From assembly GCA_016840095.1 (NCBI GenBank), contig JAEOSZ010000031.1:62001-126000 (forward strand): DNA of 64,000 bases, in the 5' to 3' direction. The translations under genes and the position numbers were made by a program. This DNA is from Candidatus Heimdallarchaeota archaeon. Lineage in GTDB: Archaea; Asgardarchaeota; Heimdallarchaeia; Heimdallarchaeales; Heimdallarchaeaceae. Shown in pieces: positions 1-64,000 of the stretch. The notes under the pieces are model-generated. The model was not told the origin of the DNA and ran no database searches. It worked only from the letters and a program-made list of their open reading frames with translations. Every line of letters begins with the position of its first letter. Position 1 is the first letter of the stretch.

Positions 1-13
1 AGTATTGAAATAA

Positions 14-100
14 ATGTACATTAGGGAAAATCTAGAGGATGATCGTAAGGCATTTGGTAAAGCATTTGGTAAAGCATTTGCTAGGCCAGAAAGAAGCTAA
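14..100 (+). CDS. Possible 28-residue ORF with KAFG repeats
   Basis: A short open frame runs from an ATG to a TAA and ends in a lysine-alanine-phenylalanine-glycine repeat followed by ARPERS. All three forward frames have a stop within the first 31 bases, so this is either a very small gene or the broken tail of a gene lying upstream of the window. I do not recognise it. No promoter can be judged because the window begins here. Confidence 0.2.
   Translation: MYIRENLEDDRKAFGKAFGKAFARPERS
50..82. repeat. 12-bp tandem repeat, about 2.7 copies
   Basis: The unit GCATTTGGTAAA occurs at 50-61 and 62-73 and begins again at 74. In the forward frame it encodes KAFG units. It is in phase with the small ORF that contains it. 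Confidence 0.8.
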
Positions 101-121
101 GGTGACCTATGATTTTCTCTC

Positions 122-1348
122 TCATATTTCTGACATTATTGAATCAAGAGTTTCTAAAACAGTATTAATGTCATTTTCTGTGTTATACAAGTGAGTAGAT
201 ATCTGTACTAAAGATTCTTTCTTTATTTCATCCATAAAGAGGTGTGAACATAACGCACCACTTCTAACATATATATTTGATAAATCTTCAAGAATTATTG
301 CAATATCATGAGAATCAATTTCGTCACTGAAGAAGGATAAAATGGGTCCAAACTCAAGTCCTTCTTTTTCAATAATCTCTATATTCTTAATCTCTTTTAG
401 ACCATCATAGAGAATCTTTCTTAAATTTTGTTCATGTTTTTTTATTTTTTCGAATCCAACATTTGATAGCAATTGTAAACTATTGGCTAAACCTGAAATT
501 GCTGCAAAATTAAGAGAACCTGGTTCAAATTTATAAGGTGAAGATGACAGTTTGTAATCTGATTTATTAACTGAAACTACTGCTCCTCCGCCAATCAATA
601 TAGGATGGAGATTATTGTTAGTTTTATCATTAACAATTTGGAATGATGCCCCATAAGGACCAAGCGCTCCGATATTCCCTGATGAAATCGTAATGTTAGG
701 AGAAACATCACTAAAATCATAGTTTGTATGACCTATACTATTGGATAAATCCAAAACAAAGAACAATCCATTGTCTTCAGCAAGTTTAGTAATGGCTCTC
801 CAATCTCGTAGAACACCTATACCTAAGGTTAATGAAGAAAGAACTATTGCCTTTGTTTTAGGGTTTATTCTTTCTTGTAGAGAAGCTACCAAATCAACTT
901 CATCTTCAATTCCAGTGAAAATGATTTTGGATCCGAAATATTTGTTTACATTCAATAATGGAGTTATCACAGAATGATCATCTAGTGAACTCGAAATGAT
1001 TTCATCATCGCTCTCAAAACGTTGAGAAAATAGAGTATTAATCATTGCAGTTTCTCTGGATGGAAGAAAAGATATTTGAGAATTTTCAACAAAAAATATT
1101 TTACTAATTATAGAACGAGATTGTTCCAGAGAGCGACTGGCATAAAGTGCTATTTTATGAGTACCTCTATTAATACCTCCACCATGTTTAGAGTAAAAAT
1201 CACTCATTGCTTTAACAGAGGATTGTGGAAGCTTACCAGCAGTTGCTGAATCTAGATAGATTTCATTCTCTTCAATGATAAAATCTATGCCAAAGTGGTT
1301 TTTGACAGTCATTGACGATAGTGATAAAAATAAGATTGATTTAAACAT
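122..1348 (-). CDS. SufS/Csd-like class V aminotransferase-fold protein lacking the PLP lysine
   Basis: The 408-residue protein matches the cysteine desulfurase (SufS/Csd) fold along its length. It has an N-terminal LDSATAGKLP segment, a DDHSV motif with His125 where PLP is stacked, Asp200 where the pyridine nitrogen is bound, the FEPGSLN segment, and an RSGALC loop with Cys367 at the usual sulfur-carrying position. The motif that is normally TGHKGLLGP reads SGNIGALGP, so the His-Lys pair is Asn225-Ile226 and the Schiff-base lysine is missing. Asn203 also replaces the usual Gln. Ordinary PLP catalysis is therefore unlikely; a scaffold, sulfur-transfer or regulatory role is possible. The gene stands alone. 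Its start is supported by a TATA element about 25 nt upstream, which it shares with the divergent gene at 1398. An internal ATG at 1309 is the alternative start. Confidence 0.8.
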   Translation of the reverse strand: MFKSILFLSLSSMTVKNHFGIDFIIEENEIYLDSATAGKLPQSSVKAMSDFYSKHGGGINRGTHKIALYASRSLEQSRSIISKIFFVENSQISFLPSRETAMINTLFSQRFESDDEIISSSLDDHSVITPLLNVNKYFGSKIIFTGIEDEVDLVASLQERINPKTKAIVLSSLTLGIGVLRDWRAITKLAEDNGLFFVLDLSNSIGHTNYDFSDVSPNITISSGNIGALGPYGASFQIVNDKTNNNLHPILIGGGAVVSVNKSDYKLSSSPYKFEPGSLNFAAISGLANSLQLLSNVGFEKIKKHEQNLRKILYDGLKEIKNIEIIEKEGLEFGPILSFFSDEIDSHDIAIILEDLSNIYVRSGALCSHLFMDEIKKESLVQISTHLYNTENDINTVLETLDSIMSEI

Positions 1349-1364
1349 TTGTTTCAGAACACCA

Positions 1365-1380
1365 TTTTTTTATATATCTT
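1365..1380. promoter_or_regulatory. Shared, near-symmetric TATA element for two divergent leaderless genes
   Basis: The stretch ttttttatatatctt reads as a TATA box on both strands. Its centre is about 25 bp from the ATG at 1348 on the minus strand and about 25 bp from the ATG at 1398 on the plus strand. This is the spacing expected for leaderless archaeal transcripts in both directions. Confidence 0.55.
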
Positions 1381-1397
1381 CAAAATTTCAAGCATGC

Positions 1398-1853
1398 ATG
1401 GACAATAATCTAGGTAAGTTAGAAGAAAACATAGAGAAGGAAATTAGGGCATATATTAGTAATTTCAACGAAATATTGGACAATTTAACAAGCTTATCTA
1501 GCAGTATCATCAATAATAAATTCTGGAAATTACGATCTGATTTAGAGTTACTTATAATCGAGATGAAATTATATCTAAAGAAGGAAGATCTAACCGAAAG
1601 ATGGCAAGCTTCTTTTAAAAATGAACTTAAAGGAACGTCCTCTAGAAGTAAAGCTGGGATTATACTAAAGGAGTATAGGGTGAGTGTTGAAGATTCTATT
1701 AGTGTTTTCAAGAAAAAACCTGAGACAACTTATAAATATCTTTGGAAATTAAAAGAAACTATTTCCTCAGTGCTATCAGCATTTCCTGTTGAGAGAATAG
1801 AATTGTTTTATGGTGAGAAAAAACAGGTTTCAGAAGATGTGTTCGAAATCTAG
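1398..1853 (+). CDS. Uncharacterised helical protein
   Basis: This 151-residue, Lys/Glu-rich, mostly helical protein has no signal peptide, membrane segment or recognised motif. An earlier in-frame ATG at 1275 exists, but it would overlap the divergent gene. The TATA box 25 bp upstream favours the ATG at 1398. The repeated leucine-rich segments suggest coiled-coil or helical-bundle packing. No function is proposed. Confidence 0.6.
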   Translation: MDNNLGKLEENIEKEIRAYISNFNEILDNLTSLSSSIINNKFWKLRSDLELLIIEMKLYLKKEDLTERWQASFKNELKGTSSRSKAGIILKEYRVSVEDSISVFKKKPETTYKYLWKLKETISSVLSAFPVERIELFYGEKKQVSEDVFEI

Positions 1854-1901
1854 TTACACCTAACACTAAATATAAATTGGACCAACACTCTGAATACTTG
1901 T

Positions 1902-2390
1902 ATGAGTGCTCATTCAGCTGAGTTCCTTGAAGATAAAGATAAAATCAGGAAAGCTCTTAAGCTTGAACGATATGTCTGTCCACACAGGGAGATTAACTAT
2001 CCTTGTGTTATTTGCAAAGACTGTAGGGAGATGGATTTGAAACAGTATCCATTAAAAAACGGTTTTATCGAAAAAACAAGAAACTCAAGCTTGATTTCAT
2101 TGATTTTAGAACTTAGAGACCCTTTTGATGATATGTTACTCAGAAGGCTAAGTTTAGCACTCTATGAATCTACAGGAATAGTTCAAAAAGAACCAGAACC
2201 AGGTTTTTCGATAACGTTCTACATATCTGAAGCATTGTTAGACAAAATAACAGAAATTGAGAAACTAATTGACTTTATTGCAGATTTTCAACACAAATTC
2301 TTATCAGAAACAATAGCAGCAAGAAGTGCTTTGAATAAGTGGGAGCGGTCAACAACTAAGAGGTTATTGTGGGATATGAGTATTCAATAA
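1902..2390 (+). CDS. Uncharacterised protein with a Cys/His cluster
   Basis: The 162-residue protein has an N-terminal cluster CPH...CVICKDC (about residues 26-42) that could hold one zinc ion. A helical body follows, with no membrane segment. A TATA-like aaatataaatt lies about 28 bp before the ATG, consistent with its own leaderless promoter. The gene ends four bases before the end of the convergent radical SAM gene. I do not recognise the family. Confidence 0.6.
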   Translation: MSAHSAEFLEDKDKIRKALKLERYVCPHREINYPCVICKDCREMDLKQYPLKNGFIEKTRNSSLISLILELRDPFDDMLLRRLSLALYESTGIVQKEPEPGFSITFYISEALLDKITEIEKLIDFIADFQHKFLSETIAARSALNKWERSTTKRLLWDMSIQ

Positions 2391-2394
2391 TTTA

Positions 2395-3540
2395 CTAAGA
2401 AACACTTTTCCAGTAAAGACCTAGTTTATCTGCATGATTTCTGACTTCATACATTTCTGTAGTAGAAACCCTTTTGTTAATTTCTGGAAATCCACTAGTT
2501 TGAAGGACTTTATAATCTGGGTGATATTGAGCCATGATGTTTACTAAAGGTGTTTTCAGATTCTCACTCACCCAATTCAAGAGAGGTATTGAACAACAAT
2601 TTGTGTGATTTGGCATAACTAAGTGTCGAATTATATACTCACCAGTTCCTCTCTCTTCAATCATTTTCATATTTCTTTGAAGAGCTTCCCAATAATGTGG
2701 AGCTTTGGAATATTTAGATGCACACTCTTTGTTTGCATATTTCATATCTGGTAACCAAATATCAAAAAGATCTGCAATCAATCTCATGCTAGTGTCTGTT
2801 AAGTACATATTACTATTCCATAACATAGGTACATCCACTTGAGAATGGTGAAAAGATTCAAGAATTACATGGAGATTCGGTGTAGGATCTCCCCCTACAA
2901 AATTGATATTTCGAGCATTTTGTTTAACAAGTGTATAGTAATGCTGAGCGAGTTGAGTCGGTGAAGACCCTCTTCCTTTTACTCTATCTAATTCAAATTC
3001 ATGACTAATATCCCAATTTTGGCAGAATTGGCAATGCATAGTGCAACCAAGGAAGAAAATAGTTCCACTTGGAACGATTGGGCTTTCTTCTCCCATGTGG
3101 ATAAATGCAGAACTGACATAAGCACTTCCATCAACTCCACATTTGCCAATTTGTCCTTCCTCTCGATTAGCCTTACATTTGTTTTCACAAAATTCACAAG
3201 AAGAGAGCATATCTTTCAAAATAGCTAACTTTAATGACAAATAATTATTTTTTTCTAAATCTTTATCCTTGAACAGATTTTCAACCTCTTTCTCAACTTC
3301 CTCTAAAGAAAGATGTTGTTTTTCAGAAACCCAATTCTTGAATTTTGAATGATTGTGTTCATGAATATTCAATAGTTCATCTTTATCTTTGAACTCATTG
3401 AAGGGTACATAGAATAATCGAGCTAGTTTATACCTAGGAATTCTCTTACCTTGGAATATTTCTCTATAGTGAACTAATCGTTCTTTAAATTCAACCTGCT
3501 GCCATACTGTCATAGCATCTCTTCTTAAAACCGCCCACAT
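2395..3540 (-). CDS. Radical SAM protein, PflX-like (COG1313 type)
   Basis: The 381-residue protein resembles the PflX branch of pyruvate formate-lyase activating enzyme homologues. The radical SAM cluster motif is CTMHCQFC (CxxxCxxC), preceded by the typical CEFCENKC cysteine segment and the GKCGVDG turn. The motif NFVGGDPTPN follows at the usual place for SAM binding. The family is expected to cleave SAM reductively with a [4Fe-4S] cluster and activate a partner, but the substrate is unknown. No glycyl-radical enzyme is encoded in this window. The N-terminal 100 residues or so are an extra helical region. A second, divergent radical SAM gene starts 157 bp away. Confidence 0.85.
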   Translation of the reverse strand: MWAVLRRDAMTVWQQVEFKERLVHYREIFQGKRIPRYKLARLFYVPFNEFKDKDELLNIHEHNHSKFKNWVSEKQHLSLEEVEKEVENLFKDKDLEKNNYLSLKLAILKDMLSSCEFCENKCKANREEGQIGKCGVDGSAYVSSAFIHMGEESPIVPSGTIFFLGCTMHCQFCQNWDISHEFELDRVKGRGSSPTQLAQHYYTLVKQNARNINFVGGDPTPNLHVILESFHHSQVDVPMLWNSNMYLTDTSMRLIADLFDIWLPDMKYANKECASKYSKAPHYWEALQRNMKMIEERGTGEYIIRHLVMPNHTNCCSIPLLNWVSENLKTPLVNIMAQYHPDYKVLQTSGFPEINKRVSTTEMYEVRNHADKLGLYWKSVS

Positions 3541-3697
3541 TAACTTATAGTTTGATTAGTATCTGAAATACTTTGTGTTGAAAACTAGATTAGAAGAATC
3601 AAATCAGTAATTTATTTCTTCAAAAAAACAAATCAAATATTTCCCTCAAAATAGATGTTAGTTTAATAAAATTTAATAATGAAGTTCAAAGAGTGTC

Positions 3698-4738
3698 ATG
3701 AAGCCGATGTCACAGTCTACAATGCACGAAGCTGAATACTATGAAGTAATTGATGAAGGTAATAGAGTAATTCAATGTCAACTCTGTCCAATTAAATGTA
3801 CATTATTGATAGGGGAAAGAGGTAAGTGTTTTTCACGTGTAAACGTTGAAGGAAAACTGTACTCCTTGACTTATGGATATACAGACATGAAAATTGATAT
3901 GATTGAAAAGCAACATGTTTATCATTTTCATCCAAATTCAAGAGTTCAAACATTTTCTACTTTCAATTGCAATCTGGACTGTGATTACTGTATGATGCCT
4001 GAAAAAATCAGTGTTGATCCAGCAGATACTGGAGCCAAAAAATTAGCGCCAGATCAAGCTGCAATGTTTAGTATGGCTTCTGGATCTAAGGTTATTGCTT
4101 TTGGAGAAGCTGAACCTTTGATTTCTTTTGAATGGGTTCGAGATACAGCCAAGCTAGCTCAGCAAAGAAATCTCAAAGTGTTACTCAGAACAAATGCTTA
4201 TTTCTGTGAAGAGCCTGTAACTGAAATACTAGAATTCGTTGATGCAGTTACAATTGATGTTAAATCGATGTCTGATTCTGGATACCAAGATAAGTGTCAT
4301 GCAGGTACAATAAATGACATTAAGAAAATTATTAAGCTAATCTTCGACAAAGGAAAATTAGTAGAACTAAATCTAGTAATTCATGAAGCTCTTGGAAATA
4401 CAGAAAATCAAACAAGAGAACTAGCTTCGTGGATTATGGAAGAACTCTCGTCATCAGTTCCGCTCCACTTAGCAAGGCTAATACCTTCTCATAGACTAAA
4501 AGAGCTACAACCAACATCTGTAGAATTACTGGAAAAATGTTATGATGTAGCTAAGGAAGTAGGTTTAGAATTTGTTTACCTTGATAATGTACCAGATCAT
4601 GAAGCAACGCATACTTATTGTCCGAAGTGTAAAGAACTACTTATACACAGAGGAGCATCAAATACAGAAGTAAGGAGAGTTTCTCTACACGGTACTTGTA
4701 ATAAGTGTGAAGCTCAGTTAAATATAGTTTTCAAATAG
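3698..4738 (+). CDS. Radical SAM enzyme, AmmeMemoRadiSam-type (PflA-like)
   Basis: The 346-residue protein has the N-terminal CQLCPIKC and GKCFSRVN segments, the radical SAM motif CNLDCDYC, and a C-terminal zinc-ribbon-like pair of CxxC motifs (CPKC and CNKC). This is the layout of the radical SAM member of the AmmeMemoRadiSam group, which elsewhere sits near MEMO1 and AMMECR1 homologues; neither is found here. It is a paralogue of the protein encoded at 52451-53512. A TATA-like taataaaatttaata lies about 25 bp before the ATG. Two further in-frame ATGs within the first nine codons leave the exact start open. Confidence 0.85.
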   Translation: MKPMSQSTMHEAEYYEVIDEGNRVIQCQLCPIKCTLLIGERGKCFSRVNVEGKLYSLTYGYTDMKIDMIEKQHVYHFHPNSRVQTFSTFNCNLDCDYCMMPEKISVDPADTGAKKLAPDQAAMFSMASGSKVIAFGEAEPLISFEWVRDTAKLAQQRNLKVLLRTNAYFCEEPVTEILEFVDAVTIDVKSMSDSGYQDKCHAGTINDIKKIIKLIFDKGKLVELNLVIHEALGNTENQTRELASWIMEELSSSVPLHLARLIPSHRLKELQPTSVELLEKCYDVAKEVGLEFVYLDNVPDHEATHTYCPKCKELLIHRGASNTEVRRVSLHGTCNKCEAQLNIVFK

Positions 4739-4745
4739 ATTGACT

Positions 4746-5066
4746 TCAGACAATTGATTCAATATTGAAATCTACTATTGTTACATTTAGCTGACCTTGA
4801 ATTTCTTCAGTAACTAAATCTATGAATCTGTGGATATCCTCAGTTCCATCCCTATAAGACGCCCTGAACATTAACTGAATTTCTATCCAATCCTCTCGAA
4901 AAAAGGTAGTTTCTAGTCTAGGTTGTCTTTTTGGTTCTTTTTCTTCAAGCTCTTTTTGAGTCATGTGTAAATGAAGATCAAAATCTCCCAGGTCTTCATA
5001 CTGTTCTTCATCGTTTGGTTGAGCTGTAATCCCACAATAATAGTGGTAAAAACCTGAGGTAGTCAT
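4746..5066 (-). CDS. Uncharacterised small protein downstream of LonB
   Basis: The 106-residue acidic soluble protein begins six bases after the LonB stop codon and is almost certainly cotranscribed with it. It has an alternating strand-helix pattern and no signal peptide or membrane segment. I do not recognise it. The tight coupling suggests a link with LonB, perhaps as adaptor or substrate, but nothing in the sequence shows this. Confidence 0.65.
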   Translation of the reverse strand: MTTSGFYHYYCGITAQPNDEEQYEDLGDFDLHLHMTQKELEEKEPKRQPRLETTFFREDWIEIQLMFRASYRDGTEDIHRFIDLVTEEIQGQLNVTIVDFNIESIV

Positions 5067-5072
5067 TTGGGA

Positions 5073-7019
5073 TCATTTCTTTTGATTATTGTTCTCTAAA
5101 ACTGTGTGTTCTAAAGCTAAATCTTCATACTTCTTAGCAACGTAGCTGTAATCTTTTGGAAGAGCATTGCGAAGAACCTCATGGAAGTTTGAGACTGGTA
5201 TAATTTCTACTTTGTTTTGGTATCTCTCTTCAAGTTTTACATCATCTATATTCTGAATTGGAACAATAACTCTTTGTATTCCTGCTTCAGCAGCTGCTTC
5301 GATTTTTGCAGTAACTCCACCAACAGGAATAACTACTCCTCTAACAGTCAAACTTCCTGTCATTGCAGTATCCTGTCTGATAGGTGCTTTTTCCAGTGCA
5401 GAAATAATTGAAACAGCGATTGATATAGAAGCTGAATCACCTTCAACTCCAGCATATGCTCCTACAAATTGAATATGATAATCGAAATCAGAGATGTCTT
5501 TTCCAACATATTTTTTCACTATTGCAGAAACGTTTTGAACTGCTTCTCGTGCAATAATTCTTAGTTGTCCAGTAGCTATGATTTTACCTTCTCTTCTACT
5601 AAAAGCAGGAACAACTTCTGCTTCAATTGGCATAACTATTCCTGATCTTTGATTAATAACAGCAAGACCATTAACTCTACCAACTTTGGCATCATCTGTT
5701 TCAAATATTTTGTAGAGTTTTCTTGAATCAGCGTAAGAATCACTCATCTGATTTTCTAAGGTTCTTGCAATCACTTTTGCATTTCTGAGTGTTTCTGCAG
5801 ATACTAAATTCTCACCTGTTTCCTTGGCTAAATCTCCTGCAGCTCTTATCAATCCACCTAATTCCCTTAATCGAAGAGTAAGATGACCTTTCTTGTCAGC
5901 TCTTCTTTGAGCTTCATAGATGATTTCTTCAACAGCTTCATGGGTGAAGTGAGGTATTTTTCTATCTTTCACAATTTCTTGAGCACAGAATCTAGCAAGT
6001 TTACGTCTGTTTTCTTGTGTATCTGGCATGGTGTCAGTCATATAAACTTCATATCCAGAACCTTGAATACGAGATCTAAGAGCAGGATGCATGTTTCGAG
6101 TAGTTTCAATATTACCAGCTGCAATTAAAACAAATTTACATGGAACCGGTTCACTTCTAACCATTGCACCACTACTGAGTTCTGATTGACCTGTAATTTG
6201 CAGCTTACCTTCTTGCATAGCAGTTAGTAATTTTTGTTGAGTTCTCATTTCAAGAGTACCGATTTCGTCACTATAAAGAACACCTAAATGTGATTTGTGG
6301 ATTAACCCACTTTCTACTCTTTCATGTGGGGGTGTTCCCAATCCTCCCGATTGGAATGGATCATGTCTTACGTCCCCTAAAAGAGCACCAGCATGTGAAC
6401 CTGTAGCATCATTAAATGGCGCTTTATCCCGTTTACTATTATCAACCAGTAATTTCGGCACCAAAGCTTCAGATTTTGATCTCGATTGATTTAGCATAAA
6501 GAATATGAAAAATCCTACAAACATAGCCATCAAAAGAGTTGTAGGCTGACTTGCTGGATTGCCAGCTGTAGCAATTAATGCATACCCAATTATAGCTAAT
6601 AAAATAGCGATTGAAATAATAAAACGTTTGTTTCCACTCTTTCGAGCAACCTCTGCGTCCATTTCTACTTTTCTAGCTCCATGTCCAGCTGGAAGAGTAG
6701 CAACTCGAGGTTGATTTGGATATTTTGGATTAGCAATACACAGAACATCAACAAGTTCCTCTTTTGGAAGCAGCTCAGCCATAGCTTGTCCGAGCATACT
6801 CTTTCCTGTTCCAGGCTCTCCAATTAGAAGAACATGTCTTCTTTGCAAAGCTGCTTTCTTAATAATTTCTGTAGCATTTTCTTGACCAATAACTTGATCA
6901 ATAAGTCTAGGGGGTACAGAGATTTCACTAGTATCATTGAAATCTATGTCTAGAAGAGTTTCTCTTTTAGCTCCCGATTTCGTCTTTTTCTTTCCCTTAG
7001 GTTGCGTTCCAGACCCCAT
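5073..7019 (-). CDS. lonB: Archaeal membrane-anchored ATP-dependent protease LonB
   Basis: The AAA+ ATPase domain carries Walker A GEPGTGKS (about residues 67-74 from the chosen start) and a Walker B-like YSDEIGTLE. Two membrane segments (about 132-152 and 160-177) are inserted between Walker A and Walker B, the hallmark of archaeal LonB. The C-terminal protease domain has the Ser-Lys dyad: Ser529 in EGDSAS and Lys572 in VTAKIE. It degrades unfolded and regulatory proteins at the inner face of the membrane. The frame is open upstream to 7082, but the ATG at 7019 gives the usual N-terminus and has TATA-like sequence upstream, so I chose it. A small unknown gene follows directly. Confidence 0.93.
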   Translation of the reverse strand: MGSGTQPKGKKKTKSGAKRETLLDIDFNDTSEISVPPRLIDQVIGQENATEIIKKAALQRRHVLLIGEPGTGKSMLGQAMAELLPKEELVDVLCIANPKYPNQPRVATLPAGHGARKVEMDAEVARKSGNKRFIISIAILLAIIGYALIATAGNPASQPTTLLMAMFVGFFIFFMLNQSRSKSEALVPKLLVDNSKRDKAPFNDATGSHAGALLGDVRHDPFQSGGLGTPPHERVESGLIHKSHLGVLYSDEIGTLEMRTQQKLLTAMQEGKLQITGQSELSSGAMVRSEPVPCKFVLIAAGNIETTRNMHPALRSRIQGSGYEVYMTDTMPDTQENRRKLARFCAQEIVKDRKIPHFTHEAVEEIIYEAQRRADKKGHLTLRLRELGGLIRAAGDLAKETGENLVSAETLRNAKVIARTLENQMSDSYADSRKLYKIFETDDAKVGRVNGLAVINQRSGIVMPIEAEVVPAFSRREGKIIATGQLRIIAREAVQNVSAIVKKYVGKDISDFDYHIQFVGAYAGVEGDSASISIAVSIISALEKAPIRQDTAMTGSLTVRGVVIPVGGVTAKIEAAAEAGIQRVIVPIQNIDDVKLEERYQNKVEIIPVSNFHEVLRNALPKDYSYVAKKYEDLALEHTVLENNNQKK

Positions 7020-7182
7020 AAATATCACAAATTGATATAGAAGTATTTTCAATTGATAGGGATTACTAACGTTAATAAACATATGTTTTTGGTCAAAAAA
7101 TTAACTTCTTTTGATGTTTGAATATCTTTTACTAGAAATGAAAAGGCTTTAATTTCCATCTAATATTGTTTGCTTGAGATAG

Positions 7183-8073
7183 ATGAAAATTCTTGCAGGT
7201 CCTAATTCTGAGCAAATGACTCAAAAATTAGTAGAGCATTTGAATCTGAATCAATTAGGTTTATCTTACAAATATTTTACTGATGGAGAAACGTATCTTC
7301 AAGTTGAAGGAATACTGGATAAAGATGATGTAATTATTGTTCAAACAACCTTTCCTCATCAAGAAAAAAGTTTGCTTGAGCTAATCTTTCTTGCTAAAAC
7401 TGTAAAGGAAATGGGAGCTGACAAGGTTATTGCAGTAGTTCCATACCTAAGCTATGCGAGAGCTGATAGAAAAAGAGTAGAAGGAGAAGTTATTTCCCAT
7501 AGTGTAATTATGGATTTACTTTCAGCTGTTGAAATCGATACTATGGTTACAATCAATGTACATAATCCTGAAGCTTTTCATAAAACTGCAGAAAAAATGG
7601 AAAAATACAATCTAAGTGCTATACCTGCAATAATTGATTATTTCAAAGAAAAAACAGATAAAAATTGGATTGTAGTAGGTCCTGATAAAGGAAGCAAAGA
7701 GGATATAGATGTTCTTGCCCGAGAATTATCTCTTCCAAGTTATATTTTAGAGAAATATAGAGATCCAATTAGTCATGAAGTCAATTTTGAAGAAGTAAAA
7801 TTTGAGTGCAAATCAAAATCAATTATTCTTTTGGATGATATAATCACTTCAGGTGGAACAGCTCTAAAAGCAATTAAGATGTTACTTGAGAAGAATCCTT
7901 TGAGTATCCAATTTGTAGTTATACATCCACTTGCCGAAGGTAAGGTTTTCAATGAAATGAGAGAGATGGGAGTTAAGGATATTCTCACAGTTAATACAGT
8001 ACCAAGAGAAGATATGGAGCAAATTGACATTAGCTATATGATAAGTAAATTCATTGAGGAAAAATTTCTATGA
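7183..8073 (+). CDS. prs: Ribose-phosphate pyrophosphokinase (PRPP synthetase)
   Basis: The 296-residue protein makes phosphoribosyl pyrophosphate from ribose 5-phosphate and ATP for nucleotide, histidine and NAD synthesis. Diagnostic features are the SYARADRK ATP-loop region, VGPDKGSKED, and the C-terminal PRPP-binding motif LLDDIITSGGTA. The length is typical of archaeal enzymes. The product would supply the NadC reaction encoded at 42664-43500. The stop codon overlaps the start of the next gene (ATGA), so the two are translationally coupled. Confidence 0.93.
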   Translation: MKILAGPNSEQMTQKLVEHLNLNQLGLSYKYFTDGETYLQVEGILDKDDVIIVQTTFPHQEKSLLELIFLAKTVKEMGADKVIAVVPYLSYARADRKRVEGEVISHSVIMDLLSAVEIDTMVTINVHNPEAFHKTAEKMEKYNLSAIPAIIDYFKEKTDKNWIVVGPDKGSKEDIDVLARELSLPSYILEKYRDPISHEVNFEEVKFECKSKSIILLDDIITSGGTALKAIKMLLEKNPLSIQFVVIHPLAEGKVFNEMREMGVKDILTVNTVPREDMEQIDISYMISKFIEEKFL

Positions 8074-9098
8074 AAAAATATCTTGCACATATCTGTGGTC
8101 ACTTTCAACCTCTAGGATATGAAGAATTATATGCAGTTCTGGAAGCAGAAAATATCTCCTATTCTATCTTAGAAGTTAATTCTCAAGTGGTTATATTTGA
8201 AACAGCAGATAACCCACTTTATGCGGTAAGTAGATGTGCATTTGTTCACTCATTAATTGAATTATTAGGTACTGGAGAAATTGAAGATGAAAAATTTACC
8301 TTTCTTCATTCCTATGATATTTCTGAATTGGATTCTGGATCAACTTTCTGTTCAAGAGTAACTAAAATTGGAGAGAAAGAAGTTAAAATTAGATTAATGG
8401 ATTTAGAAAGAGAATTAGGTAATCATATTTTCAATAAATTTTCTTCTAAAAAATTTACTGTAAATTTAAAATCTCCAGATTATATATTTAGAACCATTCT
8501 AATAAAGAATCGTTTCTTCTTAGGTTTAGAAATATGGGCAATTAATCGTAAGAAATTTTCTATTCGAGAACCAGGAAAAAGAGATTTCTTCAGACCTGGA
8601 GCAATGAGAACTGATTATGCTAGAGCTCTTGTAAATTTATCTAGAATAAAGAAAGATGAAATTTTCTTTGATCCCTTCTGTGGAGGAGGAGGTTTTCTTC
8701 TAGAAGCATCTTATCTGGGAGCTTATGCAATTGGTTCAGATTTAGATTATACTGCTGTTAAAGGTTCCACCAAAAATATGAAGCAGTTTAAACAATATAC
8801 TGCTGAATTACTTCATGGAGATTCTCGAAATATTCCTATAAGATCATTCCATGCAATTGCAACTGATCCTCCATATTCTCTACAATCATCTACACACGGC
8901 GAAAAGGTTTCTCAATTAACCTATGATTTTTTGATCGAATCAAGAGAACACTTGATGAAAAACAGATATCTTGTTTATTGTACTCCTTCTACAATTGAAC
9001 CTGAGCACATTGTTGAAAGAACTGAATATAAGATAGTAACACTAATAGATACTTTCATACATAAATCGTTAACTAGAAGAATTCTTGTCTTAAAGTGA
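8070..9098 (+). CDS. tRNA (guanine-10,N2) methyltransferase, Trm-G10 (THUMP + MTase)
   Basis: The 342-residue protein has an N-terminal THUMP-type RNA-binding region. A class I methyltransferase domain follows with the SAM loop DPFCGGGGFLLEA and the catalytic motif DPPYS of N2-guanine methyltransferases. Its closest known type is the archaeal Trm11 homologue that makes N2-methyl- or N2,N2-dimethylguanosine at tRNA position 10. It overlaps the PRPP synthetase gene by four bases and is followed four bases later by RNase Z, giving a tRNA-maturation operon. Confidence 0.88.
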   Translation: MKKYLAHICGHFQPLGYEELYAVLEAENISYSILEVNSQVVIFETADNPLYAVSRCAFVHSLIELLGTGEIEDEKFTFLHSYDISELDSGSTFCSRVTKIGEKEVKIRLMDLERELGNHIFNKFSSKKFTVNLKSPDYIFRTILIKNRFFLGLEIWAINRKKFSIREPGKRDFFRPGAMRTDYARALVNLSRIKKDEIFFDPFCGGGGFLLEASYLGAYAIGSDLDYTAVKGSTKNMKQFKQYTAELLHGDSRNIPIRSFHAIATDPPYSLQSSTHGEKVSQLTYDFLIESREHLMKNRYLVYCTPSTIEPEHIVERTEYKIVTLIDTFIHKSLTRRILVLK

Positions 9099-9102
9099 TA
9101 GA

Positions 9103-10023
9103 ATGGCAAATGAGATAACTGTAACTTTTCTTGGAACATCTTCAGCTCCTCCCCAATTATCTAGAAAACAAAGTGCAACAGTGGTGAAATACAAGAGTCA
9201 TACCCTATTATATGATGTTGGAGAAGCAACGCAATACCAAATGATAAAACACAAAATCAAGTTTACAAAATTGACAATTATTCTAACTCATCTTCATTCT
9301 GACCATACATTGGGCTTGATGGGACTACTTACGACAAGGAATTTTAGAAATATTAAAACTCCGATAACAATAATAGGTCCCGAATGGACTTCCAAGTTCA
9401 TTTCTCTCTTATTCTTTGCATATAGATTCAAACCTGATTTTGAGATTACCATCATTGAAACTTCTGGAGGAATAGTTCTAGAAAATAAGGATTTTACTTT
9501 GGAATCATTTCCATTAAGCCACTCAGATACTAGTTTTGGCTACAATCTTGTTACAAAACCCAAAATCGGCAGATTCAATATTAATAAAGCAGTTAAACTC
9601 GGTATACCAAAAGGAGAATTGTGGAAGAAACTTCAAAACGGAAATTCGATAGAAATTGATGAAAAAACAATCCACCCATCAGCTGTTCTAGATGAAGTTG
9701 AGGATGATAGTATGAAAATCACAATTACAGGAGATACACCATTCGATGAAACAACAATAGAGCATGCTCAAAATGCTAATCTGTTAATTCATGATGCGAC
9801 TTACCCTTCCTATGAAGAAGAAAGAGCAAAAAAATATCTCCATTCTACTTGTGTAGATGCAGCAGAAGTTGCTAAAAAAGCTAAGGTTAAACGATTAATT
9901 ATGACACATATTTCTGAACTTCACAAAGACTTAGATGAATCATTGAGAGATGCTCAAGAAATCTTTTCAAACTGTGAATTTGCTGAAGATGGACTAAAGA
10001 TTAAATTGAAATTTAAAGACTAA
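9103..10023 (+). CDS. rnz: Ribonuclease Z (tRNA 3'-end endonuclease)
   Basis: This 306-residue metallo-beta-lactamase-fold protein has the motif THLHSDHTLGL (HxHxDH), the later metal-binding residues in SHSDTSFGY, TGDTP and HDATYP, and a final THIS. These together are typical of RNase Z, which cuts the 3' trailer from pre-tRNA. The length matches the short-form enzyme. It ends by overlapping the convergent UPF0201 gene by 11 bases. Confidence 0.9.
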   Translation: MANEITVTFLGTSSAPPQLSRKQSATVVKYKSHTLLYDVGEATQYQMIKHKIKFTKLTIILTHLHSDHTLGLMGLLTTRNFRNIKTPITIIGPEWTSKFISLLFFAYRFKPDFEITIIETSGGIVLENKDFTLESFPLSHSDTSFGYNLVTKPKIGRFNINKAVKLGIPKGELWKKLQNGNSIEIDEKTIHPSAVLDEVEDDSMKITITGDTPFDETTIEHAQNANLLIHDATYPSYEEERAKKYLHSTCVDAAEVAKKAKVKRLIMTHISELHKDLDESLRDAQEIFSNCEFAEDGLKIKLKFKD

Positions 10024-10462
10024 AAATCTCTGAAAATTTCCTAGGTTGAATTTCTTTGCCATCCTCTGTTTTTGGTGCAAACCAATCCTTGAATTCATAA
10101 GAATTTTCTGCTTTTATTATCAATTGAACGTTTCCTAACGGGGATGAAGAATCTTCAGTAATGAAAGCAATTTTGTTTACAAAAAGTGCTTGTTTATGTA
10201 AGTTAATGACTAATGAATCTAAAGTAGTATCATAAGATATACATTTTCTAACAGAATCTAAAATTCCATTTCTTCGAATATAATTGAACAACCTTTCTAG
10301 AGTTTTCATTGGAATATTATCTGCAATAAGATAGGTTATATTGTCTTCCGCAATTTGCTTGATTTCAGGAAGTTCCTCAACTAAATTTTCAAAGCATACT
10401 AGTACTTTGTCTTCTTCTTCTGTAGGATAGAGAGGGACTCGCAAGCTTACTTTAAGTTGCAT
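10013..10462 (-). CDS. UPF0201 family protein
   Basis: The 149-residue soluble protein matches the archaeal UPF0201 family (COG1325, sometimes called a predicted exosome-linked protein). The recognisable parts are the N-terminal strand LKVSLRVPLYPTE, the helix with LERLFNYIRR and the later segment SPLGNVQLIIKA. It starts four bases after the UPF0200 gene, the conserved partnership seen in other archaea. The function is unproven; an RNA-related role is suggested by family context and by the tRNA genes around it. Confidence 0.8.
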   Translation of the reverse strand: MQLKVSLRVPLYPTEEEDKVLVCFENLVEELPEIKQIAEDNITYLIADNIPMKTLERLFNYIRRNGILDSVRKCISYDTTLDSLVINLHKQALFVNKIAFITEDSSSPLGNVQLIIKAENSYEFKDWFAPKTEDGKEIQPRKFSEIFSL

Positions 10463-10466
10463 TACT

Positions 10467-11048
10467 TCACCTTGTTTCTAACTCTTCAAGAAGGCTTAAT
10501 GATTGTTTTCTAAAAGATTCTATGGTACTGTTATTTGGAATAACATAATTTGAGAAAGCAATAGTCTCACCAAGACCAAGTTTTAGTTCACTATCATCTC
10601 TTAATCGAAAATCTTCCTCTGTCTGAGGAGCATCTTTTCTACCTCTTATCTTAAGACGTTCATATCTTAGGATTGGATCTACATGAATTGCTACAATAAT
10701 AAAATCATTATTGAGATGTTCTTTGAAGTGAGATACTTCTGCTTGACTTCTAATTCCATCAATAATTATTTTGTAAAAACCTTGTTGCTTTAACTTCAAT
10801 ATAGCAGTACATGTTAAATGAGCTACAGCAGTTTCTCCGAGTTCTTCTCTTAATTTGAGCATATATTTTCTGCTCATTTCAGGAGTTGGTTCAAATCCTT
10901 CCTCTACTACTTTTGCTCTAACAACATCTCCCATAACAACAGTATGATAACCAAGTTCTTCTGCAAAATTTGCAAACTCACTTTTACCAGAACCTGGCAT
11001 TCCAGTTACACCAATAATAGTTGTTTTAGGTTTTGTCATTAAGTTCAT
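10467..11048 (-). CDS. UPF0200-type P-loop nucleotide kinase-like protein
   Basis: The 193-residue P-loop protein has Walker A GMPGSGKS near the N-terminus. The body resembles dephospho-CoA kinase and adenylate-kinase-like NMP kinases, including LRYERLKIRGRKDAP in the lid and IDGIRS in the core. This matches archaeal UPF0200. The substrate is not known. It forms an operon with the UPF0201 gene. The ATG at 11048 has a TATA-like ttttaatta about 25 bp upstream; an ATG three codons later is possible. Confidence 0.8.
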   Translation of the reverse strand: MNLMTKPKTTIIGVTGMPGSGKSEFANFAEELGYHTVVMGDVVRAKVVEEGFEPTPEMSRKYMLKLREELGETAVAHLTCTAILKLKQQGFYKIIIDGIRSQAEVSHFKEHLNNDFIIVAIHVDPILRYERLKIRGRKDAPQTEEDFRLRDDSELKLGLGETIAFSNYVIPNNSTIESFRKQSLSLLEELETR

Positions 11049-11112
11049 TGTGAGTAGATTTAATGTAATTAAAAATGTTGTTAAAGCAAATTAATTTGAT
11101 AAATGCAACAAA

Positions 11113-11122
11113 ACATATAAAA
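11113..11122 (+). promoter_or_regulatory. TATA box of the thpR-cca operon
   Basis: The sequence acatataaaa lies 24-30 bp before two in-frame ATGs at 11140 and 11146. This makes the upstream ATG at 11122 unlikely as the start. Confidence 0.5.
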
Positions 11123-11145
11123 TGATAGTAAACTACAACATGCAA

Positions 11146-11712
11146 ATGGTTCGAGCTTTCATATCAATAGATTTCAAAGATGAGAAAATCTTGAAGGGAG
11201 TTCTAGAAATACAGCAGCAAATTAGGAATTCAAATGCAGCTATTAGGTTAGTAAATCCTGAGATATTACATATAACATTGGAATTCATTGGTGAAATTAC
11301 TGATGAACAAGTTTCAGTATTATCTGACATGCTATCAAAAATCGAATTTAAAAGCTTAAAACTTGAAGTAAACGAACCAGGAGTGCTTCCAAATGAGAAG
11401 TACGTTAGAGTTGTATATTGCGAAGTCAACGGAGATATAGAAAGATTGAAAGAAATACAAAAAGAAATCAGAAATAACCTCAGAAAGCTAGGATTTAGAG
11501 TAGATTCAAGGACTTTCAAACCTCATCTTACGATAGGGCGAGTTAAATCTCCAAAGAATAAAGAAGAATTGATTAAGGTTATAAAGAACCTATCTGAATA
11601 CAGATGTGGAGTGCAAGAAATTAGCTCAATTACTCTAAAAAAATCTGAACTAAAACCTGAAGGACCAGCGTATTCAGTTCTATATAAGGTAGATGCAATA
11701 GACAAAAGGTGA
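11146..11712 (+). CDS. thpR: RNA 2',3'-cyclic phosphodiesterase (ThpR/LigT, 2H family)
   Basis: This 2H phosphoesterase has both active-site tetrapeptides: HITL in LHITLEFIGE and HLTI in PHLTIGRVK. The family opens 2',3'-cyclic phosphates to 2'-phosphates on RNA. The start at 11146 gives the usual MVRAFISID N-terminus, with 11140 as a close alternative; both suit the TATA box upstream. The CCA-enzyme homologue begins five bases after its stop, a pairing common in archaea. Confidence 0.88.
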   Translation: MVRAFISIDFKDEKILKGVLEIQQQIRNSNAAIRLVNPEILHITLEFIGEITDEQVSVLSDMLSKIEFKSLKLEVNEPGVLPNEKYVRVVYCEVNGDIERLKEIQKEIRNNLRKLGFRVDSRTFKPHLTIGRVKSPKNKEELIKVIKNLSEYRCGVQEISSITLKKSELKPEGPAYSVLYKVDAIDKR

Positions 11713-11716
11713 TTTC

Positions 11717-13204
11717 ATGAGCGAAGAAAATCCTAAGGATCTTTCGAAAGAAATTGAAACAAAAGTGCTAGAAGTAATTCAAGTTCAATGGGAACAACAT
11801 GAGAGAGTTAGAGAAATTATTTCGATTCTCAGAGAAAAGATACAAATGGATTTAGGCTCCTTAGGTTATGTTGGAAGAGTTGAAACTCAAGGTTCTTTTG
11901 TTAGGAAAACTTACCTTAGTGAGGATGATACCTTCGATTTACTACTTATCTTACAGAGATCAGATAAACCAAAAGTGCATCAAATTCTTGATGCCTTAGA
12001 AAAGAGGTTAAAGAAAGATAGAATCAATAAAGATCCAATCACAATTACAAAGCATACAGGAAAAATACCTTATCTTAGAATAGTTGCTGGTGATGAGTTG
12101 GTCAATCTCTTTGTAGGGTTTGAGATAACTCCTGGTGAAGATAATATTTCAATTTTTGATTATTTACCCATGCACTCTCAATATCTAATTACACACATGA
12201 AAGAAGAAGATAGGAATGAAGTCCTTCTTTTGAAGAAATTTCTGAAAACTATAGGCGTGTATAGACATGAAGTTGGATCTATAGGTTTTAATGGATATCT
12301 CTGTGAATTGCTCATTTTGTTCTATGGAACTTTTCAGAAAACAATTGATGCAATAGGAAAATGGAGAGCAAGAACAATTATCGATTTAAAAAAGAACTTG
12401 GAAAAATCTGAGGATGTAGATCTTTTAACAAGCGAAATGCTGTTGAAATATTACCCGCTTTATGTGCCAGATCCACTAAATCCAAAAGATAATGTTGCTG
12501 CTGATGTGTCTATTGATCAGTTTACTTCAGTAATAGCTGCAGCAAATACATACAAATTTGATCCTAAAATCAGTTTCTTTGAAGATCTATTATGCGAGAT
12601 TCCTACATATTCAGATCTTATGAGAAAAATTATTCATTCAGGGAGACAATTAGTAGTTTTAGCAACTAAACGAAACTTCCAAGAATCAGAAATATGCTGG
12701 CAAAAAGCAATGTCAATGAAGAATGCTTTCCAAGGTGAATTATTTAATAATAATTATATTTTGGAAAGGTCAAAAACATTTGTTTCTGATGAGTATTATG
12801 GTTTATTTCTATCATTAATGGATGTCAATCCGCAAATCTCAATAAGAAAAGAAGGTCCTTTAATCACCTCAGATGAATCAATAAAATTCTTACAACAATA
12901 TACCAAACATGTTGATGTAGTTTCTGGACCGTTTATAGATAATGATAGATGGGTAATTCATTTTACAAAGAAAGGACAAAATGTATTCGAATTCCTAGAA
13001 AACTTAGTGAAAAAGAATACTTTCATGTTGAATGTTGATTCATTTCTAAAAATTGAGATTAAAGAAAAATTGAAGATTTTTGGTGCAGATGAAAAATTAA
13101 GAGAAATATATGAAACAGATGGTTCTTTTGCAGAATACATGTTTTTATTCATAGAGCGAAAACCACTATGGATTTGCAACCTAAAAGAAAATGAAGAAAT
13201 ATGA
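11717..13204 (+). CDS. Archaeal CCA-adding enzyme homologue with altered catalytic carboxylates
   Basis: The 495-residue protein aligns by eye with the archaeal class I CCA-adding enzyme over its length: the GS motif (GSFVRKT, residues 59-65), the GFNGYLCELL helix, the VPDPLNPKDNVAA segment and the C-terminal FIDNDRW tail region. The catalytic carboxylates are Glu59, Asp61 and Asp110 in the Archaeoglobus fulgidus enzyme. Here they appear as Thr72, Asp74 and Asn130, so two of three are lost. It may no longer add nucleotides, or it may use other residues; RNA binding should persist. It lies in an operon with thpR. If it is inactive, a second CCA enzyme or encoded CCA ends would be needed. Confidence 0.8.
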   Translation: MSEENPKDLSKEIETKVLEVIQVQWEQHERVREIISILREKIQMDLGSLGYVGRVETQGSFVRKTYLSEDDTFDLLLILQRSDKPKVHQILDALEKRLKKDRINKDPITITKHTGKIPYLRIVAGDELVNLFVGFEITPGEDNISIFDYLPMHSQYLITHMKEEDRNEVLLLKKFLKTIGVYRHEVGSIGFNGYLCELLILFYGTFQKTIDAIGKWRARTIIDLKKNLEKSEDVDLLTSEMLLKYYPLYVPDPLNPKDNVAADVSIDQFTSVIAAANTYKFDPKISFFEDLLCEIPTYSDLMRKIIHSGRQLVVLATKRNFQESEICWQKAMSMKNAFQGELFNNNYILERSKTFVSDEYYGLFLSLMDVNPQISIRKEGPLITSDESIKFLQQYTKHVDVVSGPFIDNDRWVIHFTKKGQNVFEFLENLVKKNTFMLNVDSFLKIEIKEKLKIFGADEKLREIYETDGSFAEYMFLFIERKPLWICNLKENEEI

Positions 13205-13220
13205 AAAAAAGTAAAAGAAA

Positions 13221-14714
13221 TTATTTTTTGAATTTCTTTCTATAAATTACTGCAACAATTGGTGCAACTGCTAGAGTTATGAACAATGCATCTGATAAGC
13301 CAAATCCTAGAGTAAAAGTATTACTACCACCAGGGTTTGTTGTAGGTTCTTCACCTTGTATTAAGAGTTTTATAGCATGAACGATGAAATGTGGTTTGCC
13401 ATCGATATCTTTTAGTTCAAAGTAGTTTGGACCATACATTGAATCATCAGAAGCTAAAGAAGTAATAAAGATTGTATCTCCAACACTGTAATCACTGTCT
13501 CGTCCAAGTGTGTCTCCCGAAGCTAAAGGTTTAGAAAATTCAACATGATGATAACCAGAAACATATGTGTAGTTTGCTTGACCATCATTAGTTCCACCTT
13601 CATCCACATCATTTGTAGGTTCTCCTTCATATAGGAAAGCATCAGTGTATCCATACTCGTTAATCATAATGAAGTCTGTACCATATGTGTCGTTAAGCAT
13701 ATCAAGTGATTTTCCTAAAACAAATCCTAAGAAATCTTCACTTGTAGCATAATCATCATACACTTTGAAATGTATGTAGAAATTCACTCCATCATGGAAG
13801 AGTTTTATTTGAGCATCTACAGTATTCATAGGATCGAAAGTTCCATCACTATAATTTTGGAATGAAAGTGTGATATCATATTGTGTAGCATCAGCCCATG
13901 CAGGTTCATCTGCAATTCCATCATAAACAATAGTTCCAGTCAAGAAAGGAGCTTGGTAAGTTTCACCTTCAACCCATAAGAATCCACGATCATCATCATT
14001 AGTACCAAAATCAAGTTCATCTCCACTGTCATGACCAATACTCAATCGAATATATCTGAAATCAACTTCAGTGATTGTTCCATAGTTTGCTGGATCAGAG
14101 GAAGGATACACATTTACCCATACAGTAAATTCTACAGCTATAGCTTCTCCATATTCTAAGTCAATGTCTTTCCCAGTTTCATCACCTGATTGAATATACT
14201 TTGCGAATTCAAAGTATGTGCCATTATCTCCTTGGTAATTCAAAGATGCAAATACATCATGTGTTCCAAAGATGTCTCCATCAACTTGAGGAGTAGTTAC
14301 CATATCGTCAGGTTCAGGAAAAGCCATATCATAATATGCTGGACCACTATATGCATCCATAAGCACACCATCATTTTGTCCTTCTTGTCCGAAGAAATGA
14401 ACTTGCATGGCTTTAACATGACCCACTTGATCTGGTATATATGCATAGAAGAACAGGTAAGAATTATTATATGCAAACTTGAAATTTACATTGACAAAAC
14501 TAGAAGGATTTCCAAACTCATAAGCATCAATCATACTAAGTGTTGGATTTGTCCAGTCTGCTATACTTCCATCTAAAACAATACCATCATCATAAGGAGC
14601 TATTACAGCTAAAGCTGCAGGTGGTGTGTCTCCAGAGCCTGCATTCAGCATATTAACACCCATAAAGGTTAAACCAATAATTAATAATAGACCTAACATA
14701 GTTGTTTTCTTCAA
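13221..14714 (-). CDS. Surface-anchored protein with two CBM9/DOMON-like domains
   Basis: The 497-residue protein has a signal peptide at the N-terminus and ends in a hydrophobic segment followed by YRKKFKK, so it should be exported and held by its C-terminus. Two beta-rich domains of about 200 residues each begin with the CBM9-like pattern (GIVLDGSIADW and TIVYDGIADEPAW). The residues between are rich in Asp, Gly and aromatics. Related domains bind sugars or heme in other proteins; the ligand here is unknown. Translation seems to start at TTG 14714 (the MKKTT form), with ATG 14699 as alternative. A TAGTATACTA palindrome lies about 30 bp upstream. Confidence 0.7.
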   Translation of the reverse strand: MKKTTMLGLLLIIGLTFMGVNMLNAGSGDTPPAALAVIAPYDDGIVLDGSIADWTNPTLSMIDAYEFGNPSSFVNVNFKFAYNNSYLFFYAYIPDQVGHVKAMQVHFFGQEGQNDGVLMDAYSGPAYYDMAFPEPDDMVTTPQVDGDIFGTHDVFASLNYQGDNGTYFEFAKYIQSGDETGKDIDLEYGEAIAVEFTVWVNVYPSSDPANYGTITEVDFRYIRLSIGHDSGDELDFGTNDDDRGFLWVEGETYQAPFLTGTIVYDGIADEPAWADATQYDITLSFQNYSDGTFDPMNTVDAQIKLFHDGVNFYIHFKVYDDYATSEDFLGFVLGKSLDMLNDTYGTDFIMINEYGYTDAFLYEGEPTNDVDEGGTNDGQANYTYVSGYHHVEFSKPLASGDTLGRDSDYSVGDTIFITSLASDDSMYGPNYFELKDIDGKPHFIVHAIKLLIQGEEPTTNPGGSNTFTLGFGLSDALFITLAVAPIVAVIYRKKFKK

Positions 14715-14860
14715 ATTTATGAACCCCCATAAATTTTCTTAGTATACTATAGTGATTCTTTCTTTAAATAGGATATGTTTGAGGAAACTAGAAAGAGAAG
14801 AGTTCGAAAAAACTAGAAGCATTAATTACATCCTCTGAAAATAGAGAATTCTTTTTTTGT

Positions 14861-14873
14861 GCTTATATATTAA
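14861..14873 (+). promoter_or_regulatory. TATA box of the Mre11-like gene
   Basis: The sequence gcttatatattaa is centred about 26 bp before the ATG at 14893, as expected for a leaderless archaeal mRNA. Confidence 0.5.
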
Positions 14874-14892
14874 TTTCTGTTTCTTGAAATAG

Positions 14893-15870
14893 ATGAGAAT
14901 TGTTGCTACAGCTGATTCGCACTTTGGTTATGAATATGGAAGAAGTTCTGTAGCAAAAAAAGAATCAATTCAAAGAATGAATCAGGCTTTTGAGAATATC
15001 TTAAATGAAGCAATCTCTTTACAAGCAGATTTAGTGCTTCATGGGGGAGATGTATTCAATAGATCTTCCCCAAAAAAAGAAGTAATAGAACAAGCATATG
15101 ATATTATAGATAGATTTGCAGAAGAAGATATTCCACTAGTGATAATACCAGGTAATCATGATAAATCTGTTCTTCCTGAGTCTCTAGTAAATCATCTCAA
15201 TAAACATATACACTTTTTAAATAAATTTTCATTGCTTGACTTCTCTGAGATTTCAATCTTATCCTTTCCTTTTGTTTCAGGAGATCCTAAAATTATCTTT
15301 GAGAAAGCAATTAGGAAAGCTAAAGAAGAACCAAGTAAGAAGATAATTATTCTGTGTCATCAACTTTTTGATGGAGCTTCGTTTGGACCACATAATTATG
15401 TTTTCACAAATAGGTTAGATACCCTCAAAACAGATAAGCTACCAGACAATGTTCTATTTGTAGTTTCGGGACATATTCACAGATTCCAAAATATTCAAAA
15501 CGGGAGAGTATATTATACAGGATCAGTAGAAAGAACCAGCTTTATGGAGATAACAGAACCTAAAGGATACTTGTTAATTGAAATAGAAGGAGATTATCAT
15601 TGTGTTAGATTTTGCAAAACAGAGAGTGTTCCTATGGATGTAATTGAGTATGATATAGGTGAAATGGGATTGATATCTTCAGTAATTAATGAAGATGAAA
15701 TAAATAACAAATCAAGAACATTGCTTCGATTCACTGGGAGATCTTTAGATGCTAATGAGATTAAATTCTTATGGGCAAGATTTCCTGCAAAAGAGTATCC
15801 TCTTCTTAGATTTTCACCAAGAAATTCAGATATGGTTCTAAAAAAATTATATAATATTAAAAAAGAATGA
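14893..15870 (+). CDS. Mre11/SbcD-like metallophosphoesterase
   Basis: The 325-residue protein carries the calcineurin-type phosphoesterase motifs in order: ADSHFG, GGDVFN, PGNHDK, LCHQLFDG and SGHIHRF. Their spacing resembles the Mre11/SbcD DNA-repair nuclease family. The archaeal Mre11 partner Rad50 and the helicase HerA are not adjacent, so it may be a stand-alone homologue rather than the canonical double-strand-break enzyme. The C-terminal 100 residues form the small capping region. Confidence 0.8.
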   Translation: MRIVATADSHFGYEYGRSSVAKKESIQRMNQAFENILNEAISLQADLVLHGGDVFNRSSPKKEVIEQAYDIIDRFAEEDIPLVIIPGNHDKSVLPESLVNHLNKHIHFLNKFSLLDFSEISILSFPFVSGDPKIIFEKAIRKAKEEPSKKIIILCHQLFDGASFGPHNYVFTNRLDTLKTDKLPDNVLFVVSGHIHRFQNIQNGRVYYTGSVERTSFMEITEPKGYLLIEIEGDYHCVRFCKTESVPMDVIEYDIGEMGLISSVINEDEINNKSRTLLRFTGRSLDANEIKFLWARFPAKEYPLLRFSPRNSDMVLKKLYNIKKE

Positions 15871-15872
15871 TA

Positions 15873-17243
15873 CTATTTCTTCATTCTTTTGCCAATAAAA
15901 ATTGGAATTACTAAAGCGATTAGTAGTATCCAGTAAGTTGGAAAACTTGTTTTAGTGAAGACAGCAGGATTCTTAAGAGGATAAGGGTCAACAGTATTAA
16001 ATGGACCATCTAGAGGATATTCAGACATTCTTCCTAAATTATCCCAATAGTTCCCCTCATTAGTATCTATATCATACCAAGTTGTGTTTAATCCTTCGTC
16101 AAATGCTTGACTCGTACCCTTTTTGTTATTTTTTATGAAATCATTATGATGGATAGTGTGATTGTAAGCCCGATATTCTTGTGTTTCAAAAAGAATGGTT
16201 AAGTTTAGAAAAATCGCATATAGTGTATTTTCATTAAAAATATTGTAACTATAACTTACAAAATATCCTATGGCTTTGATTCCATAGAAATTCTCGCTTA
16301 TCTCATTATAAGTGATGCTTATGTTACCTGTAGATTTATAGATCTCAATTCCATATATTGAATTATTAGTACAGGTGTTGTTTCTAAATGTAGAATTGTA
16401 ACAGGAAATTCCGATTCCTATTTCATTATTCGTACAATAATTATTTGAAATCTCACTATTATCAGACATTAGGAGCATTCCAATATCATTACCAATGCAG
16501 TTATTATCGAAAACCACCAAATCTGAACCATATAAAACTATACCACCCGCATTATATTTGATGATATTCTCTTTAATCACGCTCCCTGAAATACCAACAA
16601 GATCAATCGCTCGGTGACTATTGAATTCACATGTATTTTTCTCAACTAAATAGGCAGAGAAATTACTATAATAGATATTTGCAATTGCTATACCATAAGT
16701 GTTATTTGACACAATATTTGATGAGATGATTGCAGTGTACTTATCTTCAAGTAAAGGTTCTTCCCCTGTGATATTCTCAGGAGCTGGGACCTGTGGATAA
16801 TAATCTGTATAAACTATTCCAGTAGCGTTATTGTTTTTGACTATATTATTGACAATTTGTGCTGTACCCGGAACTATTCTGAGTATTCTAATACCTATCT
16901 TTTCAGCATCAACCTTGCAATTCCTTATTATGAAACTACTTGATGTAGAATTTATAGAAATTCCTACAGAAGATGATGTATTAATATCTAGATTTTCAAT
17001 CAAATATGGCTCTTCAGGGGTTCCTAAACCCGAAAATCCATAATCTGAAAAGTTATCATCTGAACTAATCAGAATAGGTCCACTAGAAACTAAAGAATCA
17101 AGGTTGAATGTTTCAGTCTGATGGATTTGCCTAGCTTCTAATCCAATTTGTTCTAAAGAAAGAGTATAAGGAATAAAAACTGAGCTTAGGCAAATTACTA
17201 ATACCAAAGAAATTGATTTGATTCTTGTATAGGTTCTAATCAT
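15873..17243 (-). CDS. Exported parallel beta-helix (NosD-like) surface protein
   Basis: The 456-residue protein has an N-terminal hydrophobic signal and a C-terminal membrane segment followed by KRMKK, so it is probably displayed on the cell surface. The middle consists of repeated NN-rich turns (for example NNYCTNNEIGIGI and NNTCTNNSIYGIEI), the hallmark of right-handed beta-helix NosD/PbH1 repeats. Such folds often bind or cleave polysaccharides. No catalytic residues can be assigned, so the ligand is unknown. It is convergent with the Mre11-like gene. Confidence 0.75.
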   Translation of the reverse strand: MIRTYTRIKSISLVLVICLSSVFIPYTLSLEQIGLEARQIHQTETFNLDSLVSSGPILISSDDNFSDYGFSGLGTPEEPYLIENLDINTSSSVGISINSTSSSFIIRNCKVDAEKIGIRILRIVPGTAQIVNNIVKNNNATGIVYTDYYPQVPAPENITGEEPLLEDKYTAIISSNIVSNNTYGIAIANIYYSNFSAYLVEKNTCEFNSHRAIDLVGISGSVIKENIIKYNAGGIVLYGSDLVVFDNNCIGNDIGMLLMSDNSEISNNYCTNNEIGIGISCYNSTFRNNTCTNNSIYGIEIYKSTGNISITYNEISENFYGIKAIGYFVSYSYNIFNENTLYAIFLNLTILFETQEYRAYNHTIHHNDFIKNNKKGTSQAFDEGLNTTWYDIDTNEGNYWDNLGRMSEYPLDGPFNTVDPYPLKNPAVFTKTSFPTYWILLIALVIPIFIGKRMKK

Positions 17244-17318
17244 CTCAAATAACTAATTGTGTATGAGAGTTAATAAGTATATCAGTTTAGAACTGCTGTC
17301 TATAGTTTCTTGAACACT

Positions 17319-17329
17319 TTTTTATAGTT
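17319..17329 (+). promoter_or_regulatory. TATA box that supports a GTG start
   Basis: The sequence tttttatagtt is centred about 24 bp before the GTG at 17348, supporting that codon as a leaderless start. Confidence 0.45.
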
Positions 17330-17347
17330 TATTTCTTTTATGTTCTT

Positions 17348-18319
17348 GTGAGTTCAGATTCATTTCTTATTATAAATCCTAATTCTAAGTCTGGAAAGAC
17401 AGGTAAGAAGATAAAGAAATACCTCAAAATTATCAATGAATATTTGGGGGATATAGAGTATGAGCTTACAACAAAACCAAGAGAAGAAACGTTAATTGCA
17501 GAAAGAGTAGTAAAGGAAGGGTACAAAACGATACTTTCTCTGGGGGGAGATGGAACAGCAACTAATATTGGAGATGTTCTAGTAAAACACCCTGATACAA
17601 AGCTTGGCTATCTTTCATCTGGCTCAATGAATGATTGGGGGAGAACACATTCTATACCTACTAAATTTGAAGATTGTTTAGAAGTTATAATTGAAGGGTA
17701 TTCTGAAAGATTTCCTGGAATGAAATGCATAGGTGATAGAGAGCATTATGCTTTTGATCATGTAGATGGAGGTTTTGTAGCTGAAGCTGGGGCAGCAGCT
17801 TTAACAGAGGCAAAGTGGGTAAAAAATGGTTTTCTAAAATATGCTTATTTGGCTCTGAAATATGTAATTAAATTCAAGAACGTTCCTGTAGTTATGAAAA
17901 TAGATGATAAAGAACCTCTTGAAATAGATGATCTTTCAGCATCAGTTTTTGCTTTCAGTGAGTCAATGGCAGGATTCAAGATGCTTCCAGGAAATGATTA
18001 TTTGTCAAGAAAGAATAAAGACATAGGTATTGTCATAGCTCGAGGACTGAAAGGTTTGGGAAGAATAGGTTTGGTTCTTAAGACATCATCAGGAAAGCAC
18101 AGCAAAATGGAGGGTGTTTGGTTCAGTCGAGGAAGAAGAATCGAAGTAGAATCAGAGAGACCATTATCATGGGAAGCTGAAGGTGAAGTATTCAATGAAG
18201 ATGGTTTGAAAATAAGTGTTGAATATGTTGAAGACGCTCTGAATCTCATAGTTCCTAAGAACAGAAAATATAATGATACAGCTGAAGAGAAACTCTATAA
18301 GAGTAACTTTCCAAAATGA
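17348..18319 (+). CDS. Diacylglycerol/lipid kinase family protein (YegS/LCB5-like)
   Basis: The 323-residue protein has the NPNSKSGKTGK phosphate-binding loop near its start and the catalytic-domain signature SLGGDGTATNIG. Both are typical of the diacylglycerol, sphingosine and NAD kinase superfamily, in its lipid-kinase branch. A C-terminal beta-sandwich region ends with an AEGE motif that is also usual. It probably phosphorylates a membrane lipid, perhaps an archaeol precursor, but the substrate is not shown. The GTG start is supported by a TATA box. Confidence 0.82.
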   Translation: MSSDSFLIINPNSKSGKTGKKIKKYLKIINEYLGDIEYELTTKPREETLIAERVVKEGYKTILSLGGDGTATNIGDVLVKHPDTKLGYLSSGSMNDWGRTHSIPTKFEDCLEVIIEGYSERFPGMKCIGDREHYAFDHVDGGFVAEAGAAALTEAKWVKNGFLKYAYLALKYVIKFKNVPVVMKIDDKEPLEIDDLSASVFAFSESMAGFKMLPGNDYLSRKNKDIGIVIARGLKGLGRIGLVLKTSSGKHSKMEGVWFSRGRRIEVESERPLSWEAEGEVFNEDGLKISVEYVEDALNLIVPKNRKYNDTAEEKLYKSNFPK

Positions 18320-18341
18320 ATTTTATGAAAAAAAATTCCTT

Positions 18342-18581
18342 TTAATTATTTTTGCCTAAAACTATATCACCAACAAACATGATTGATTTAGGAATAAAGA
18401 TAGTTACAACAAACTGTAGAAAAATTATCACAACTGCACTAATTAAAATCCATTCCAAAGCCCCCATGTTCCAGTCATTACCAAATACAAAAACAGTAAA
18501 GAATCTAAAGATTAAATAGATTGGCAAATAAACTATGAAGAAGCTTCCATATATAGAAAAAAATTTTCTTTTTTCTACCAT
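18342..18581 (-). CDS. Small two-helix membrane protein
   Basis: The 79-residue protein has two hydrophobic segments (about residues 11-32 and 42-62), short basic N-terminal residues and no recognised motif. It lies 25 bases downstream of the GtrA gene on the same strand and is probably cotranscribed. Function unknown. Confidence 0.55.
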   Translation of the reverse strand: MVEKRKFFSIYGSFFIVYLPIYLIFRFFTVFVFGNDWNMGALEWILISAVVIIFLQFVVTIFIPKSIMFVGDIVLGKNN

Positions 18582-18606
18582 ACAATATAAAAAACACTAA
18601 AAGCAT

Positions 18607-19158
18607 TTATTTGATTTTCTGATGATTATTATTTTCCAATTTACGTTGTTTTCTATTTTCACTCCTTTTCATTCTTTTGTCAAGAAATCTGGGACTGAAA
18701 GTCCACAAATCATTCCAGATGAAGTTATTAACTAAACCTACGAAAAATGCAATACTAGTAACAAGATATTTGTTCCCACCAAGTTTAGTATGAAAACCAA
18801 AAATTATAGCTGTATACATAGCAAAACTAGTAATTCCTATACCTGCAAATTGGAGAAATTGCACAAATGCTGTGGGTTTGTAACCTTTCTCTTGATCTTT
18901 GAATGTCCAAAATTTATGTGAAAGAAAGGTAATTACCATAACAATTGTAATCGACATCAAAGATGATACTAACACCTTGTCTATTTCTAATGACCAGATT
19001 ATGAAAAGTGGGTCATAACTGAAGAATCTATTGAACATCATTAGAAATAAGAAAATTAGAAGCTCATTTATTCCCCAACCAATAAGACCTATTATTACAA
19101 ATTTTGCAAATCTTTTTCCTCTGTTAGTTGAGAAAAAGTTTTGTTTCTCCTCTGTCAA
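18607..19158 (-). CDS. GtrA family membrane protein
   Basis: The 183-residue protein has four hydrophobic helices and the typical GtrA opening RFAKFVIIGLIGWGINELL. It also has the conserved KFWTF segment after helix two and a final NDLWTF. GtrA-type proteins are thought to move polyprenyl-linked sugars across the membrane for surface polysaccharide or glycoprotein assembly. The start is TTG at 19158, because no ATG lies before the first helix. It is followed by a small membrane protein. Confidence 0.8.
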   Translation of the reverse strand: MTEEKQNFFSTNRGKRFAKFVIIGLIGWGINELLIFLFLMMFNRFFSYDPLFIIWSLEIDKVLVSSLMSITIVMVITFLSHKFWTFKDQEKGYKPTAFVQFLQFAGIGITSFAMYTAIIFGFHTKLGGNKYLVTSIAFFVGLVNNFIWNDLWTFSPRFLDKRMKRSENRKQRKLENNNHQKIK

Positions 19159-19199
19159 TATATCAACCAGCTATGAAATAGAAATAAAGAAAAGAAAAG

Positions 19200-20435
19200 T
19201 TAGAAGATTTTTAATTCTCTTCCTAAGTCTTCGAATTTCATTAGAGCAAAATCAAGATCTTCTTTTGTCAAACCAGCATTCATCATGACACGAATTCTAG
19301 CAGTTCCTCTAGGAACCATTGGGAAGACTATTGGTAATGCAAAAATTCCTTCTTCCATGAGTCTATCGCTTAAATTCTTAGCAACATCATTTTCTCCACA
19401 AATGATAGGAACAATTGCTGTTGGACATTTTGCAGAAGCAGCTGTTATCTCATGTCCATACCCCATATCAACTATTTTACTCTTGAAGTAATCACAGTTA
19501 TCTAGAAGTTTTTCTACAACTGGTTCGTGGAATGGTGATTTAGGATCTAATACTTCTAAGGAACCAAGTGCTGCACCAGCAACTGCTGGAGGTTGTGATC
19601 CACTCAAAAGATAGGATCTTCCAGTATTTCTAAGATAATTGACTAAATCTTGAGAACCTACTATTGCACCACCGACTACACCCATAGCTTTAGAGTAAGT
19701 ATTCATCTCAACTTGGACTTTACCTTGTAATCCGAAGTGATCAACGATACCTTTACCTTTCTTATTACGACCTAAAACACCGTCACCATGAGCATCGTCT
19801 ACAAAAATCATTGCACCGTATTCTTCAGCTAGCTTTTGTATGTCGTCTAGAGGAGACATATCTCCATCCATAGAGAAAACACCATCAGTAATAACTAAAA
19901 TTCTCTTTTCTCCATTTGGATCTGCAGCATCAGCTTCTTTCAATCTCTCTTCTAAACTACCCATATCACAGTGATCATAAATAGTTCGAACAGTTTTTGT
20001 CAAACGAACTCCATCAATAATTGAACCATGATTTAGTTGATCAGAAATAATGAAATCATCTCTTCTAACCAATGTTGGTATTGCTCCTTCATTTGCAATA
20101 AAACCTGACATCCATACAATTGATGCTTCTTGTTCTTTAAATTCTGCATGCTTTCTCTCCCATTCTTCATGAATGGCCATATTTCCAGCTATAGCTCTCA
20201 CTGAACCAGAACCTGCACCGAATTTTTCTGTAGCTTCTATTGCTTTCTTTTTGAGATGAGGATGATTGCTCAAATTCAGATAGTTGTTTGAACAAAGCAT
20301 TAGTAAATCTTTACCATCTACTTTTACTTTTGTCTCAGAAGGAGTTTCAAGTGACCTGTGCACCCATTCTCTACCTTCAGCTTGTATTTTTTGATATTCT
20401 TCTTTCAGAAATTTTGTTGGGTCTCTTTTTACCAT
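19200..20435 (-). CDS. Glycine C-acetyltransferase/AONS family PLP enzyme (Kbl-like)
   Basis: This alpha-oxoamine synthase is about 411 residues long. It has SNNYLNLSNHP near the start, the cofactor Asp and His in VDDAHGDGVLG, and the PLP lysine in NTYSKAMGVVGG (Lys252 in the longer form). The sequence is closest to 2-amino-3-ketobutyrate CoA ligase (Kbl), which joins glycine and acetyl-CoA in threonine breakdown. The BioF activity (7-keto-8-aminopelargonate) cannot be excluded. No threonine dehydrogenase or biotin gene is nearby. The ATG at 20435 is preferred; a GTG three codons upstream is also open. Confidence 0.85.
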   Translation of the reverse strand: MVKRDPTKFLKEEYQKIQAEGREWVHRSLETPSETKVKVDGKDLLMLCSNNYLNLSNHPHLKKKAIEATEKFGAGSGSVRAIAGNMAIHEEWERKHAEFKEQEASIVWMSGFIANEGAIPTLVRRDDFIISDQLNHGSIIDGVRLTKTVRTIYDHCDMGSLEERLKEADAADPNGEKRILVITDGVFSMDGDMSPLDDIQKLAEEYGAMIFVDDAHGDGVLGRNKKGKGIVDHFGLQGKVQVEMNTYSKAMGVVGGAIVGSQDLVNYLRNTGRSYLLSGSQPPAVAGAALGSLEVLDPKSPFHEPVVEKLLDNCDYFKSKIVDMGYGHEITAASAKCPTAIVPIICGENDVAKNLSDRLMEEGIFALPIVFPMVPRGTARIRVMMNAGLTKEDLDFALMKFEDLGRELKIF

Positions 20436-20599
20436 ATTCGACACCTATCATTCTCTAAAGTCTTATCAAACCATCCTTTTTTATATTTTATCCTTGATAG
20501 TTAAAACTAAATTATTATTTCTTCGGTTTTTTTAAGGGAAAAAGCTGTTTCGGAAAATCTTTTTATATTTATCTTATTAATTCATTCTCAAGTCATAAT

Positions 20600-22099
20600 G
20601 TGTTGAGAACTATGGTTTCTGTAAAGTATGATAAAGTGAGTATTGCTTATGATGATTTTATTGCTATAGATAATGTAACACTAAACATTCCTGATGGAGA
20701 AATAACCACATTGTTAGGACCATCAGGATGTGGAAAATCTACTCTTCTAAGAGCACTTGCAGGTTTTGTTGAACCTTTTGAAGGACAAATATTTCTAGGA
20801 GACAGAGAAGTAACTCATCTTCCTCCACAAAAAAGAAATACTGCAATGATTTTCCAGAATTACGCCCTCTGGCCTCATTTAACAATATTCAAAAATGTTG
20901 AATATGGACTCAAGTTAAGACTGAAACAGAAAATTGTCTATATCGCTGATATCTCGCAAAAGGAAGTTATTGAAGGACTTACCCATAACAAATACGGATC
21001 TTCAGATGAATTAGCTAAAAATGCAGAAGAATTTAAAGATTTCATGATCGGGAAAAACGTAAAGGATGTTTGGAGTTATACTCTAGAAGATGTACTTCCG
21101 GCTTTCAAAATTCCTAATAATAAGAATGCTAAATTTCTGCTAGGCGCACTGCAGAAAACTATCAGAGCTTACTATGAATTAGTCATTAAGGAACTTCCAG
21201 AATGGATTCCTCCAAGGAAAACCAGCTTTGAAAAAACAAAGATAAGAAAGAATCCTGTTCTCTATTTCTTCTGGTTAACAAAACCTTACTACTGGGTAAA
21301 TAGAAAAGTAAAATATATAGATGCTAAGGCAAGGATTGATCCTGCATTTAGTTTTAGAAAACAAAAAGTAGAAGAAGTTCTCGATATAGTTCATCTTGCT
21401 GATCAAGCAGAAAAGCATCCTACAGAACTCTCTGGAGGTCAACAACAACGTATTGCTTTGGCAAGAAGTATAGTAGTTGAACCTGATATCCTTCTGTGTG
21501 ATGAACCATTGAGTAATCTAGATGCTAAGCTTAGAAAAGAGTTGAGAACTGAAATTCGCTCTATCATTAAGAAGATTGGAATTACCTCAGTTTATGTAAC
21601 ACACGATCAAGCAGAAGCTCTTGCCATAAGTGATAGAATAGCAGTGATGAACATTGGATTTATTGAACAATATGGTACTCCCTTAGAGGTTTTCACAGAC
21701 CCGAGAACATTGTTTGTTGCACAGTTTATTGGAAGTTCAAGTACTATTTCAGGAAAAGTAGTCAAACCAAATGCTGTTGAACTTCCAGGAGGAGAGATAG
21801 TTAGTATAGCAACAAAGGAGAATCTTGCAGTAGATACTGAAGTTGATCTTGTTATCAGACCAGAAAATATTCTAGTCGCTGATAAGTCAGATTCTAGTGT
21901 TGAGATTGAGATAAATACAATAGAATATCTTGGAACCGAATTAAATATGACCGGTTTATTGAAAGATGGTTCAATACTTTTAGTAGATCTAGTTGAAGAA
22001 GCTGAGAAGTATGCTAAGATGGAAGTAGGAGAAAAAATCAACGTTAATTTAGTTCCTACAGAAATCTTCGTTTTTGTTGATAAAAAGAGAGTATACTAA
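20600..22099 (+). CDS. MalK/PotA-type ABC transporter ATPase with a ~140-residue insertion
   Basis: The 499-residue protein has Walker A GPSGCGKST, the Q-loop FQNYALWPHLT, signature LSGGQQQR, Walker B LLCDEPLSNLD and the H-loop THDQAEA. A C-terminal TOBE-type region of importer ATPases completes it. Between the Q-loop helix (about residue 108) and the signature helix (about 253), where relatives have some ten residues, there is a helical insertion of about 140 residues rich in aromatic and basic residues. No permease or binding-protein gene is adjacent, so its transporter is unknown. The start may be GTG 20600 or ATG 20612. Confidence 0.82.
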   Translation: MLRTMVSVKYDKVSIAYDDFIAIDNVTLNIPDGEITTLLGPSGCGKSTLLRALAGFVEPFEGQIFLGDREVTHLPPQKRNTAMIFQNYALWPHLTIFKNVEYGLKLRLKQKIVYIADISQKEVIEGLTHNKYGSSDELAKNAEEFKDFMIGKNVKDVWSYTLEDVLPAFKIPNNKNAKFLLGALQKTIRAYYELVIKELPEWIPPRKTSFEKTKIRKNPVLYFFWLTKPYYWVNRKVKYIDAKARIDPAFSFRKQKVEEVLDIVHLADQAEKHPTELSGGQQQRIALARSIVVEPDILLCDEPLSNLDAKLRKELRTEIRSIIKKIGITSVYVTHDQAEALAISDRIAVMNIGFIEQYGTPLEVFTDPRTLFVAQFIGSSSTISGKVVKPNAVELPGGEIVSIATKENLAVDTEVDLVIRPENILVADKSDSSVEIEINTIEYLGTELNMTGLLKDGSILLVDLVEEAEKYAKMEVGEKINVNLVPTEIFVFVDKKRVY

Positions 22100-22129
22100 T
22101 ACTCATTTTTCTTTTATTTTTGTAAAATC

Positions 22130-22139
22130 TTTATATATG
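22130..22139 (+). promoter_or_regulatory. TATA box of the UPF0173-like hydrolase gene
   Basis: The sequence tttatatatg is centred about 31 bp upstream of the ATG at 22166. It follows a T-rich stretch (22104-22122) that could end transcription of the ABC ATPase gene. Confidence 0.45.
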
Positions 22140-22165
22140 TCTAATTTACGTTTTAATCGATTACT

Positions 22166-22846
22166 ATGTTTGAATATGAAGGAATCAAAATTCATTGGTT
22201 AGGACACGATGCTTTTTTGATAGTAGCTAAAGGAAAACACATCTACCTTGATCCATATAAGTTAGGTAAATCTGGGTTGCCAAAAGCTGATATTATTATA
22301 AGTAGTCATGAACACTTTGACCATTGTAATCCTGAGGCAATCAATCTAGTTTCTTCAAATGATACTATGTTGATTGGACCATCGGTTGTTCAGGATATAT
22401 TTGAAGAGAAAATCGATTCAAAGAAAGGAATGAAAGTATTAAATCCAGGAGATTCTATAGACTTAGAAGGATTTAAAATCTCTGCAATTGCTGCTTATAA
22501 TATTCATAGATTCAGAGATCCTGAAACAAAAACACCATTCCATCCTAAAGAATCAGGACATATAGGTCCAATAGTAGATATTGATGGTGTCACAATATAT
22601 CATGCTGGTGATGCAGATAAAATTCCAGAGATGGATGGTCTGAATCCAACTATAGCTCTAATACCTATTTCTGGAACCTATGTGATGGATGTTGATGAAG
22701 CTGTTGAAGCTGCAAAAGCAATAAACGCTAAAATTACCATTCCAATGCATGTAGGTAGAGGAATAGGAAAATTAGAATTCATTGAAGAATTTAAAAACAA
22801 ACTTCCAGATTATGAAATAGTAACTATGGAATTAGAAGAAGATTAG
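22166..22846 (+). CDS. UPF0173/UlaG-like metallo-beta-lactamase-fold hydrolase
   Basis: The 226-residue protein has the metal-binding motif SSHEHFDHC, the aspartate in YHAGDAD and a late MHVG. It also has the short N-terminal WLGHDAF turn typical of the UPF0173 metal-dependent hydrolase and UlaG lactonase group. The substrate is not known. It is a single-gene unit convergent with the AspA-like gene. Confidence 0.8.
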   Translation: MFEYEGIKIHWLGHDAFLIVAKGKHIYLDPYKLGKSGLPKADIIISSHEHFDHCNPEAINLVSSNDTMLIGPSVVQDIFEEKIDSKKGMKVLNPGDSIDLEGFKISAIAAYNIHRFRDPETKTPFHPKESGHIGPIVDIDGVTIYHAGDADKIPEMDGLNPTIALIPISGTYVMDVDEAVEAAKAINAKITIPMHVGRGIGKLEFIEEFKNKLPDYEIVTMELEED

Positions 22847-22853
22847 AATATAT

Positions 22854-23984
22854 CTAATTCTTTTTCTCCTCTTTTTTCTCATATTCCCAAGGCAAAACTA
22901 GTGGAATAGTATTATCTACTATGAAAACTCCAATTTCTTGATTAGGATAACATCTAATATCATCCCACATCCCCAAAATTGTTCCATATCCTGGAGCGAG
23001 TATTGTTTCTTTAACTTTACCAAAAATATCTCTAACTTCAAAAATAGGTGTATCTTTTTCAACAACTTTACCTGCTTTGATAAGAGGAACAAAGAAACCA
23101 GAATGGGTGGTTCTTATTGTAACTTCTCTCCACATTTTCTCATCTAATACTGGGAAGCTAGTAACTTTTTCTATTTCTCCTTCAAGATTTCCAGCATGTT
23201 TTAATGCATTGAAAACTCCGATTTTTGCACTACTCACAATATCAGTCTCAACATATCCAGAAGCTCCTAACTCAACAGTGAAACCTGGTTTTCTATATTT
23301 ATTCACAAAGCTTCCTGTTGTTGATCTCTGAAGATTATTCTTAAAATAGTACTTTGGAGGTCCTTCTAAAACAAGCGTGAAACCAAAAGCTTCTACAAAT
23401 TCTTTTGTTTTATCAAAGAGCTTTTGCGATTCTTCTTTCTGACCTTCAATTTTTTCATCATAATATACTCTATCTAAGTAAGAGAAAGGCAAAGAACGTA
23501 TCGCATGACAATGCAGATCTATATAGAAATCTACTTTATCAAAAATTTCTGCAAATTTAGTGTAAAAGATTTCTTGAACATTTGGATAATTCTCAGAATC
23601 AAGATTTGCATCAAATGGATCTTCATATTTGAGTTCTGGTTTCTTCTTAGGTTTTGGATCTGGCCAAAGTCTATTTGGGTCTTTGCTAATATAGAGTGGT
23701 GTTCTGGTCATCACTAAAAGACCAGCTGGATTCAAAGAAGGGATTATTATAATAGTGCCTTTAACTTTGGATGGATTAATTTCTTGAATTAGTTCTTGAA
23801 GAGTAACTAAACCATGAAGCTCATCTCCATGGATATTTCCTGATAATAGGAATGTTGGACCTTCTTCAATACCCTCAATCAAGCAAATTGGTAATCTCTC
23901 TTTGGTTCCATGTGGGTATTCTAACATGTCAATATAACCAAATATTTTCTCGCCTTTTTTGCTCTGTATATCAAAAACTTGCAT
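22854..23984 (-). CDS. Succinylglutamate desuccinylase/aspartoacylase-like metallohydrolase
   Basis: The 376-residue protein has the zinc ligands of the AstE/AspA family: His and Glu in GNIHGDELHG and a His in DLHCH. An ELGASGYVETD segment corresponds to the catalytic glutamate region. The C-terminal third is a small beta domain of the type found in the COG3608 branch. It should deacylate an N-acyl amino acid or similar amide; the exact substrate is unknown. It lies alone on its strand. Confidence 0.78.
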   Translation of the reverse strand: MQVFDIQSKKGEKIFGYIDMLEYPHGTKERLPICLIEGIEEGPTFLLSGNIHGDELHGLVTLQELIQEINPSKVKGTIIIIPSLNPAGLLVMTRTPLYISKDPNRLWPDPKPKKKPELKYEDPFDANLDSENYPNVQEIFYTKFAEIFDKVDFYIDLHCHAIRSLPFSYLDRVYYDEKIEGQKEESQKLFDKTKEFVEAFGFTLVLEGPPKYYFKNNLQRSTTGSFVNKYRKPGFTVELGASGYVETDIVSSAKIGVFNALKHAGNLEGEIEKVTSFPVLDEKMWREVTIRTTHSGFFVPLIKAGKVVEKDTPIFEVRDIFGKVKETILAPGYGTILGMWDDIRCYPNQEIGVFIVDNTIPLVLPWEYEKKEEKKN

Positions 23985-24036
23985 AATAACTCAATTTCAA
24001 AGAAACGAATAACTATATAGATTTTTCTAAAAAAAT

Positions 24037-25335
24037 CTATTCAAATTCTTTCATTATTTGAAAAGTAATTACATCTTCAATCCAGGGGAGTTTTGCAATA
24101 GATTTCTCCACTAAGCTGAATGCTTTTCCAATACTTCTCATTTTAACATTGATTAGAAGGTCATAGGTTCCTGTGATGAAAGATACACTTTCAATTCCTT
24201 TCATCTTGGACAATTCTTCTACATCTATTGCAAATCCTTGCTTAGCTTTTGCTAAGAATATACTTTTGGTTTCAGATACTGCTAAAGCAATAACTCCAAT
24301 CAATATAAGAACTGATCCTGAAAGTTTTAGAACTATATCAAGAATTACATTTTCTCCTCCGAAACCAAAGATATCTGATAACCATATACTTGCTATTCCT
24401 ATTATCGGAAATGTTGTAACTACACTTACACTGTTCAAAGCTTTAACTATTGACATCTTACCCATTGTTAAAGCTCTGGAATAGAAGACTATAGATAAGA
24501 ATGCTAACAGCATAGATACAATAACTGGAAAGAGAGCTGCTTGCCAGGAATTACTGACTTCTATAAAACCACCTTTGGTGAGAGCTGGTATTGCTGCAAT
24601 TGTTTGACCAAAAGTAATAATCAACATTGTCCATATTCTAAGATTTATTGAATCATACAATTTACCATGTTTATCTTTTGTTGTTAGTGCTTTCTTTTGA
24701 AAGAAAATATAGAAAGCAGTAAAAATGGAAAAAGGTCCCATGATTAATAGCACATCAATAAGGAAATCTGTAAAAGAACCATCTCCCCCTACTCCTGAAA
24801 TTGAAGCAATTATCACTCCAAAGGCTATCATTGCAATTGATTGAATTTCTACAATCACTGGTTTTTCTCTTTCAGAGATTGCATCTCCGATTAGCAGATA
24901 AATAAGTACGAATTGACTAAAAGGCATTATAACAGATGAACCTTTTCTATTCATTAAATAAAAGTACAAAATTGTTGATCCTGTAGCAAACAAACCTGCA
25001 AAGAGTGTGTATATTGCTATTTTTCCTGTAGGAAGTCTTAGTTTTTGGAAATTTCCATCCAATTTATAACCTAAATTGAACTTCTTACCTAGTTTCGTCT
25101 CTCCTTTTCCTGGGATATGAAGTAACAGAACAAGTAGAAAAGTAACAATGAAACCAACAATCATCTCAAAAGCTCCGAAAATGAATGGGTCTGTAATTAG
25201 TTTGAAATTTACGTAATCATCTAATACAACATAGATACTAGTGATTATTCCACTTGCTAATGCTAGCATATAGAACGTACTTTTCCTTCGAAACCTACTT
25301 ACAGGTCTGTTTTCTGGAGTTGGCATATAATTCAC
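24037..25335 (-). CDS. DMT (EamA-like) transporter with C-terminal Lrp/AsnC-type ligand-binding domain
   Basis: The 432-residue protein begins with about ten hydrophobic helices (roughly residues 20-360) in the two-repeat pattern of drug/metabolite transporters. Its last 70 residues form a soluble domain with the Lrp/AsnC effector-binding pattern (RAM/ACT-like): GIESVSFITGTYDLLINVKM and a final helix-strand ending in VITFQIMKEFE. Such domains bind amino acids. This suggests a transporter gated or regulated by its substrate or a related amino acid. Its GTG start overlaps the TGA of the upstream gene, which encodes the same kind of domain alone. Confidence 0.75.
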   Translation of the reverse strand: MNYMPTPENRPVSRFRRKSTFYMLALASGIITSIYVVLDDYVNFKLITDPFIFGAFEMIVGFIVTFLLVLLLHIPGKGETKLGKKFNLGYKLDGNFQKLRLPTGKIAIYTLFAGLFATGSTILYFYLMNRKGSSVIMPFSQFVLIYLLIGDAISEREKPVIVEIQSIAMIAFGVIIASISGVGGDGSFTDFLIDVLLIMGPFSIFTAFYIFFQKKALTTKDKHGKLYDSINLRIWTMLIITFGQTIAAIPALTKGGFIEVSNSWQAALFPVIVSMLLAFLSIVFYSRALTMGKMSIVKALNSVSVVTTFPIIGIASIWLSDIFGFGGENVILDIVLKLSGSVLILIGVIALAVSETKSIFLAKAKQGFAIDVEELSKMKGIESVSFITGTYDLLINVKMRSIGKAFSLVEKSIAKLPWIEDVITFQIMKEFE

Positions 25336-25580
25336 TCTTTTAGTACTTCTTTTTCAATTACAGCTGTTTGAGTTTCTGTGATTCCCTCAATCATATGAAC
25401 TTGTTCTGTGGTTACAGTGAAAAGTTCTTCTAAATCCTCAACAATAATTTTTGTTACAATATCATATTCTCCTGTTACAACTGCAACATTTACGATATTA
25501 GGAATTTTTCTTAAAGCATTGATTACATCTTGTGTTTTTCCTAAATCTACTGTAAAGAAAATGTATGCTGATATGGTCAT
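25332..25580 (-). CDS. Stand-alone Lrp/AsnC ligand-binding (RAM) domain protein
   Basis: The 82-residue protein has the beta-alpha-beta-beta-alpha-beta pattern of the Lrp/AsnC effector domain, including VAVVTGEYDIVTKIIVED and a C-terminal TQTAVI strand. It has no DNA-binding helix-turn-helix. These small proteins usually form ring-shaped oligomers that bind amino acids. The gene overlaps the transporter gene by four bases (GTGA), so both are made together. The partner's tail has the same fold, so they may form mixed rings at the membrane. A TATA-like aattttattt lies about 28 bp upstream. Confidence 0.82.
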   Translation of the reverse strand: MTISAYIFFTVDLGKTQDVINALRKIPNIVNVAVVTGEYDIVTKIIVEDLEELFTVTTEQVHMIEGITETQTAVIEKEVLKE

Positions 25581-25712
25581 AAGCTTTCAAATTCTAAGGG
25601 GGAAATAAAATTTTCCACATAAGTGAAATCTACTCAGAAGAAATAGTTATCAATAAGCAAATTTTTTTTAAGGATAAGGACAGATACAACTTAACATCGT
25701 TGTGAATCAAAA

Positions 25713-26639
25713 ATGCGTTTTACTGGTCTAAATCCCGAAGATAAACTCATGGAAAAAATCCAACAATCTTACGATGAGGAAGATGAGGATATCGATGAGA
25801 TACTAGGTCAGAAGAGTTTCACAGAGTCTGATGTTAAAGAACTTCAGGAAAGAAATAGAATTCTTCTTGAAGCACTGAGGAAAGTTAAGCTTCTTGTTGA
25901 GCGACTCTTAGTTCAAAATAGAGATCTTAAGAAAAGAGTTGAAGGTTTAGAGATCGAATTCAAAGAACAGAACAAAAAAGGAGTAAAACTGGTTTCTGCA
26001 GCAAGATATAATGAGATGCAGAATAATGCAACAGAACTTGCAAGAAGTTTGCCCAAATTGATTAAACTAATTAAGCTTCTAAATCAAGAAAACAAACTTG
26101 TAAAAGACAAGTATGCTGCTCTTGAGAATGAATTCGAAGATTTAATTGATGAGAGAGATGATTTGAAAGATAAAATCATTCTGCTTAACGAAGCCAATCA
26201 AGAACAGGTTTTAACTGAATTAACCGAACTTTTCCCAACAGAAGCGCTTGCTGCGAAAGCTGCCAAAGCAATGACTGCGTCACAAAAACGGAAAGCAGTC
26301 ATTGAAAATGGAACTATTGGTCCAGAATCAAAAACTATAGCTGAAGCAACTAGTGAATCAGTTGTGAGTTTTGAAGACCAAGCTAAGACTGATCTTGAAT
26401 CAGTATCTGGTTTCAGTAATGAACAGATTTCCAAATTAGTAAACCTTGTAATGGAGATTAATGATAAGATTGAGAATCTAAGCGGAACCATGGTGGTTTC
26501 TGCTCCAGTAAGAAGGAGAGGAAAAGTTGATCTTGATTTGAGTGATGCTATAACAGAAGGGGAGATTGAAAAACCTGATGAACCTCCAGATAGACCTGAT
26601 TTGGAAGAAGTTCTTGATGATATCTTAATTTCAGGCTAA
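25713..26639 (+). CDS. Long coiled-coil protein, uncharacterised
   Basis: The 308-residue acidic protein has extended heptad-rich segments (about residues 45-100 and 125-175) and a more flexible, Ala/Glu-rich centre. A second short coiled coil lies near 235-255. It ends with a Pro/Asp-rich tail and a short amphipathic segment, LEEVLDDILI. It has no signal peptide or membrane helix. It may be a scaffold or cytoskeletal-type adaptor; no homologue is recognised. Confidence 0.65.
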   Translation: MRFTGLNPEDKLMEKIQQSYDEEDEDIDEILGQKSFTESDVKELQERNRILLEALRKVKLLVERLLVQNRDLKKRVEGLEIEFKEQNKKGVKLVSAARYNEMQNNATELARSLPKLIKLIKLLNQENKLVKDKYAALENEFEDLIDERDDLKDKIILLNEANQEQVLTELTELFPTEALAAKAAKAMTASQKRKAVIENGTIGPESKTIAEATSESVVSFEDQAKTDLESVSGFSNEQISKLVNLVMEINDKIENLSGTMVVSAPVRRRGKVDLDLSDAITEGEIEKPDEPPDRPDLEEVLDDILISG

Positions 26640-26665
26640 TTTATCAAGTATGTTTTGGTGTTTAA

Positions 26666-27112
26666 ATGTCTAACGAAGAGAGCTTTGAATATGAAATTTC
26701 TATGATTAGAAAGGACAAGTATAAATTTGAAATTGATTTTGGAAATGAAACAATTCCAAATCTTCTTACAGATGAATCAAAAGCAGTTCCTGGTGGAGAA
26801 GGTCTTGGACCAACACCTTCAATGCTTCTTGCAACTGCAGTAGGAAATTGCTTATCAGCATCCCTAACTTTCTGCATTACAAAAATGAAGCTAGAAGTAG
26901 TAAATTTGAAGACACTAGTTAAATTTACCCGAAAAAGAAATGAAGAAGGCTTCTGGAGAATCTCTCAAATTAGTGTTAATTTAGAACCTGAAGTTGAAGA
27001 TAAAGATTCTTCCCAATATCTCAAATGCATCGATATTTTCAAGAAATACTGCATAGTTAGTGGAAGTGTAGAAGAAGGTATACCGGTTAATGTAACTATT
27101 GACGGAAACTAG
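26666..27112 (+). CDS. OsmC/Ohr family protein, two-cysteine copy
   Basis: The 148-residue protein has the OsmC-fold pattern GPTPSMLLATAVGNCLSAS with the first active cysteine, and a second cysteine in FKKYCIVSGSV about where peroxidatic OsmC proteins carry CPVS. Thiol peroxidase activity toward organic hydroperoxides is plausible. It is the first of a tandem pair with the gene at 27179; the two are clearly duplicates, with identical length and many shared residues. Confidence 0.82.
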   Translation: MSNEESFEYEISMIRKDKYKFEIDFGNETIPNLLTDESKAVPGGEGLGPTPSMLLATAVGNCLSASLTFCITKMKLEVVNLKTLVKFTRKRNEEGFWRISQISVNLEPEVEDKDSSQYLKCIDIFKKYCIVSGSVEEGIPVNVTIDGN

Positions 27113-27165
27113 AGCGAGTTTTTGCAATAAGACGATATACTTATATCAAGATCAAACATCCTTTT

Positions 27166-27172
27166 AGGAGAG
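27166..27172 (+). promoter_or_regulatory. Shine-Dalgarno site AGGAGAG
   Basis: The site sits six bases before the ATG of the second OsmC gene. Clear Shine-Dalgarno sequences are rare in this window, so this one indicates a leadered message. A TATA-like gatatacttatatc lies 25-30 bp farther upstream. Confidence 0.55.
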
Positions 27173-27178
27173 ATTAGA

Positions 27179-27625
27179 ATGAGTAAGAATGATATTTTTG
27201 AATATGAAATTAGTATGAGCAGAAAAGACAATTACAAGTTTGAAGTTGATTTTGGAAAAGATTCAATTCATCCTCTCATAGTAGATGAGCCAGAACAAAT
27301 TCCTGGTGGTGAAAATGCAGGACCTATGCCTTCAATGTTAGTTGCTACAGCTGTAGGACACTGTTTATCTGGTTCACTAATTTTATGTTTATCTAAAATG
27401 AAAACAGAAATTGCTAACATAAAGACAAAAGTTAAGGTTACTAGAACGTGTAATGATGAAGGAGTCTGGAGAATCTCGCAACTAACAATTAATATTGAAC
27501 CTGAAATTGAAAATAAGAACTCTATAGAATATCTAAAATGCTTAGACGCTTTCAAAAGCTATGCTGATACTGCTAATAGTGTAGAAGCTGGAATCCCATT
27601 AAAAATAACAGTTGATGGAAAATAG
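27179..27625 (+). CDS. OsmC family paralogue lacking the second cysteine
   Basis: The 148-residue protein is a tandem duplicate of the preceding OsmC gene. It keeps the first cysteine in AVGHCLSGS, but the second cysteine of its neighbour (KYCIVS) is replaced in SYADTANS. A two-cysteine peroxidase cycle is therefore not possible without another thiol. It may bind or sense small molecules or act with a one-cysteine mechanism. It has its own promoter and ribosome binding site. Confidence 0.8.
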   Translation: MSKNDIFEYEISMSRKDNYKFEVDFGKDSIHPLIVDEPEQIPGGENAGPMPSMLVATAVGHCLSGSLILCLSKMKTEIANIKTKVKVTRTCNDEGVWRISQLTINIEPEIENKNSIEYLKCLDAFKSYADTANSVEAGIPLKITVDGK

Positions 27626-27822
27626 AGAGAGTTTCAGCTCCCCGTTTTTCTTGCATTACTCTCGTTCAATGTAGTGCATGAACATCATTAACTCTCAAAT
27701 GTATATTTTGGTAGCATCTAATATTATTTTTGTTCAATCAGTCGATTTTTCATATCTATAAATTTCTTGTTTAGGCAAAAACTTTATATTGAATCTTATA
27801 ATACGCAAATAATACGGGTAAG

Positions 27823-28848
27823 GTGAGAATAATTCCACCAAAAACAAGCGGTAATAGAGCTTCTAATGTTTATACTATAAATGTTCCTGCAAATTTCAAG
27901 GATGCGGTTCTAGAACAATCTAGACAATTTGGAGGAGCAAGTCAAATAATTACTTTGTCTCTTGATGATTTAGCATTAAGAGTAAGAAAGATGAAAAGCC
28001 GAATTAACATAATTGAAGAACTTAATGATTATATTAAATTGGAAATTCTTTTGATGAAAAGATACGAAGAAGAATCGAAAAAGAAACAAGATACTAAACT
28101 ATCATTTCGATTGAAGGATCAAGTAAGTGCTGAGAGCCTTATGTCTCTTAAGAAGAAGACAGGTTGGTCAACATCTAAGACAGTAAGAATCTCTCTACTT
28201 TGGTATCTTTACGCGAATTTTGATGAATTTGTTGCTTCAGAGAATTTTGTACCACTACTGAGATGTTCATTCTGTGGATTTGTGACGCATGATCAAAGAG
28301 CACTAGGAGTTCATGTTCAAACCCTACATGAAACAATATGTCCATACTGTGGAAAACATCATCCAATAACAGAAGAACATCACTGTAAACAGAAAGAGAC
28401 AGCAGCACTACAATTCGATGAGACTCCAGTTCGTCCTGATCAGACTACAATAGATCAATTTACTACAGGTCCTATAGGTGAAATGGATTTAGATGAATCA
28501 AAATTATTGCAGGAACTTGGTTTAAATGATTTAGGTTCATTGCAGCCTTCAGCTGACGAGTCTCGAGTGTCTGAGTTAACTTCTAAAGTTTCAGAACTAT
28601 CTGCTTTGCTTCCGGATAAAGAAGTCTTTGATGAATCAGAAGAACAATTAGAAACTATAAGTGACGAAATTTCAAGAGTTGGAGGAACACTTGTTGACCT
28701 CCCAGATGGAAGTACTTTGAGAGATCTAATTGATGAAAGAAGGAAGACACAGAAATCTAAGAAAGACAAAGATGAGAAAATTGACCAATTACAAGATGAA
28801 ATCTCCGAAATCCTTGAATCTTTGAAAGAAGACGGACTTTTAGAGTAA
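27823..28848 (+). CDS. Putative DNA-binding protein: RHH-like region, C2H2 finger and coiled coil
   Basis: The 341-residue protein begins with a strand-helix-helix region, and a second copy of that pattern follows at about residues 92-132 (KLSFRLKDQ... TSKTVRISLLWYL), resembling ribbon-helix-helix DNA-binding folds. A C2H2 finger with Cys148, Cys151, His164 and His169 follows, then a second Cys/His knuckle (CPYC ... HHC, 173-188). The C-terminal third is acidic with predicted coiled coil. The combination suggests a chromatin or transcription factor, but this is inference. The start is GTG at 27823, with TATA-like ttataatac upstream. Confidence 0.65.
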   Translation: MRIIPPKTSGNRASNVYTINVPANFKDAVLEQSRQFGGASQIITLSLDDLALRVRKMKSRINIIEELNDYIKLEILLMKRYEEESKKKQDTKLSFRLKDQVSAESLMSLKKKTGWSTSKTVRISLLWYLYANFDEFVASENFVPLLRCSFCGFVTHDQRALGVHVQTLHETICPYCGKHHPITEEHHCKQKETAALQFDETPVRPDQTTIDQFTTGPIGEMDLDESKLLQELGLNDLGSLQPSADESRVSELTSKVSELSALLPDKEVFDESEEQLETISDEISRVGGTLVDLPDGSTLRDLIDERRKTQKSKKDKDEKIDQLQDEISEILESLKEDGLLE

Positions 28849-28906
28849 TTGATACAATGACAAATATAAAATAAAAGTAACTCTATGTAAGTATGGAAGT
28901 GTCTCA

Positions 28907-29758
28907 TTGACAGGTAATCTAAAAATACTTCTTTGTGAGGATGATGATGATATTGCTTTTCTAATTAAAGTTAACATTTTGAAAGCATATCCTGATGCAG
29001 AAGTTGAGATTACTAAAACAAAAGAAGACACATTGAACCTTTTATCTGAGAAGAAATACGATATTGATGTTATTTTACTTGATTATTTATTGGTAAATAC
29101 AACAGGTTTAGAGATACTTGAAGAAATACGACAAGTAACAGAGATTCCTGTCGTTGTAATAACAGGACAAGGTTCAGAAGAAGTTGCTGTTAGTGCTATG
29201 AAACTTGGTGCTTCTGATTATATTGTAAAACGAGGGAGATTCTTTAATCAAATTCCAAATGTAATTGACAAAGTGACTAAAGTTGAATCAAAATATGATT
29301 TAGATAAAATCTTTGTTTCCTTCTTTAGATTTGGTGATTCTGGAACCGATCCAATTTATATAGAGAAAATTCCAAGCGAGTATGAAAATGTAAGAGAAAC
29401 AGTTATTCTAGCTTTAGGAGTTCTTTTATTTACAATTTTTGGAATGGGAGAACTAGATATGCTTGAAACTGGAACTATTTCTGGGCCAGTAAAAATACCA
29501 AAAATGAAACAGTATAATGCTACAAGTTTCCTCTATGTTGTGAGTGATAAGAACCAAAAAGATCCAAGATTCAGAGGTGTTGATTACTGCATTGTTGCCT
29601 TAGGTTATCCTGCTGAGTACTCTGATTTAGTTTATGGTATTGATAAGATTAAGAATATTCTTAACAAATTCTTTGAAGGAGTTAAAGACATTTCTGAAGT
29701 AGAAGAAAGCGCAAAAATAGTAGAAGAACAAATTTACAATGTTGTTCGCAGATTCTAA
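28907..29758 (+). CDS. Response-regulator receiver domain fused to a longin-like domain
   Basis: Residues 1-120 are a receiver domain: acidic pair in CEDDDD, phospho-acceptor Asp59 in LLDYLL, VVITGQGS, and the lysine in YIVKRG. The last 160 residues carry no DNA-binding motif. They have a five-strand, alpha-beta pattern with a GTISGPVKIPK turn and KDPRFRGVDYCIV, which reminds me of longin or roadblock-type proteins common in Asgard archaea; this assignment is tentative. Such a fusion would link phosphorelay signalling to small GTPases or trafficking-type proteins. The start appears to be TTG at 28907, because no ATG precedes the first strand. Confidence 0.7.
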   Translation: MTGNLKILLCEDDDDIAFLIKVNILKAYPDAEVEITKTKEDTLNLLSEKKYDIDVILLDYLLVNTTGLEILEEIRQVTEIPVVVITGQGSEEVAVSAMKLGASDYIVKRGRFFNQIPNVIDKVTKVESKYDLDKIFVSFFRFGDSGTDPIYIEKIPSEYENVRETVILALGVLLFTIFGMGELDMLETGTISGPVKIPKMKQYNATSFLYVVSDKNQKDPRFRGVDYCIVALGYPAEYSDLVYGIDKIKNILNKFFEGVKDISEVEESAKIVEEQIYNVVRRF

Positions 29759-29760
29759 TT

Positions 29761-30924
29761 TTATTCAAATTTCTGCAAGGTTTCTTTATACAACTTTTCT
29801 ATTTTGATAATCTCTGATTCCCAATTGAAAGTACTTTTGTATAAATCAGCTGCCTTTTTCTTCATATTCTCTAATCTTTCTTTATCTTGTAGAAGTGTTT
29901 CAATTGCTTCAGCTATTTCTTCTGGTGAAGTTGGGTCAATGAGTATTCCTATGTCTTCAGTACCTAAAGTAGCTCTTCTCAGACCTTCAAAATTCGAACC
30001 TATGAAAGGTACTCCAGCAGAACAATATTCGTACAATCGATTAGGAATTCTTAGAAAATTATTCTTTCCAGGTTGGAATAAAATCATACCTACATCACAG
30101 CTTCTCATAATGGACAATGCATCAATGTAATACATCCATCCTGTGATTTTGAAGTAATCAGAAAGATTATACTCTTCAATTAGTTGCTTCATAGGTTCTA
30201 ATGATGCTCCTTTTCCCATAATGAGGAATTCAAGTTCTGATGACTTGAATTTATTACTTAATATTTTAGCCGCTTCTACAGTCTTATCGTATCCGAGGTT
30301 ATGGTACATAACACCAAAATGCACAACCCTAAATTTTTTATCTGAGACATATTCCTTTGGAATATCTTTTTTGTGTGCAGCTTCAACATCTGTTCTAGAT
30401 GGGTAATTAGCTATCCATGAGCTTTCTGCTTTGTATTTTCTTTTTAGATTTTCAGAGTAGGTTATACCTGCTGTTACAATCCCACTGACTCTTTTGATAT
30501 AATATCTTTCAACCCAAGTATATCCCCACAGACCTAAAAAACCGAATGTTTCAGACATCTGTTCAGGAAAATTTTCATGGCTATCATAGATGGTTATCTT
30601 TGTGTTTTTTCTCAGTCTTGTTGTAAGAGGAAGAACATTAAGATCATGAAGATGGATAATATCATACTGTTTTTTTCCTACTAATTTCTTCACATTTTTC
30701 CAGAATTCAAAATACTTGAAGAATAATCTCTTAGTACTTGGTACTCTAAGAATAGTGTATCCATCTCTTTCTTCTTCATTGTCTAATTCACTTGTAGGAT
30801 TAGTTCCAATAACAGTAACTTTGTGACCTTTACTTGCTAAATATCTTGCTTCTTTTTCAACTCTCACATCAGGAGCAACTGTGCTTAGAACAACCATTAA
30901 AATATTCCAGTTATCTTGAGACAT
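29761..30924 (-). CDS. Glycosyltransferase family 4 protein
   Basis: The 387-residue GT-B fold protein has the N-terminal Rossmann half with HLHDLNVLPL. The C-terminal half contains LIMGKGASLEPM, the nucleotide-sugar-binding region RIPNRLYEYCSAGVPFIGSN and the late DIGILIDPTSPEE segment typical of GT4. It should transfer a sugar in surface glycan or glycolipid synthesis; donor and acceptor are unknown. No glycan gene cluster surrounds it. Confidence 0.85.
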   Translation of the reverse strand: MSQDNWNILMVVLSTVAPDVRVEKEARYLASKGHKVTVIGTNPTSELDNEEERDGYTILRVPSTKRLFFKYFEFWKNVKKLVGKKQYDIIHLHDLNVLPLTTRLRKNTKITIYDSHENFPEQMSETFGFLGLWGYTWVERYYIKRVSGIVTAGITYSENLKRKYKAESSWIANYPSRTDVEAAHKKDIPKEYVSDKKFRVVHFGVMYHNLGYDKTVEAAKILSNKFKSSELEFLIMGKGASLEPMKQLIEEYNLSDYFKITGWMYYIDALSIMRSCDVGMILFQPGKNNFLRIPNRLYEYCSAGVPFIGSNFEGLRRATLGTEDIGILIDPTSPEEIAEAIETLLQDKERLENMKKKAADLYKSTFNWESEIIKIEKLYKETLQKFE

Positions 30925-31004
30925 TGAATTTAGAAGAGTAATTCAATTTTTTAAAGTTTAGTTCTGCTACACATTTAAATACATTTTAGAATAATATCAG
31001 TTTC

Positions 31005-32336
31005 ATGAGTGAAAGATTCAGGTTTCCAGATGAGTTTCTGTGGGGTTCAGCTCAATCAGCATATCAAGTTGAAGGAAATAACTATAACAATGATTGGTAC
31101 GAATTTGAACAGATTCCTGGCGTTATCAAAAATGGAGATAGATGTGGTGAATCTTCTGACCATTACAACTTATTCGAATCTGATTTTAAGCTTCTAAGAG
31201 AACTAAATCAGAATGCTCTTAGAACTGGAATTGAATGGAGTAGAATAGTTCCAGAGGAGAACGTAGTAAATGAAGATGAGTTAGAACATTATCACAAAGT
31301 TATAGAATCATTGAGAAAAAATAATCTGACTGGATTCATTAATATCTTTCATTTTACAATTCCAATTTGGTTAGAAAGAAAAGGAGGATTTCTGAAAACT
31401 AAGAATCTGGAATACTTTCAACATTATTGTGAGGTTTTGGCAAAGAATTTTCCAGAAGTAGATTTTTGGAATACAATTAATGAACCTGGAGTAGTTCCTT
31501 TACTTGGTTATTTGTATGGAGATTTTCCTCCAAGAAAGAAATCCATCACTGCTTTTGCAAAAGTATATAGGAATATGATAAGAGCTCATGCTATTGCATA
31601 TAGGAAAATCAAGGAATACAATCCAAGAAGTCAAGTTGGTATAGTCAAAACCATGCCTTATTTTTATCAAAAATACCATAGTCGGTTATGGAAAAAATGG
31701 ATTGTTTCAGCTATGGATTTTGCATACAATCAAGTTATGTTTAATGCATTAAATAAAGGTAAGCTTCCTTTTGTTCCATTTTCGCACCACAAAATGATTA
31801 AGGATTCTTCTGACTTCTTTGGCTTGAATTATTATGATCCTGTATTTTTCAAGTTTAAATTTGGTATTCCTCTTGAAACTGATTTTAAATTACCAGAGCA
31901 ATCAGAAACTACTCAAATGGGTTGGGGGATATACCCAAAGGGTCTTTATGAGGATATTATGAGAGTAAAAAAAGAATTCAAAGGACCTATATACATTACT
32001 GAGAATGGAATAGCTACACTTCAAGATGAACAGAGACAAAAATTCATCGTAGCTCATTTGGTAGAAGTCCACAAAGCAATCTCAGAAGGTGCAAACGTCA
32101 AAGGATTCTTTTATTGGTCTTCACTTGATAACTGGGAATGGGCAGAGGGATTTGAACCTAGATTCGGTTTGATTGGAATTGATTATAAAACTAAAAAACG
32201 AGAAGTAAGAGAATCAGCAAAGATGTATGGAAGTATTGCAAAAGAAAATGGGATATCAGAGGATTTGCTGAGCAAATATGAGATTGAAAATCCTTACAAA
32301 ACTAATATAACAACTAAGAAAGATTTGGTTATTTAA
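31005..32336 (+). CDS. Glycoside hydrolase family 1 (beta-glucosidase/galactosidase-like)
   Basis: The 443-residue TIM-barrel protein opens with the GH1 signature FLWGSAQSAYQVEG. The acid/base glutamate is Glu160 in NTINEPG and the nucleophile is Glu333 in YITENG. LDNWEWAEGF near the end is the usual aglycone loop. It is intracellular, having no signal peptide. It should cleave beta-linked disaccharides; the sugar cannot be told from sequence. A TATA-like catttaaat lies about 28 bp upstream. The archaemetzincin gene begins after one spacer base. Confidence 0.9.
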   Translation: MSERFRFPDEFLWGSAQSAYQVEGNNYNNDWYEFEQIPGVIKNGDRCGESSDHYNLFESDFKLLRELNQNALRTGIEWSRIVPEENVVNEDELEHYHKVIESLRKNNLTGFINIFHFTIPIWLERKGGFLKTKNLEYFQHYCEVLAKNFPEVDFWNTINEPGVVPLLGYLYGDFPPRKKSITAFAKVYRNMIRAHAIAYRKIKEYNPRSQVGIVKTMPYFYQKYHSRLWKKWIVSAMDFAYNQVMFNALNKGKLPFVPFSHHKMIKDSSDFFGLNYYDPVFFKFKFGIPLETDFKLPEQSETTQMGWGIYPKGLYEDIMRVKKEFKGPIYITENGIATLQDEQRQKFIVAHLVEVHKAISEGANVKGFFYWSSLDNWEWAEGFEPRFGLIGIDYKTKKREVRESAKMYGSIAKENGISEDLLSKYEIENPYKTNITTKKDLVI

Positions 32337-32337
32337 T

Positions 32338-32847
32338 ATGTCATTCAGTCTTACTATCTTCTATGATCCAACAATTCAATATGATATTGTTGATCAAATA
32401 ATAAAAGCTCTGAAAGATGTGTTTAACATAAATTTCGTGAGTATTATTTCAAAACCTCTTCTGAAGAACACATTTGATAAAGGACGAAATCAATATGATG
32501 GTCAAAAATTATTGAACTCATTAATTGACAAAGAGAAATTAACATACTTCCTTTGGTTAGTTGATAAAGATCTATATGTACCTGGTCGAAATTTTGTATT
32601 TGGATTAGCCTCTCAATATTTCGGAGCTATAGTCTCTTTTCATAGATTAGAAACAATGAAGATGAAAATCAAAGAGAGCATCCATGAATGTGGTCATATT
32701 CTTGGTTTAGGACACTGCAAAGAGAATTGTGTTATGCAATATTCAAAGAACATAGAAGAAGCAAATTACAAACCAAATACACTCTGTTTGGATTGTAAAA
32801 AATTGTTACTTGAAAACGAAAAAAAAATTGATGAAAACAAAGATTAA
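32338..32847 (+). CDS. amzA: Archaemetzincin-type zinc metalloprotease
   Basis: The 169-residue protein has the active-site motif HECGHILGLGH (His116, Glu117, His120, His126). It is followed by the archaemetzincin-specific cysteines and methionine turn CKENCVM and a final CLDC pair that binds a second zinc. The length is typical of archaeal AmzA. The first Cys pair is spaced by three residues where relatives I recall have four. It follows the GH1 gene with almost no gap and is probably cotranscribed with it. Confidence 0.87.
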   Translation: MSFSLTIFYDPTIQYDIVDQIIKALKDVFNINFVSIISKPLLKNTFDKGRNQYDGQKLLNSLIDKEKLTYFLWLVDKDLYVPGRNFVFGLASQYFGAIVSFHRLETMKMKIKESIHECGHILGLGHCKENCVMQYSKNIEEANYKPNTLCLDCKKLLLENEKKIDENKD

Positions 32848-32892
32848 ATAAGTGCGATACTTTTTTTAGAATTGTAGCAAGGTGCTATTTAG

Positions 32893-33147
32893 TTGTATCA
32901 GAAATATGTAGATTCAATAGTTGAGAGTTGCAAAAAGGACAATAGTTACGTTGTAATGCTAAAATGGGATGCAATTGATGAAGTCCATGAGAAACTTTCA
33001 AAGAATGGAAAACTGATACAAAAAATTGGTAACATGGTTGAGAAGTTTCAATTTGAGAATAACAGAGTATCATTCTACAGAACAGGAAAACTAATGCTTG
33101 TTGGAGTAGAAAACATTGAGCAATTTCTCGCGCAAATACTGGAGTAA
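32893..33147 (+). CDS. Small uncharacterised protein upstream of the IscS-like gene
   Basis: The 84-residue alpha/beta protein starts at TTG and ends six bases before the IscS-like gene, so the three genes 32893-34889 are likely one operon. It has no cysteine pair that would mark an Fe-S carrier and no membrane segment. It may be an accessory subunit of the IscS-IscU pair, but this rests only on position. Confidence 0.5.
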   Translation: MYQKYVDSIVESCKKDNSYVVMLKWDAIDEVHEKLSKNGKLIQKIGNMVEKFQFENNRVSFYRTGKLMLVGVENIEQFLAQILE

Positions 33148-33152
33148 AACTA

Positions 33153-34364
33153 ATGTCAAACATAGAAGGATTGTTGAAACAACATGGAACCCCTGAGAAG
33201 GAAGTCTATCTTGATTGGGAAAATGGTTCTGTTGTTGATAAAGAAGTCTACAAGGAGATGAAACCTTTTTATCTAGAAAGGACTTTCGGGAATCCTGCAA
33301 TAACACATCATATGGGATGGGAAACTCTAGACTTTTACATGAAAGCAAAAACCAAGATTGCAAAACCACTAAACGTTGATCCTCAAGCTTTAGCTCTAAC
33401 ACACAGTTTCTCAGAATCAAATAATCTTGCAGTTAGAGGACTTGCAAAAATGAATAAGAAAAGAAAAAAGATTATTGTTTCAGAAGTAGAACATCTTAGT
33501 GTTATTCACACAGCAAAAGCAATGTTTAATGACCAATATCAAGTTGAAATAATCCCAGTTTCTAATGATGGTACTGTTAACCTTGATATTCTCCAAGAAA
33601 AGATAGATAGTGATACTCTGCTAGTAAGTTTACAGACAATAAATCATGAAATCGGAACTATTCAACCTGTAAGAGAAGCTTTAGAGATTGTCAAAGATAA
33701 AGATGAAAGTATATTCTTCCATACAGATGCAACCTCAGCTTTTGGTAGAATACCATTAGATTATAATAAGGTTGAAGTTGATTTAGCCACATTCAATAGT
33801 AACAGAATTCTAGGTCCAAAAGGTATTGCAGGACTCTATATCAAAAAAGGAACTAAACTTAAAGCAATATATGAAGGACAACTAAGCGTTGAAGTTCTTG
33901 CTCCAGATGTAGAAAATCCAGCACTTCTAGCAGGTTTTGCAAAAGCAGTTGAGATACAGTTTGAAAAATTTGATGAGATTAACAATCAGACAAAGAAACT
34001 TAGAGACAAATTATTATATGGTCTCCAAACAAGTATCGAAAGAACTGAAATTAATGGACCTTCAGGAGATAGAAGAGCACCAGACAATGTTAATATAAGC
34101 TATATGGGTTGTGAAGGAGAAGCATTAACTGTTGAATGTAGTATGAACGGAATCTACGTTTCTAGCGGCTCTGCTTGCACTTCGAGAGTATTAATGCCAA
34201 GTCATATACTTACAGCTATCGGGAGAAAGCCTGAAGAAGCACACGGCAGTTTGCTCATGAAGTTGAATCGACTGAATACTGAAGAGCAAGTTGATTATGT
34301 TCTTGAAAGAATGCCAAAAGTCATTAAAAGAATTAGATCTATAACTGGAGGAATTGAACTTTAG
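33153..34364 (+). CDS. IscS/NifS-like protein with Arg in place of the PLP lysine
   Basis: The 403-residue protein matches IscS/NifS along its length: EVEHLSVI with His114, NHEIGTIQP, Asp192 in TDATSA, and the sulfur-loop Cys342 in SSGSACTSR. The cofactor motif, normally SGHKxxGPKG, reads SNRILGPKG, so the PLP lysine is Arg218 and the preceding His is Asn217; Ser195 replaces the usual Gln. Archaeoglobus fulgidus IscS, also paired with IscU, is known to lack this lysine (Asp there), so the loss may be a recurring archaeal feature. The gene is followed by iscU, 12 bases later with a Shine-Dalgarno site. Confidence 0.85.
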   Translation: MSNIEGLLKQHGTPEKEVYLDWENGSVVDKEVYKEMKPFYLERTFGNPAITHHMGWETLDFYMKAKTKIAKPLNVDPQALALTHSFSESNNLAVRGLAKMNKKRKKIIVSEVEHLSVIHTAKAMFNDQYQVEIIPVSNDGTVNLDILQEKIDSDTLLVSLQTINHEIGTIQPVREALEIVKDKDESIFFHTDATSAFGRIPLDYNKVEVDLATFNSNRILGPKGIAGLYIKKGTKLKAIYEGQLSVEVLAPDVENPALLAGFAKAVEIQFEKFDEINNQTKKLRDKLLYGLQTSIERTEINGPSGDRRAPDNVNISYMGCEGEALTVECSMNGIYVSSGSACTSRVLMPSHILTAIGRKPEEAHGSLLMKLNRLNTEEQVDYVLERMPKVIKRIRSITGGIEL

Positions 34365-34370
34365 AGGAGA
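34364..34370 (+). promoter_or_regulatory. Shine-Dalgarno site GAGGAGA before iscU
   Basis: The purine-rich site sits six bases before the iscU ATG and supports internal reinitiation within a polycistronic message. Confidence 0.55.
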
Positions 34371-34376
34371 TTAAAA

Positions 34377-34889
34377 ATGTCGAGTAGAATACCTTTACCT
34401 TACGCACCACGTGTTCTTGAATTATTTCAAAATCCACAAAATCTAGGACGAATGGAAGATGCAACAGTTTATGCATCAGCAGGTAGTCCTGCATGTGGAG
34501 ATATGATTGCTTTTTATCTAAAATTAGATGAACCCAAAGGCCTCATTACTAAGTCTAGTTTTGAAAGCTATGGTTGTGCTTCAAATATTGCAGCTGCAAG
34601 TCAACTTACAATTATGATAGAAAATAAATCTCTTGAAGAAGCCTGGAATATTAGTTGGGCTGAGATTTCTGAAGCTCTAGGAGGATTACCTTCTGTGAAA
34701 ACACATTGTGGTTCTTTAGCAGTAGGGGCTTTGAGAAGAGCAGTTAGGGTTTATTATGAACAAAAGGAAATTCCGTTACCTTCTTGGTTACCAGAAGAAC
34801 TTACTAAGGATGAAAAACATGCTTTAGAAGAAGAAGCTTTAGCAGAAAAGCTAGCAAAGAAGTATAAGATTCTTGAAAAAAGTGATTAA
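34377..34889 (+). CDS. iscU: Fe-S cluster assembly scaffold IscU/NifU-N
   Basis: The 170-residue protein has the three cluster cysteines of the scaffold: Cys40 in PACGDM with the stabilising Asp42, Cys67 in YGCASN, and Cys111 in KTHCGSLA. The 30-residue C-terminal tail is an extra charged helix absent from short IscU proteins. It builds [2Fe-2S] or [4Fe-4S] clusters for targets such as the radical SAM enzymes and NadA encoded in this window. It is the operon partner of the lysine-less IscS-like protein. Confidence 0.9.
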   Translation: MSSRIPLPYAPRVLELFQNPQNLGRMEDATVYASAGSPACGDMIAFYLKLDEPKGLITKSSFESYGCASNIAAASQLTIMIENKSLEEAWNISWAEISEALGGLPSVKTHCGSLAVGALRRAVRVYYEQKEIPLPSWLPEELTKDEKHALEEEALAEKLAKKYKILEKSD

Positions 34890-34943
34890 GTACATAGATT
34901 ATCTGAAAGTCCTCTAAGCTTGTTTCTAAAAAATAAACAAAGG

Positions 34944-34955
34944 TTTTTATATTTT
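34944..34955 (+). promoter_or_regulatory. TATA box of the small membrane protein gene
   Basis: The sequence tttttatatttt is centred about 24 bp before the ATG at 34974, typical for a leaderless archaeal transcript. Confidence 0.5.
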
Positions 34956-34973
34956 ATTTAACCAATTCTAAAC

Positions 34974-35189
34974 ATGGCTGGGTATCGAATAATCTCATTG
35001 TTTCAAGCAGTGTTTGGTTTATTTCTAGCTCTATCGGTTTTTGATTTTGCTGATGCTATAGGTTTAAACGTTGCATTGAATTTTGGTATTTCTCCCTATT
35101 GGTCTGTTTATGCTTTTTGGGGATACATAATAGCAGTAATTGCAATTTTACAAGTAGTTAAAGCTTTTATTGTTAGAGAAAGAGAATAG
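34974..35189 (+). CDS. Small two-helix membrane protein
   Basis: The 71-residue protein has two hydrophobic helices (about 5-25 and 40-62) and a short charged tail. A strong TATA box upstream supports it as a real leaderless gene. No family is recognised. Confidence 0.6.
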   Translation: MAGYRIISLFQAVFGLFLALSVFDFADAIGLNVALNFGISPYWSVYAFWGYIIAVIAILQVVKAFIVRERE

Positions 35190-35233
35190 AATTCACAAAC
35201 CTTTAATTCTCTTTATTTCTATTATTTTAACAC

Positions 35234-36211
35234 TCACGAAAGCATTTCCGGTATTGCTAAAACAATTGATCCTGCAATAATTATTAAAACTCCGAGAATC
35301 TGAGGTATCGATATTTTTTCCTTCAGAAAAATTCCACCTAAAATCATAACGAACAAAGGTGAAATTGAAGATATTGGCGTTGTTATTCCTGCAGATTGAA
35401 GTAGTTGAACAGCTGTGAAGAATACAGCCCCACCTCCAATCCAAGATACAGCTCCTCCAGCCATCAATATCAAAGCTTCTTTTCTTGGAGCAAATGTTTT
35501 ATCTCTGAATTTCTCTTTATTAACTAAGAATCTTGTTAATGCAAAAATAGCAACAAGCACTACCATCAATCCATTCCTAAGAGCCATTAATGGAATAACT
35601 TCTATTGTTAAATCCTCAAGTATTATTCTGTTGAAAACTATAGCTGTTCCCCAAAAAATAGCTGCAACAATTGATAATGAGATACCAACAGGAAGAACTT
35701 TCTTTTTCTGTTCATATTCTTTCACATCCATGGTATTCTCAATAGATCTCAAACTATTTCTGCTATCGCGTCTTGAGAAATAGGATATCATAATTACACC
35801 AGATGAGATGAGAAGAGTTCCCCCAATAATGAACCAAGTTATATTTTCGATTCTAGCTATTAAAAGTGTTAAAGTGGTGAAAATGGGATAGATTGAAGTT
35901 ATAGGTTGAGCTATTGAGACATCAATTTTCTTCAAAGCACTCAGTGAAAGAAAATCACCTAAGGTTAGAGTTAAAACTCCTAAAAATAACCAGAGAAGAT
36001 TTAATCCTGATGTAATTTTAGTATATGAATTTGTTCCATCAATTGCGAATCCAATGATAAGCAGAACAGGAATTGCAAATAATCCTTTGATATATGTTGC
36101 TGCTAATGGGCTAGTGTTTTTTACACCTACTTTGAAAATGACCATAGATGATCCCCAAGAAAAAGCAGCTGCAATCGACATTACAACTCCTACTGCAAAG
36201 CTAACCATCAT
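35234..36211 (-). CDS. EamA/DMT family transporter
   Basis: The 325-residue protein has ten hydrophobic helices in two five-helix repeats, each ending in the EamA-type pattern (QPITSIYPIFTTL in the first half, TTPISSISPLFVMILGG in the second). A soluble loop of about 35 residues joins the repeats. Substrate unknown; members export amino acids, nucleobases or drugs. An aagtttatgaatt element about 24 bp upstream supports the first ATG. Confidence 0.83.
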   Translation of the reverse strand: MMVSFAVGVVMSIAAAFSWGSSMVIFKVGVKNTSPLAATYIKGLFAIPVLLIIGFAIDGTNSYTKITSGLNLLWLFLGVLTLTLGDFLSLSALKKIDVSIAQPITSIYPIFTTLTLLIARIENITWFIIGGTLLISSGVIMISYFSRRDSRNSLRSIENTMDVKEYEQKKKVLPVGISLSIVAAIFWGTAIVFNRIILEDLTIEVIPLMALRNGLMVVLVAIFALTRFLVNKEKFRDKTFAPRKEALILMAGGAVSWIGGGAVFFTAVQLLQSAGITTPISSISPLFVMILGGIFLKEKISIPQILGVLIIIAGSIVLAIPEMLS

Positions 36212-36313
36212 CTTTGGATGAGAATCTTAATTCATAAACTTTTGTTTGAGGTGTTGAAATCTTTCATGAACAATATGTTTTTATTTTATTTCACTCGTTT
36301 TAGATTGATAATA

Positions 36314-36652
36314 ATGAGTAGAAATATACCTATCAAAGTAGAGAGAAGAGAAGATGTTCCAAACTTCTATGCTGAAAGCATTCAAATGGTGCATTCCATA
36401 TCGGGTTTTAAAATGATAATTTTCAAAGATCAAGCAGAATATGCAACAGAACCTAGTATAGGTCCAAATGCTCTAATTCCACGTACAATAATTAAAGAAA
36501 TAGTTTCTGAGGTGAGTTTCTCTCCACAACAACTTAAGATTCTTCAAAAAGTTGTTGAAGAACAAATCAATGCTTATGAATCACGTTTTGGAGAAATAAC
36601 TCTTCCTGAACAAACTAAGAAACAAGATAACACTACTGCAACTTTCATCTGA
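36314..36652 (+). CDS. DUF3467 family small protein
   Basis: The 113-residue protein matches the DUF3467 pattern: an early YAESIQMVHS segment, PRTIIKEIV, and SPQQLKILQKVVEEQINAYE ending in YESRFGEI. The family is widespread and of unknown function. An in-frame TTG/ATG region extends upstream to 36218, but the T-rich TATA-like element at 36278-36290 favours the ATG at 36314. It is convergent with the receiver gene. Confidence 0.65.
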   Translation: MSRNIPIKVERREDVPNFYAESIQMVHSISGFKMIIFKDQAEYATEPSIGPNALIPRTIIKEIVSEVSFSPQQLKILQKVVEEQINAYESRFGEITLPEQTKKQDNTTATFI

Positions 36653-36667
36653 ATTGAGAAAGTTACA

Positions 36668-37051
36668 CTACTCTTTCTCATTTTCAATTGTATCAATAGT
36701 TGCTAGTAAATCATCCAAACTGAAAGGTTTTCTTAGAAAATATGGGATTCCTAAATCTGCAACTTGATCTCTAGAAATTGTATCATCTGCTGTAGCTATA
36801 ATAATTTGTTTTTTGAGGGTTGGTGAAATCTCTATTAGTCTTTTCGCAACTTCTAATCCAGTTTTTTCAGGTATTCGGTTATCAATTAGAAAAACAATAT
36901 CCTCAATTTTTTCTTTTAATTGTTCAATTTTCTCTAATGCAACTCGACCACTAGAGACAATATCTTCAATTTCTATACCCTCTCTCTCAAAAAGTAATCT
37001 ATACAAATTGCTTATATCTTTCTCATCTTCTATGATATAGATTTTCTTCAT
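36668..37051 (-). CDS. Single-domain response regulator (CheY-like)
   Basis: The 127-residue receiver domain has the acidic pocket in IIEDEKD, phospho-acceptor Asp57 in FLIDNRIPEKTG, Thr87 in ATADD and Lys108 in LRKPFS. It has no output domain. It could receive phosphate from the orphan histidine kinase at 38610-41129, 1.6 kb away on the other strand. Confidence 0.9.
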   Translation of the reverse strand: MKKIYIIEDEKDISNLYRLLFEREGIEIEDIVSSGRVALEKIEQLKEKIEDIVFLIDNRIPEKTGLEVAKRLIEISPTLKKQIIIATADDTISRDQVADLGIPYFLRKPFSLDDLLATIDTIENEKE

Positions 37052-37164
37052 AGGACCTCACTATTCGATAACGGATTTGAAGAGGACTATTAAATATTTC
37101 GAAATTTTGACTAACGTTGAAAAATTAACAAAAATCTTTTAAGACAAGTAAAGAACTATTTATC

Positions 37165-37788
37165 ATGAAAAAGAACTCTTCTCTGGTTGCACTAGTTCTT
37201 ATTGTAATAGTACTAGCATCTGTTACATCAGTTAAAGCTGAGAAATTCGAATGGGACTATAATGTTAATACAGGTGCATCAAGTAGCAGAGAATTCTTTG
37301 TAACAAAAGATAATCAATTTATCCAACTAACAGTTGAGGTTCATCAAGGAGGACCAATCAATATATTCGTATTTAATAATCAAACTTTTCTCGATTGGAA
37401 TGATGGTTTCCCTGCAACTCCTGATGGTTTTGTTATTGCTTTATTTGGGGAAGCAAATATCACAGAGGGAACAAAAATTACTATAGATGGGTATCTTGGA
37501 CCTGCATTTAATTATACTGTTGAATCAATTTCTATAGGTGAAGAAACCAATACATATAATGGAACTGAAACTCTAACTACCACACTATATAACGTACGTA
37601 CTACATCAAATTATCAAGAAGCATATTATGTTATAGTGGATAACAGATCTGGAGATAGACCAGCTATAGTATCTGTAACAGCTGTTTCGACAGTTGATGC
37701 AGCAAATATTGTATCTGCTCTTGGGGGGATAATACTAGTAGCATTAGTATTCTCAAAGAGGAAGAAATGGAAAAAGTCCCCTTTTTAG
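37165..37788 (+). CDS. Exported protein with C-terminal membrane anchor, uncharacterised
   Basis: The 207-residue protein has a signal peptide (about residues 1-25), a beta-rich exterior with several N-x-S/T sites, and a C-terminal membrane helix followed by SKRKKWKKSPF. The layout repeats that of the surface proteins at 13221 and 15873. No domain is recognised. A TATA-like aatcttttaag lies 25-30 bp upstream. Confidence 0.6.
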   Translation: MKKNSSLVALVLIVIVLASVTSVKAEKFEWDYNVNTGASSSREFFVTKDNQFIQLTVEVHQGGPINIFVFNNQTFLDWNDGFPATPDGFVIALFGEANITEGTKITIDGYLGPAFNYTVESISIGEETNTYNGTETLTTTLYNVRTTSNYQEAYYVIVDNRSGDRPAIVSVTAVSTVDAANIVSALGGIILVALVFSKRKKWKKSPF

Positions 37789-37855
37789 TGTTGGAATAAG
37801 TAAGATTATTATACATCCTTTCTATTTGAAATTATCAAATACATTTGGTGTTATT

Positions 37856-38170
37856 ATGGTTAATGTTCCACATGATGAAGCTGTTAACTTTAGATACGAT
37901 ATTGTAACTGTTATTCAGAACAAAGAAATAACTAAAGAAAATCTGAAGGAATTCTCAGCGAAAGTAAAAGAGAATATTGTTAGTAATTGCACAGGTGATA
38001 GTTTAGCAATAACAGGAATGAGAGGGATGCTCAAAGTTCATTGGCATGCTGACGATCCTGCAGAAGTATTAAAGGTTCTAGAACAATTTGGAACTGTCCT
38101 ATCTCATGATGTTGAAGATATGAAGGAACAATACGAAATTTACAAAGCAAAACAACAACAAAATGAGTGA
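37856..38170 (+). CDS. Stand-alone FakA/YloV middle-domain-like protein
   Basis: The protein of about 104 residues matches the region of the bacterial fatty-acid kinase subunit FakA (DAK-related) that reads GDSLVVV... VKVHVHT... PG.VL..... G......I.NM.EQ. Here the counterparts are GDSLAITG, LKVHWHADDPAEVL and EDMKEQYE. The kinase (Dak2) domain and the FakB lipid carrier are absent. It may be a lone lipid- or acyl-binding module. The ATG at 37856 is preferred over an upstream TTG. It abuts the next gene. Confidence 0.6.
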   Translation: MVNVPHDEAVNFRYDIVTVIQNKEITKENLKEFSAKVKENIVSNCTGDSLAITGMRGMLKVHWHADDPAEVLKVLEQFGTVLSHDVEDMKEQYEIYKAKQQQNE

Positions 38171-38172
38171 AA

Positions 38173-38556
38173 ATGTCACAAATTTCCCAAATACATCTCT
38201 ATTTTTCTTTATGTAAAGATTGTGGAGAATGTTGTTTCGAGTGTGGTTTTTTAGACAAATATACAGGATGTTCTAATGAAGACTTCAGAGTGAGATCTAG
38301 ATGTTCCTCTTTTCCAATAGTTTATGGTAATCCAGAAAGTATGGGACATAAGGATTTGTGGGGAAATATCTCTTCTACAAGAACAGATTGTAATAATAAA
38401 TGGTTCTTGATAGAATTCGAAAAATGCCTTCTTCTCCAAGATGAAGTTTTCTTTCACCACCTTAGATGGATTATTGAAGAAATAAATAATGGAAAAGATA
38501 TTTCTGGTTTTGTTGTTAGTTCAAAAGATGCTATTTTGACAGTAAATCCAAAGTGA
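38173..38556 (+). CDS. YkgJ-like cysteine-cluster protein
   Basis: The protein of about 127 residues has a dense N-terminal cysteine cluster, CKDCGECCFECG with another Cys eight residues on, and two further cysteines nearby (RSRCSSFP and TDCNN). This resembles the YkgJ-type zinc or iron-binding proteins. It starts two bases after the FakA-like gene ends and is presumably cotranscribed. The metal and function are not known. Confidence 0.6.
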   Translation: MSQISQIHLYFSLCKDCGECCFECGFLDKYTGCSNEDFRVRSRCSSFPIVYGNPESMGHKDLWGNISSTRTDCNNKWFLIEFEKCLLLQDEVFFHHLRWIIEEINNGKDISGFVVSSKDAILTVNPK

Positions 38557-38609
38557 AGTATTTAAAATGTTAGCAAAAATTCAAAATACATCACAGAAAG
38601 AGTCAATTA

Positions 38610-41129
38610 ATGTCTAAGAGAATGCGTTTGGCAAGGAGGTTGACCATATACATTGTTTTGGTTCTCTTCATTTTGATGTTTTTGATAAATGGAACCATCA
38701 TTTTGGTAATGGAATTAAGGATAAAGAATATATCACAAGAAGCCTCAGAAGAATATTTGCAGGCCAAAATACAAAGTATGAATGTTTCTACTTACCAGTT
38801 TGTTCAGTCGTTCGATCATCTCGTAGGAGGACTGAAATTAGAATTAAATAACACTGTTATGACAATTAGAAATCAACTTTTTTCTAATGAAGCTAACAAC
38901 ATATATGAGCATAGTTCGATCATGTTCAATGATACAGACGAGTATGTTTATGTAAATGCATCACTAGAGATGGAAGTAGATAGAGAAGACAATCTAGGCT
39001 TTTATGACTATGATAACAATGGGATAAATGATTTTGAAACTACTGGAAGTTCTCTATACGGTGATGTTGATTCTCAACTTAATGTGTCTGGTGAATTCTA
39101 TTTACAAGTAAACGCTTCTTTTGAAGGTGAACTCTCTAACCAAAGTTCAGTGCTAATTTATGCACATAGAGGTGATGAAGTTCTAACCATCAACATAACT
39201 GAATACTATATTAACGATTATTCAAACTCCTTCAATAATCAATTTCTGAATCTATGGAATCAAGATAATTACACCTTTCCCTTGGAGTTAGAGGAGGAAC
39301 TAACATTACTTGATGTAGATTATCTAGATACATTTTTCTTGATAAAAGAACCTTATACAGATACTAATTGTTCAATAGTTTCTAGCGGTCTAAAATCCCG
39401 AATTGAGGGATGTATTAATGGAACTTTGTTTGGACAATATAATGGGCTAATTAGAGGAAACTTAAACGGTACAGCTTCTGGTTTCATCGATACCAGACCA
39501 AAAGATATGTATGATATGATGCTCCCTCTATTGAATCCAGTTTTACAGTGGGTTTACTTTGCAACTCCAAATTATATTCTTATTTTTCCATGGTTTCCTG
39601 ATTATGGAAATTCATCTCCTTTAGGACTATCTGCTGACTTCGATTGGACTAGAAGACCTTGGTATAGTGAATTACATGCTGCCGAAGATGCATCTACAAA
39701 TAAAGGATTAGAAAGTCATTTTTCAGATCTTGGTGTTGACTATGTACATCAAAATATCTTCATCTCTCTTGGACAAGCAGTTTACAATGAAACAAGTGAT
39801 TTTCAAGGATTTTGGGTCTTAGACCTTAACCTCGATTACTTGATGAATACACTAGAGCTAAGAATAACTGATGATGATTATTCATTGATAATAAATGTAG
39901 ACAAGGAAATACTATTATCTCCACAATATGCAGCGAATGTTTCAAGAAAACCAAAAGAAGAATTCCCAACTGAAAACATGGAAGATTATGAGAATCCTGA
40001 TCTTCAAGAATGTGTAAATGATGTAATAAATTTCCAAACAGGATATAGAATATTTACACACAATGAGACTCTTTATTTGTTATTGTATCAGCCAATTTAC
40101 TCAATACCCTGGTTCATGTTACATTTTTCACCTTTTGACTTAGTAATGGAAGACTTTGATCCAATTTTAGATACACTCCTGAAAAATATGAGATCCTTAG
40201 AAGTTGTGCTAATAATTGTTTCTATATCAATTATTGGTTTTGTTGGAACAGTATCATTATTCTTTGCTGTTAAGTTCACAAATTATGCTGTAACACTACT
40301 TAACGGAATGAAAGCCATTTCGGATGGAGATTTCAGTGTAAGTTTTGATGTTTCAGAAAAACGTCGGCTTAATGAAGTAAGTGAAGTGTATTTTGCTTTT
40401 GAGGAAATGGCTCTCAAACTTGATGAATCAATTAGAAAAGAGAGAGAGTCAGCTCATTTGGCTGAGCTTGCAATGGACTTGTTCACTCACGATTTGAGTA
40501 ATTATCATCAAGCAATACTTGGATACTTAGAACTAGCAAAAATGAATGGTCTTGATTCTAAAGAAAATCTGAAACACATTGATCAATCTATACGAGTCTT
40601 GAAGAGAGCAGATGAAGTTAAGGATAGAATAAGAAAACTAAGTGGTCTGGAAAAATTCTCTGAACCTTTCATTCAAAGAACTCTAGGATCTTATATTGAT
40701 AGTGCGATTACAACAATAGAAAAAACTTATCCTGATTATATTATAACTATTGTTCGAGACTTCGATTCTAAAATAGAGATTACTGCAAATGAATTCATTG
40801 AAGATGTTTTTACAAATATTTTTGAAAATTCTATCCATTCTGCAAAAAATCATCAGATAGACTTCAAGATAGCAGCTACAAGAACAAAGAAAAACCAAAA
40901 GAATTTCTGGGAGATTTCTATTGAAGATAATGGAAAAGGAATCTCTGACGAAAGAAAAGAACAAATTCTTAGCAGTTTTGAAACAGGACAGAGAATACGG
41001 GGGCTAGGAATGATGTTTATCTATCGAATTGTCAAAGCATATGAAGGTAGTATACGACTAGAAGATAGAATAGAGGGAGATTATTCACAAGGAGCAAAAA
41101 TCATCTTCAGTATAAGAGATTACGAATAA
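38610..41129 (+). CDS. Membrane-bound sensor histidine kinase
   Basis: The 839-residue protein has an N-terminal membrane helix (about 12-35), a very long extracellular sensor domain (about 40-525) with a Cache-like second half (TRRPWYSELHA, QGFWVLDLNLDYLM), and a second membrane helix (about 530-555). A HAMP-type linker leads to the kinase core: phospho-acceptor His627 in FTHDLSN, N-box FENSIHSAKN, G1 box EDNGKGIS and RGLGM. It should sense an external ligand and phosphorylate a receiver such as that at 36668. No receiver is fused or adjacent. Confidence 0.85.
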   Translation: MSKRMRLARRLTIYIVLVLFILMFLINGTIILVMELRIKNISQEASEEYLQAKIQSMNVSTYQFVQSFDHLVGGLKLELNNTVMTIRNQLFSNEANNIYEHSSIMFNDTDEYVYVNASLEMEVDREDNLGFYDYDNNGINDFETTGSSLYGDVDSQLNVSGEFYLQVNASFEGELSNQSSVLIYAHRGDEVLTINITEYYINDYSNSFNNQFLNLWNQDNYTFPLELEEELTLLDVDYLDTFFLIKEPYTDTNCSIVSSGLKSRIEGCINGTLFGQYNGLIRGNLNGTASGFIDTRPKDMYDMMLPLLNPVLQWVYFATPNYILIFPWFPDYGNSSPLGLSADFDWTRRPWYSELHAAEDASTNKGLESHFSDLGVDYVHQNIFISLGQAVYNETSDFQGFWVLDLNLDYLMNTLELRITDDDYSLIINVDKEILLSPQYAANVSRKPKEEFPTENMEDYENPDLQECVNDVINFQTGYRIFTHNETLYLLLYQPIYSIPWFMLHFSPFDLVMEDFDPILDTLLKNMRSLEVVLIIVSISIIGFVGTVSLFFAVKFTNYAVTLLNGMKAISDGDFSVSFDVSEKRRLNEVSEVYFAFEEMALKLDESIRKERESAHLAELAMDLFTHDLSNYHQAILGYLELAKMNGLDSKENLKHIDQSIRVLKRADEVKDRIRKLSGLEKFSEPFIQRTLGSYIDSAITTIEKTYPDYIITIVRDFDSKIEITANEFIEDVFTNIFENSIHSAKNHQIDFKIAATRTKKNQKNFWEISIEDNGKGISDERKEQILSSFETGQRIRGLGMMFIYRIVKAYEGSIRLEDRIEGDYSQGAKIIFSIRDYE

Positions 41130-41134
41130 GAAAA

Positions 41135-41455
41135 CTATTCCTTGAGTTCTTCTTTTTCTTCCTCATTCTTCTCTTCCTGTCGTTTATTGTAGTCTCTTAC
41201 GTCTTCTCTTAAACTTCTAAATAAAGGTATGACAACAAGAAAAATTATCACAGCTGTCAGAACAATGCTAAAAATAACCCAAGGTGTTTCAATAATCCCT
41301 TTCCCTATCCATAAATCTCTGATTCCCAAACCTGCAGAGACTGCCCACAGTATAGAAATTGCTGCTAAAGCTATATATTTTCCTGTTTTTGATAATTTGA
41401 TCTCAACTTCAGTAGATTGAATGTCTTCAGCCTCATTGTCTTCAGTATCTGACAT
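41135..41455 (-). CDS. Small membrane protein, uncharacterised
   Basis: The 106-residue protein has an acidic N-terminus, two hydrophobic helices (about residues 27-45 and 57-80) and a highly charged Lys/Glu tail. It is convergent with the histidine kinase gene. No family is recognised. Confidence 0.6.
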   Translation of the reverse strand: MSDTEDNEAEDIQSTEVEIKLSKTGKYIALAAISILWAVSAGLGIRDLWIGKGIIETPWVIFSIVLTAVIIFLVVIPLFRSLREDVRDYNKRQEEKNEEEKEELKE

Positions 41456-41585
41456 AAGTTGGAAAAATCAAAAGGTTTCTTAACTTTTTGGATGAATGAT
41501 GATTTATCAAATTTAGATAAAGAATGTGATTTCATAAGTAAATATTTAAAAATTAATTAGAAAAGAAAAACTGAAGGTGTAAGCC

Positions 41586-42650
41586 ATGAGTTACGAAATA
41601 AATGAAGAATTCTTAGAAAAACTAGTAACAACACCACGAGCTACAGGGTATGAATTCCCAGCTCAAGTTGTTATGAAAGAATACTTAGAGAATGATGTTG
41701 ATAAAGTAAAGGTGGATAATGTAGGTAACTTGTATGCTATAATAAATCCAGAAAGTCCTTTCAAAATTATGCTGGCCGGTCATATTGACCAGATAGGTTT
41801 CCAAATCTCCCACATAGATGATAATGGGTATCTGTGGATACAGCCCTTGGGTGGATTTGATACTTCAACAATCCCAGGAAAAAGAGTTAGAGTTATTTCT
41901 GAAAAAGGAGAATTTCTTGGTGTTTTAGGAAAAAAAGCAATCCATTTAATGAAACCAGATGAAAGGAAAAAAGCTCCAGAAATGGAGAAACTTTTCATAG
42001 ACATTGGTGCTAAGGATAAGGAGGAAGCTCTAACTAAAGTAGATGTTGGAGACTTTGCCGTTTGGGACTATGGATATCAGAGATTAGGTGATAATAACTT
42101 CGCAGTATCCTCAGGTTTTGATGATGCTATAGGTTCTTTTATTGTTGCAGAAATAATGAAAGAACTAGCGAAGGATAAAAGCTTCTATGCTGGAGTATAT
42201 GGTGTATCTACAGTACAGGAAGAAATTGGTCTTAGAGGTGCTCATGTAGCAGCTGAAAAGATCAAACCAGATGTAGGTATTGCATTTGATGTAGGTTTTG
42301 CTGCAGATGCTCCAGAAATCGAGAAAAAGATGGTTGGAGATACAAAACTTGGAGGAGGACCTATTATTTCAATGGGACCAAATTTCAACCCAGTAGTTGT
42401 TAAAAAGTTCTTTAAACTAGCTGAAGAAACAGATATACCTTATCAGAAACATGCAGCAAATAGGGGAACTGGAACAGATGCAAATGCTATCCAATTATCA
42501 GGAGCTGCAACTGGTCTATTAGGGATTCCTAACAGATACATGCATACAGCTTCTGAAGTTATAAGCCTAGATGATATAAAAAATATCATTAATCTGGTTG
42601 TAGTATTCATTAAATCAATAAAAGAAGGAGATAATTTCTTACCTCTTTAA
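41586..42650 (+). CDS. M42 family metallo-aminopeptidase
   Basis: The 354-residue protein has the dinuclear zinc ligands of the M42 (TET) family: AGHIDQIG, SGFDDAIGS, the catalytic glutamates in VQEEIGLRG and AFDVGFAAD, and a late MHTASEV. It likely forms dodecameric tetrahedral particles that trim peptides left by LonB or the proteasome. A TATA-like aaatatttaaaa is about 35 bp upstream, and a GGTG element ten bases before the ATG may aid initiation. Confidence 0.9.
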   Translation: MSYEINEEFLEKLVTTPRATGYEFPAQVVMKEYLENDVDKVKVDNVGNLYAIINPESPFKIMLAGHIDQIGFQISHIDDNGYLWIQPLGGFDTSTIPGKRVRVISEKGEFLGVLGKKAIHLMKPDERKKAPEMEKLFIDIGAKDKEEALTKVDVGDFAVWDYGYQRLGDNNFAVSSGFDDAIGSFIVAEIMKELAKDKSFYAGVYGVSTVQEEIGLRGAHVAAEKIKPDVGIAFDVGFAADAPEIEKKMVGDTKLGGGPIISMGPNFNPVVVKKFFKLAEETDIPYQKHAANRGTGTDANAIQLSGAATGLLGIPNRYMHTASEVISLDDIKNIINLVVVFIKSIKEGDNFLPL

Positions 42651-42654
42651 TTTC

Positions 42655-42668
42655 CCTTTTTTTCTATT
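42655..42668 (+). terminator. T-rich terminator-like stretch
   Basis: The run ccctttttttctat follows the M42 stop codon in a 13-bp gap between convergent genes. T-runs of this kind end transcription in archaea. No stem-loop is visible. Confidence 0.35.
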
Positions 42669-43500
42669 CTATTAACATTGTATAGTCAAAATTGGTAACT
42701 GAATGGGTTAATGCTCCAGAAGATATTAGGTCTACGCCTTCTAAAGCATATGAACTGAGATTTTCAAGATTTATATTACCTGATAGTTCAATTAATGAGT
42801 CGTTTTTGATTGACTTAACCTTAGGAATTGTTTTCCTTGCTAGTTCGGGTGAAAAATTATCTAACATAATTATATCTGCCCCAGCATTTGCTGCTTCCAA
42901 AGCTTGATCTTCATTTTGAACTTCAACTTCAATCTTTTTGCTAAAGCTTGTCTCACTTTTAGCTTTTTGAATAGCTTCTGTTAACGATCTAAAGCTTCTA
43001 AGATGGTTTTCTTTCAAAAGAACATTGTCCGATAAATTAAATCTGTGAGTATCCCCTCCTCCAATAACTACAGCATATTTATCGTATTTACCCAAACCAG
43101 GAACTACTTTTCTAGTAGCACAAATTCTAAGACTTGGATTGGTTTTTTGAGCAATTTCAGCCATCTTAGAAGTTTGAGTTGCAATTCCTGAAAGTCTTCC
43201 AAGTATATTAAGAGAAACTCTTTCAGCTTGTAGAAGACTGAGTATATCTCCTTTAACAATTGCAACAGCTGTTTTCGGTGAGACACTTTCTCCTTCATTT
43301 ACTAGTATTTCACACTCTGCACCTAAGAATTCAAAAATGCGTTTAACAAAAAGGAGACCTGCAACAATACCTGCTTGTTTAGTATAGATTTTACCTTCAG
43401 CCTTTTTACTTGGCAACAAAGATGTTGTTACATCCCAATAAGGAATATCTTCCTCAATCCATTTTTTAATGTCTTCATCAACTAAAACTAAGGGGATCAT
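42664..43500 (-). CDS. nadC: Nicotinate-nucleotide pyrophosphorylase (quinolinate phosphoribosyltransferase)
   Basis: The 278-residue enzyme joins quinolinate and PRPP to give nicotinate mononucleotide. Diagnostic features are the ATRKVVPGLGKYDKYAV block, GGGDTHRFNL, LLKENHL and the later VEVQNEDQA with IIMLDNFSPE. It lies 18 bp downstream of nadA on the same strand, forming the nadA-nadC operon. Its PRPP substrate comes from the Prs enzyme encoded at 7183. Confidence 0.93.
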   Translation of the reverse strand: MIPLVLVDEDIKKWIEEDIPYWDVTTSLLPSKKAEGKIYTKQAGIVAGLLFVKRIFEFLGAECEILVNEGESVSPKTAVAIVKGDILSLLQAERVSLNILGRLSGIATQTSKMAEIAQKTNPSLRICATRKVVPGLGKYDKYAVVIGGGDTHRFNLSDNVLLKENHLRSFRSLTEAIQKAKSETSFSKKIEVEVQNEDQALEAANAGADIIMLDNFSPELARKTIPKVKSIKNDSLIELSGNINLENLSSYALEGVDLISSGALTHSVTNFDYTMLIE

Positions 43501-43518
43501 CTGTTTTTGACTCTCTTC

Positions 43519-44544
43519 TTAATATTTTAGCATATTGTTTACTGCTCTAAAAGCCTTTTTACGAATTTCTTCATCTAGTTCGATAACATTATCATCAGTA
43601 GGTTTTTCCAGAGCTTTCCAGGTAGCAAAAAGATCATTTCTTTTCATACTTATACAGATCATTTTACTATCTTCAAACTGAACATCAGGAAATTCAATTT
43701 TCATACGATCTATGAAACCTTGTTCAGTTAGAAACAATACTTTATCACCCTTAGAAGCTTTGGCAGCATAACGATGCATGTCACCAGTTCCACCGGCATA
43801 ATCAACAGTTTCTATGATTTCTGGTCTGCATTCAAAATGAGCAAAAGTTTTAGTTTCTTTATCTTGAATAAGTCTTTCTAATCTTTTCATAGTGAGTGCG
43901 TGATGAGTTCTACAAAAACCATGCCATGTGATAATGTTCTTTCCTGTCAATTTTGCTAGATTGTGTCCCATATTTTCATCAGGGATAAAGATAATTGTAT
44001 CCTCTTCTAAGCTTTCAATGATTCTGCGAGCATTTGCTGATGTACAACAAATATCTGATTCAGCTTTAACATCTGCATTAGTGTTTACATAGCATACAAC
44101 TGGAGCACCAGGATTTTCATCCTTTAGTTTCTTGACATCTTCTCCGGTAATTGAATCTGCTAAAGTACAATCTCTCCCTCTTGCTGGAACAAGAACTAAC
44201 TTTTCTGGATTGAGTATCTTTACAGACTCAGCCATAAAATCAACACCACAGAACAAGATTCGTTTTTCTGGAATTTCAGTTGCTTTTTTAGCAAGAGCTA
44301 ACGAATCACCTACAATATCAGCAATTCCGAAAACTATATCTGCTGTTTGATAAGAATGTGCTAAGATCTTGAATCCTTTCTCCTTCTTTAATTGGTTAAT
44401 CCTGTAAGTAAATGGAGCAATTGATTCACAGGCACTTCTAGTCCAGCCTAGAGGATTCAATTTAACATATAATCTCTCAACTTCTTCCTCTAGTAAACCG
44501 AACTCCTCTCTTCGTATTTCAGGAGTTTCTTCTACAACTACCAT
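43519..44544 (-). CDS. nadA: Quinolinate synthase
   Basis: The 341-residue Fe-S enzyme condenses iminoaspartate with dihydroxyacetone phosphate. It has the three cluster cysteines in FCGVDFMAES, DICCTSANA and FECRPEI, plus AHSYQTADI and the later SKGDKVLFLTEQG segment. The aspartate oxidase or dehydrogenase that makes iminoaspartate is not in the window. The gene heads the nadA-nadC operon and is divergent from the NAD-kinase-like regulator candidate, across a 311-bp gap. Confidence 0.92.
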   Translation of the reverse strand: MVVVEETPEIRREEFGLLEEEVERLYVKLNPLGWTRSACESIAPFTYRINQLKKEKGFKILAHSYQTADIVFGIADIVGDSLALAKKATEIPEKRILFCGVDFMAESVKILNPEKLVLVPARGRDCTLADSITGEDVKKLKDENPGAPVVCYVNTNADVKAESDICCTSANARRIIESLEEDTIIFIPDENMGHNLAKLTGKNIITWHGFCRTHHALTMKRLERLIQDKETKTFAHFECRPEIIETVDYAGGTGDMHRYAAKASKGDKVLFLTEQGFIDRMKIEFPDVQFEDSKMICISMKRNDLFATWKALEKPTDDNVIELDEEIRKKAFRAVNNMLKY

Positions 44545-44855
44545 CTCAACCGGACTACTCTTTTAAGAATCGCATTTAAAGACTGTTCGTTTAAGGACAA
44601 AATTGAACAATGATTTACACTATAAACCTTAAAACCTTTGAAAAATTGACTCTTAAGACATTTGCTAGTATACTATAAGCAAAAATTGCCTATTCTTTTC
44701 GGAGAAAACGACAAAGGAAGTAAGTTTGGATGTCTCTAAATACGATATGTAAAATTCATATGTAGGAGAAATTCTTCATTTTCACTGTTTTCTATGGTAA
44801 AACTATAAATAAATATGAGATATTATTATTAAGCTAAGTATATGTTGATGGAATA
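44545..44855. promoter_or_regulatory. 311-bp divergent regulatory region between nadA and the NADK-HTH gene
   Basis: The gap contains no credible gene. It holds a perfect 10-bp palindrome TAGTATACTA at 44667-44676, loosely flanked by TTGC and GCAA. A 17-bp near-palindrome lies at 44745-44761 (ATATG arms around an A/T core), and TATA-like ctataaataaat is near 44804-44815, about 45 bp before the plus-strand ATG. These are candidate operators for a regulator of NAD synthesis, but binding is not shown by sequence alone. Confidence 0.4.
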
Positions 44856-45902
44856 ATGATAATAGCTCTATATATTGCAAATGAATCCCTCTCAAAAAAA
44901 TTTGCAAATACTATAAAGGATACACTGGTAGAATTAGATGCAGAAGTAGAAATTATCGAATTTGAAGATGAGATTCTGAATGAAGAAAACTGGGAAAATC
45001 TGATGAATGATTTTTCTAATCAAAAAGCTAACTGCATTATTTCTGTAGGTGATACTGGAACATTTCTTAGAGCAATCTTTCTATCAAGATCTTCGATTCC
45101 AGTGGTAGCTGCATCATCTGAAAGTGTGAGTTTTTTCACTGAAATAAGTCCGATTAACATGAGTTATACTTTAGCTAGTATACTTAATCGGAAATATGAT
45201 GTTGACAATTATCATAGAGTAGTCTTCCAAGATTCAGGAAACAATATTCCAATTCCAGCTTTAAATGAAATCGCAATTTTTCCAAAAGATTCTGCACTAC
45301 TAATGAACTATACTTTGATTATTGATAAGAATCAACTCTATCGAGGAAGAGCAGATGGTCTTATTGTATCAACATCTTTGGGAAGCACAGGTTATGCTCT
45401 ATCTAGTGGGGGACCGATTGCATTTGGAAATCCAGATGTGCTGATAATTGTTCCAGTTAACCCTCTAAATAAAGAACACATTCCATTAGTTGTTCCAATT
45501 GATTCGGAAATTAAATTGGTGAATTTGCGCTCTAGATCACCTCTTGAAGCTATTATTGATGGACAAATGAGGATAGGGATTGATGAAGAAATATTAGTTA
45601 GAAAATCAGCTTCTACAGCTAGAATTATTAGATTCCAAGCAAAGAAAAACATACTTGCTAAATTGAGAAACAGACTAGTTGAATTGGATCTTCGAACTTT
45701 GGAGCGTGTCCCTCCTTCAGCAAAATACATCTTTAAATTGCTTTTAACAGAAGGGGAAATGACTCAAAAGGACTTAATTGAGAGCACAGGATTACCAAAT
45801 AGAACAGTTCGTAATGCACTTTCTATACTCAAGGAAAAAGGTGTGATTAATCAAAGACCTCACTTGAGAGATGCTAGACAATCAATCTACTTTGTTGAAT
45901 GA
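44856..45902 (+). CDS. NAD-kinase-fold protein with altered GGDGT motif fused to a winged helix
   Basis: The 348-residue protein aligns with NAD kinase: NE motif (137-138, ALNEIAI), and the NAD-binding block DGLIVSTSLGSTGYALSSGGP (about 168-188). The kinase motif GGDGTFL reads GDTGTFL (residues 65-71), so the catalytic Asp is Thr67. The last 65 residues form a winged helix-turn-helix with EMTQKDLIESTGLPNRTV and a wing. A protein that binds NAD(P) but may not phosphorylate it, joined to a DNA-binding domain and facing nadA-nadC, looks like an NAD-responsive transcription factor. A true kinase using other residues remains possible. Confidence 0.8.
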   Translation: MIIALYIANESLSKKFANTIKDTLVELDAEVEIIEFEDEILNEENWENLMNDFSNQKANCIISVGDTGTFLRAIFLSRSSIPVVAASSESVSFFTEISPINMSYTLASILNRKYDVDNYHRVVFQDSGNNIPIPALNEIAIFPKDSALLMNYTLIIDKNQLYRGRADGLIVSTSLGSTGYALSSGGPIAFGNPDVLIIVPVNPLNKEHIPLVVPIDSEIKLVNLRSRSPLEAIIDGQMRIGIDEEILVRKSASTARIIRFQAKKNILAKLRNRLVELDLRTLERVPPSAKYIFKLLLTEGEMTQKDLIESTGLPNRTVRNALSILKEKGVINQRPHLRDARQSIYFVE

Positions 45903-46000
45903 AATTCTTCTTACGCTAGTACTATCAGTTTTCTTAAATATTCCACCTACATAATATTGTGAGAGAATACTCTACAATATCTAGGGGATAAAAGTTGAAT

Positions 46001-46687
46001 ATGCTTGAACCATTAGTTATGAAAAAGGTGACAATATTAGGAACTACTGGTTCAGGAAAAACTACATTCTTGGAAGCTCTGTTTGGGAATATAGAGAAGA
46101 ATGATGTTGCTCGTAGAGTATTCAAAGAAGTTCAGAGTAACTTAGATTTCACACCTCTAAAATACAACAATTTTACTTCAAGTACTACAACAATTTCTCT
46201 TAATGTAGTTAACTCAGTTATAGTTCTAACAAGATTCAACAAGGTATTAATCAAAAAGTTTGAGGATAGAGAAACTATTGATTTTGAATCCATTGATTCA
46301 GCTTTTCAGGTAGTTTTATCTGATCCAGCTGGGCAAGAAAGGTTTAATTTCATGCAAGAAATTGCCTTAAAAGGCTCTGATTTAGTTATCATTATGGCTG
46401 ATGGTACAAATATTTCTTCTATGGAGAAAATTCTCCATTATTTGGAAATGGTTCAAATGGAAGAATACAGAAAAAATAGACAAATTCCTGTACTAGTTTT
46501 CATCAACAAATCTGATCTTAGAGATAGAGGTATATATTTAGGAAAGGATGTTGCAGAGAGAATAGTTTTTTCTTCTATTATTGATCGTGAGATTGTTTTT
46601 TACGAAACTTCTAATCTTGATGCAAGGTGTTATGAACTTCCCTTAACTATTATCTTCAATTATTTAGCAATGCAGGCTTATTCCTAA
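46001..46687 (+). CDS. Ras/Arf-like small GTPase
   Basis: The protein of about 228 residues has G1 LGTTGSGKTT, a threonine-rich switch I region (SSTTTIS), G3 DPAGQERF, G4 INKSDL and a G5-like ETSNLD. This is the order of Ras-superfamily GTPases, with DPAGQ instead of DTAGQ. It lacks a C-terminal prenylation cysteine. Such GTPases are abundant in Asgard archaea. The start is ATG 46001 (about 24 bp after a TATA-like element) or ATG 46019. Two helical genes follow on the same strand. Confidence 0.82.
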   Translation: MLEPLVMKKVTILGTTGSGKTTFLEALFGNIEKNDVARRVFKEVQSNLDFTPLKYNNFTSSTTTISLNVVNSVIVLTRFNKVLIKKFEDRETIDFESIDSAFQVVLSDPAGQERFNFMQEIALKGSDLVIIMADGTNISSMEKILHYLEMVQMEEYRKNRQIPVLVFINKSDLRDRGIYLGKDVAERIVFSSIIDREIVFYETSNLDARCYELPLTIIFNYLAMQAYS

Positions 46688-46746
46688 AATCCTTTCAAAC
46701 TAACTAAATCTTTATCTATTTTGGTTGATTGGTTCAGTTGAAGGCA

Positions 46747-47112
46747 ATGAAACAGATTAAACAGCTTACTTTCAATATTACTCAAAGTAGGCGTATAAAG
46801 AACTATTCTCAAAAAAATAATATTCCTGAAAAAGAACTGTTAGCTCGTTATCAATCTGCTATGCATGTGATTTTTCTTGCCTGGAAAAAGAATCAAGAGC
46901 TTAATCCAGATTTACCATTCAGAACATTTTTTCTAGATATTATGAAATATGCAGAATTTGTCTTCAGATTAAAAGAGAGAAAAGTAGATCTAGTAAAAAT
47001 TACTGAACATGTAGAGATTTTAGAAGATGCTATTGAGGAATATAAACAAGACTACAACAAACTGATTGGAATTGAGAAAGTAGTTAAAGAATATGAAGAG
47101 AGGAATGCTTGA
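46747..47112 (+). CDS. Uncharacterised helical protein downstream of the GTPase
   Basis: The protein of about 121 residues is predicted to be almost entirely helical and ends in a long Glu/Lys-rich helix. It has no signal, membrane segment or metal motif. Its last bases overlap the ATG of the next gene (TGATG), so the two are translationally coupled. A TTG at 46738 is an alternative start better spaced from an upstream TATA-like element. No family is recognised. Confidence 0.6.
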   Translation: MKQIKQLTFNITQSRRIKNYSQKNNIPEKELLARYQSAMHVIFLAWKKNQELNPDLPFRTFFLDIMKYAEFVFRLKERKVDLVKITEHVEILEDAIEEYKQDYNKLIGIEKVVKEYEERNA

Positions 47113-47561
47113 TGAAAATAGGTACAACACAATTCACTGTCAAATTCAAAGATAAGATTCCTTGTGACGATGAAGAGCTTCTTGCTAGTGATTTAGCATA
47201 TTATCTTTATTACCTAGAACTAATTCCAGAAGAACTTAGTGATTGGAATATGGACGATCTTAATTCTAAAAGAAAAGATGATGAAGAAGTCTTTACTAAA
47301 CTAAGTCGCGAATATTCAAACTTATTCAAAACCTATGCTCTGATTAGACTCAAAGCAAATGAATTATATGAAGGAAATAGGGTTATTGCATTAACTATGG
47401 GATTGCTAAGACAAAAATTACTACAGTTAAAAGAATCAGGTGTGGAACTCCCTCTTGACTATGTTGAATCTATAGAACATATCGAACATTTCATCTACAG
47501 ATATCTTACCAAGAAACAAGACAAGAGACTAGTAGAACAAGTAGTTTTTGATGAAAGGTAA
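47112..47561 (+). CDS. Uncharacterised helical protein coupled to the preceding gene
   Basis: The protein of about 149 residues has a short N-terminal strand, then acidic and basic helices rich in Leu and Tyr. It has no recognised domain. Its ATG overlaps the stop of the gene before it. With the GTPase, the two proteins may form a functional cassette, for example as regulators or effectors, but only the gene order suggests this. Confidence 0.6.
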   Translation: MKIGTTQFTVKFKDKIPCDDEELLASDLAYYLYYLELIPEELSDWNMDDLNSKRKDDEEVFTKLSREYSNLFKTYALIRLKANELYEGNRVIALTMGLLRQKLLQLKESGVELPLDYVESIEHIEHFIYRYLTKKQDKRLVEQVVFDER

Positions 47562-47584
47562 AAAAATATTTTGTCGGTATTACA

Positions 47585-47622
47585 GACCTTTTAGATAAGG
47601 TCGCGACCTTCTTAACAAGGTT
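47585..47622. promoter_or_regulatory. Two tandem 20-bp palindromic units at the recombinase start
   Basis: GACCTT at 47585 and 47605 and AAGGTC/AAGGTT at 47597 and 47617 form two inverted repeats, each with a 6-bp spacer and set exactly 20 bp apart. The middle two half-sites also form a perfect 14-bp palindrome (47597-47610). The block ends three bases before the recombinase ATG and overlaps where a promoter should be. It could be an operator for autoregulation or the recombinase's crossover site. Confidence 0.7.
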
Positions 47623-47625
47623 AAA

Positions 47626-48357
47626 ATGATTCGTTGTATTATTTATGTAAGAACTTCAACAGCTGATCAAGAATCAGGTCTGGAAACACAAATAGATGAT
47701 GTCACTGCGAAAATCTATCAAGCTGGAGACAGGGAGATAGTCAGAATCATTAGAGATGAAGATGTTCCAGGAGACAGCGATCCAGAATATAGAGATGGAT
47801 TCAAAGAAATTTTGCAAATGGTTGAAGATGATGAATTTGATGAGCTATGGAGTCAGTCAAGAGATAGACTATCAAGGGATGTTGATATTCTAGGTTATAT
47901 CAGAGTCATGCTCAAAAAGAAAGACATTTCCATCATTTGTTTGGATGATGAAGATAACAAAGCTTTTGCTAGAATAAAAGATCTATTTGGTGAAATGGAA
48001 CTTGAGAAATATAGGGAAAAGCGTTACAAAGGAATGTTGAGAAGGATAGAGAGTAAGAAGGTTATGTCACGCCCTCCTTTTGGTTATACAGTTAACGAAG
48101 AAGGAAGCTTAATTATTGATGAAAGTAAAATGGGTCTTATTAGACGTCTTTTTGGTGAGTTTGACAATCCATTTGCATCACTCAAAACACTGAGTATCAA
48201 ATACAATATTCCTGTATCAACATTGAGGAATATTAGGTCAAACCCAATATACCGAACCGGTGAAGTACGTTGGGCAGGGAAAATTGCTTACTATGTTGAC
48301 CCTATTGTTCCTGAAGATAAAGATCAAATGTTAAAAACTGAATGGGAAGCAAACTAA
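47626..48357 (+). CDS. Serine recombinase (resolvase/invertase family)
   Basis: The 243-residue protein starts with the serine-recombinase catalytic segment IIYVRTSTADQ (nucleophile Ser11, Arg9), followed by SRDRLSRD with the active-site arginines. The catalytic domain covers about 1-140. The C-terminal part (about 150-243) resembles a short version of the recombinase DNA-binding region, with SRPPFGYTVNEEG and VSTLRNIRSNPIYRTG. It is shorter than large phage integrases. No transposase, tnpB or inverted ends are nearby. A tandem palindrome directly upstream is a candidate binding site. Confidence 0.85.
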   Translation: MIRCIIYVRTSTADQESGLETQIDDVTAKIYQAGDREIVRIIRDEDVPGDSDPEYRDGFKEILQMVEDDEFDELWSQSRDRLSRDVDILGYIRVMLKKKDISIICLDDEDNKAFARIKDLFGEMELEKYREKRYKGMLRRIESKKVMSRPPFGYTVNEEGSLIIDESKMGLIRRLFGEFDNPFASLKTLSIKYNIPVSTLRNIRSNPIYRTGEVRWAGKIAYYVDPIVPEDKDQMLKTEWEAN

Positions 48358-48362
48358 TCTTC

Positions 48363-49268
48363 TCATTCATACATTTCTCTAATATACTCTTTTTCTAGTA
48401 CTAATTTTACATCAGGTATGTTGGTACTGAAACCATGTTCTGTTACAAAACCTGCAATTAAGCTAGCTGGAATTATCTCAAAATAAGGATTATAGACTTT
48501 TACTTCTGCTGGTCTATCTTTAGCCCAAACCTCGCTAGATGGATAGCTTTGTATTGTAAATGGTATCGTTTTCAGAAGTAATTTGAGTGTTGTACTTACA
48601 ACATAGAATGGTACCTTGCATTGAAAAGCAAAAATAGCCAAAGCATGACAACCAATTTTGTTTACAACATTACCATTTGGAAATATAGTATCTGCACCAA
48701 TTAACACTAAATCAGGATTAAGAGCTTTTATCGCTCTACCAACAGCTGCATCAACAAGGTAGTTTACTTTGAAACCTAGGTTTACTACTTCTAAAGCTAA
48801 TTTCTTTCCTTCTAAAGCTGGTCTTGATTCAAATATTGTAAGTTCTGGAAGGTTTTCTTTATCCTGTATTTCGCTAAGTTTTCTAAGAGCACTGAAAATT
48901 GTGCTAGACCTTGACATGGTTACAATGTTTTTACACTTTGAAATTATAGGTAATAGTTTTTCAATCAAATGATCCCTTTGATCATCCATCTTTTGAATCA
49001 CTCTATCAGCTAAATCTTCAACTGCAACTCCATGTTGAAAGAAATCGATAAAATAAATCAGAACATTTCGAAGTGCAGACATTTCTTTCTTTATTTCTAT
49101 TACCTCACGAAGCATCTCAGATAAATCCATTATCTTTCCATACTTAGAAGGATCTTTCTGTATCTCATTTTTTATGAGTAGAATTGCTTTTCTAACAATT
49201 TCTTCAGACCCACTAGTTTTGTCTGCTTTTAAATCGGAAATTCGCTCATGAAATTCTTCTGAATACAC
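48363..49268 (-). CDS. eIF2B/ribose-1,5-bisphosphate isomerase family protein
   Basis: The 301-residue protein matches the eIF2B alpha/beta/delta-like family: a helical N-terminal third, then TMSRSST, VDAAVGRAI, IGADTIFPNGNVVNKIG and a final NPYFEIIPASLIAG. The family includes eukaryotic translation regulators, ribose-1,5-bisphosphate isomerase of the archaeal AMP pathway and methylthioribose-phosphate isomerase. The specific role cannot be fixed here. The SRSST segment is closer to eIF2B-like members, by memory of the family. Confidence 0.75.
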   Translation of the reverse strand: MYSEEFHERISDLKADKTSGSEEIVRKAILLIKNEIQKDPSKYGKIMDLSEMLREVIEIKKEMSALRNVLIYFIDFFQHGVAVEDLADRVIQKMDDQRDHLIEKLLPIISKCKNIVTMSRSSTIFSALRKLSEIQDKENLPELTIFESRPALEGKKLALEVVNLGFKVNYLVDAAVGRAIKALNPDLVLIGADTIFPNGNVVNKIGCHALAIFAFQCKVPFYVVSTTLKLLLKTIPFTIQSYPSSEVWAKDRPAEVKVYNPYFEIIPASLIAGFVTEHGFSTNIPDVKLVLEKEYIREMYE

Positions 49269-49324
49269 AAAGCTTCAATTGGAAATGCCTTTAAAAAGTT
49301 GTTTTTTAAACATATAAAGGAAAA

Positions 49325-50059
49325 TCATATGCCAAAGAAGTCTTTTCTGCTATCTATAATCTCAATGTAAAGTCTATCTAACTTATGGGTTAGATGAATT
49401 ATATGTTCAGGTAGAATTTCTTCATCCCATTTGTTAAAGAAGGATTTGACTGTAGCTAGATCTTCTTCATCAACCATCATATCTTTTTGAAGTCGAATTA
49501 CAAGGAGTGGAATGTTTTTGTTTTCTTCAAGAATATTTTCAACATTTCTTCCAACTAATCTAACGCATTGATTGTACTCTTTTTTCATTTTGCTAGCACC
49601 ATTTTCAATTAACCTCTCTAATCCCTCAAAGGATGCAGGGATAGCCTTCTTTAGGTTGAAACCAGTAACAATAAGGTTGAATGGAAAGAGAAGAGCAATA
49701 ATACTAGCTAGGAAGTAAATTAATGGTACAGGAAGTTTGAATAGGAAATTGAGAAACCAGTGTGGTGTTAATATTCTTGCTGCTCCAACCAAAATAACTC
49801 CTTTACAATTAGGAAGAGCTTTACGACTTAGAAGTTCTATTAAATTGCATCCACCCATGCTATATCCAACAATCATATAGGATCGATTTTCAGGAATAAC
49901 AGATTCCATTTCATCTAAATGATCTTCAATTGAATATCTTTTGTAATTGGTTGTATGTGCAAAATTCTCCTCCCCATACCTTTCTTCATAAGCTGGGTAT
50001 TTCCTGTAATAATTACTGAAACCAGGAGCTAATACCATGAAAGGTTCTTTCTCAGACAT
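49325..50059 (-). CDS. Alpha/beta hydrolase
   Basis: The 244-residue protein has the nucleophile elbow GYSMGG (Ser67) after a beta strand, an oxyanion-type LAPGFSNYY near the start, and a membrane-like hydrophobic helix (about 105-130) that may form a lid or anchor. An acidic VVDEED-type segment and a late HLTHKL histidine complete a plausible catalytic triad. Substrate unknown. Confidence 0.7.
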   Translation of the reverse strand: MSEKEPFMVLAPGFSNYYRKYPAYEERYGEENFAHTTNYKRYSIEDHLDEMESVIPENRSYMIVGYSMGGCNLIELLSRKALPNCKGVILVGAARILTPHWFLNFLFKLPVPLIYFLASIIALLFPFNLIVTGFNLKKAIPASFEGLERLIENGASKMKKEYNQCVRLVGRNVENILEENKNIPLLVIRLQKDMMVDEEDLATVKSFFNKWDEEILPEHIIHLTHKLDRLYIEIIDSRKDFFGI

Positions 50060-50151
50060 AGTATTTGTGATAGTTAACTTGGTTTTAAGTTTTTTTCAAA
50101 TAATGAGGTTTCAAAGCAAAATCTAAAAAGGAGTTGAAATATCAATCCAGT

Positions 50152-51060
50152 ATGGTTAATTTCCTCTTCATCATTTCAGTGTTTTCTGGTTTAGCTTCTT
50201 TTGCTCTTTATAACATTGGTTTTGTTCTGGAGAAGAAAGCAATAAACAAAATGTCAGAGGAAATGAAAAAGACTACAAAAGCCATGTTGAAATCGATTTT
50301 AAAGAATAAACTTTGGTTATTTGGATTACTCCTAACTATACTAAGTATAGGTTTTTACTATGTAGCATTGTTATGGGCTCCACTAAGTGCTATTGCACCT
50401 TTAGCTGGTTTTGGAATCATAGTTTTGGTTATTTTTGCTCATGTAGATCTCAAAGAAACAGTTAGAAGAATTGAACTCATTGGTTTCCTTCTAATCCTTG
50501 GAGGAATAACAGCTTCTTCATATCTAACAAGCTTAGGTGAGTCTTCTCTTTCTTGGAGTCAATGGAAAACAGTTTCTCATTCATGGCAAAGTGTAATTAT
50601 GATAGTTGGAAGTCTTATTATTGCAATATCATTTACCTTTGTACCTGTGATTTTTAAAAGAAAAATAAGACCTTTTGATATAGCAATTTTTGCTGGAATT
50701 ATTGCTGGTCTTCAGGCAATAGTAATTAAAGGAGTCACAATATGGACTTCAGAAGGAAATTGGAATACAGACATAGTTATTGCTGTAGTGTATGTTTTTG
50801 GATTCTTATTAACTGCTCTTCTGTCTACAGGAAGTCTTCAATTCGCATTTAGAGAAGGGAAGGTTTCTAGTATCATGTCAATTTACAATGGAGTCATGAC
50901 TATATTTCCAATATTCTTTGGAGGAATTCTTCTTGGAGAATGGAATTTGCTATCGGTTCTAGAGCAAACATTTCTAGGAATTTCAATTTTCGTAACTTTA
51001 GCTGGAGTAGTGATCATAAGTTTTCATCACACTCATTCTTTCACAGAAACTAGTCGATGA
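50152..51060 (+). CDS. DMT/NIPA-like membrane transporter
   Basis: The protein of about 302 residues has nine to ten hydrophobic helices. The motif LWAPLSAIAPLAGFGIIVL recalls the APL(S) pattern of NIPA/DMT-type carriers, and the second half has KVSSIMSIYNGVMTIFP. This is one of three DMT-like transporters in the window. The ATG at 50152 precedes the first helix; an upstream TTG at 50134 is also open. Its end overlaps the convergent deaminase gene by 28 bp. Confidence 0.75.
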   Translation: MVNFLFIISVFSGLASFALYNIGFVLEKKAINKMSEEMKKTTKAMLKSILKNKLWLFGLLLTILSIGFYYVALLWAPLSAIAPLAGFGIIVLVIFAHVDLKETVRRIELIGFLLILGGITASSYLTSLGESSLSWSQWKTVSHSWQSVIMIVGSLIIAISFTFVPVIFKRKIRPFDIAIFAGIIAGLQAIVIKGVTIWTSEGNWNTDIVIAVVYVFGFLLTALLSTGSLQFAFREGKVSSIMSIYNGVMTIFPIFFGGILLGEWNLLSVLEQTFLGISIFVTLAGVVIISFHHTHSFTETSR

Positions 51061-52388
51061 GTAATTTTTTCAATTTCATCTAATGACATATCAATATCTT
51101 GGTTCAATAAAATGGAATTTTCCACAATCAATTTTCCATTACTTATTACATTTGTAACATCATTTCCCTTCATTGAGTAGGCGAAGTGATTAAGAATATA
51201 ATTTTCATCAAAGTTAGGTGTTAAATGTGGTTTCCTGAGGTTGATTGTTACAATATCTGCAAATGAACCTTTCTCTAAAGTTCCAATCCCTTCCCATCCA
51301 AGAGCTTTAGCTCCACCAATAGTAGCTAATTTCAATACTTCCTCTGCTTTTATTACAACAGGATTATGTTGAAGTCCCTTGTAGTATAATGCTAGAAATC
51401 TAATTGTATCAAAAAGATCCAATGTATTGTTACTAGAGGGGCCATCAGTACCTAAGCCTATCCTGTCTATTGATTGAATCATTTTGGGAATAGGTGGCAT
51501 GTAATTTCCAAGTTTAGCATTTGAAAGTGGATTAATTGAGATTCTTGTTCCTCTTTCTTTTAATGTTTCAATGTCTTTATCGTTTACATGAATACAGTGA
51601 GCTGCAATTAGATTCTCATCTAAAACTCCAATTTTATCAAGAAATTCTACTGGTGTTTTCACATCTGGATAGGGAACATCAAATTTGTTGTTGAAACTCT
51701 TGCTATCTTCAATTTCAGTTTCAGATTCAGCTAAGTGAGTATGAATGTACACCTGAGGAATATCTGTGTTCTCAGAGTTATATTCATCTATGAATTGATG
51801 AGCAGCTTTGAAATCAGCAATATTAACAGTATAAGGAGAATGTAAAGCCAAGGAAACACGTATAGTTTCATCCATAGTATTATGATGTTCCTTAACAATT
51901 TCAATAGCCTCTTCTAAGGTAGTTATACCGGTGAGTAAAGGTGCAGCGACCATCCCTTTCAAACCTATATCAGTGATTGCTTTTGCTTCGAATTTTGGAT
52001 ACCAATACATTGAATTAACTGTTGTGACACCACTAAGTATTGATTCCATACTCCCAAGTAGAGCACCTTGATAAACGTCTTCACCAGTTAATTTAGCTTC
52101 TAAGGGCCAAATGTGATCCTCTAACCAAGTTTTTAGAGGAAGATTATCTGCAATTCCTCGAAAAATTGTCATAGCTATATGTGTGTGGCAATTTATTAAA
52201 CCTGGAATAATAAGCTGATTTTTATCTCCAATCACATCATGGCCAGACAAGTACTGTTTCATCCTAACATAAGGACCAATTTCTACTATTCTATCTTCTT
52301 CAATAATCAGTAGGGGATGCTTAACAAATTTAAGATTTAAATCTTTATCAAAGTAAATTGCCACTCTACCTTCAACAGCAAGTTCCAT
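51033..52388 (-). CDS. 5-methylthioadenosine/S-adenosylhomocysteine deaminase (amidohydrolase)
   Basis: The protein of about 451 residues has the metal motif INCHTHIAM, then HTHLAESETE, AAHCIHVND and LGTDGPSSNN, the standard set for the MTA/SAH deaminase branch of the amidohydrolase family (MtaD type). It would deaminate the products left after SAM use by methyltransferases and radical SAM enzymes, several of which are encoded nearby. The frame is open to 52436, but the ATG at 52388 (MELAVEG) is better placed 25 bp after a TATA-like aaataattt. The radical SAM gene lies just upstream on the same strand. Confidence 0.85.
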   Translation of the reverse strand: MELAVEGRVAIYFDKDLNLKFVKHPLLIIEEDRIVEIGPYVRMKQYLSGHDVIGDKNQLIIPGLINCHTHIAMTIFRGIADNLPLKTWLEDHIWPLEAKLTGEDVYQGALLGSMESILSGVTTVNSMYWYPKFEAKAITDIGLKGMVAAPLLTGITTLEEAIEIVKEHHNTMDETIRVSLALHSPYTVNIADFKAAHQFIDEYNSENTDIPQVYIHTHLAESETEIEDSKSFNNKFDVPYPDVKTPVEFLDKIGVLDENLIAAHCIHVNDKDIETLKERGTRISINPLSNAKLGNYMPPIPKMIQSIDRIGLGTDGPSSNNTLDLFDTIRFLALYYKGLQHNPVVIKAEEVLKLATIGGAKALGWEGIGTLEKGSFADIVTINLRKPHLTPNFDENYILNHFAYSMKGNDVTNVISNGKLIVENSILLNQDIDMSLDEIEKITHRLVSVKE

Positions 52389-52450
52389 AAGAGAGAAAAA
52401 GAAGAAAATTATTTGAGTGTTGTCTAAGTGATACAATTATATTTAGAAAA

Positions 52451-53512
52451 CTAAGTCAAATAAACAGGCTTGTAAGGATAAATTGGAATAACTTGATTAC
52501 ACTTAGGGCATCTACCTTTTTCTGTTAGAGAATTGAAGATAACTGAAAAAATATTCCTCTTTATCAGTAATTCAGAGCAATTGGGGCAATATGTACTTTG
52601 GAAGGGATGACCAGGGATGTTCCCCAAGTAGACGAAATTTAACCCTTCATCTTTTGCAATGGTGTGAGCTTTTTGAAGTTGTGAGATTGAAGTTTTTTCT
52701 ATCCTTGTTAAGTAGGATGGAAAGTATCTTATGAAATGAACAGGTGTGTTGACAGAAAGATTCTTTATAACATCTTGAGCGAAATCCCTAATAAACTCCT
52801 CATCATCATTGATTGTTGGAATTAATAAGTAAACGAGTTCGATATGGATGCTTCTTTGATAAGCCATCTGTAGATTTTCCCAAACATATTTGAGCTTCAT
52901 ATCTAGCAAACAATCCACAACATTTTCTGTTCCTTTAAAACTAACAGTCATCCCAGTCATTCCAGCTGAGATGAGATAATCTAAAGCTTCACCAGTCATG
53001 TAACCATTGGTAACAATCATTTTGTAATAATCATTTGTGACTAGTTGGAATACATCAACAGCAAATTCTAGAGAAAGAGTAGGCTCATTGAATGAGAAAC
53101 AAACACCATTAATTGATGGATTAAAAGAAGCATTCTCTGCAACTTTTTCTGGTGTCATTAGACTTGCATCTGTATATTTTTCTGGAGGAGGATTTTTAGT
53201 TATATCCCAATTCAAGCACCAATCGCATTCAAAGTTACATCCCCATGAACCTAAAGTCAAAGCTGTTGAACCAGGAAAATAATGATATGCAGGTTTTTTC
53301 TCAATTGGGTTTAAACTGTAACTAGAAACATCCCCATATTGAAGAGTATACAACTTTCCTTCAAAATTCCTTCTTGTTTTACATTTGCCTATTTCTCCCT
53401 CTTGAATAACACACATTCTTCTGCATGTTAAACATTGAACACTGTCACCACTCATCTTTTTGAAGAGATATGATTGTTTAATTCGTGGATCATCTGTGTT
53501 CAATGTATTCAT
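52451..53512 (-). CDS. Radical SAM enzyme, AmmeMemoRadiSam-type (third copy in window)
   Basis: The 353-residue protein has CLTCRRMC and GKCKTRRN near the start, the radical SAM motif CNFECDWC, and two C-terminal CxxC pairs (CPNC and CPKC) forming a zinc-ribbon-like tail. It is a paralogue of the protein at 3698-4738. Neither MEMO1 nor AMMECR1 genes are adjacent. It shares its strand with the MTA/SAH deaminase gene 62 bp downstream, so SAM turnover and product removal may be linked. Confidence 0.87.
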   Translation of the reverse strand: MNTLNTDDPRIKQSYLFKKMSGDSVQCLTCRRMCVIQEGEIGKCKTRRNFEGKLYTLQYGDVSSYSLNPIEKKPAYHYFPGSTALTLGSWGCNFECDWCLNWDITKNPPPEKYTDASLMTPEKVAENASFNPSINGVCFSFNEPTLSLEFAVDVFQLVTNDYYKMIVTNGYMTGEALDYLISAGMTGMTVSFKGTENVVDCLLDMKLKYVWENLQMAYQRSIHIELVYLLIPTINDDEEFIRDFAQDVIKNLSVNTPVHFIRYFPSYLTRIEKTSISQLQKAHTIAKDEGLNFVYLGNIPGHPFQSTYCPNCSELLIKRNIFSVIFNSLTEKGRCPKCNQVIPIYPYKPVYLT

Positions 53513-53623
53513 TTCTTATGTAGGATATTTCCTATAAAAGATTGTTGTAGTCTTTAACTCAATTCTATGATGTAATTAGAAACATTTTTTATTTTAGTGA
53601 CAAATACATATTAGGTTTCGATC

Positions 53624-54283
53624 TTGAGTTATGTTCTAATGAAAGTTCTTGAATCTGCTCCCCATAGGTACGATAAAGGTATAAAGATTCTAACTTTAGG
53701 GAAAATTGACAAAGCATACGATAGGGTAATTGAAAACATAAAGAAACATGATAATGTTCTAGATATTGGTTGTGGAACTGGAATGTTATCTTTTAGAGCT
53801 GTTATTAAAGGTGCAACAGTAATAGGAATTGACATCAATCCAGAAATGCTAGAAATTGCAGAAAAAAGAACGGAAGAGCTCAAAGTAGAAGAGAAGATAA
53901 AATTTCTAGAAATGGGAGTTGCTGAATTAGATCGATTTGAAAATGAATCATTTGAAGTAGTTGTTAGTGGATTATGTTTTTCAGAGCTAAGTGATGATGA
54001 AATTTCTTATACATTACATCAAATTAAACGGATTTTGCATACTGAAGGTAAATTTCTCTTAGTTGATGAAACTAGGAGTAAATCAATTGTAAAGAGAATT
54101 GTAAACTTGTTTTTACGGGTACCTCTTATTATTCTAACGTACATTCTAACCCAAACCACTTCCAGAGCTTTAAAAAATATTGAGAAAGAAATAGAAGAAA
54201 CTGGCTTAAAAATCCAATCTAGAAAATCGAATTTTCTAGATAATTTTGTTGAATTAGTAATTGTTAGGAAGGATATGAAATGA
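53624..54283 (+). CDS. SAM-dependent methyltransferase coupled to the HgcA-like corrinoid protein (CpaM-like)
   Basis: The 219-residue class I methyltransferase has motif I VLDIGCGTGMLSF, motif II IGIDINPEM and the SGLCFSEL region. The C-terminal half has a hydrophobic helix (about 160-180) that may touch the membrane. Its stop overlaps the start of the corrinoid protein gene (ATGA), so the two proteins probably work together. Methyltransferases in this position have been called corrinoid-protein-associated (CpaM); that name is from memory. The start is TTG 53624 or ATG 53639. Confidence 0.75.
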   Translation: MSYVLMKVLESAPHRYDKGIKILTLGKIDKAYDRVIENIKKHDNVLDIGCGTGMLSFRAVIKGATVIGIDINPEMLEIAEKRTEELKVEEKIKFLEMGVAELDRFENESFEVVVSGLCFSELSDDEISYTLHQIKRILHTEGKFLLVDETRSKSIVKRIVNLFLRVPLIILTYILTQTTSRALKNIEKEIEETGLKIQSRKSNFLDNFVELVIVRKDMK

Positions 54284-55425
54284 GATTATTCTACTACATT
54301 TATTATGGCTTTATTACCATTCTGGAGACATTGATGAGAATGTTTCCCTTTCCTGCTAAAACAGGATATCAGAAAGTTGGGAAGCCTGATGAAGATTCTC
54401 CGGTCCTTTTAACATGTAATTTTCATTTAACTATCTTGCGATTGAAAAAAGCTACAAGAGGACTGAATTATCATCTTCTGGTTGCTAATAGCAAAGGTAT
54501 TAATGTCTGGTGTGCTGCGACAGGAGGTCATTTTAACGATCATTCTGTAATTTCAGTCATAAAGTTGAGTGGAATTGAAAATAAAGTAAATCACAAGAAA
54601 ATTATTCTTCCACAACTAGCTGCACCAGGTGTAGAAGCAAAAGAAATTCAAAAAAGGATCGGTTGGAAGGTTCTATGGGGTCCAGTTGATTTAAAAGATA
54701 TACCTGAGTTTTTTGAAACAAATTTTGAAAAAACAGATCCGATGAAAGAAGTGAAGTTTAAACTAATCCAAAGAATTGAGATGGCAATTATGTGGTCATT
54801 TCTTGCAAGTATAGTAGTAATGCCAATATGGGGACCATTGTTTAAACTTGAAGCAGCATTCATGTTAGCACAGATATTCTTCATTTACTTGCTATCACTA
54901 ATTTCGTTTCCAATATTTGAAAAAATCTTTCAAAAAGAAGTTGAAAAGAAGAAGGCTTTTTTCACAGTTGGTAATCTTATAGTTGTTCTTATCAATCTCA
55001 TTTATGCAACAATTGGCGTAGTATTGTATGTGATTGTTTATCAAAAAGATTATTCTTGGATTTTACTTAGGTGGTGTATTGTCTCGTTCCTATTGGTTCT
55101 ATTAGCAAATATGGAACTTAAAGGATCAACTCCAACATACAAGAGTGATTCTCATGCTGACAAACTGTTTGATGTAGGGATAGATTTTGAGAGATGCAGG
55201 GGAACAGGAATCTGTATTGATGTTTGTCCAAGAAACTGTTATAAGATGGATACGGAGAAGAATAAAATTACCATGCCTAGGCAAAAATATTGTGTTCAGT
55301 GTGGGGCTTGTATTGTTCAATGTCCATTTGACGCTCTTTATTTCATTAATAGAAAAGGAGATACAATCAACCCTAGTACAGTAAGAAAATTCAAGCTAAA
55401 TCTAATGGGTAAGAGAGTTGACTAA
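54280..55425 (+). CDS. Fused HgcA-HgcB-like corrinoid/ferredoxin membrane protein
   Basis: The 381-residue protein begins with a HgcA-type corrinoid-binding region containing the cap-helix motif INVWCAA (Cys78, the cobalt-ligand position) and later ILPQLAAPGVEA. Four membrane helices follow (about 168-278). The C-terminus is a two-cluster ferredoxin like HgcB: a first set C306-C312-C316 with Thr309 where a cysteine is usual, and a complete second set C338-C341-C344-C348. The canonical NVWCAAGKG reads NVWCAATGG. HgcA and HgcB methylate mercury as separate proteins; fused forms exist in other archaea and are not all Hg methylators. The native role is likely corrinoid methyl transfer. Confidence 0.85.
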   Translation: MRLFYYIYYGFITILETLMRMFPFPAKTGYQKVGKPDEDSPVLLTCNFHLTILRLKKATRGLNYHLLVANSKGINVWCAATGGHFNDHSVISVIKLSGIENKVNHKKIILPQLAAPGVEAKEIQKRIGWKVLWGPVDLKDIPEFFETNFEKTDPMKEVKFKLIQRIEMAIMWSFLASIVVMPIWGPLFKLEAAFMLAQIFFIYLLSLISFPIFEKIFQKEVEKKKAFFTVGNLIVVLINLIYATIGVVLYVIVYQKDYSWILLRWCIVSFLLVLLANMELKGSTPTYKSDSHADKLFDVGIDFERCRGTGICIDVCPRNCYKMDTEKNKITMPRQKYCVQCGACIVQCPFDALYFINRKGDTINPSTVRKFKLNLMGKRVD

Positions 55426-57302
55426 TACACAATTACCTGTTTCTTCTGACTACCTGCTACCATAACTATTGGTAACCATTCAATGAAAGGAACCATTTTT
55501 TGTTCTTCCAGAACATAGTCTCTAAATTTAAGTGATAGTGGATTTGCTAGATTGAATGAAAATGGTGTCAAAGAATTGTAATCAACAATAGGAAGTGTAA
55601 TCTTGGAACTGTTTGTAAATACAGTATTATTAGCTACGTAAGTTGTTGTATTTGCCCACAAAGGATCTCCAGTGTTAGGGTTTGGTTCAAATCTTGGGTA
55701 ATTTGAACTAGATACATCTATTCTAAGCTTGTGACCTTCATTGAAGAGATATGCAGTACTATCTAATTCTAAGTTTATCTCATAAATTGAATCAGGAGTA
55801 AGAAATTCCCAATCAGTTAAACTATTTCTATTTCTTGCTCTGATAATTGTATCTGTTATAATCATAGATCTGTTATCTGGATAAACATCAATTAACTTGA
55901 CTGTAAAATCAGTATCTGTACAATTAGAGCTTATGAAGAGAGAGACTTCAACTTGACCTGCAATAGTCAAAGGTTGTGCAAGAACAGGAGTGGAAAAGCG
56001 AAGAATATCATCTCGGTAATCTAAAGGTTGTTGATCATATATTCCAGCGTCAATCGCTAGATTACCTCCACCAATAGTGAGAACAGGATTATTTGGATCA
56101 TAATGAAAAGTTATACTTTCTGTCAAGGAATTACTTATTGAGGGAGTACTAGCAATAGGTGAGTATACTGATGGAAGCAAACTTAGATTTGAATACAAAT
56201 ATAGATCATCAGGAACAGATGCAATTGGCCAGGAAGAAGCTTGGTACCAATTATTACCCAACAGACCTGGATTATGTTCTAGTGAACTCATAAGATAGTA
56301 CATAACTGGGGGTAACATATCCCATGAACTAGAGTTACCCAATAACCATTTATCAAAAATGGCATCAGTTGCTTGGATTATAATCCCAGGATTTTGATAA
56401 GGAAAAGAAATGACACCTGTTGGAGCTCCAAACATCCCCCCATGTACCCAAGGACCCATGATTAGTTTTGCATTGCCTGCTGCTCCTAAACCTCCTTGAG
56501 TCTGGTATCCATTGAACCCATCAATTGAACCTTGAGCAAAAATATCATACCATCCTCCCAGATGAATAGATGCAGCATGAATATCTGAAAAATTATTTCT
56601 TATATCTCCTTGTGCCCAAAATTCACTGTATTTCTCATAAGTTTGCATCATATCAAAAGTACTTTCTGGAAAACCATTTGCTAGTGACCAAGGGATTATT
56701 AGCTCACTCCTTAATTGTCCTCCTCTAAAAACTGCCTCATAGACATTGGGAGTTGCAACTGTAGGAAATTGACATACTAAAGAATCTGGCGCTTTAGGCG
56801 CCATAAGATATTGAGCTATACCCAGCGCCGATAAACCCCATGTTCCAATTTTTCCGTTACACCAGGGTTGATCTGTTATCCACCATAAGGAATCTTGGCC
56901 ATCATTTTGTTCTGAAAAAAATGGTAGTGTTAATTCACCTTCTGAACCAAAAAATCCTCTGAAGTCTTGTAAAACTACTATCATACCTTCTTCAGCATAG
57001 CCTGCAAGTGCAGTTAAAGCATCTTTATTATATGGTGTTCTCACAAAAATCACAGGTTTGGATTCATTGATGTAAAGAGGTAGATAAACATCAGTTGCCA
57101 GTCCTATGTCATCTCTCATAGGCACTAAATATGATACTTTAGCATAATGAGTATAGTAAGTTGTATTAGTTGGATAATCCCAGTCGAATAACTCATTAGG
57201 AGGAGTATTTTTTGGTACAAATATAACTAGTAAAGTAGTTGAAGCGGCTACGATAATAATAGAAACTATGATTAGAGTAATTAGTTTGGTCTTCACAATC
57301 AC
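55422..57302 (-). CDS. CocE/NonD (S15) family hydrolase, membrane-anchored
   Basis: The 626-residue protein has a single N-terminal hydrophobic segment that should export and anchor it. The hydrolase domain carries the early RTPYNKDAL and DFRGFFGSEG motifs, the nucleophile Ser158 in TWGLSALG and a GGWYDIF region. The C-terminal beta domain ends with HKLRIDVSSSNYPRFEPN, typical of X-Pro dipeptidyl-peptidase and cocaine-esterase-like proteins. The substrate is a peptide or ester outside the cell. The start is GTG 57302; its end overlaps the convergent HgcA-like gene by four bases. Confidence 0.87.
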   Translation of the reverse strand: MIVKTKLITLIIVSIIIVAASTTLLVIFVPKNTPPNELFDWDYPTNTTYYTHYAKVSYLVPMRDDIGLATDVYLPLYINESKPVIFVRTPYNKDALTALAGYAEEGMIVVLQDFRGFFGSEGELTLPFFSEQNDGQDSLWWITDQPWCNGKIGTWGLSALGIAQYLMAPKAPDSLVCQFPTVATPNVYEAVFRGGQLRSELIIPWSLANGFPESTFDMMQTYEKYSEFWAQGDIRNNFSDIHAASIHLGGWYDIFAQGSIDGFNGYQTQGGLGAAGNAKLIMGPWVHGGMFGAPTGVISFPYQNPGIIIQATDAIFDKWLLGNSSSWDMLPPVMYYLMSSLEHNPGLLGNNWYQASSWPIASVPDDLYLYSNLSLLPSVYSPIASTPSISNSLTESITFHYDPNNPVLTIGGGNLAIDAGIYDQQPLDYRDDILRFSTPVLAQPLTIAGQVEVSLFISSNCTDTDFTVKLIDVYPDNRSMIITDTIIRARNRNSLTDWEFLTPDSIYEINLELDSTAYLFNEGHKLRIDVSSSNYPRFEPNPNTGDPLWANTTTYVANNTVFTNSSKITLPIVDYNSLTPFSFNLANPLSLKFRDYVLEEQKMVPFIEWLPIVMVAGSQKKQVIVY

Positions 57303-57386
57303 ACTTTAAGCTAGTTGAATATATTTCTTTGGTTTTACTAGTTACTTGAGTTTCCAAATAAGTTGAAGAAAGGATACGTTTCAAAA

Positions 57387-57398
57387 GTATTATAAACG
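57387..57398 (+). promoter_or_regulatory. TATA box of the FtsX-ATPase operon
   Basis: The sequence agtattataaac is centred about 26 bp before the ATG at 57419, indicating a leaderless operon transcript. Confidence 0.5.
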
Positions 57399-57418
57399 CA
57401 TTCAGTTCATTCAAGATA

Positions 57419-60400
57419 ATGCTGAAGAATAAGAAATTAGTATTTTACATTTTCCTAGTTTTAGTTCTGCTGCCATCTTCTTTATCTACAGCACAAACAA
57501 CTGAAACAGAAGAACTAATCTATCTTACCAATATCATAGATAATGGTGGGATACTAGAATCTGTTCCTTTGATAGACAATGAAGGTAATCTACATGCATT
57601 TGTACATGTAAGAAATTCTGAAAAAGATAGCTTAATCCATTTATCATTCCTTGATGGTGAGATTGAGATGGAAACTATTGAAGAACAAGCTTCAGGTCTT
57701 ACTATACATTATGCTTACACTTCTGATATTAATCTAGGTTTAGTTTACTCAATAGAAGATAATCTAGGTTCATTAACTTTTTATCATTTTATTGCTGGAA
57801 AATTTCTACATAACACATATGAATTCTTTTGGATATCAGGGAGTGATTATACTGGTGAATATGTAACATATTTTGAATTCCAATTCATAGATGGAATCCT
57901 TCATGGTTTTCATAACATGTGGGATCATATTGATAAGGTTAACATGACTATGTACCACTACTACGGCTTTTTGTCTTTTGACTCTGAAAGCTTCGAGTTA
58001 GATTATCCAGTACCATTTGTAACTGATACAATGGATATTACCTTAGATGAAACAGGTCAAATCTGGTATATTCATAGATTAGATCAATCTGCTTTTGGCA
58101 TCGGTACATATATTTTAGATAACAATACCATGTACATTCAACAAGATAGAACCTTCAGTAATGTTTTATCACCTGTTGAAAAAATAGATGTAAGAGCAAA
58201 TGCCAATGGTCTTTCTTATGTCTTTACGAATCCACTTTCCTTATACTGGGGTTCAATTAATAGTACAACAATTGAAGAAAATAAAATTACTACATTTTTT
58301 GATGATCCTATTGACTCATTTTATTTCAATAATGGTTTGGCACAATCAGTAATTATTGCTGATCAAGTTGATGATGATTACGTAAATCTTTACTTCTATC
58401 AATATGTAAGTGGGAATTGGAAATTCTCTTCAATAAACTCTCTGTATCAAATTACAGAAGAATCTTTTTCTATTTTTCTAACAGCAATAGACTATATTGT
58501 TCTTTATAACTTTGAAATCTCTACAGAGGATTTTAAACCTGGCCCCTCTCAAAAATATCGAGAAGAAGAAGCTTCTGGACTTTTCATACTTACATCTCTT
58601 TCATTTGATCTTGAAACGTATGCTGATGGATTAACTGCATATAATGTCATAAAAGAATTTTTCACTAAAAAATGGTATTTTCTATTAATTGCTATTATTG
58701 GTGTTGTACTGTTAGGTGTTATTATCTGGCTTTATTTAAGACGTAGAGGAGGAGATATTAAGGAGTTTTTAACCGATGAGCAGGTAGGACAACATCCAAA
58801 GATTATACTTGTTTTACTAAATATCTGGAGAAGAATTTCAAATGGTTTTAGTACAGTAACTACAATTTGGTTTTCAAACAAGAAGAGATCAATTCTTACT
58901 TTAGCAGGATTTGTTATAACCGGATATTTACTCTGTTCTGCAATAATTATAGCACAATCAGAAGAATCTGCAATGATTAAAGCTTATGATCGCGCATTTC
59001 CTCTTTTCTCAGATAAGCTTCCATCAGCTCAGCTAGAAACATCTTTTCAGTCAAGTTTTGTTGGAGGATTAAATGTATCTTCTTCTTATGGAACTGACGC
59101 AGAACAAGCAATACTGAATCTCTACGATGGATTAGTCATTGAGAAATATCTCTCCGGTGTTCAAACTAGTTATTGGACAAATACGAAAATTTATTCACCC
59201 TCATATCCCGTTTACCTATCATACCATTTTGTATCTCTACCAGATTCATGTGATGATTTTATTGATTCTATGTTAGTTGAAGGGAGAACACCAATAAATG
59301 ATTCAGAAGTTATATTGGAACAGAGGCTTGCAGATTTAACTCATACAAGTGTCAATGATACATTGAGCATAGTTGCTTCTACTGATAGTCCAGGAGATGT
59401 ACATAATTACCTCCTAAACACAACTGTTGTTGGAATTTATGCTCAAATAAATACAGCACAAGCAAAACGTACTGCAGCTTATTTTGGCGTCCCTTATGAT
59501 ATCTATACTCTTGCTTCAGATAATTCATACATTATTACTAAACAAAGTATCTTTTTTGATATCATTTCTAAAGGTGGAAAGATGAATCTTCTCCTAAGGG
59601 GATATTATCAACTGGAGATGAACTTCGATGAATTCAATGTTGCTGAAAGGAATGAAATATTAGCCGAGCAAGATATTTTAGCAGGAAGAGTGTTTTCATT
59701 TGCATTTGATGATTCATCAATTGTTAGAGTAAAAGATGAAATCGCGGATTTCTTTGAAGAGTTCAATACTTATTATCTTAATAATATGGCTCGATTATTG
59801 ATTTTTGCAATACCTGCAGTGCTACTATCAATTTTCATGGTATTTGAATCTTCAGAACTATTTTCTACTAGTTATGAGCAAGAAATGGAAATTATGAGAA
59901 GCAGGGGTATAAAAACGAGGAAGATTTTTTCTACTTACCTCGCAATAAGAGTTATCGAAATTATAATCGCAAGTTTATTTAGTTTTGCAATTGCAGTAGC
60001 AACGGCAGTTCCCCTAATTAGAATTAATGGTTTTATAAGATTCACAAATACTGATACTAACTTAACTATAGGAAATGTTCCAGGAATACTAGGAATAGTG
60101 ATTGCATTCTTATTCATAATTTCTATTCCAAGAATTATTATTCTAGTTAGGAGAAAGAAAAAGATCGAAAAAGCACCACCTGTGAAGAAGAAATCTCACA
60201 AGAGATTAGACAATAGAGGATTGGTAAAAGCTGCAGCAAAGACTACTAGCAAAGATATTGCAAAATCTTCTATTACAGGTGTAACAGAAATATCTGAAGA
60301 AACCGCACTAAATTCAGTTATTGCATTCTTCTCTATCATTATTAAGTACAAATTAATTTCTTGGAGAGATGTATTCTTCCTCATTTTGGGATCTGGAACA

Positions 60401-61765
60401 GTAGTCTTATTCTATAACCGTTCAGTTACTTCGTATTATGATGCAACTCAGGGGAGTTTTACTCTTAATCTCTTCTTAACAATAACTGGAGCAATAATTA
60501 TCTTGATGGGGGCATTGCCTTTCATAATCAAAGTTCTTGGACTAATATTGAGAGCAGTGAGTAATGTAGTTTGGAGAGCTAAGAAAAGTAAATTCAATTT
60601 CTCAATAGCTGAAATTGGAAAAGATATCAGGTACTTCGAAAATATCACTCTGATTTTCCTATTAGTTGTTCTAATTATAATACCTGTACTCATCGTACCT
60701 TATTCAAAAGAATCAACTCTGACAGAACAAGCTTATTTCATCAATGGTTCAGATGTTAAAATTGAAAATTGGGCAGATTTAGATGGAATTACAGAGGAAG
60801 ACATCAACGATTTGCCACAAGTGAAAGAGTATACTCACATTGAAGTTCATACTGTATACAATACGATGTTTAGGTATACGCGTTTAATTGTAGTAAATAC
60901 GACGTCATTCTTGGATACAGTAGAGATTCCTCCAGAATATATGTCAAATGTAAGGTGGAACCAAATTAAACAGCTTAATGCAAATACAACAATGGTATCA
61001 GAAGCAATGTATACAGATTATTATTTAGGATTAGGAGATAGATACGAATTCGCTCATCCGGATATACTAGGGTTAAGGCACTCTTTAACTGTTATTGCTC
61101 AATTTGATATGTTTCCGATGCATTATTTCGAAGAAGATTCTGATGATAGGGAATATACAATGATTATGTCGACAGAAGCTTTTGAAATCTTAGAAGACAT
61201 CATAGTCAGAAGATTAAAAACTAGTGATGAAATAATAATAAAAACCCAAAACAGCATAGCTGCACAAACAGTTAAAAATAAACTATTTGAAGAAGACCCA
61301 GATATCAAGGCTAAAACAATTGAAGATGTAAAAGATAGTCTGAAAACACCTTTGTATAACATCTTCATTATAGAAATGATTCTATCACTTTTTGTAGCCT
61401 TAGTTGTATTAATGTTTTCAACATTTACAACAGCAATAAAGATTCTTGAGAAACGTGTAATAAAACACGATATTATGAAAAAGATGGGAATAAACACAAC
61501 GAAAATAATTAACATGACGACGATTCAAACGACAATAGCAGCAATCGTTCCTGCATTAATATTAGGAGCAGCAGGAGGAATAGTAGCTGTAAATCCAACA
61601 TTGAAACAATTAGAATATGGAGCACAACAGTTCTCGATGCATGTGAATTATCCTGTAGTGATGTTAGTAGTTTTATTCGTAGGAATACCCTCACTGATAT
61701 ACATAAGTCTAAGGTTTATCCTGAAACGGGAATTTGCAAAATATGCACCAACTATGATGGAGTAG
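57419..61765 (+). CDS. Giant FtsX/MacB-type permease with an extracellular sensor-like domain
   Basis: The 1448-residue protein has a signal peptide and an extracellular beta-rich region of about 390 residues, then one membrane helix (about 417-440). Two FtsX-type units follow: helices near 490, 785, 835 and 895, and then near 1005, 1040, 1085 and 1310-1430, with large external loops between (about 515-780 and 1110-1300). The duplicated FtsX layout matches transporters that drive work outside the cell rather than import. The ATPase gene lies four bases downstream, so they form one complex. Candidate roles are lipoprotein, peptide or envelope-stress handling; no cargo is shown. Confidence 0.8.
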   Translation: MLKNKKLVFYIFLVLVLLPSSLSTAQTTETEELIYLTNIIDNGGILESVPLIDNEGNLHAFVHVRNSEKDSLIHLSFLDGEIEMETIEEQASGLTIHYAYTSDINLGLVYSIEDNLGSLTFYHFIAGKFLHNTYEFFWISGSDYTGEYVTYFEFQFIDGILHGFHNMWDHIDKVNMTMYHYYGFLSFDSESFELDYPVPFVTDTMDITLDETGQIWYIHRLDQSAFGIGTYILDNNTMYIQQDRTFSNVLSPVEKIDVRANANGLSYVFTNPLSLYWGSINSTTIEENKITTFFDDPIDSFYFNNGLAQSVIIADQVDDDYVNLYFYQYVSGNWKFSSINSLYQITEESFSIFLTAIDYIVLYNFEISTEDFKPGPSQKYREEEASGLFILTSLSFDLETYADGLTAYNVIKEFFTKKWYFLLIAIIGVVLLGVIIWLYLRRRGGDIKEFLTDEQVGQHPKIILVLLNIWRRISNGFSTVTTIWFSNKKRSILTLAGFVITGYLLCSAIIIAQSEESAMIKAYDRAFPLFSDKLPSAQLETSFQSSFVGGLNVSSSYGTDAEQAILNLYDGLVIEKYLSGVQTSYWTNTKIYSPSYPVYLSYHFVSLPDSCDDFIDSMLVEGRTPINDSEVILEQRLADLTHTSVNDTLSIVASTDSPGDVHNYLLNTTVVGIYAQINTAQAKRTAAYFGVPYDIYTLASDNSYIITKQSIFFDIISKGGKMNLLLRGYYQLEMNFDEFNVAERNEILAEQDILAGRVFSFAFDDSSIVRVKDEIADFFEEFNTYYLNNMARLLIFAIPAVLLSIFMVFESSELFSTSYEQEMEIMRSRGIKTRKIFSTYLAIRVIEIIIASLFSFAIAVATAVPLIRINGFIRFTNTDTNLTIGNVPGILGIVIAFLFIISIPRIIILVRRKKKIEKAPPVKKKSHKRLDNRGLVKAAAKTTSKDIAKSSITGVTEISEETALNSVIAFFSIIIKYKLISWRDVFFLILGSGTVVLFYNRSVTSYYDATQGSFTLNLFLTITGAIIILMGALPFIIKVLGLILRAVSNVVWRAKKSKFNFSIAEIGKDIRYFENITLIFLLVVLIIIPVLIVPYSKESTLTEQAYFINGSDVKIENWADLDGITEEDINDLPQVKEYTHIEVHTVYNTMFRYTRLIVVNTTSFLDTVEIPPEYMSNVRWNQIKQLNANTTMVSEAMYTDYYLGLGDRYEFAHPDILGLRHSLTVIAQFDMFPMHYFEEDSDDREYTMIMSTEAFEILEDIIVRRLKTSDEIIIKTQNSIAAQTVKNKLFEEDPDIKAKTIEDVKDSLKTPLYNIFIIEMILSLFVALVVLMFSTFTTAIKILEKRVIKHDIMKKMGINTTKIINMTTIQTTIAAIVPALILGAAGGIVAVNPTLKQLEYGAQQFSMHVNYPVVMLVVLFVGIPSLIYISLRFILKREFAKYAPTMME

Positions 61766-61769
61766 AAAA

Positions 61770-63530
61770 ATGATAATAACAAAAGACCTGATAAAAGTGT
61801 ACTATGACCCTTTAACAGAAGTAAAGGTTTCTGCTTTAAGGGGATTAGATCTTTATGTGAAGGAAGGCGAAGTAGCTAGTATCATTGGGCCATCAGGTGC
61901 AGGTAAAAGTACTCTAGTTAAGATTCTTTCAGGATTGGATAAACCTAGTGGAGGGACTATCTATGTCGATGATATCAATATAGCTGAACTGGGAGAAAAA
62001 CAAATGAGGGAATTCAGGTACTATAGAATGGGGATAATAAACCAATTTGTAGGACAAAATCTACTTTCATCATTGACTTTAGAGAAAAATATTCTTCTCC
62101 CTATGAAAATGCGATATACAGCTAGAGAAAAAGCAAAGAGAGAGACTGATGAGCTCATAAAAATGCTTAATCTAGAAAAAATTAGAATGAACCCTATAAC
62201 AAAAGTCTCAGGGGGAGAAGCTGTAAGAGCAAGCATAGGTGTAGCAATTGCTAAAAAACCAAGAATTTTACTGGCTGATGAACCCACAGGACAATTAGAT
62301 ACAGCTAACACAAATGACATCATCGAAACATTCCGTGATTTGAATGAAAATTATGGTACTACAATACTAGTTGTTACTCATGACCTTAGATTCAGAAACG
62401 CTTTCAAGAAAAGTTACATAATTCGAGATGGACGTCTTGTAGGAGTGAATACTGATCTAGACAGAAGTGAACTAGAGTTTATTGTTCGTCCCCAGGAATC
62501 ATCACTTCAATCCATTATTGATAGTTCTCAATTTATACGTGTTCCTGATGAAGTATACATTACTGGAAATTACAAACATATCGCAGAATTTGACATTCAT
62601 CCCTCGAAGAAATTTTCAATTATTTACAATCCTGATGAAATTAATGCTACTGAAATTTATGATATAATGAAGCAAACTGATGACGATAAAGTTAATGATC
62701 ACATTCATGAAAATAACAATAGAACAAACATTCCTTTCAGTGAAGTCCAACCAATTTTAGAGCAACAATTCGAATATCCTAAAGCTTCTGAGGAGATTAT
62801 CGAAGTAAAACATCTCAACAAGTCATTTCCTGCTGGAAGGATAAAGAACGATGTTCTGAAGGATTTATCATTCACTATTAATCAAGGGGATTTTGTAGTT
62901 TTTTCAGGAAAATCTGGAGCAGGTAAAACTACTCTAATGAATGTAGTTTCTGGTGTTGAAGACCCAGATGAAGGAAGTATTAAGATTAAGGATTTTGATA
63001 TTGTGAATAACAATCAAAAAGAGATTGATGATTTCCGATTTCATGAAATCGCTATGATTAGTCAGGTTAATAATTTATTCACTCAATATACCGTTGAGGA
63101 AAATATGTTTATTCCTAGGTTGTTCAATGATAGGTCAAATGATCTTACTAGGGATATTTATGATATTGCTAAGAATGTTGAGATAGATCACAGAATTTCT
63201 GCTTATGCTGCAGAGTTATCTGCTGGAGAAAAGCAAAGGGCTGCATTATCTGTTGCCTTAGCTAGAAAAGCTCCAATTATCTTTGCTGATGAACCTAGTG
63301 CAAATCTTGACTCAAGGCTAGCTCGAAATATAGTTACTCTTCTTATGGAAACAGCTGTAAAATTTGGAACAACAGTAATAATGAGTACTCATGATTTATC
63401 TTTAATCCGACCTGGTTTTAGATTAATCCGTCTTGAGAATGGAAGAATAATCGAAGATATGAGAGTTACACCAGATAAACTAAGAGGGATAATAGAAGAC
63501 TACTTGGGAGTTGAAATTGCAGATGACTAA
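61770..63530 (+). CDS. Tandem-domain ABC ATPase partner of the FtsX permease
   Basis: The 586-residue protein carries two ABC ATPase domains. The first has Walker A IGPSGAGKST, signature VSGGEAVRA and Walker B LLADEPTGQLD. The second has SGKSGAGKTT, signature LSAGEKQRA and IFADEPSANLD, each followed by an H-loop (VVTHDL, MSTHDL). Both resemble the LolD/MacB type. The linker of about 110 residues between them is acidic and unusual. Both domains appear active by motif, and one chain would serve the duplicated permease. Confidence 0.9.
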   Translation: MIITKDLIKVYYDPLTEVKVSALRGLDLYVKEGEVASIIGPSGAGKSTLVKILSGLDKPSGGTIYVDDINIAELGEKQMREFRYYRMGIINQFVGQNLLSSLTLEKNILLPMKMRYTAREKAKRETDELIKMLNLEKIRMNPITKVSGGEAVRASIGVAIAKKPRILLADEPTGQLDTANTNDIIETFRDLNENYGTTILVVTHDLRFRNAFKKSYIIRDGRLVGVNTDLDRSELEFIVRPQESSLQSIIDSSQFIRVPDEVYITGNYKHIAEFDIHPSKKFSIIYNPDEINATEIYDIMKQTDDDKVNDHIHENNNRTNIPFSEVQPILEQQFEYPKASEEIIEVKHLNKSFPAGRIKNDVLKDLSFTINQGDFVVFSGKSGAGKTTLMNVVSGVEDPDEGSIKIKDFDIVNNNQKEIDDFRFHEIAMISQVNNLFTQYTVEENMFIPRLFNDRSNDLTRDIYDIAKNVEIDHRISAYAAELSAGEKQRAALSVALARKAPIIFADEPSANLDSRLARNIVTLLMETAVKFGTTVIMSTHDLSLIRPGFRLIRLENGRIIEDMRVTPDKLRGIIEDYLGVEIADD

Positions 63531-63550
63531 AATCTTCTGCACTATTCTTT

Positions 63551-64000
63551 TCATTTAATTTTTATATCTGCAATAGAGTCAACTATGACATCAGCATGCT
63601 GGAAATCTTTTTCTTCAGCTTTTCCTGAAAGAACTCCAATACAAGCTAAAGCTCCGGCATTTCTCCCCATAAGTAAGTCACGATCATCATCTCCAACAAC
63701 AATGGATTTTGTTATATCTACTTCAAGAATTTTGCATCCATATTGGAGCATATCTGGTGCAGGTTTAGCTTGATAAGGAGAGTCAATGTCTAATCCATAT
63801 ATTAAATTGAAATAGTCAAACAATCCTGCACTTGCTAGTTGTTTGGATGCCGGCTCAGTGCTATCATGTGTAGAAACCATCAACTTGACTCCTTTATCCC
63901 GTAGATTGTCCAGAAGAGAGCCAACACCTTCGAAAGCTTCAACATATTCAGTGAAATCTACTAGATGATCTACTTCATCAAAAAGTTCTGCTACTTCCTC
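63551..64000 (-). CDS. HAD-superfamily hydrolase, N-terminus cut by window edge
   Basis: The frame is open to the last base of the window, so the gene continues beyond it. The visible 149 residues contain the middle motif MVSTHDS, the lysine in QAKPAPDML, and the acidic metal motif VGDDDRDLLMGRNAG, typical of phosphoglycolate phosphatase-like HAD enzymes. The first motif (DxDx) lies outside the window. The substrate is a phosphate ester of unknown type. Confidence 0.82.
   Translation of the reverse strand, partial: EEVAELFDEVDHLVDFTEYVEAFEGVGSLLDNLRDKGVKLMVSTHDSTEPASKQLASAGLFDYFNLIYGLDIDSPYQAKPAPDMLQYGCKILEVDITKSIVVGDDDRDLLMGRNAGALACIGVLSGKAEEKDFQHADVIVDSIADIKIK

What the first reader, a model, noticed from the sequence alone, without database searches (positions are those of the whole stretch)
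53624..55425. Fused HgcA-HgcB-like corrinoid protein translationally coupled to a methyltransferase
The HgcA cap helix (INVWCAA, Cys78), four membrane helices and an HgcB-like ferredoxin lie in one chain, overlapping by four bases the gene of a SAM methyltransferase. Two departures from the canonical proteins are visible: NVWCAATGG instead of NVWCAAGKG, and Thr309 in place of the second cysteine of ferredoxin cluster I. The methyltransferase may load or repair the corrinoid, and the ferredoxin may reduce cobalt. The system could reveal the native, non-mercury function of the family.
Basis: partly seen in the sequence, partly recalled or inferred. Interest (0 to 1): 0.78.

Follow-up and report, generated by a model that had tools for sequence, protein, structure and literature searches.

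The report
Methyltransferase-paired HgcAB-like corrinoid fusion protein
An Asgard archaeon carries a two-gene module, a vitamin-B12 membrane protein related to the mercury-methylating enzyme plus a methyltransferase, that probably uses S-adenosylmethionine to methylate something other than mercury; both protein families are already catalogued, but their obligate pairing makes the unknown original job of this family testable.

Summary
A 219-aa SAM methyltransferase gene overlaps by 4 nt a 381-aa gene for a one-chain HgcA-HgcB-like protein, in a Heimdallarchaeota-type MAG. Both are catalogued NCBIfam families (HgcAB_like fusion protein; CpaM, corrinoid protein-associated methyltransferase), so the locus is a new member of a known kind. 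The two 'departures' are clade traits: a cap other than NVWCAAGKG marks all CpaM-linked HgcAs, and the missing cluster-I cysteine is shared by a clade of bacteria and archaea, where a cysteine four residues after the motif usually accompanies it. New here: CpaM and this HgcA type are nearly inseparable in the phylum (103 of 111 CpaM genes adjacent, 7 more cut off at contig ends), while 0 of 17 canonical HgcA loci have CpaM; the three modules occur split or fused in four ways. The window protein lacks Cys73 and the C-terminal cysteines that Hg methylation needs, so it is probably not an Hg methylator. Relatives with cysteine tails often sit in arsenic operons. Best explanation: CpaM charges the cobalt of the HgcA domain from SAM, the ferredoxin reduces cobalt, an unknown acceptor takes the methyl group. 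Transfer direction and acceptor are inferred, not shown.

The parts
53624..54283 (+). CpaM, class I SAM-dependent methyltransferase (219 aa, TTG start)
   Evidence: NCBIfam NF043040 274.5 bits, cut-off 180; invariant GxGxG, D70, S120-E121, D148-E149 and no invariant Cys in 22 homologues
54280..55425 (+). HgcAB-like fusion protein (381 aa)
   Evidence: NCBIfam NF043039 427.7 bits, cut-off 285; AF2 model pLDDT 93; Foldseek best hit HgcAB model 9a0b
54280..54283 (+). 4-nt start/stop overlap (ATGA) between the two genes
   Evidence: sequence; -4 spacing recurs in many relatives, bacterial and archaeal
54346..54711 (+). corrinoid-binding domain, residues 23-144
   Evidence: Pfam PF03599 E 4.8e-18; 1.6-2.0 A over about 127 columns with CFeSP structures
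54502..54528 (+). cap helix NVWCAATGG with Cys78, the predicted lower cobalt ligand
   Evidence: N75, V76, W77, C78, G82 invariant in 50 aligned proteins
54763..55116 (+). membrane domain, residues 162-279 (four long helices)
   Evidence: model helices 162-187, 189-208, 230-254, 259-279; hydropathy
55171..55347 (+). HgcB-like dicluster ferredoxin, residues 298-356
   Evidence: Pfam Fer4 / Fer4_7; Cys 306, 312, 316, 338, 341, 344, 348
55204..55206 (+). Thr309 in place of the second cysteine of the first cluster motif
   Evidence: sequence; T, A, V, R or I in 30 of 90 family rows, clade-wide
55237..55239 (+). Cys320 (CPRNC), accompanies loss of the second cysteine in relatives
   Evidence: 27 of 31 proteins without the second Cys have it, against 7 of 62 with the second Cys
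55324..55422 (+). C-terminal tail without any cysteine after the second cluster motif (Cys348 is the last)
   Evidence: Cys positions; canonical HgcB needs Cys73 and a C-terminal Cys (PMC7305189)

Best explanation
A two-gene methyl-transfer module. CpaM transfers a methyl group from SAM to Co(I) of the corrinoid held Cys-on by Cys78 in the HgcA-like domain at the membrane. The fused ferredoxin, whose intact second cluster lies nearer the cobalt if the HgcAB model applies, returns Co(II)/Co(III) to Co(I). The methyl group then goes to an acceptor that is probably not Hg(II) in this subfamily. Related subtypes with cysteine-rich tails sit in arsenic operons, so a metal(loid) acceptor is the best guess for the family; for the tail-less window type the acceptor is open. 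Shown: gene structure, domain content, intact SAM motif, near-obligate CpaM-HgcA pairing, natural fusions, missing Hg-handling cysteines. Inferred: corrinoid occupancy, direction of methyl transfer, electron role, acceptor.
For: In the window's phylum 103 of 111 CpaM hits lie within 4 kb of an HgcA-type hit; 7 of the other 8 lie at contig ends where the partner would be cut off. In all fetched loci with enough upstream sequence CpaM is adjacent or fused in 154 of 159 CpaM-type loci (some loci counted twice) and in 0 of 17 canonical HgcA loci. Three modules in four arrangements, including single chains CpaM-HgcA-HgcB and CpaM-HgcA. No other gene is conserved beside the pair across lineages. SAM motif invariant. 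SAM is the methyl donor of purified canonical HgcAB (PMC11588087). The host has no other CFeSP-type protein, so a Wood-Ljungdahl donor is unlikely, and has a corrinoid adenosyltransferase and other B12-binding proteins. A natural fusion folds with high confidence in one chain (pLDDT 92, pTM 0.90).
Against: Canonical HgcAB takes the methyl group from SAM without a separate methyltransferase, so CpaM may do something else. CpaM's nearest solved structures include enzymes that methylate phosphatidylethanolamine or quinones. The own genome is 89% complete, so absence of CFeSP is not certain. No corrinoid or activity data exist.
Confidence: 0.5

Rival explanations
1. CpaM does not touch cobalt. It methylates a membrane lipid, quinone or the product of the HgcA-like reaction, and the two enzymes act one after the other on the same substrate.
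For: Nearest folds include phosphatidylethanolamine N-methyltransferase and Coq5; UbiE-type profiles match; CpaM has a conserved hydrophobic segment around P167-L-x-x-x-T-Y-x-x-T-Q-T-T; canonical HgcAB needs no methyltransferase to use SAM (PMC11588087).
Against: CpaM is inseparable from the corrinoid protein and is fused next to its corrinoid domain in several lineages; no conserved third gene points to a lipid or quinone pathway.
Confidence: 0.25
2. It is a mercury methylator like canonical HgcAB.
For: Homology to HgcA and HgcB, conserved cap-helix Cys, same fold.
Against: Below NCBIfam cut-offs for HgcA (164.9 < 275) and HgcB (44.1 < 99). No cysteine after Cys348, whereas Cys73 and a C-terminal Cys of HgcB are needed for Hg methylation (PMC7305189). 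Two organisms with fused HgcAB, P. furiosus and M. methylutens, make no MeHg (PMC5893877).
Confidence: 0.05
3. It is an arsenic (or antimony) methylation and resistance system throughout the family, the window type included.
For: ArsR or ACR3 genes lie within 1.6 kb of 33 of 58 CpaM-type loci with cysteine-tailed ferredoxins; ArsC follows in several Lokiarchaeia loci.
Against: 0 of 67 tail-less loci, the window's kind, have ArsR/ACR3 within 1.6 kb, and none lies beside the window pair. The tail/ars link rests on only 1-2 independent contrasts. CpaM has no ArsM-like invariant cysteine.
Confidence: 0.12
4. The locus is a decaying remnant, as suggested by the lost cluster cysteine and patchy distribution.
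For: Only part of the window's own genus carries it.
Against: Open frames, invariant catalytic residues and 75-83% identical close relatives; cysteine loss is old, clade-wide and accompanied by Cys320.
Confidence: 0.03

Closest known systems
HgcAB-like fusion protein (NCBIfam NF043039; fused HgcAB of Pyrococcus furiosus, Kosmotoga, Methanococcoides, Atribacteria)
   Same: Same domain order, score well above the family cut-off, same cap type; the family's members in the phylum lie beside CpaM
   Different: Nothing that defines a new family; the window member belongs to the subgroup without the second cluster-I Cys and without tail Cys
CpaM, corrinoid protein-associated methyltransferase (NCBIfam NF043040)
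   Same: Above cut-off, adjacent to the corrinoid protein
   Different: None found; the function of the family is not established in what I could read
Canonical mercury-methylating HgcA and HgcB
   Same: Corrinoid domain, cap-helix Cys, membrane domain, dicluster ferredoxin
   Different: Fused; cap NVWCAATGG not NVWCAAGKG; CpaM present (absent at all 17 canonical loci); no Cys73 or C-terminal Cys; cluster A has three Cys
Corrinoid iron-sulfur protein large subunit (AcsC/CdhE)
   Same: Homologous corrinoid-binding domain
   Different: No TIM barrel, no N-terminal Fe-S domain; membrane domain and ferredoxin instead; cap helix has a Cys
7Fe ferredoxins (e.g. Bacillus schlegelii, Azotobacter FdI)
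   Same: Three-Cys first site and CPxxC, matching the window's CRGTGIC...CPRNC (PDB 1bc6 among hits; the detailed parallel is from my own knowledge)
   Different: Spacing of the first motif differs; cluster content of the window protein unknown

Membership tests
HgcAB-like fusion protein (NF043039) | Profile score above curated cut-off | tested here: met
   427.7 bits, cut-off 285
HgcAB-like fusion protein (NF043039) | Corrinoid domain, membrane domain and ferredoxin in one chain | tested here: met
CpaM (NF043040) | Profile score above cut-off and gene beside a corrinoid protein | tested here: met
   274.5 bits, cut-off 180; 4-nt overlap
CpaM (NF043040) | Methylates the corrinoid protein | not testable with these tools
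   no activity data
Mercury-methylating HgcA (NF040863) | Profile score above cut-off | tested here: not met
   164.9 bits, cut-off 275
Mercury-methylating HgcA (NF040863) | Cap helix NVWCAAGKG | tested here: not met
   NVWCAATGG; Cys conserved, GKG not
Mercury methylation ferredoxin HgcB (NF040864) | Profile score above cut-off | tested here: not met
   44.1 bits, cut-off 99
Mercury methylation ferredoxin HgcB (NF040864) | Two complete CxxCxxCxxxCP motifs | tested here: not met
   first motif CxxTxxCxxxCP
Mercury methylation ferredoxin HgcB (NF040864) | Cys73 equivalent and C-terminal Cys | tested here: not met
   no Cys after residue 348; requirement from PMC7305189
CFeSP large subunit | TIM barrel plus N-terminal Fe-S domain | tested here: not met
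   only the C-terminal corrinoid domain matches
Arsenite methyltransferase ArsM | Conserved As-binding cysteines | tested here: not met
   no invariant Cys in 22 CpaM proteins
Cobalamin-binding protein | Bound corrinoid in purified protein | not testable with these tools
   homology only

The most novel reading that the evidence does not exclude
CpaM-HgcA-HgcB is the basal form of the HgcA family: a SAM-charged membrane corrinoid machine for metal(loid) methylation, from which canonical mercury-methylating HgcAB arose by losing CpaM. In favour: canonical HgcA groups with the Asgard CpaM-HgcA type found in arsenic operons (support 96/91, rooted on CFeSP). Not decisive: a tree that keeps all CpaM-linked forms together is not rejected (AU p 0.395).
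Probability: 0.2. Interest if true: 0.85.

Novelty: new member of a known kind. Interest (0 to 1): 0.5.

Why it matters
The original job of the HgcA family is an open question with environmental weight. A near-obligate SAM methyltransferase partner, natural fusions of all three modules and arsenic-operon placement of some subtypes turn it into a biochemical question that can be tested with purified proteins. They also fit the recent finding that SAM, not methyl-folate, feeds HgcA. Databases that count HgcA-like sequences as mercury methylators should set this subgroup apart.

Tried and rejected
Third conserved partner: neighbour clustering over 79 named loci gave none beyond CpaM; the radical-SAM and amidohydrolase genes beside the window pair recur only in close relatives, plus one Lokiarchaeote amidohydrolase. 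Wood-Ljungdahl remnant: no other PF03599 hit in the genome. ArsM-like CpaM: no invariant Cys. Canonical HgcA shown to be nested inside CpaM forms: suggested by the tree, not upheld by the AU test. Tail cysteines and ars genes as a significant correlation: strong in raw counts but only 1-2 independent contrasts. Cys320 as compensation for the lost Cys: strong raw co-occurrence, few independent events. Haft and Gwadz 2023, Lin et al. 2023 and Gionfriddo et al. 2023 were not in the library, so earlier reports of some of these patterns may exist. The literature search for CpaM found nothing relevant.

Full report
WHAT IS THERE. Two genes on the + strand overlap by four bases: 53624..54283 (219 aa, TTG start) and 54280..55425 (381 aa). 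The first is a class I SAM methyltransferase, the second a single chain with a CFeSP-type corrinoid domain (Pfam CdhD, E 4.8e-18), a membrane domain and a dicluster ferredoxin. NCBIfam already has both: HgcAB_like fusion protein (427.7 bits, cut-off 285) and CpaM, corrinoid protein-associated methyltransferase (274.5, cut-off 180). The chain is below the cut-offs for mercury-methylating HgcA (164.9 < 275) and HgcB (44.1 < 99). An AlphaFold model (pLDDT 93, pTM 0.88) matches the published HgcAB integrative model best and CFeSP at 1.6-2.0 A over the corrinoid domain. The window is part of a 3.44-Mb MAG; the nearest named relatives (L039 and L042, 75 and 82% identical) are Heimdallarchaeota/Asgard MAGs.

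THE DEPARTURES ARE CLADE TRAITS. The invariant part of the cap is N-V-W-C plus a glycine at position 82. Canonical loci read NVWCAAGKG; all CpaM-linked ones read other letters after NVWC. The second cysteine of cluster motif I is replaced by A, T, V, R or I in 30 of 90 family rows, from Heimdallarchaeia, Desulfobacterota, Chloroflexota, Aminicenantes and others. In that state a cysteine four residues after the motif (Cys320 here, CPRNC) is present in 27 of 31 proteins, against 7 of 62 that keep the second cysteine. This resembles the 7Fe ferredoxins (1bc6 is among the PDB hits; the comparison of ligands is my own knowledge), so a [3Fe-4S] or re-ligated cluster is likely. By the cluster assignment of PMC7305189 the affected cluster is the one distant from cobalt, and the proximal one keeps all four cysteines.

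CpaM AND THIS HgcA TYPE GO TOGETHER. In 224-228 genomes of the phylum, 103 of 111 CpaM hits lie within 4 kb of an HgcA-type hit. Seven of the other eight are at contig ends where the partner would be missing, and one is a broken fragment. Over all fetched loci with at least 600 nt upstream, or with a fused CpaM, CpaM is adjacent or fused in 154 of 159 CpaM-type loci (about a dozen are duplicates between searches) and in none of 17 canonical loci. Exceptions include L079 and L090 (another N-terminal membrane domain) and L084. The modules occur as (i) CpaM | HgcA-HgcB as in the window, (ii) CpaM-HgcA-HgcB in one chain (L118, L119, L123, L080, L086, L088, L091), (iii) CpaM-HgcA | HgcB, (iv) all separate. 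A natural fusion (L119, 640 aa) folds with pLDDT 92 and pTM 0.90. No other neighbour is conserved across lineages, so the pair is a self-contained module. It is patchy even within the window's genus, and the window's clade mixes archaea and many bacterial phyla, which points to horizontal spread.

ARSENIC CONTEXT OF RELATIVES. Type iii loci of Lokiarchaeia and relatives often carry ArsR (30 loci), an ACR3 arsenite permease (22), a small Cys protein (18) and ArsC (6) beside CpaM-HgcA and HgcB (NCBIfam ACR3 274.5 bits, just under its cut-off of 282.8; ArsR above cut-off; ArsC family 136 bits, below its cut-off of 174). Some bacterial type i loci with cysteine tails (L076, L081, L089 and others) have an ArsR gene upstream. 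Counting ferredoxin tails: 33 of 58 CpaM-type loci with at least two tail cysteines have ArsR or ACR3 within 1.6 kb, against 0 of 67 with none or one. This rests on few independent events (1-2 contrasts in favour, none against). Ars genes near canonical hgcAB are published (PMC7438021, PMC10349881). The window type has no tail cysteine and no ars neighbour, so the arsenic inference does not carry over to it directly.

WHY PROBABLY NOT MERCURY. Hg methylation needs Cys73 of HgcB and at least one C-terminal cysteine (PMC7305189); the window protein has none after Cys348. Two organisms with fused HgcAB were tested and made no MeHg (PMC5893877).

MECHANISM. Purified canonical HgcAB takes its methyl group from SAM through methylcobalamin with a Co-thiolate bond (PMC11588087). 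CpaM keeps the SAM-binding motif and has no ArsM-like cysteine site. The genome has no other CFeSP-type protein (genome 89% complete) but has a corrinoid adenosyltransferase and B12-binding proteins. The simplest reading is SAM to Co(I) by CpaM, reduction by the ferredoxin, transfer to an unknown acceptor. The main rival is that CpaM acts on a lipid, quinone or the product; its nearest folds include a phosphatidylethanolamine methyltransferase and Coq5.

EVOLUTION. Rooted on CFeSP, canonical HgcA groups with the Asgard type iii core (96/91) inside CpaM-linked forms, but a tree with all CpaM-linked forms together is not rejected (AU p 0.395). Loss of CpaM on the way to mercury methylators is therefore possible, not shown.

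VERDICT. Real, well-bounded and a member of catalogued families. Its value is as a handle on the native function of HgcA, with a predicted non-Hg, SAM-charged chemistry.

Noticed in passing
L126, L143, L147, L151, L158, L162, L186 and other L132-L191 loci: Asgard (Lokiarchaeia-type) arsenic operons: ArsR, ACR3 permease, CpaM-HgcA fusion, HgcB with GCGCxW and terminal CC, small Cys protein, ArsC. Possibly a more interesting case than the window itself.
   Followed up: partly
L013, L014, L015, L016 (C-terminus of the HgcAB-like protein): Close Heimdall relatives of the window protein end in CCLxCKIS-like cysteine clusters that the window protein lacks.
   Followed up: no
L026-L037 and L118, L119, L123: Lokiarchaeia-type and single-chain forms have a second cysteine in the cap (NVWCGACG, NVWCxxCG) and keep the cluster-I cysteine; the window clade lacks both.
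   Followed up: no
window 52451-53512 (-): AmmeMemoRadiSam-family radical SAM enzyme divergent from the pair; a homologue is also found beside the pair in Heimdall relatives (L017, L039, L040, L041), not elsewhere.
   Followed up: partly
window 51033-52436 (-); L077:579-2006 (+): Amidohydrolase of the SAH/MTA/5'-deoxyadenosine deaminase kind near CpaM in Heimdall loci and directly upstream of CpaM in one Lokiarchaeote; could recycle SAH.
   Followed up: partly
L079, L090: HgcAB-like proteins with NVWCSSLSG cap, an extra N-terminal membrane domain and no CpaM; an ArsR-like gene lies near L079.
   Followed up: no
L076, L081, L089: Bacterial operon ArsR, two small membrane/secreted proteins without Pfam hit, CpaM, HgcAB-like with CSCPxC tail, shared by MAGs of unrelated phyla.
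   Followed up: partly
window 57419-61765 (+): 1448-aa membrane protein with weak FtsX-like permease matches only.
   Followed up: no
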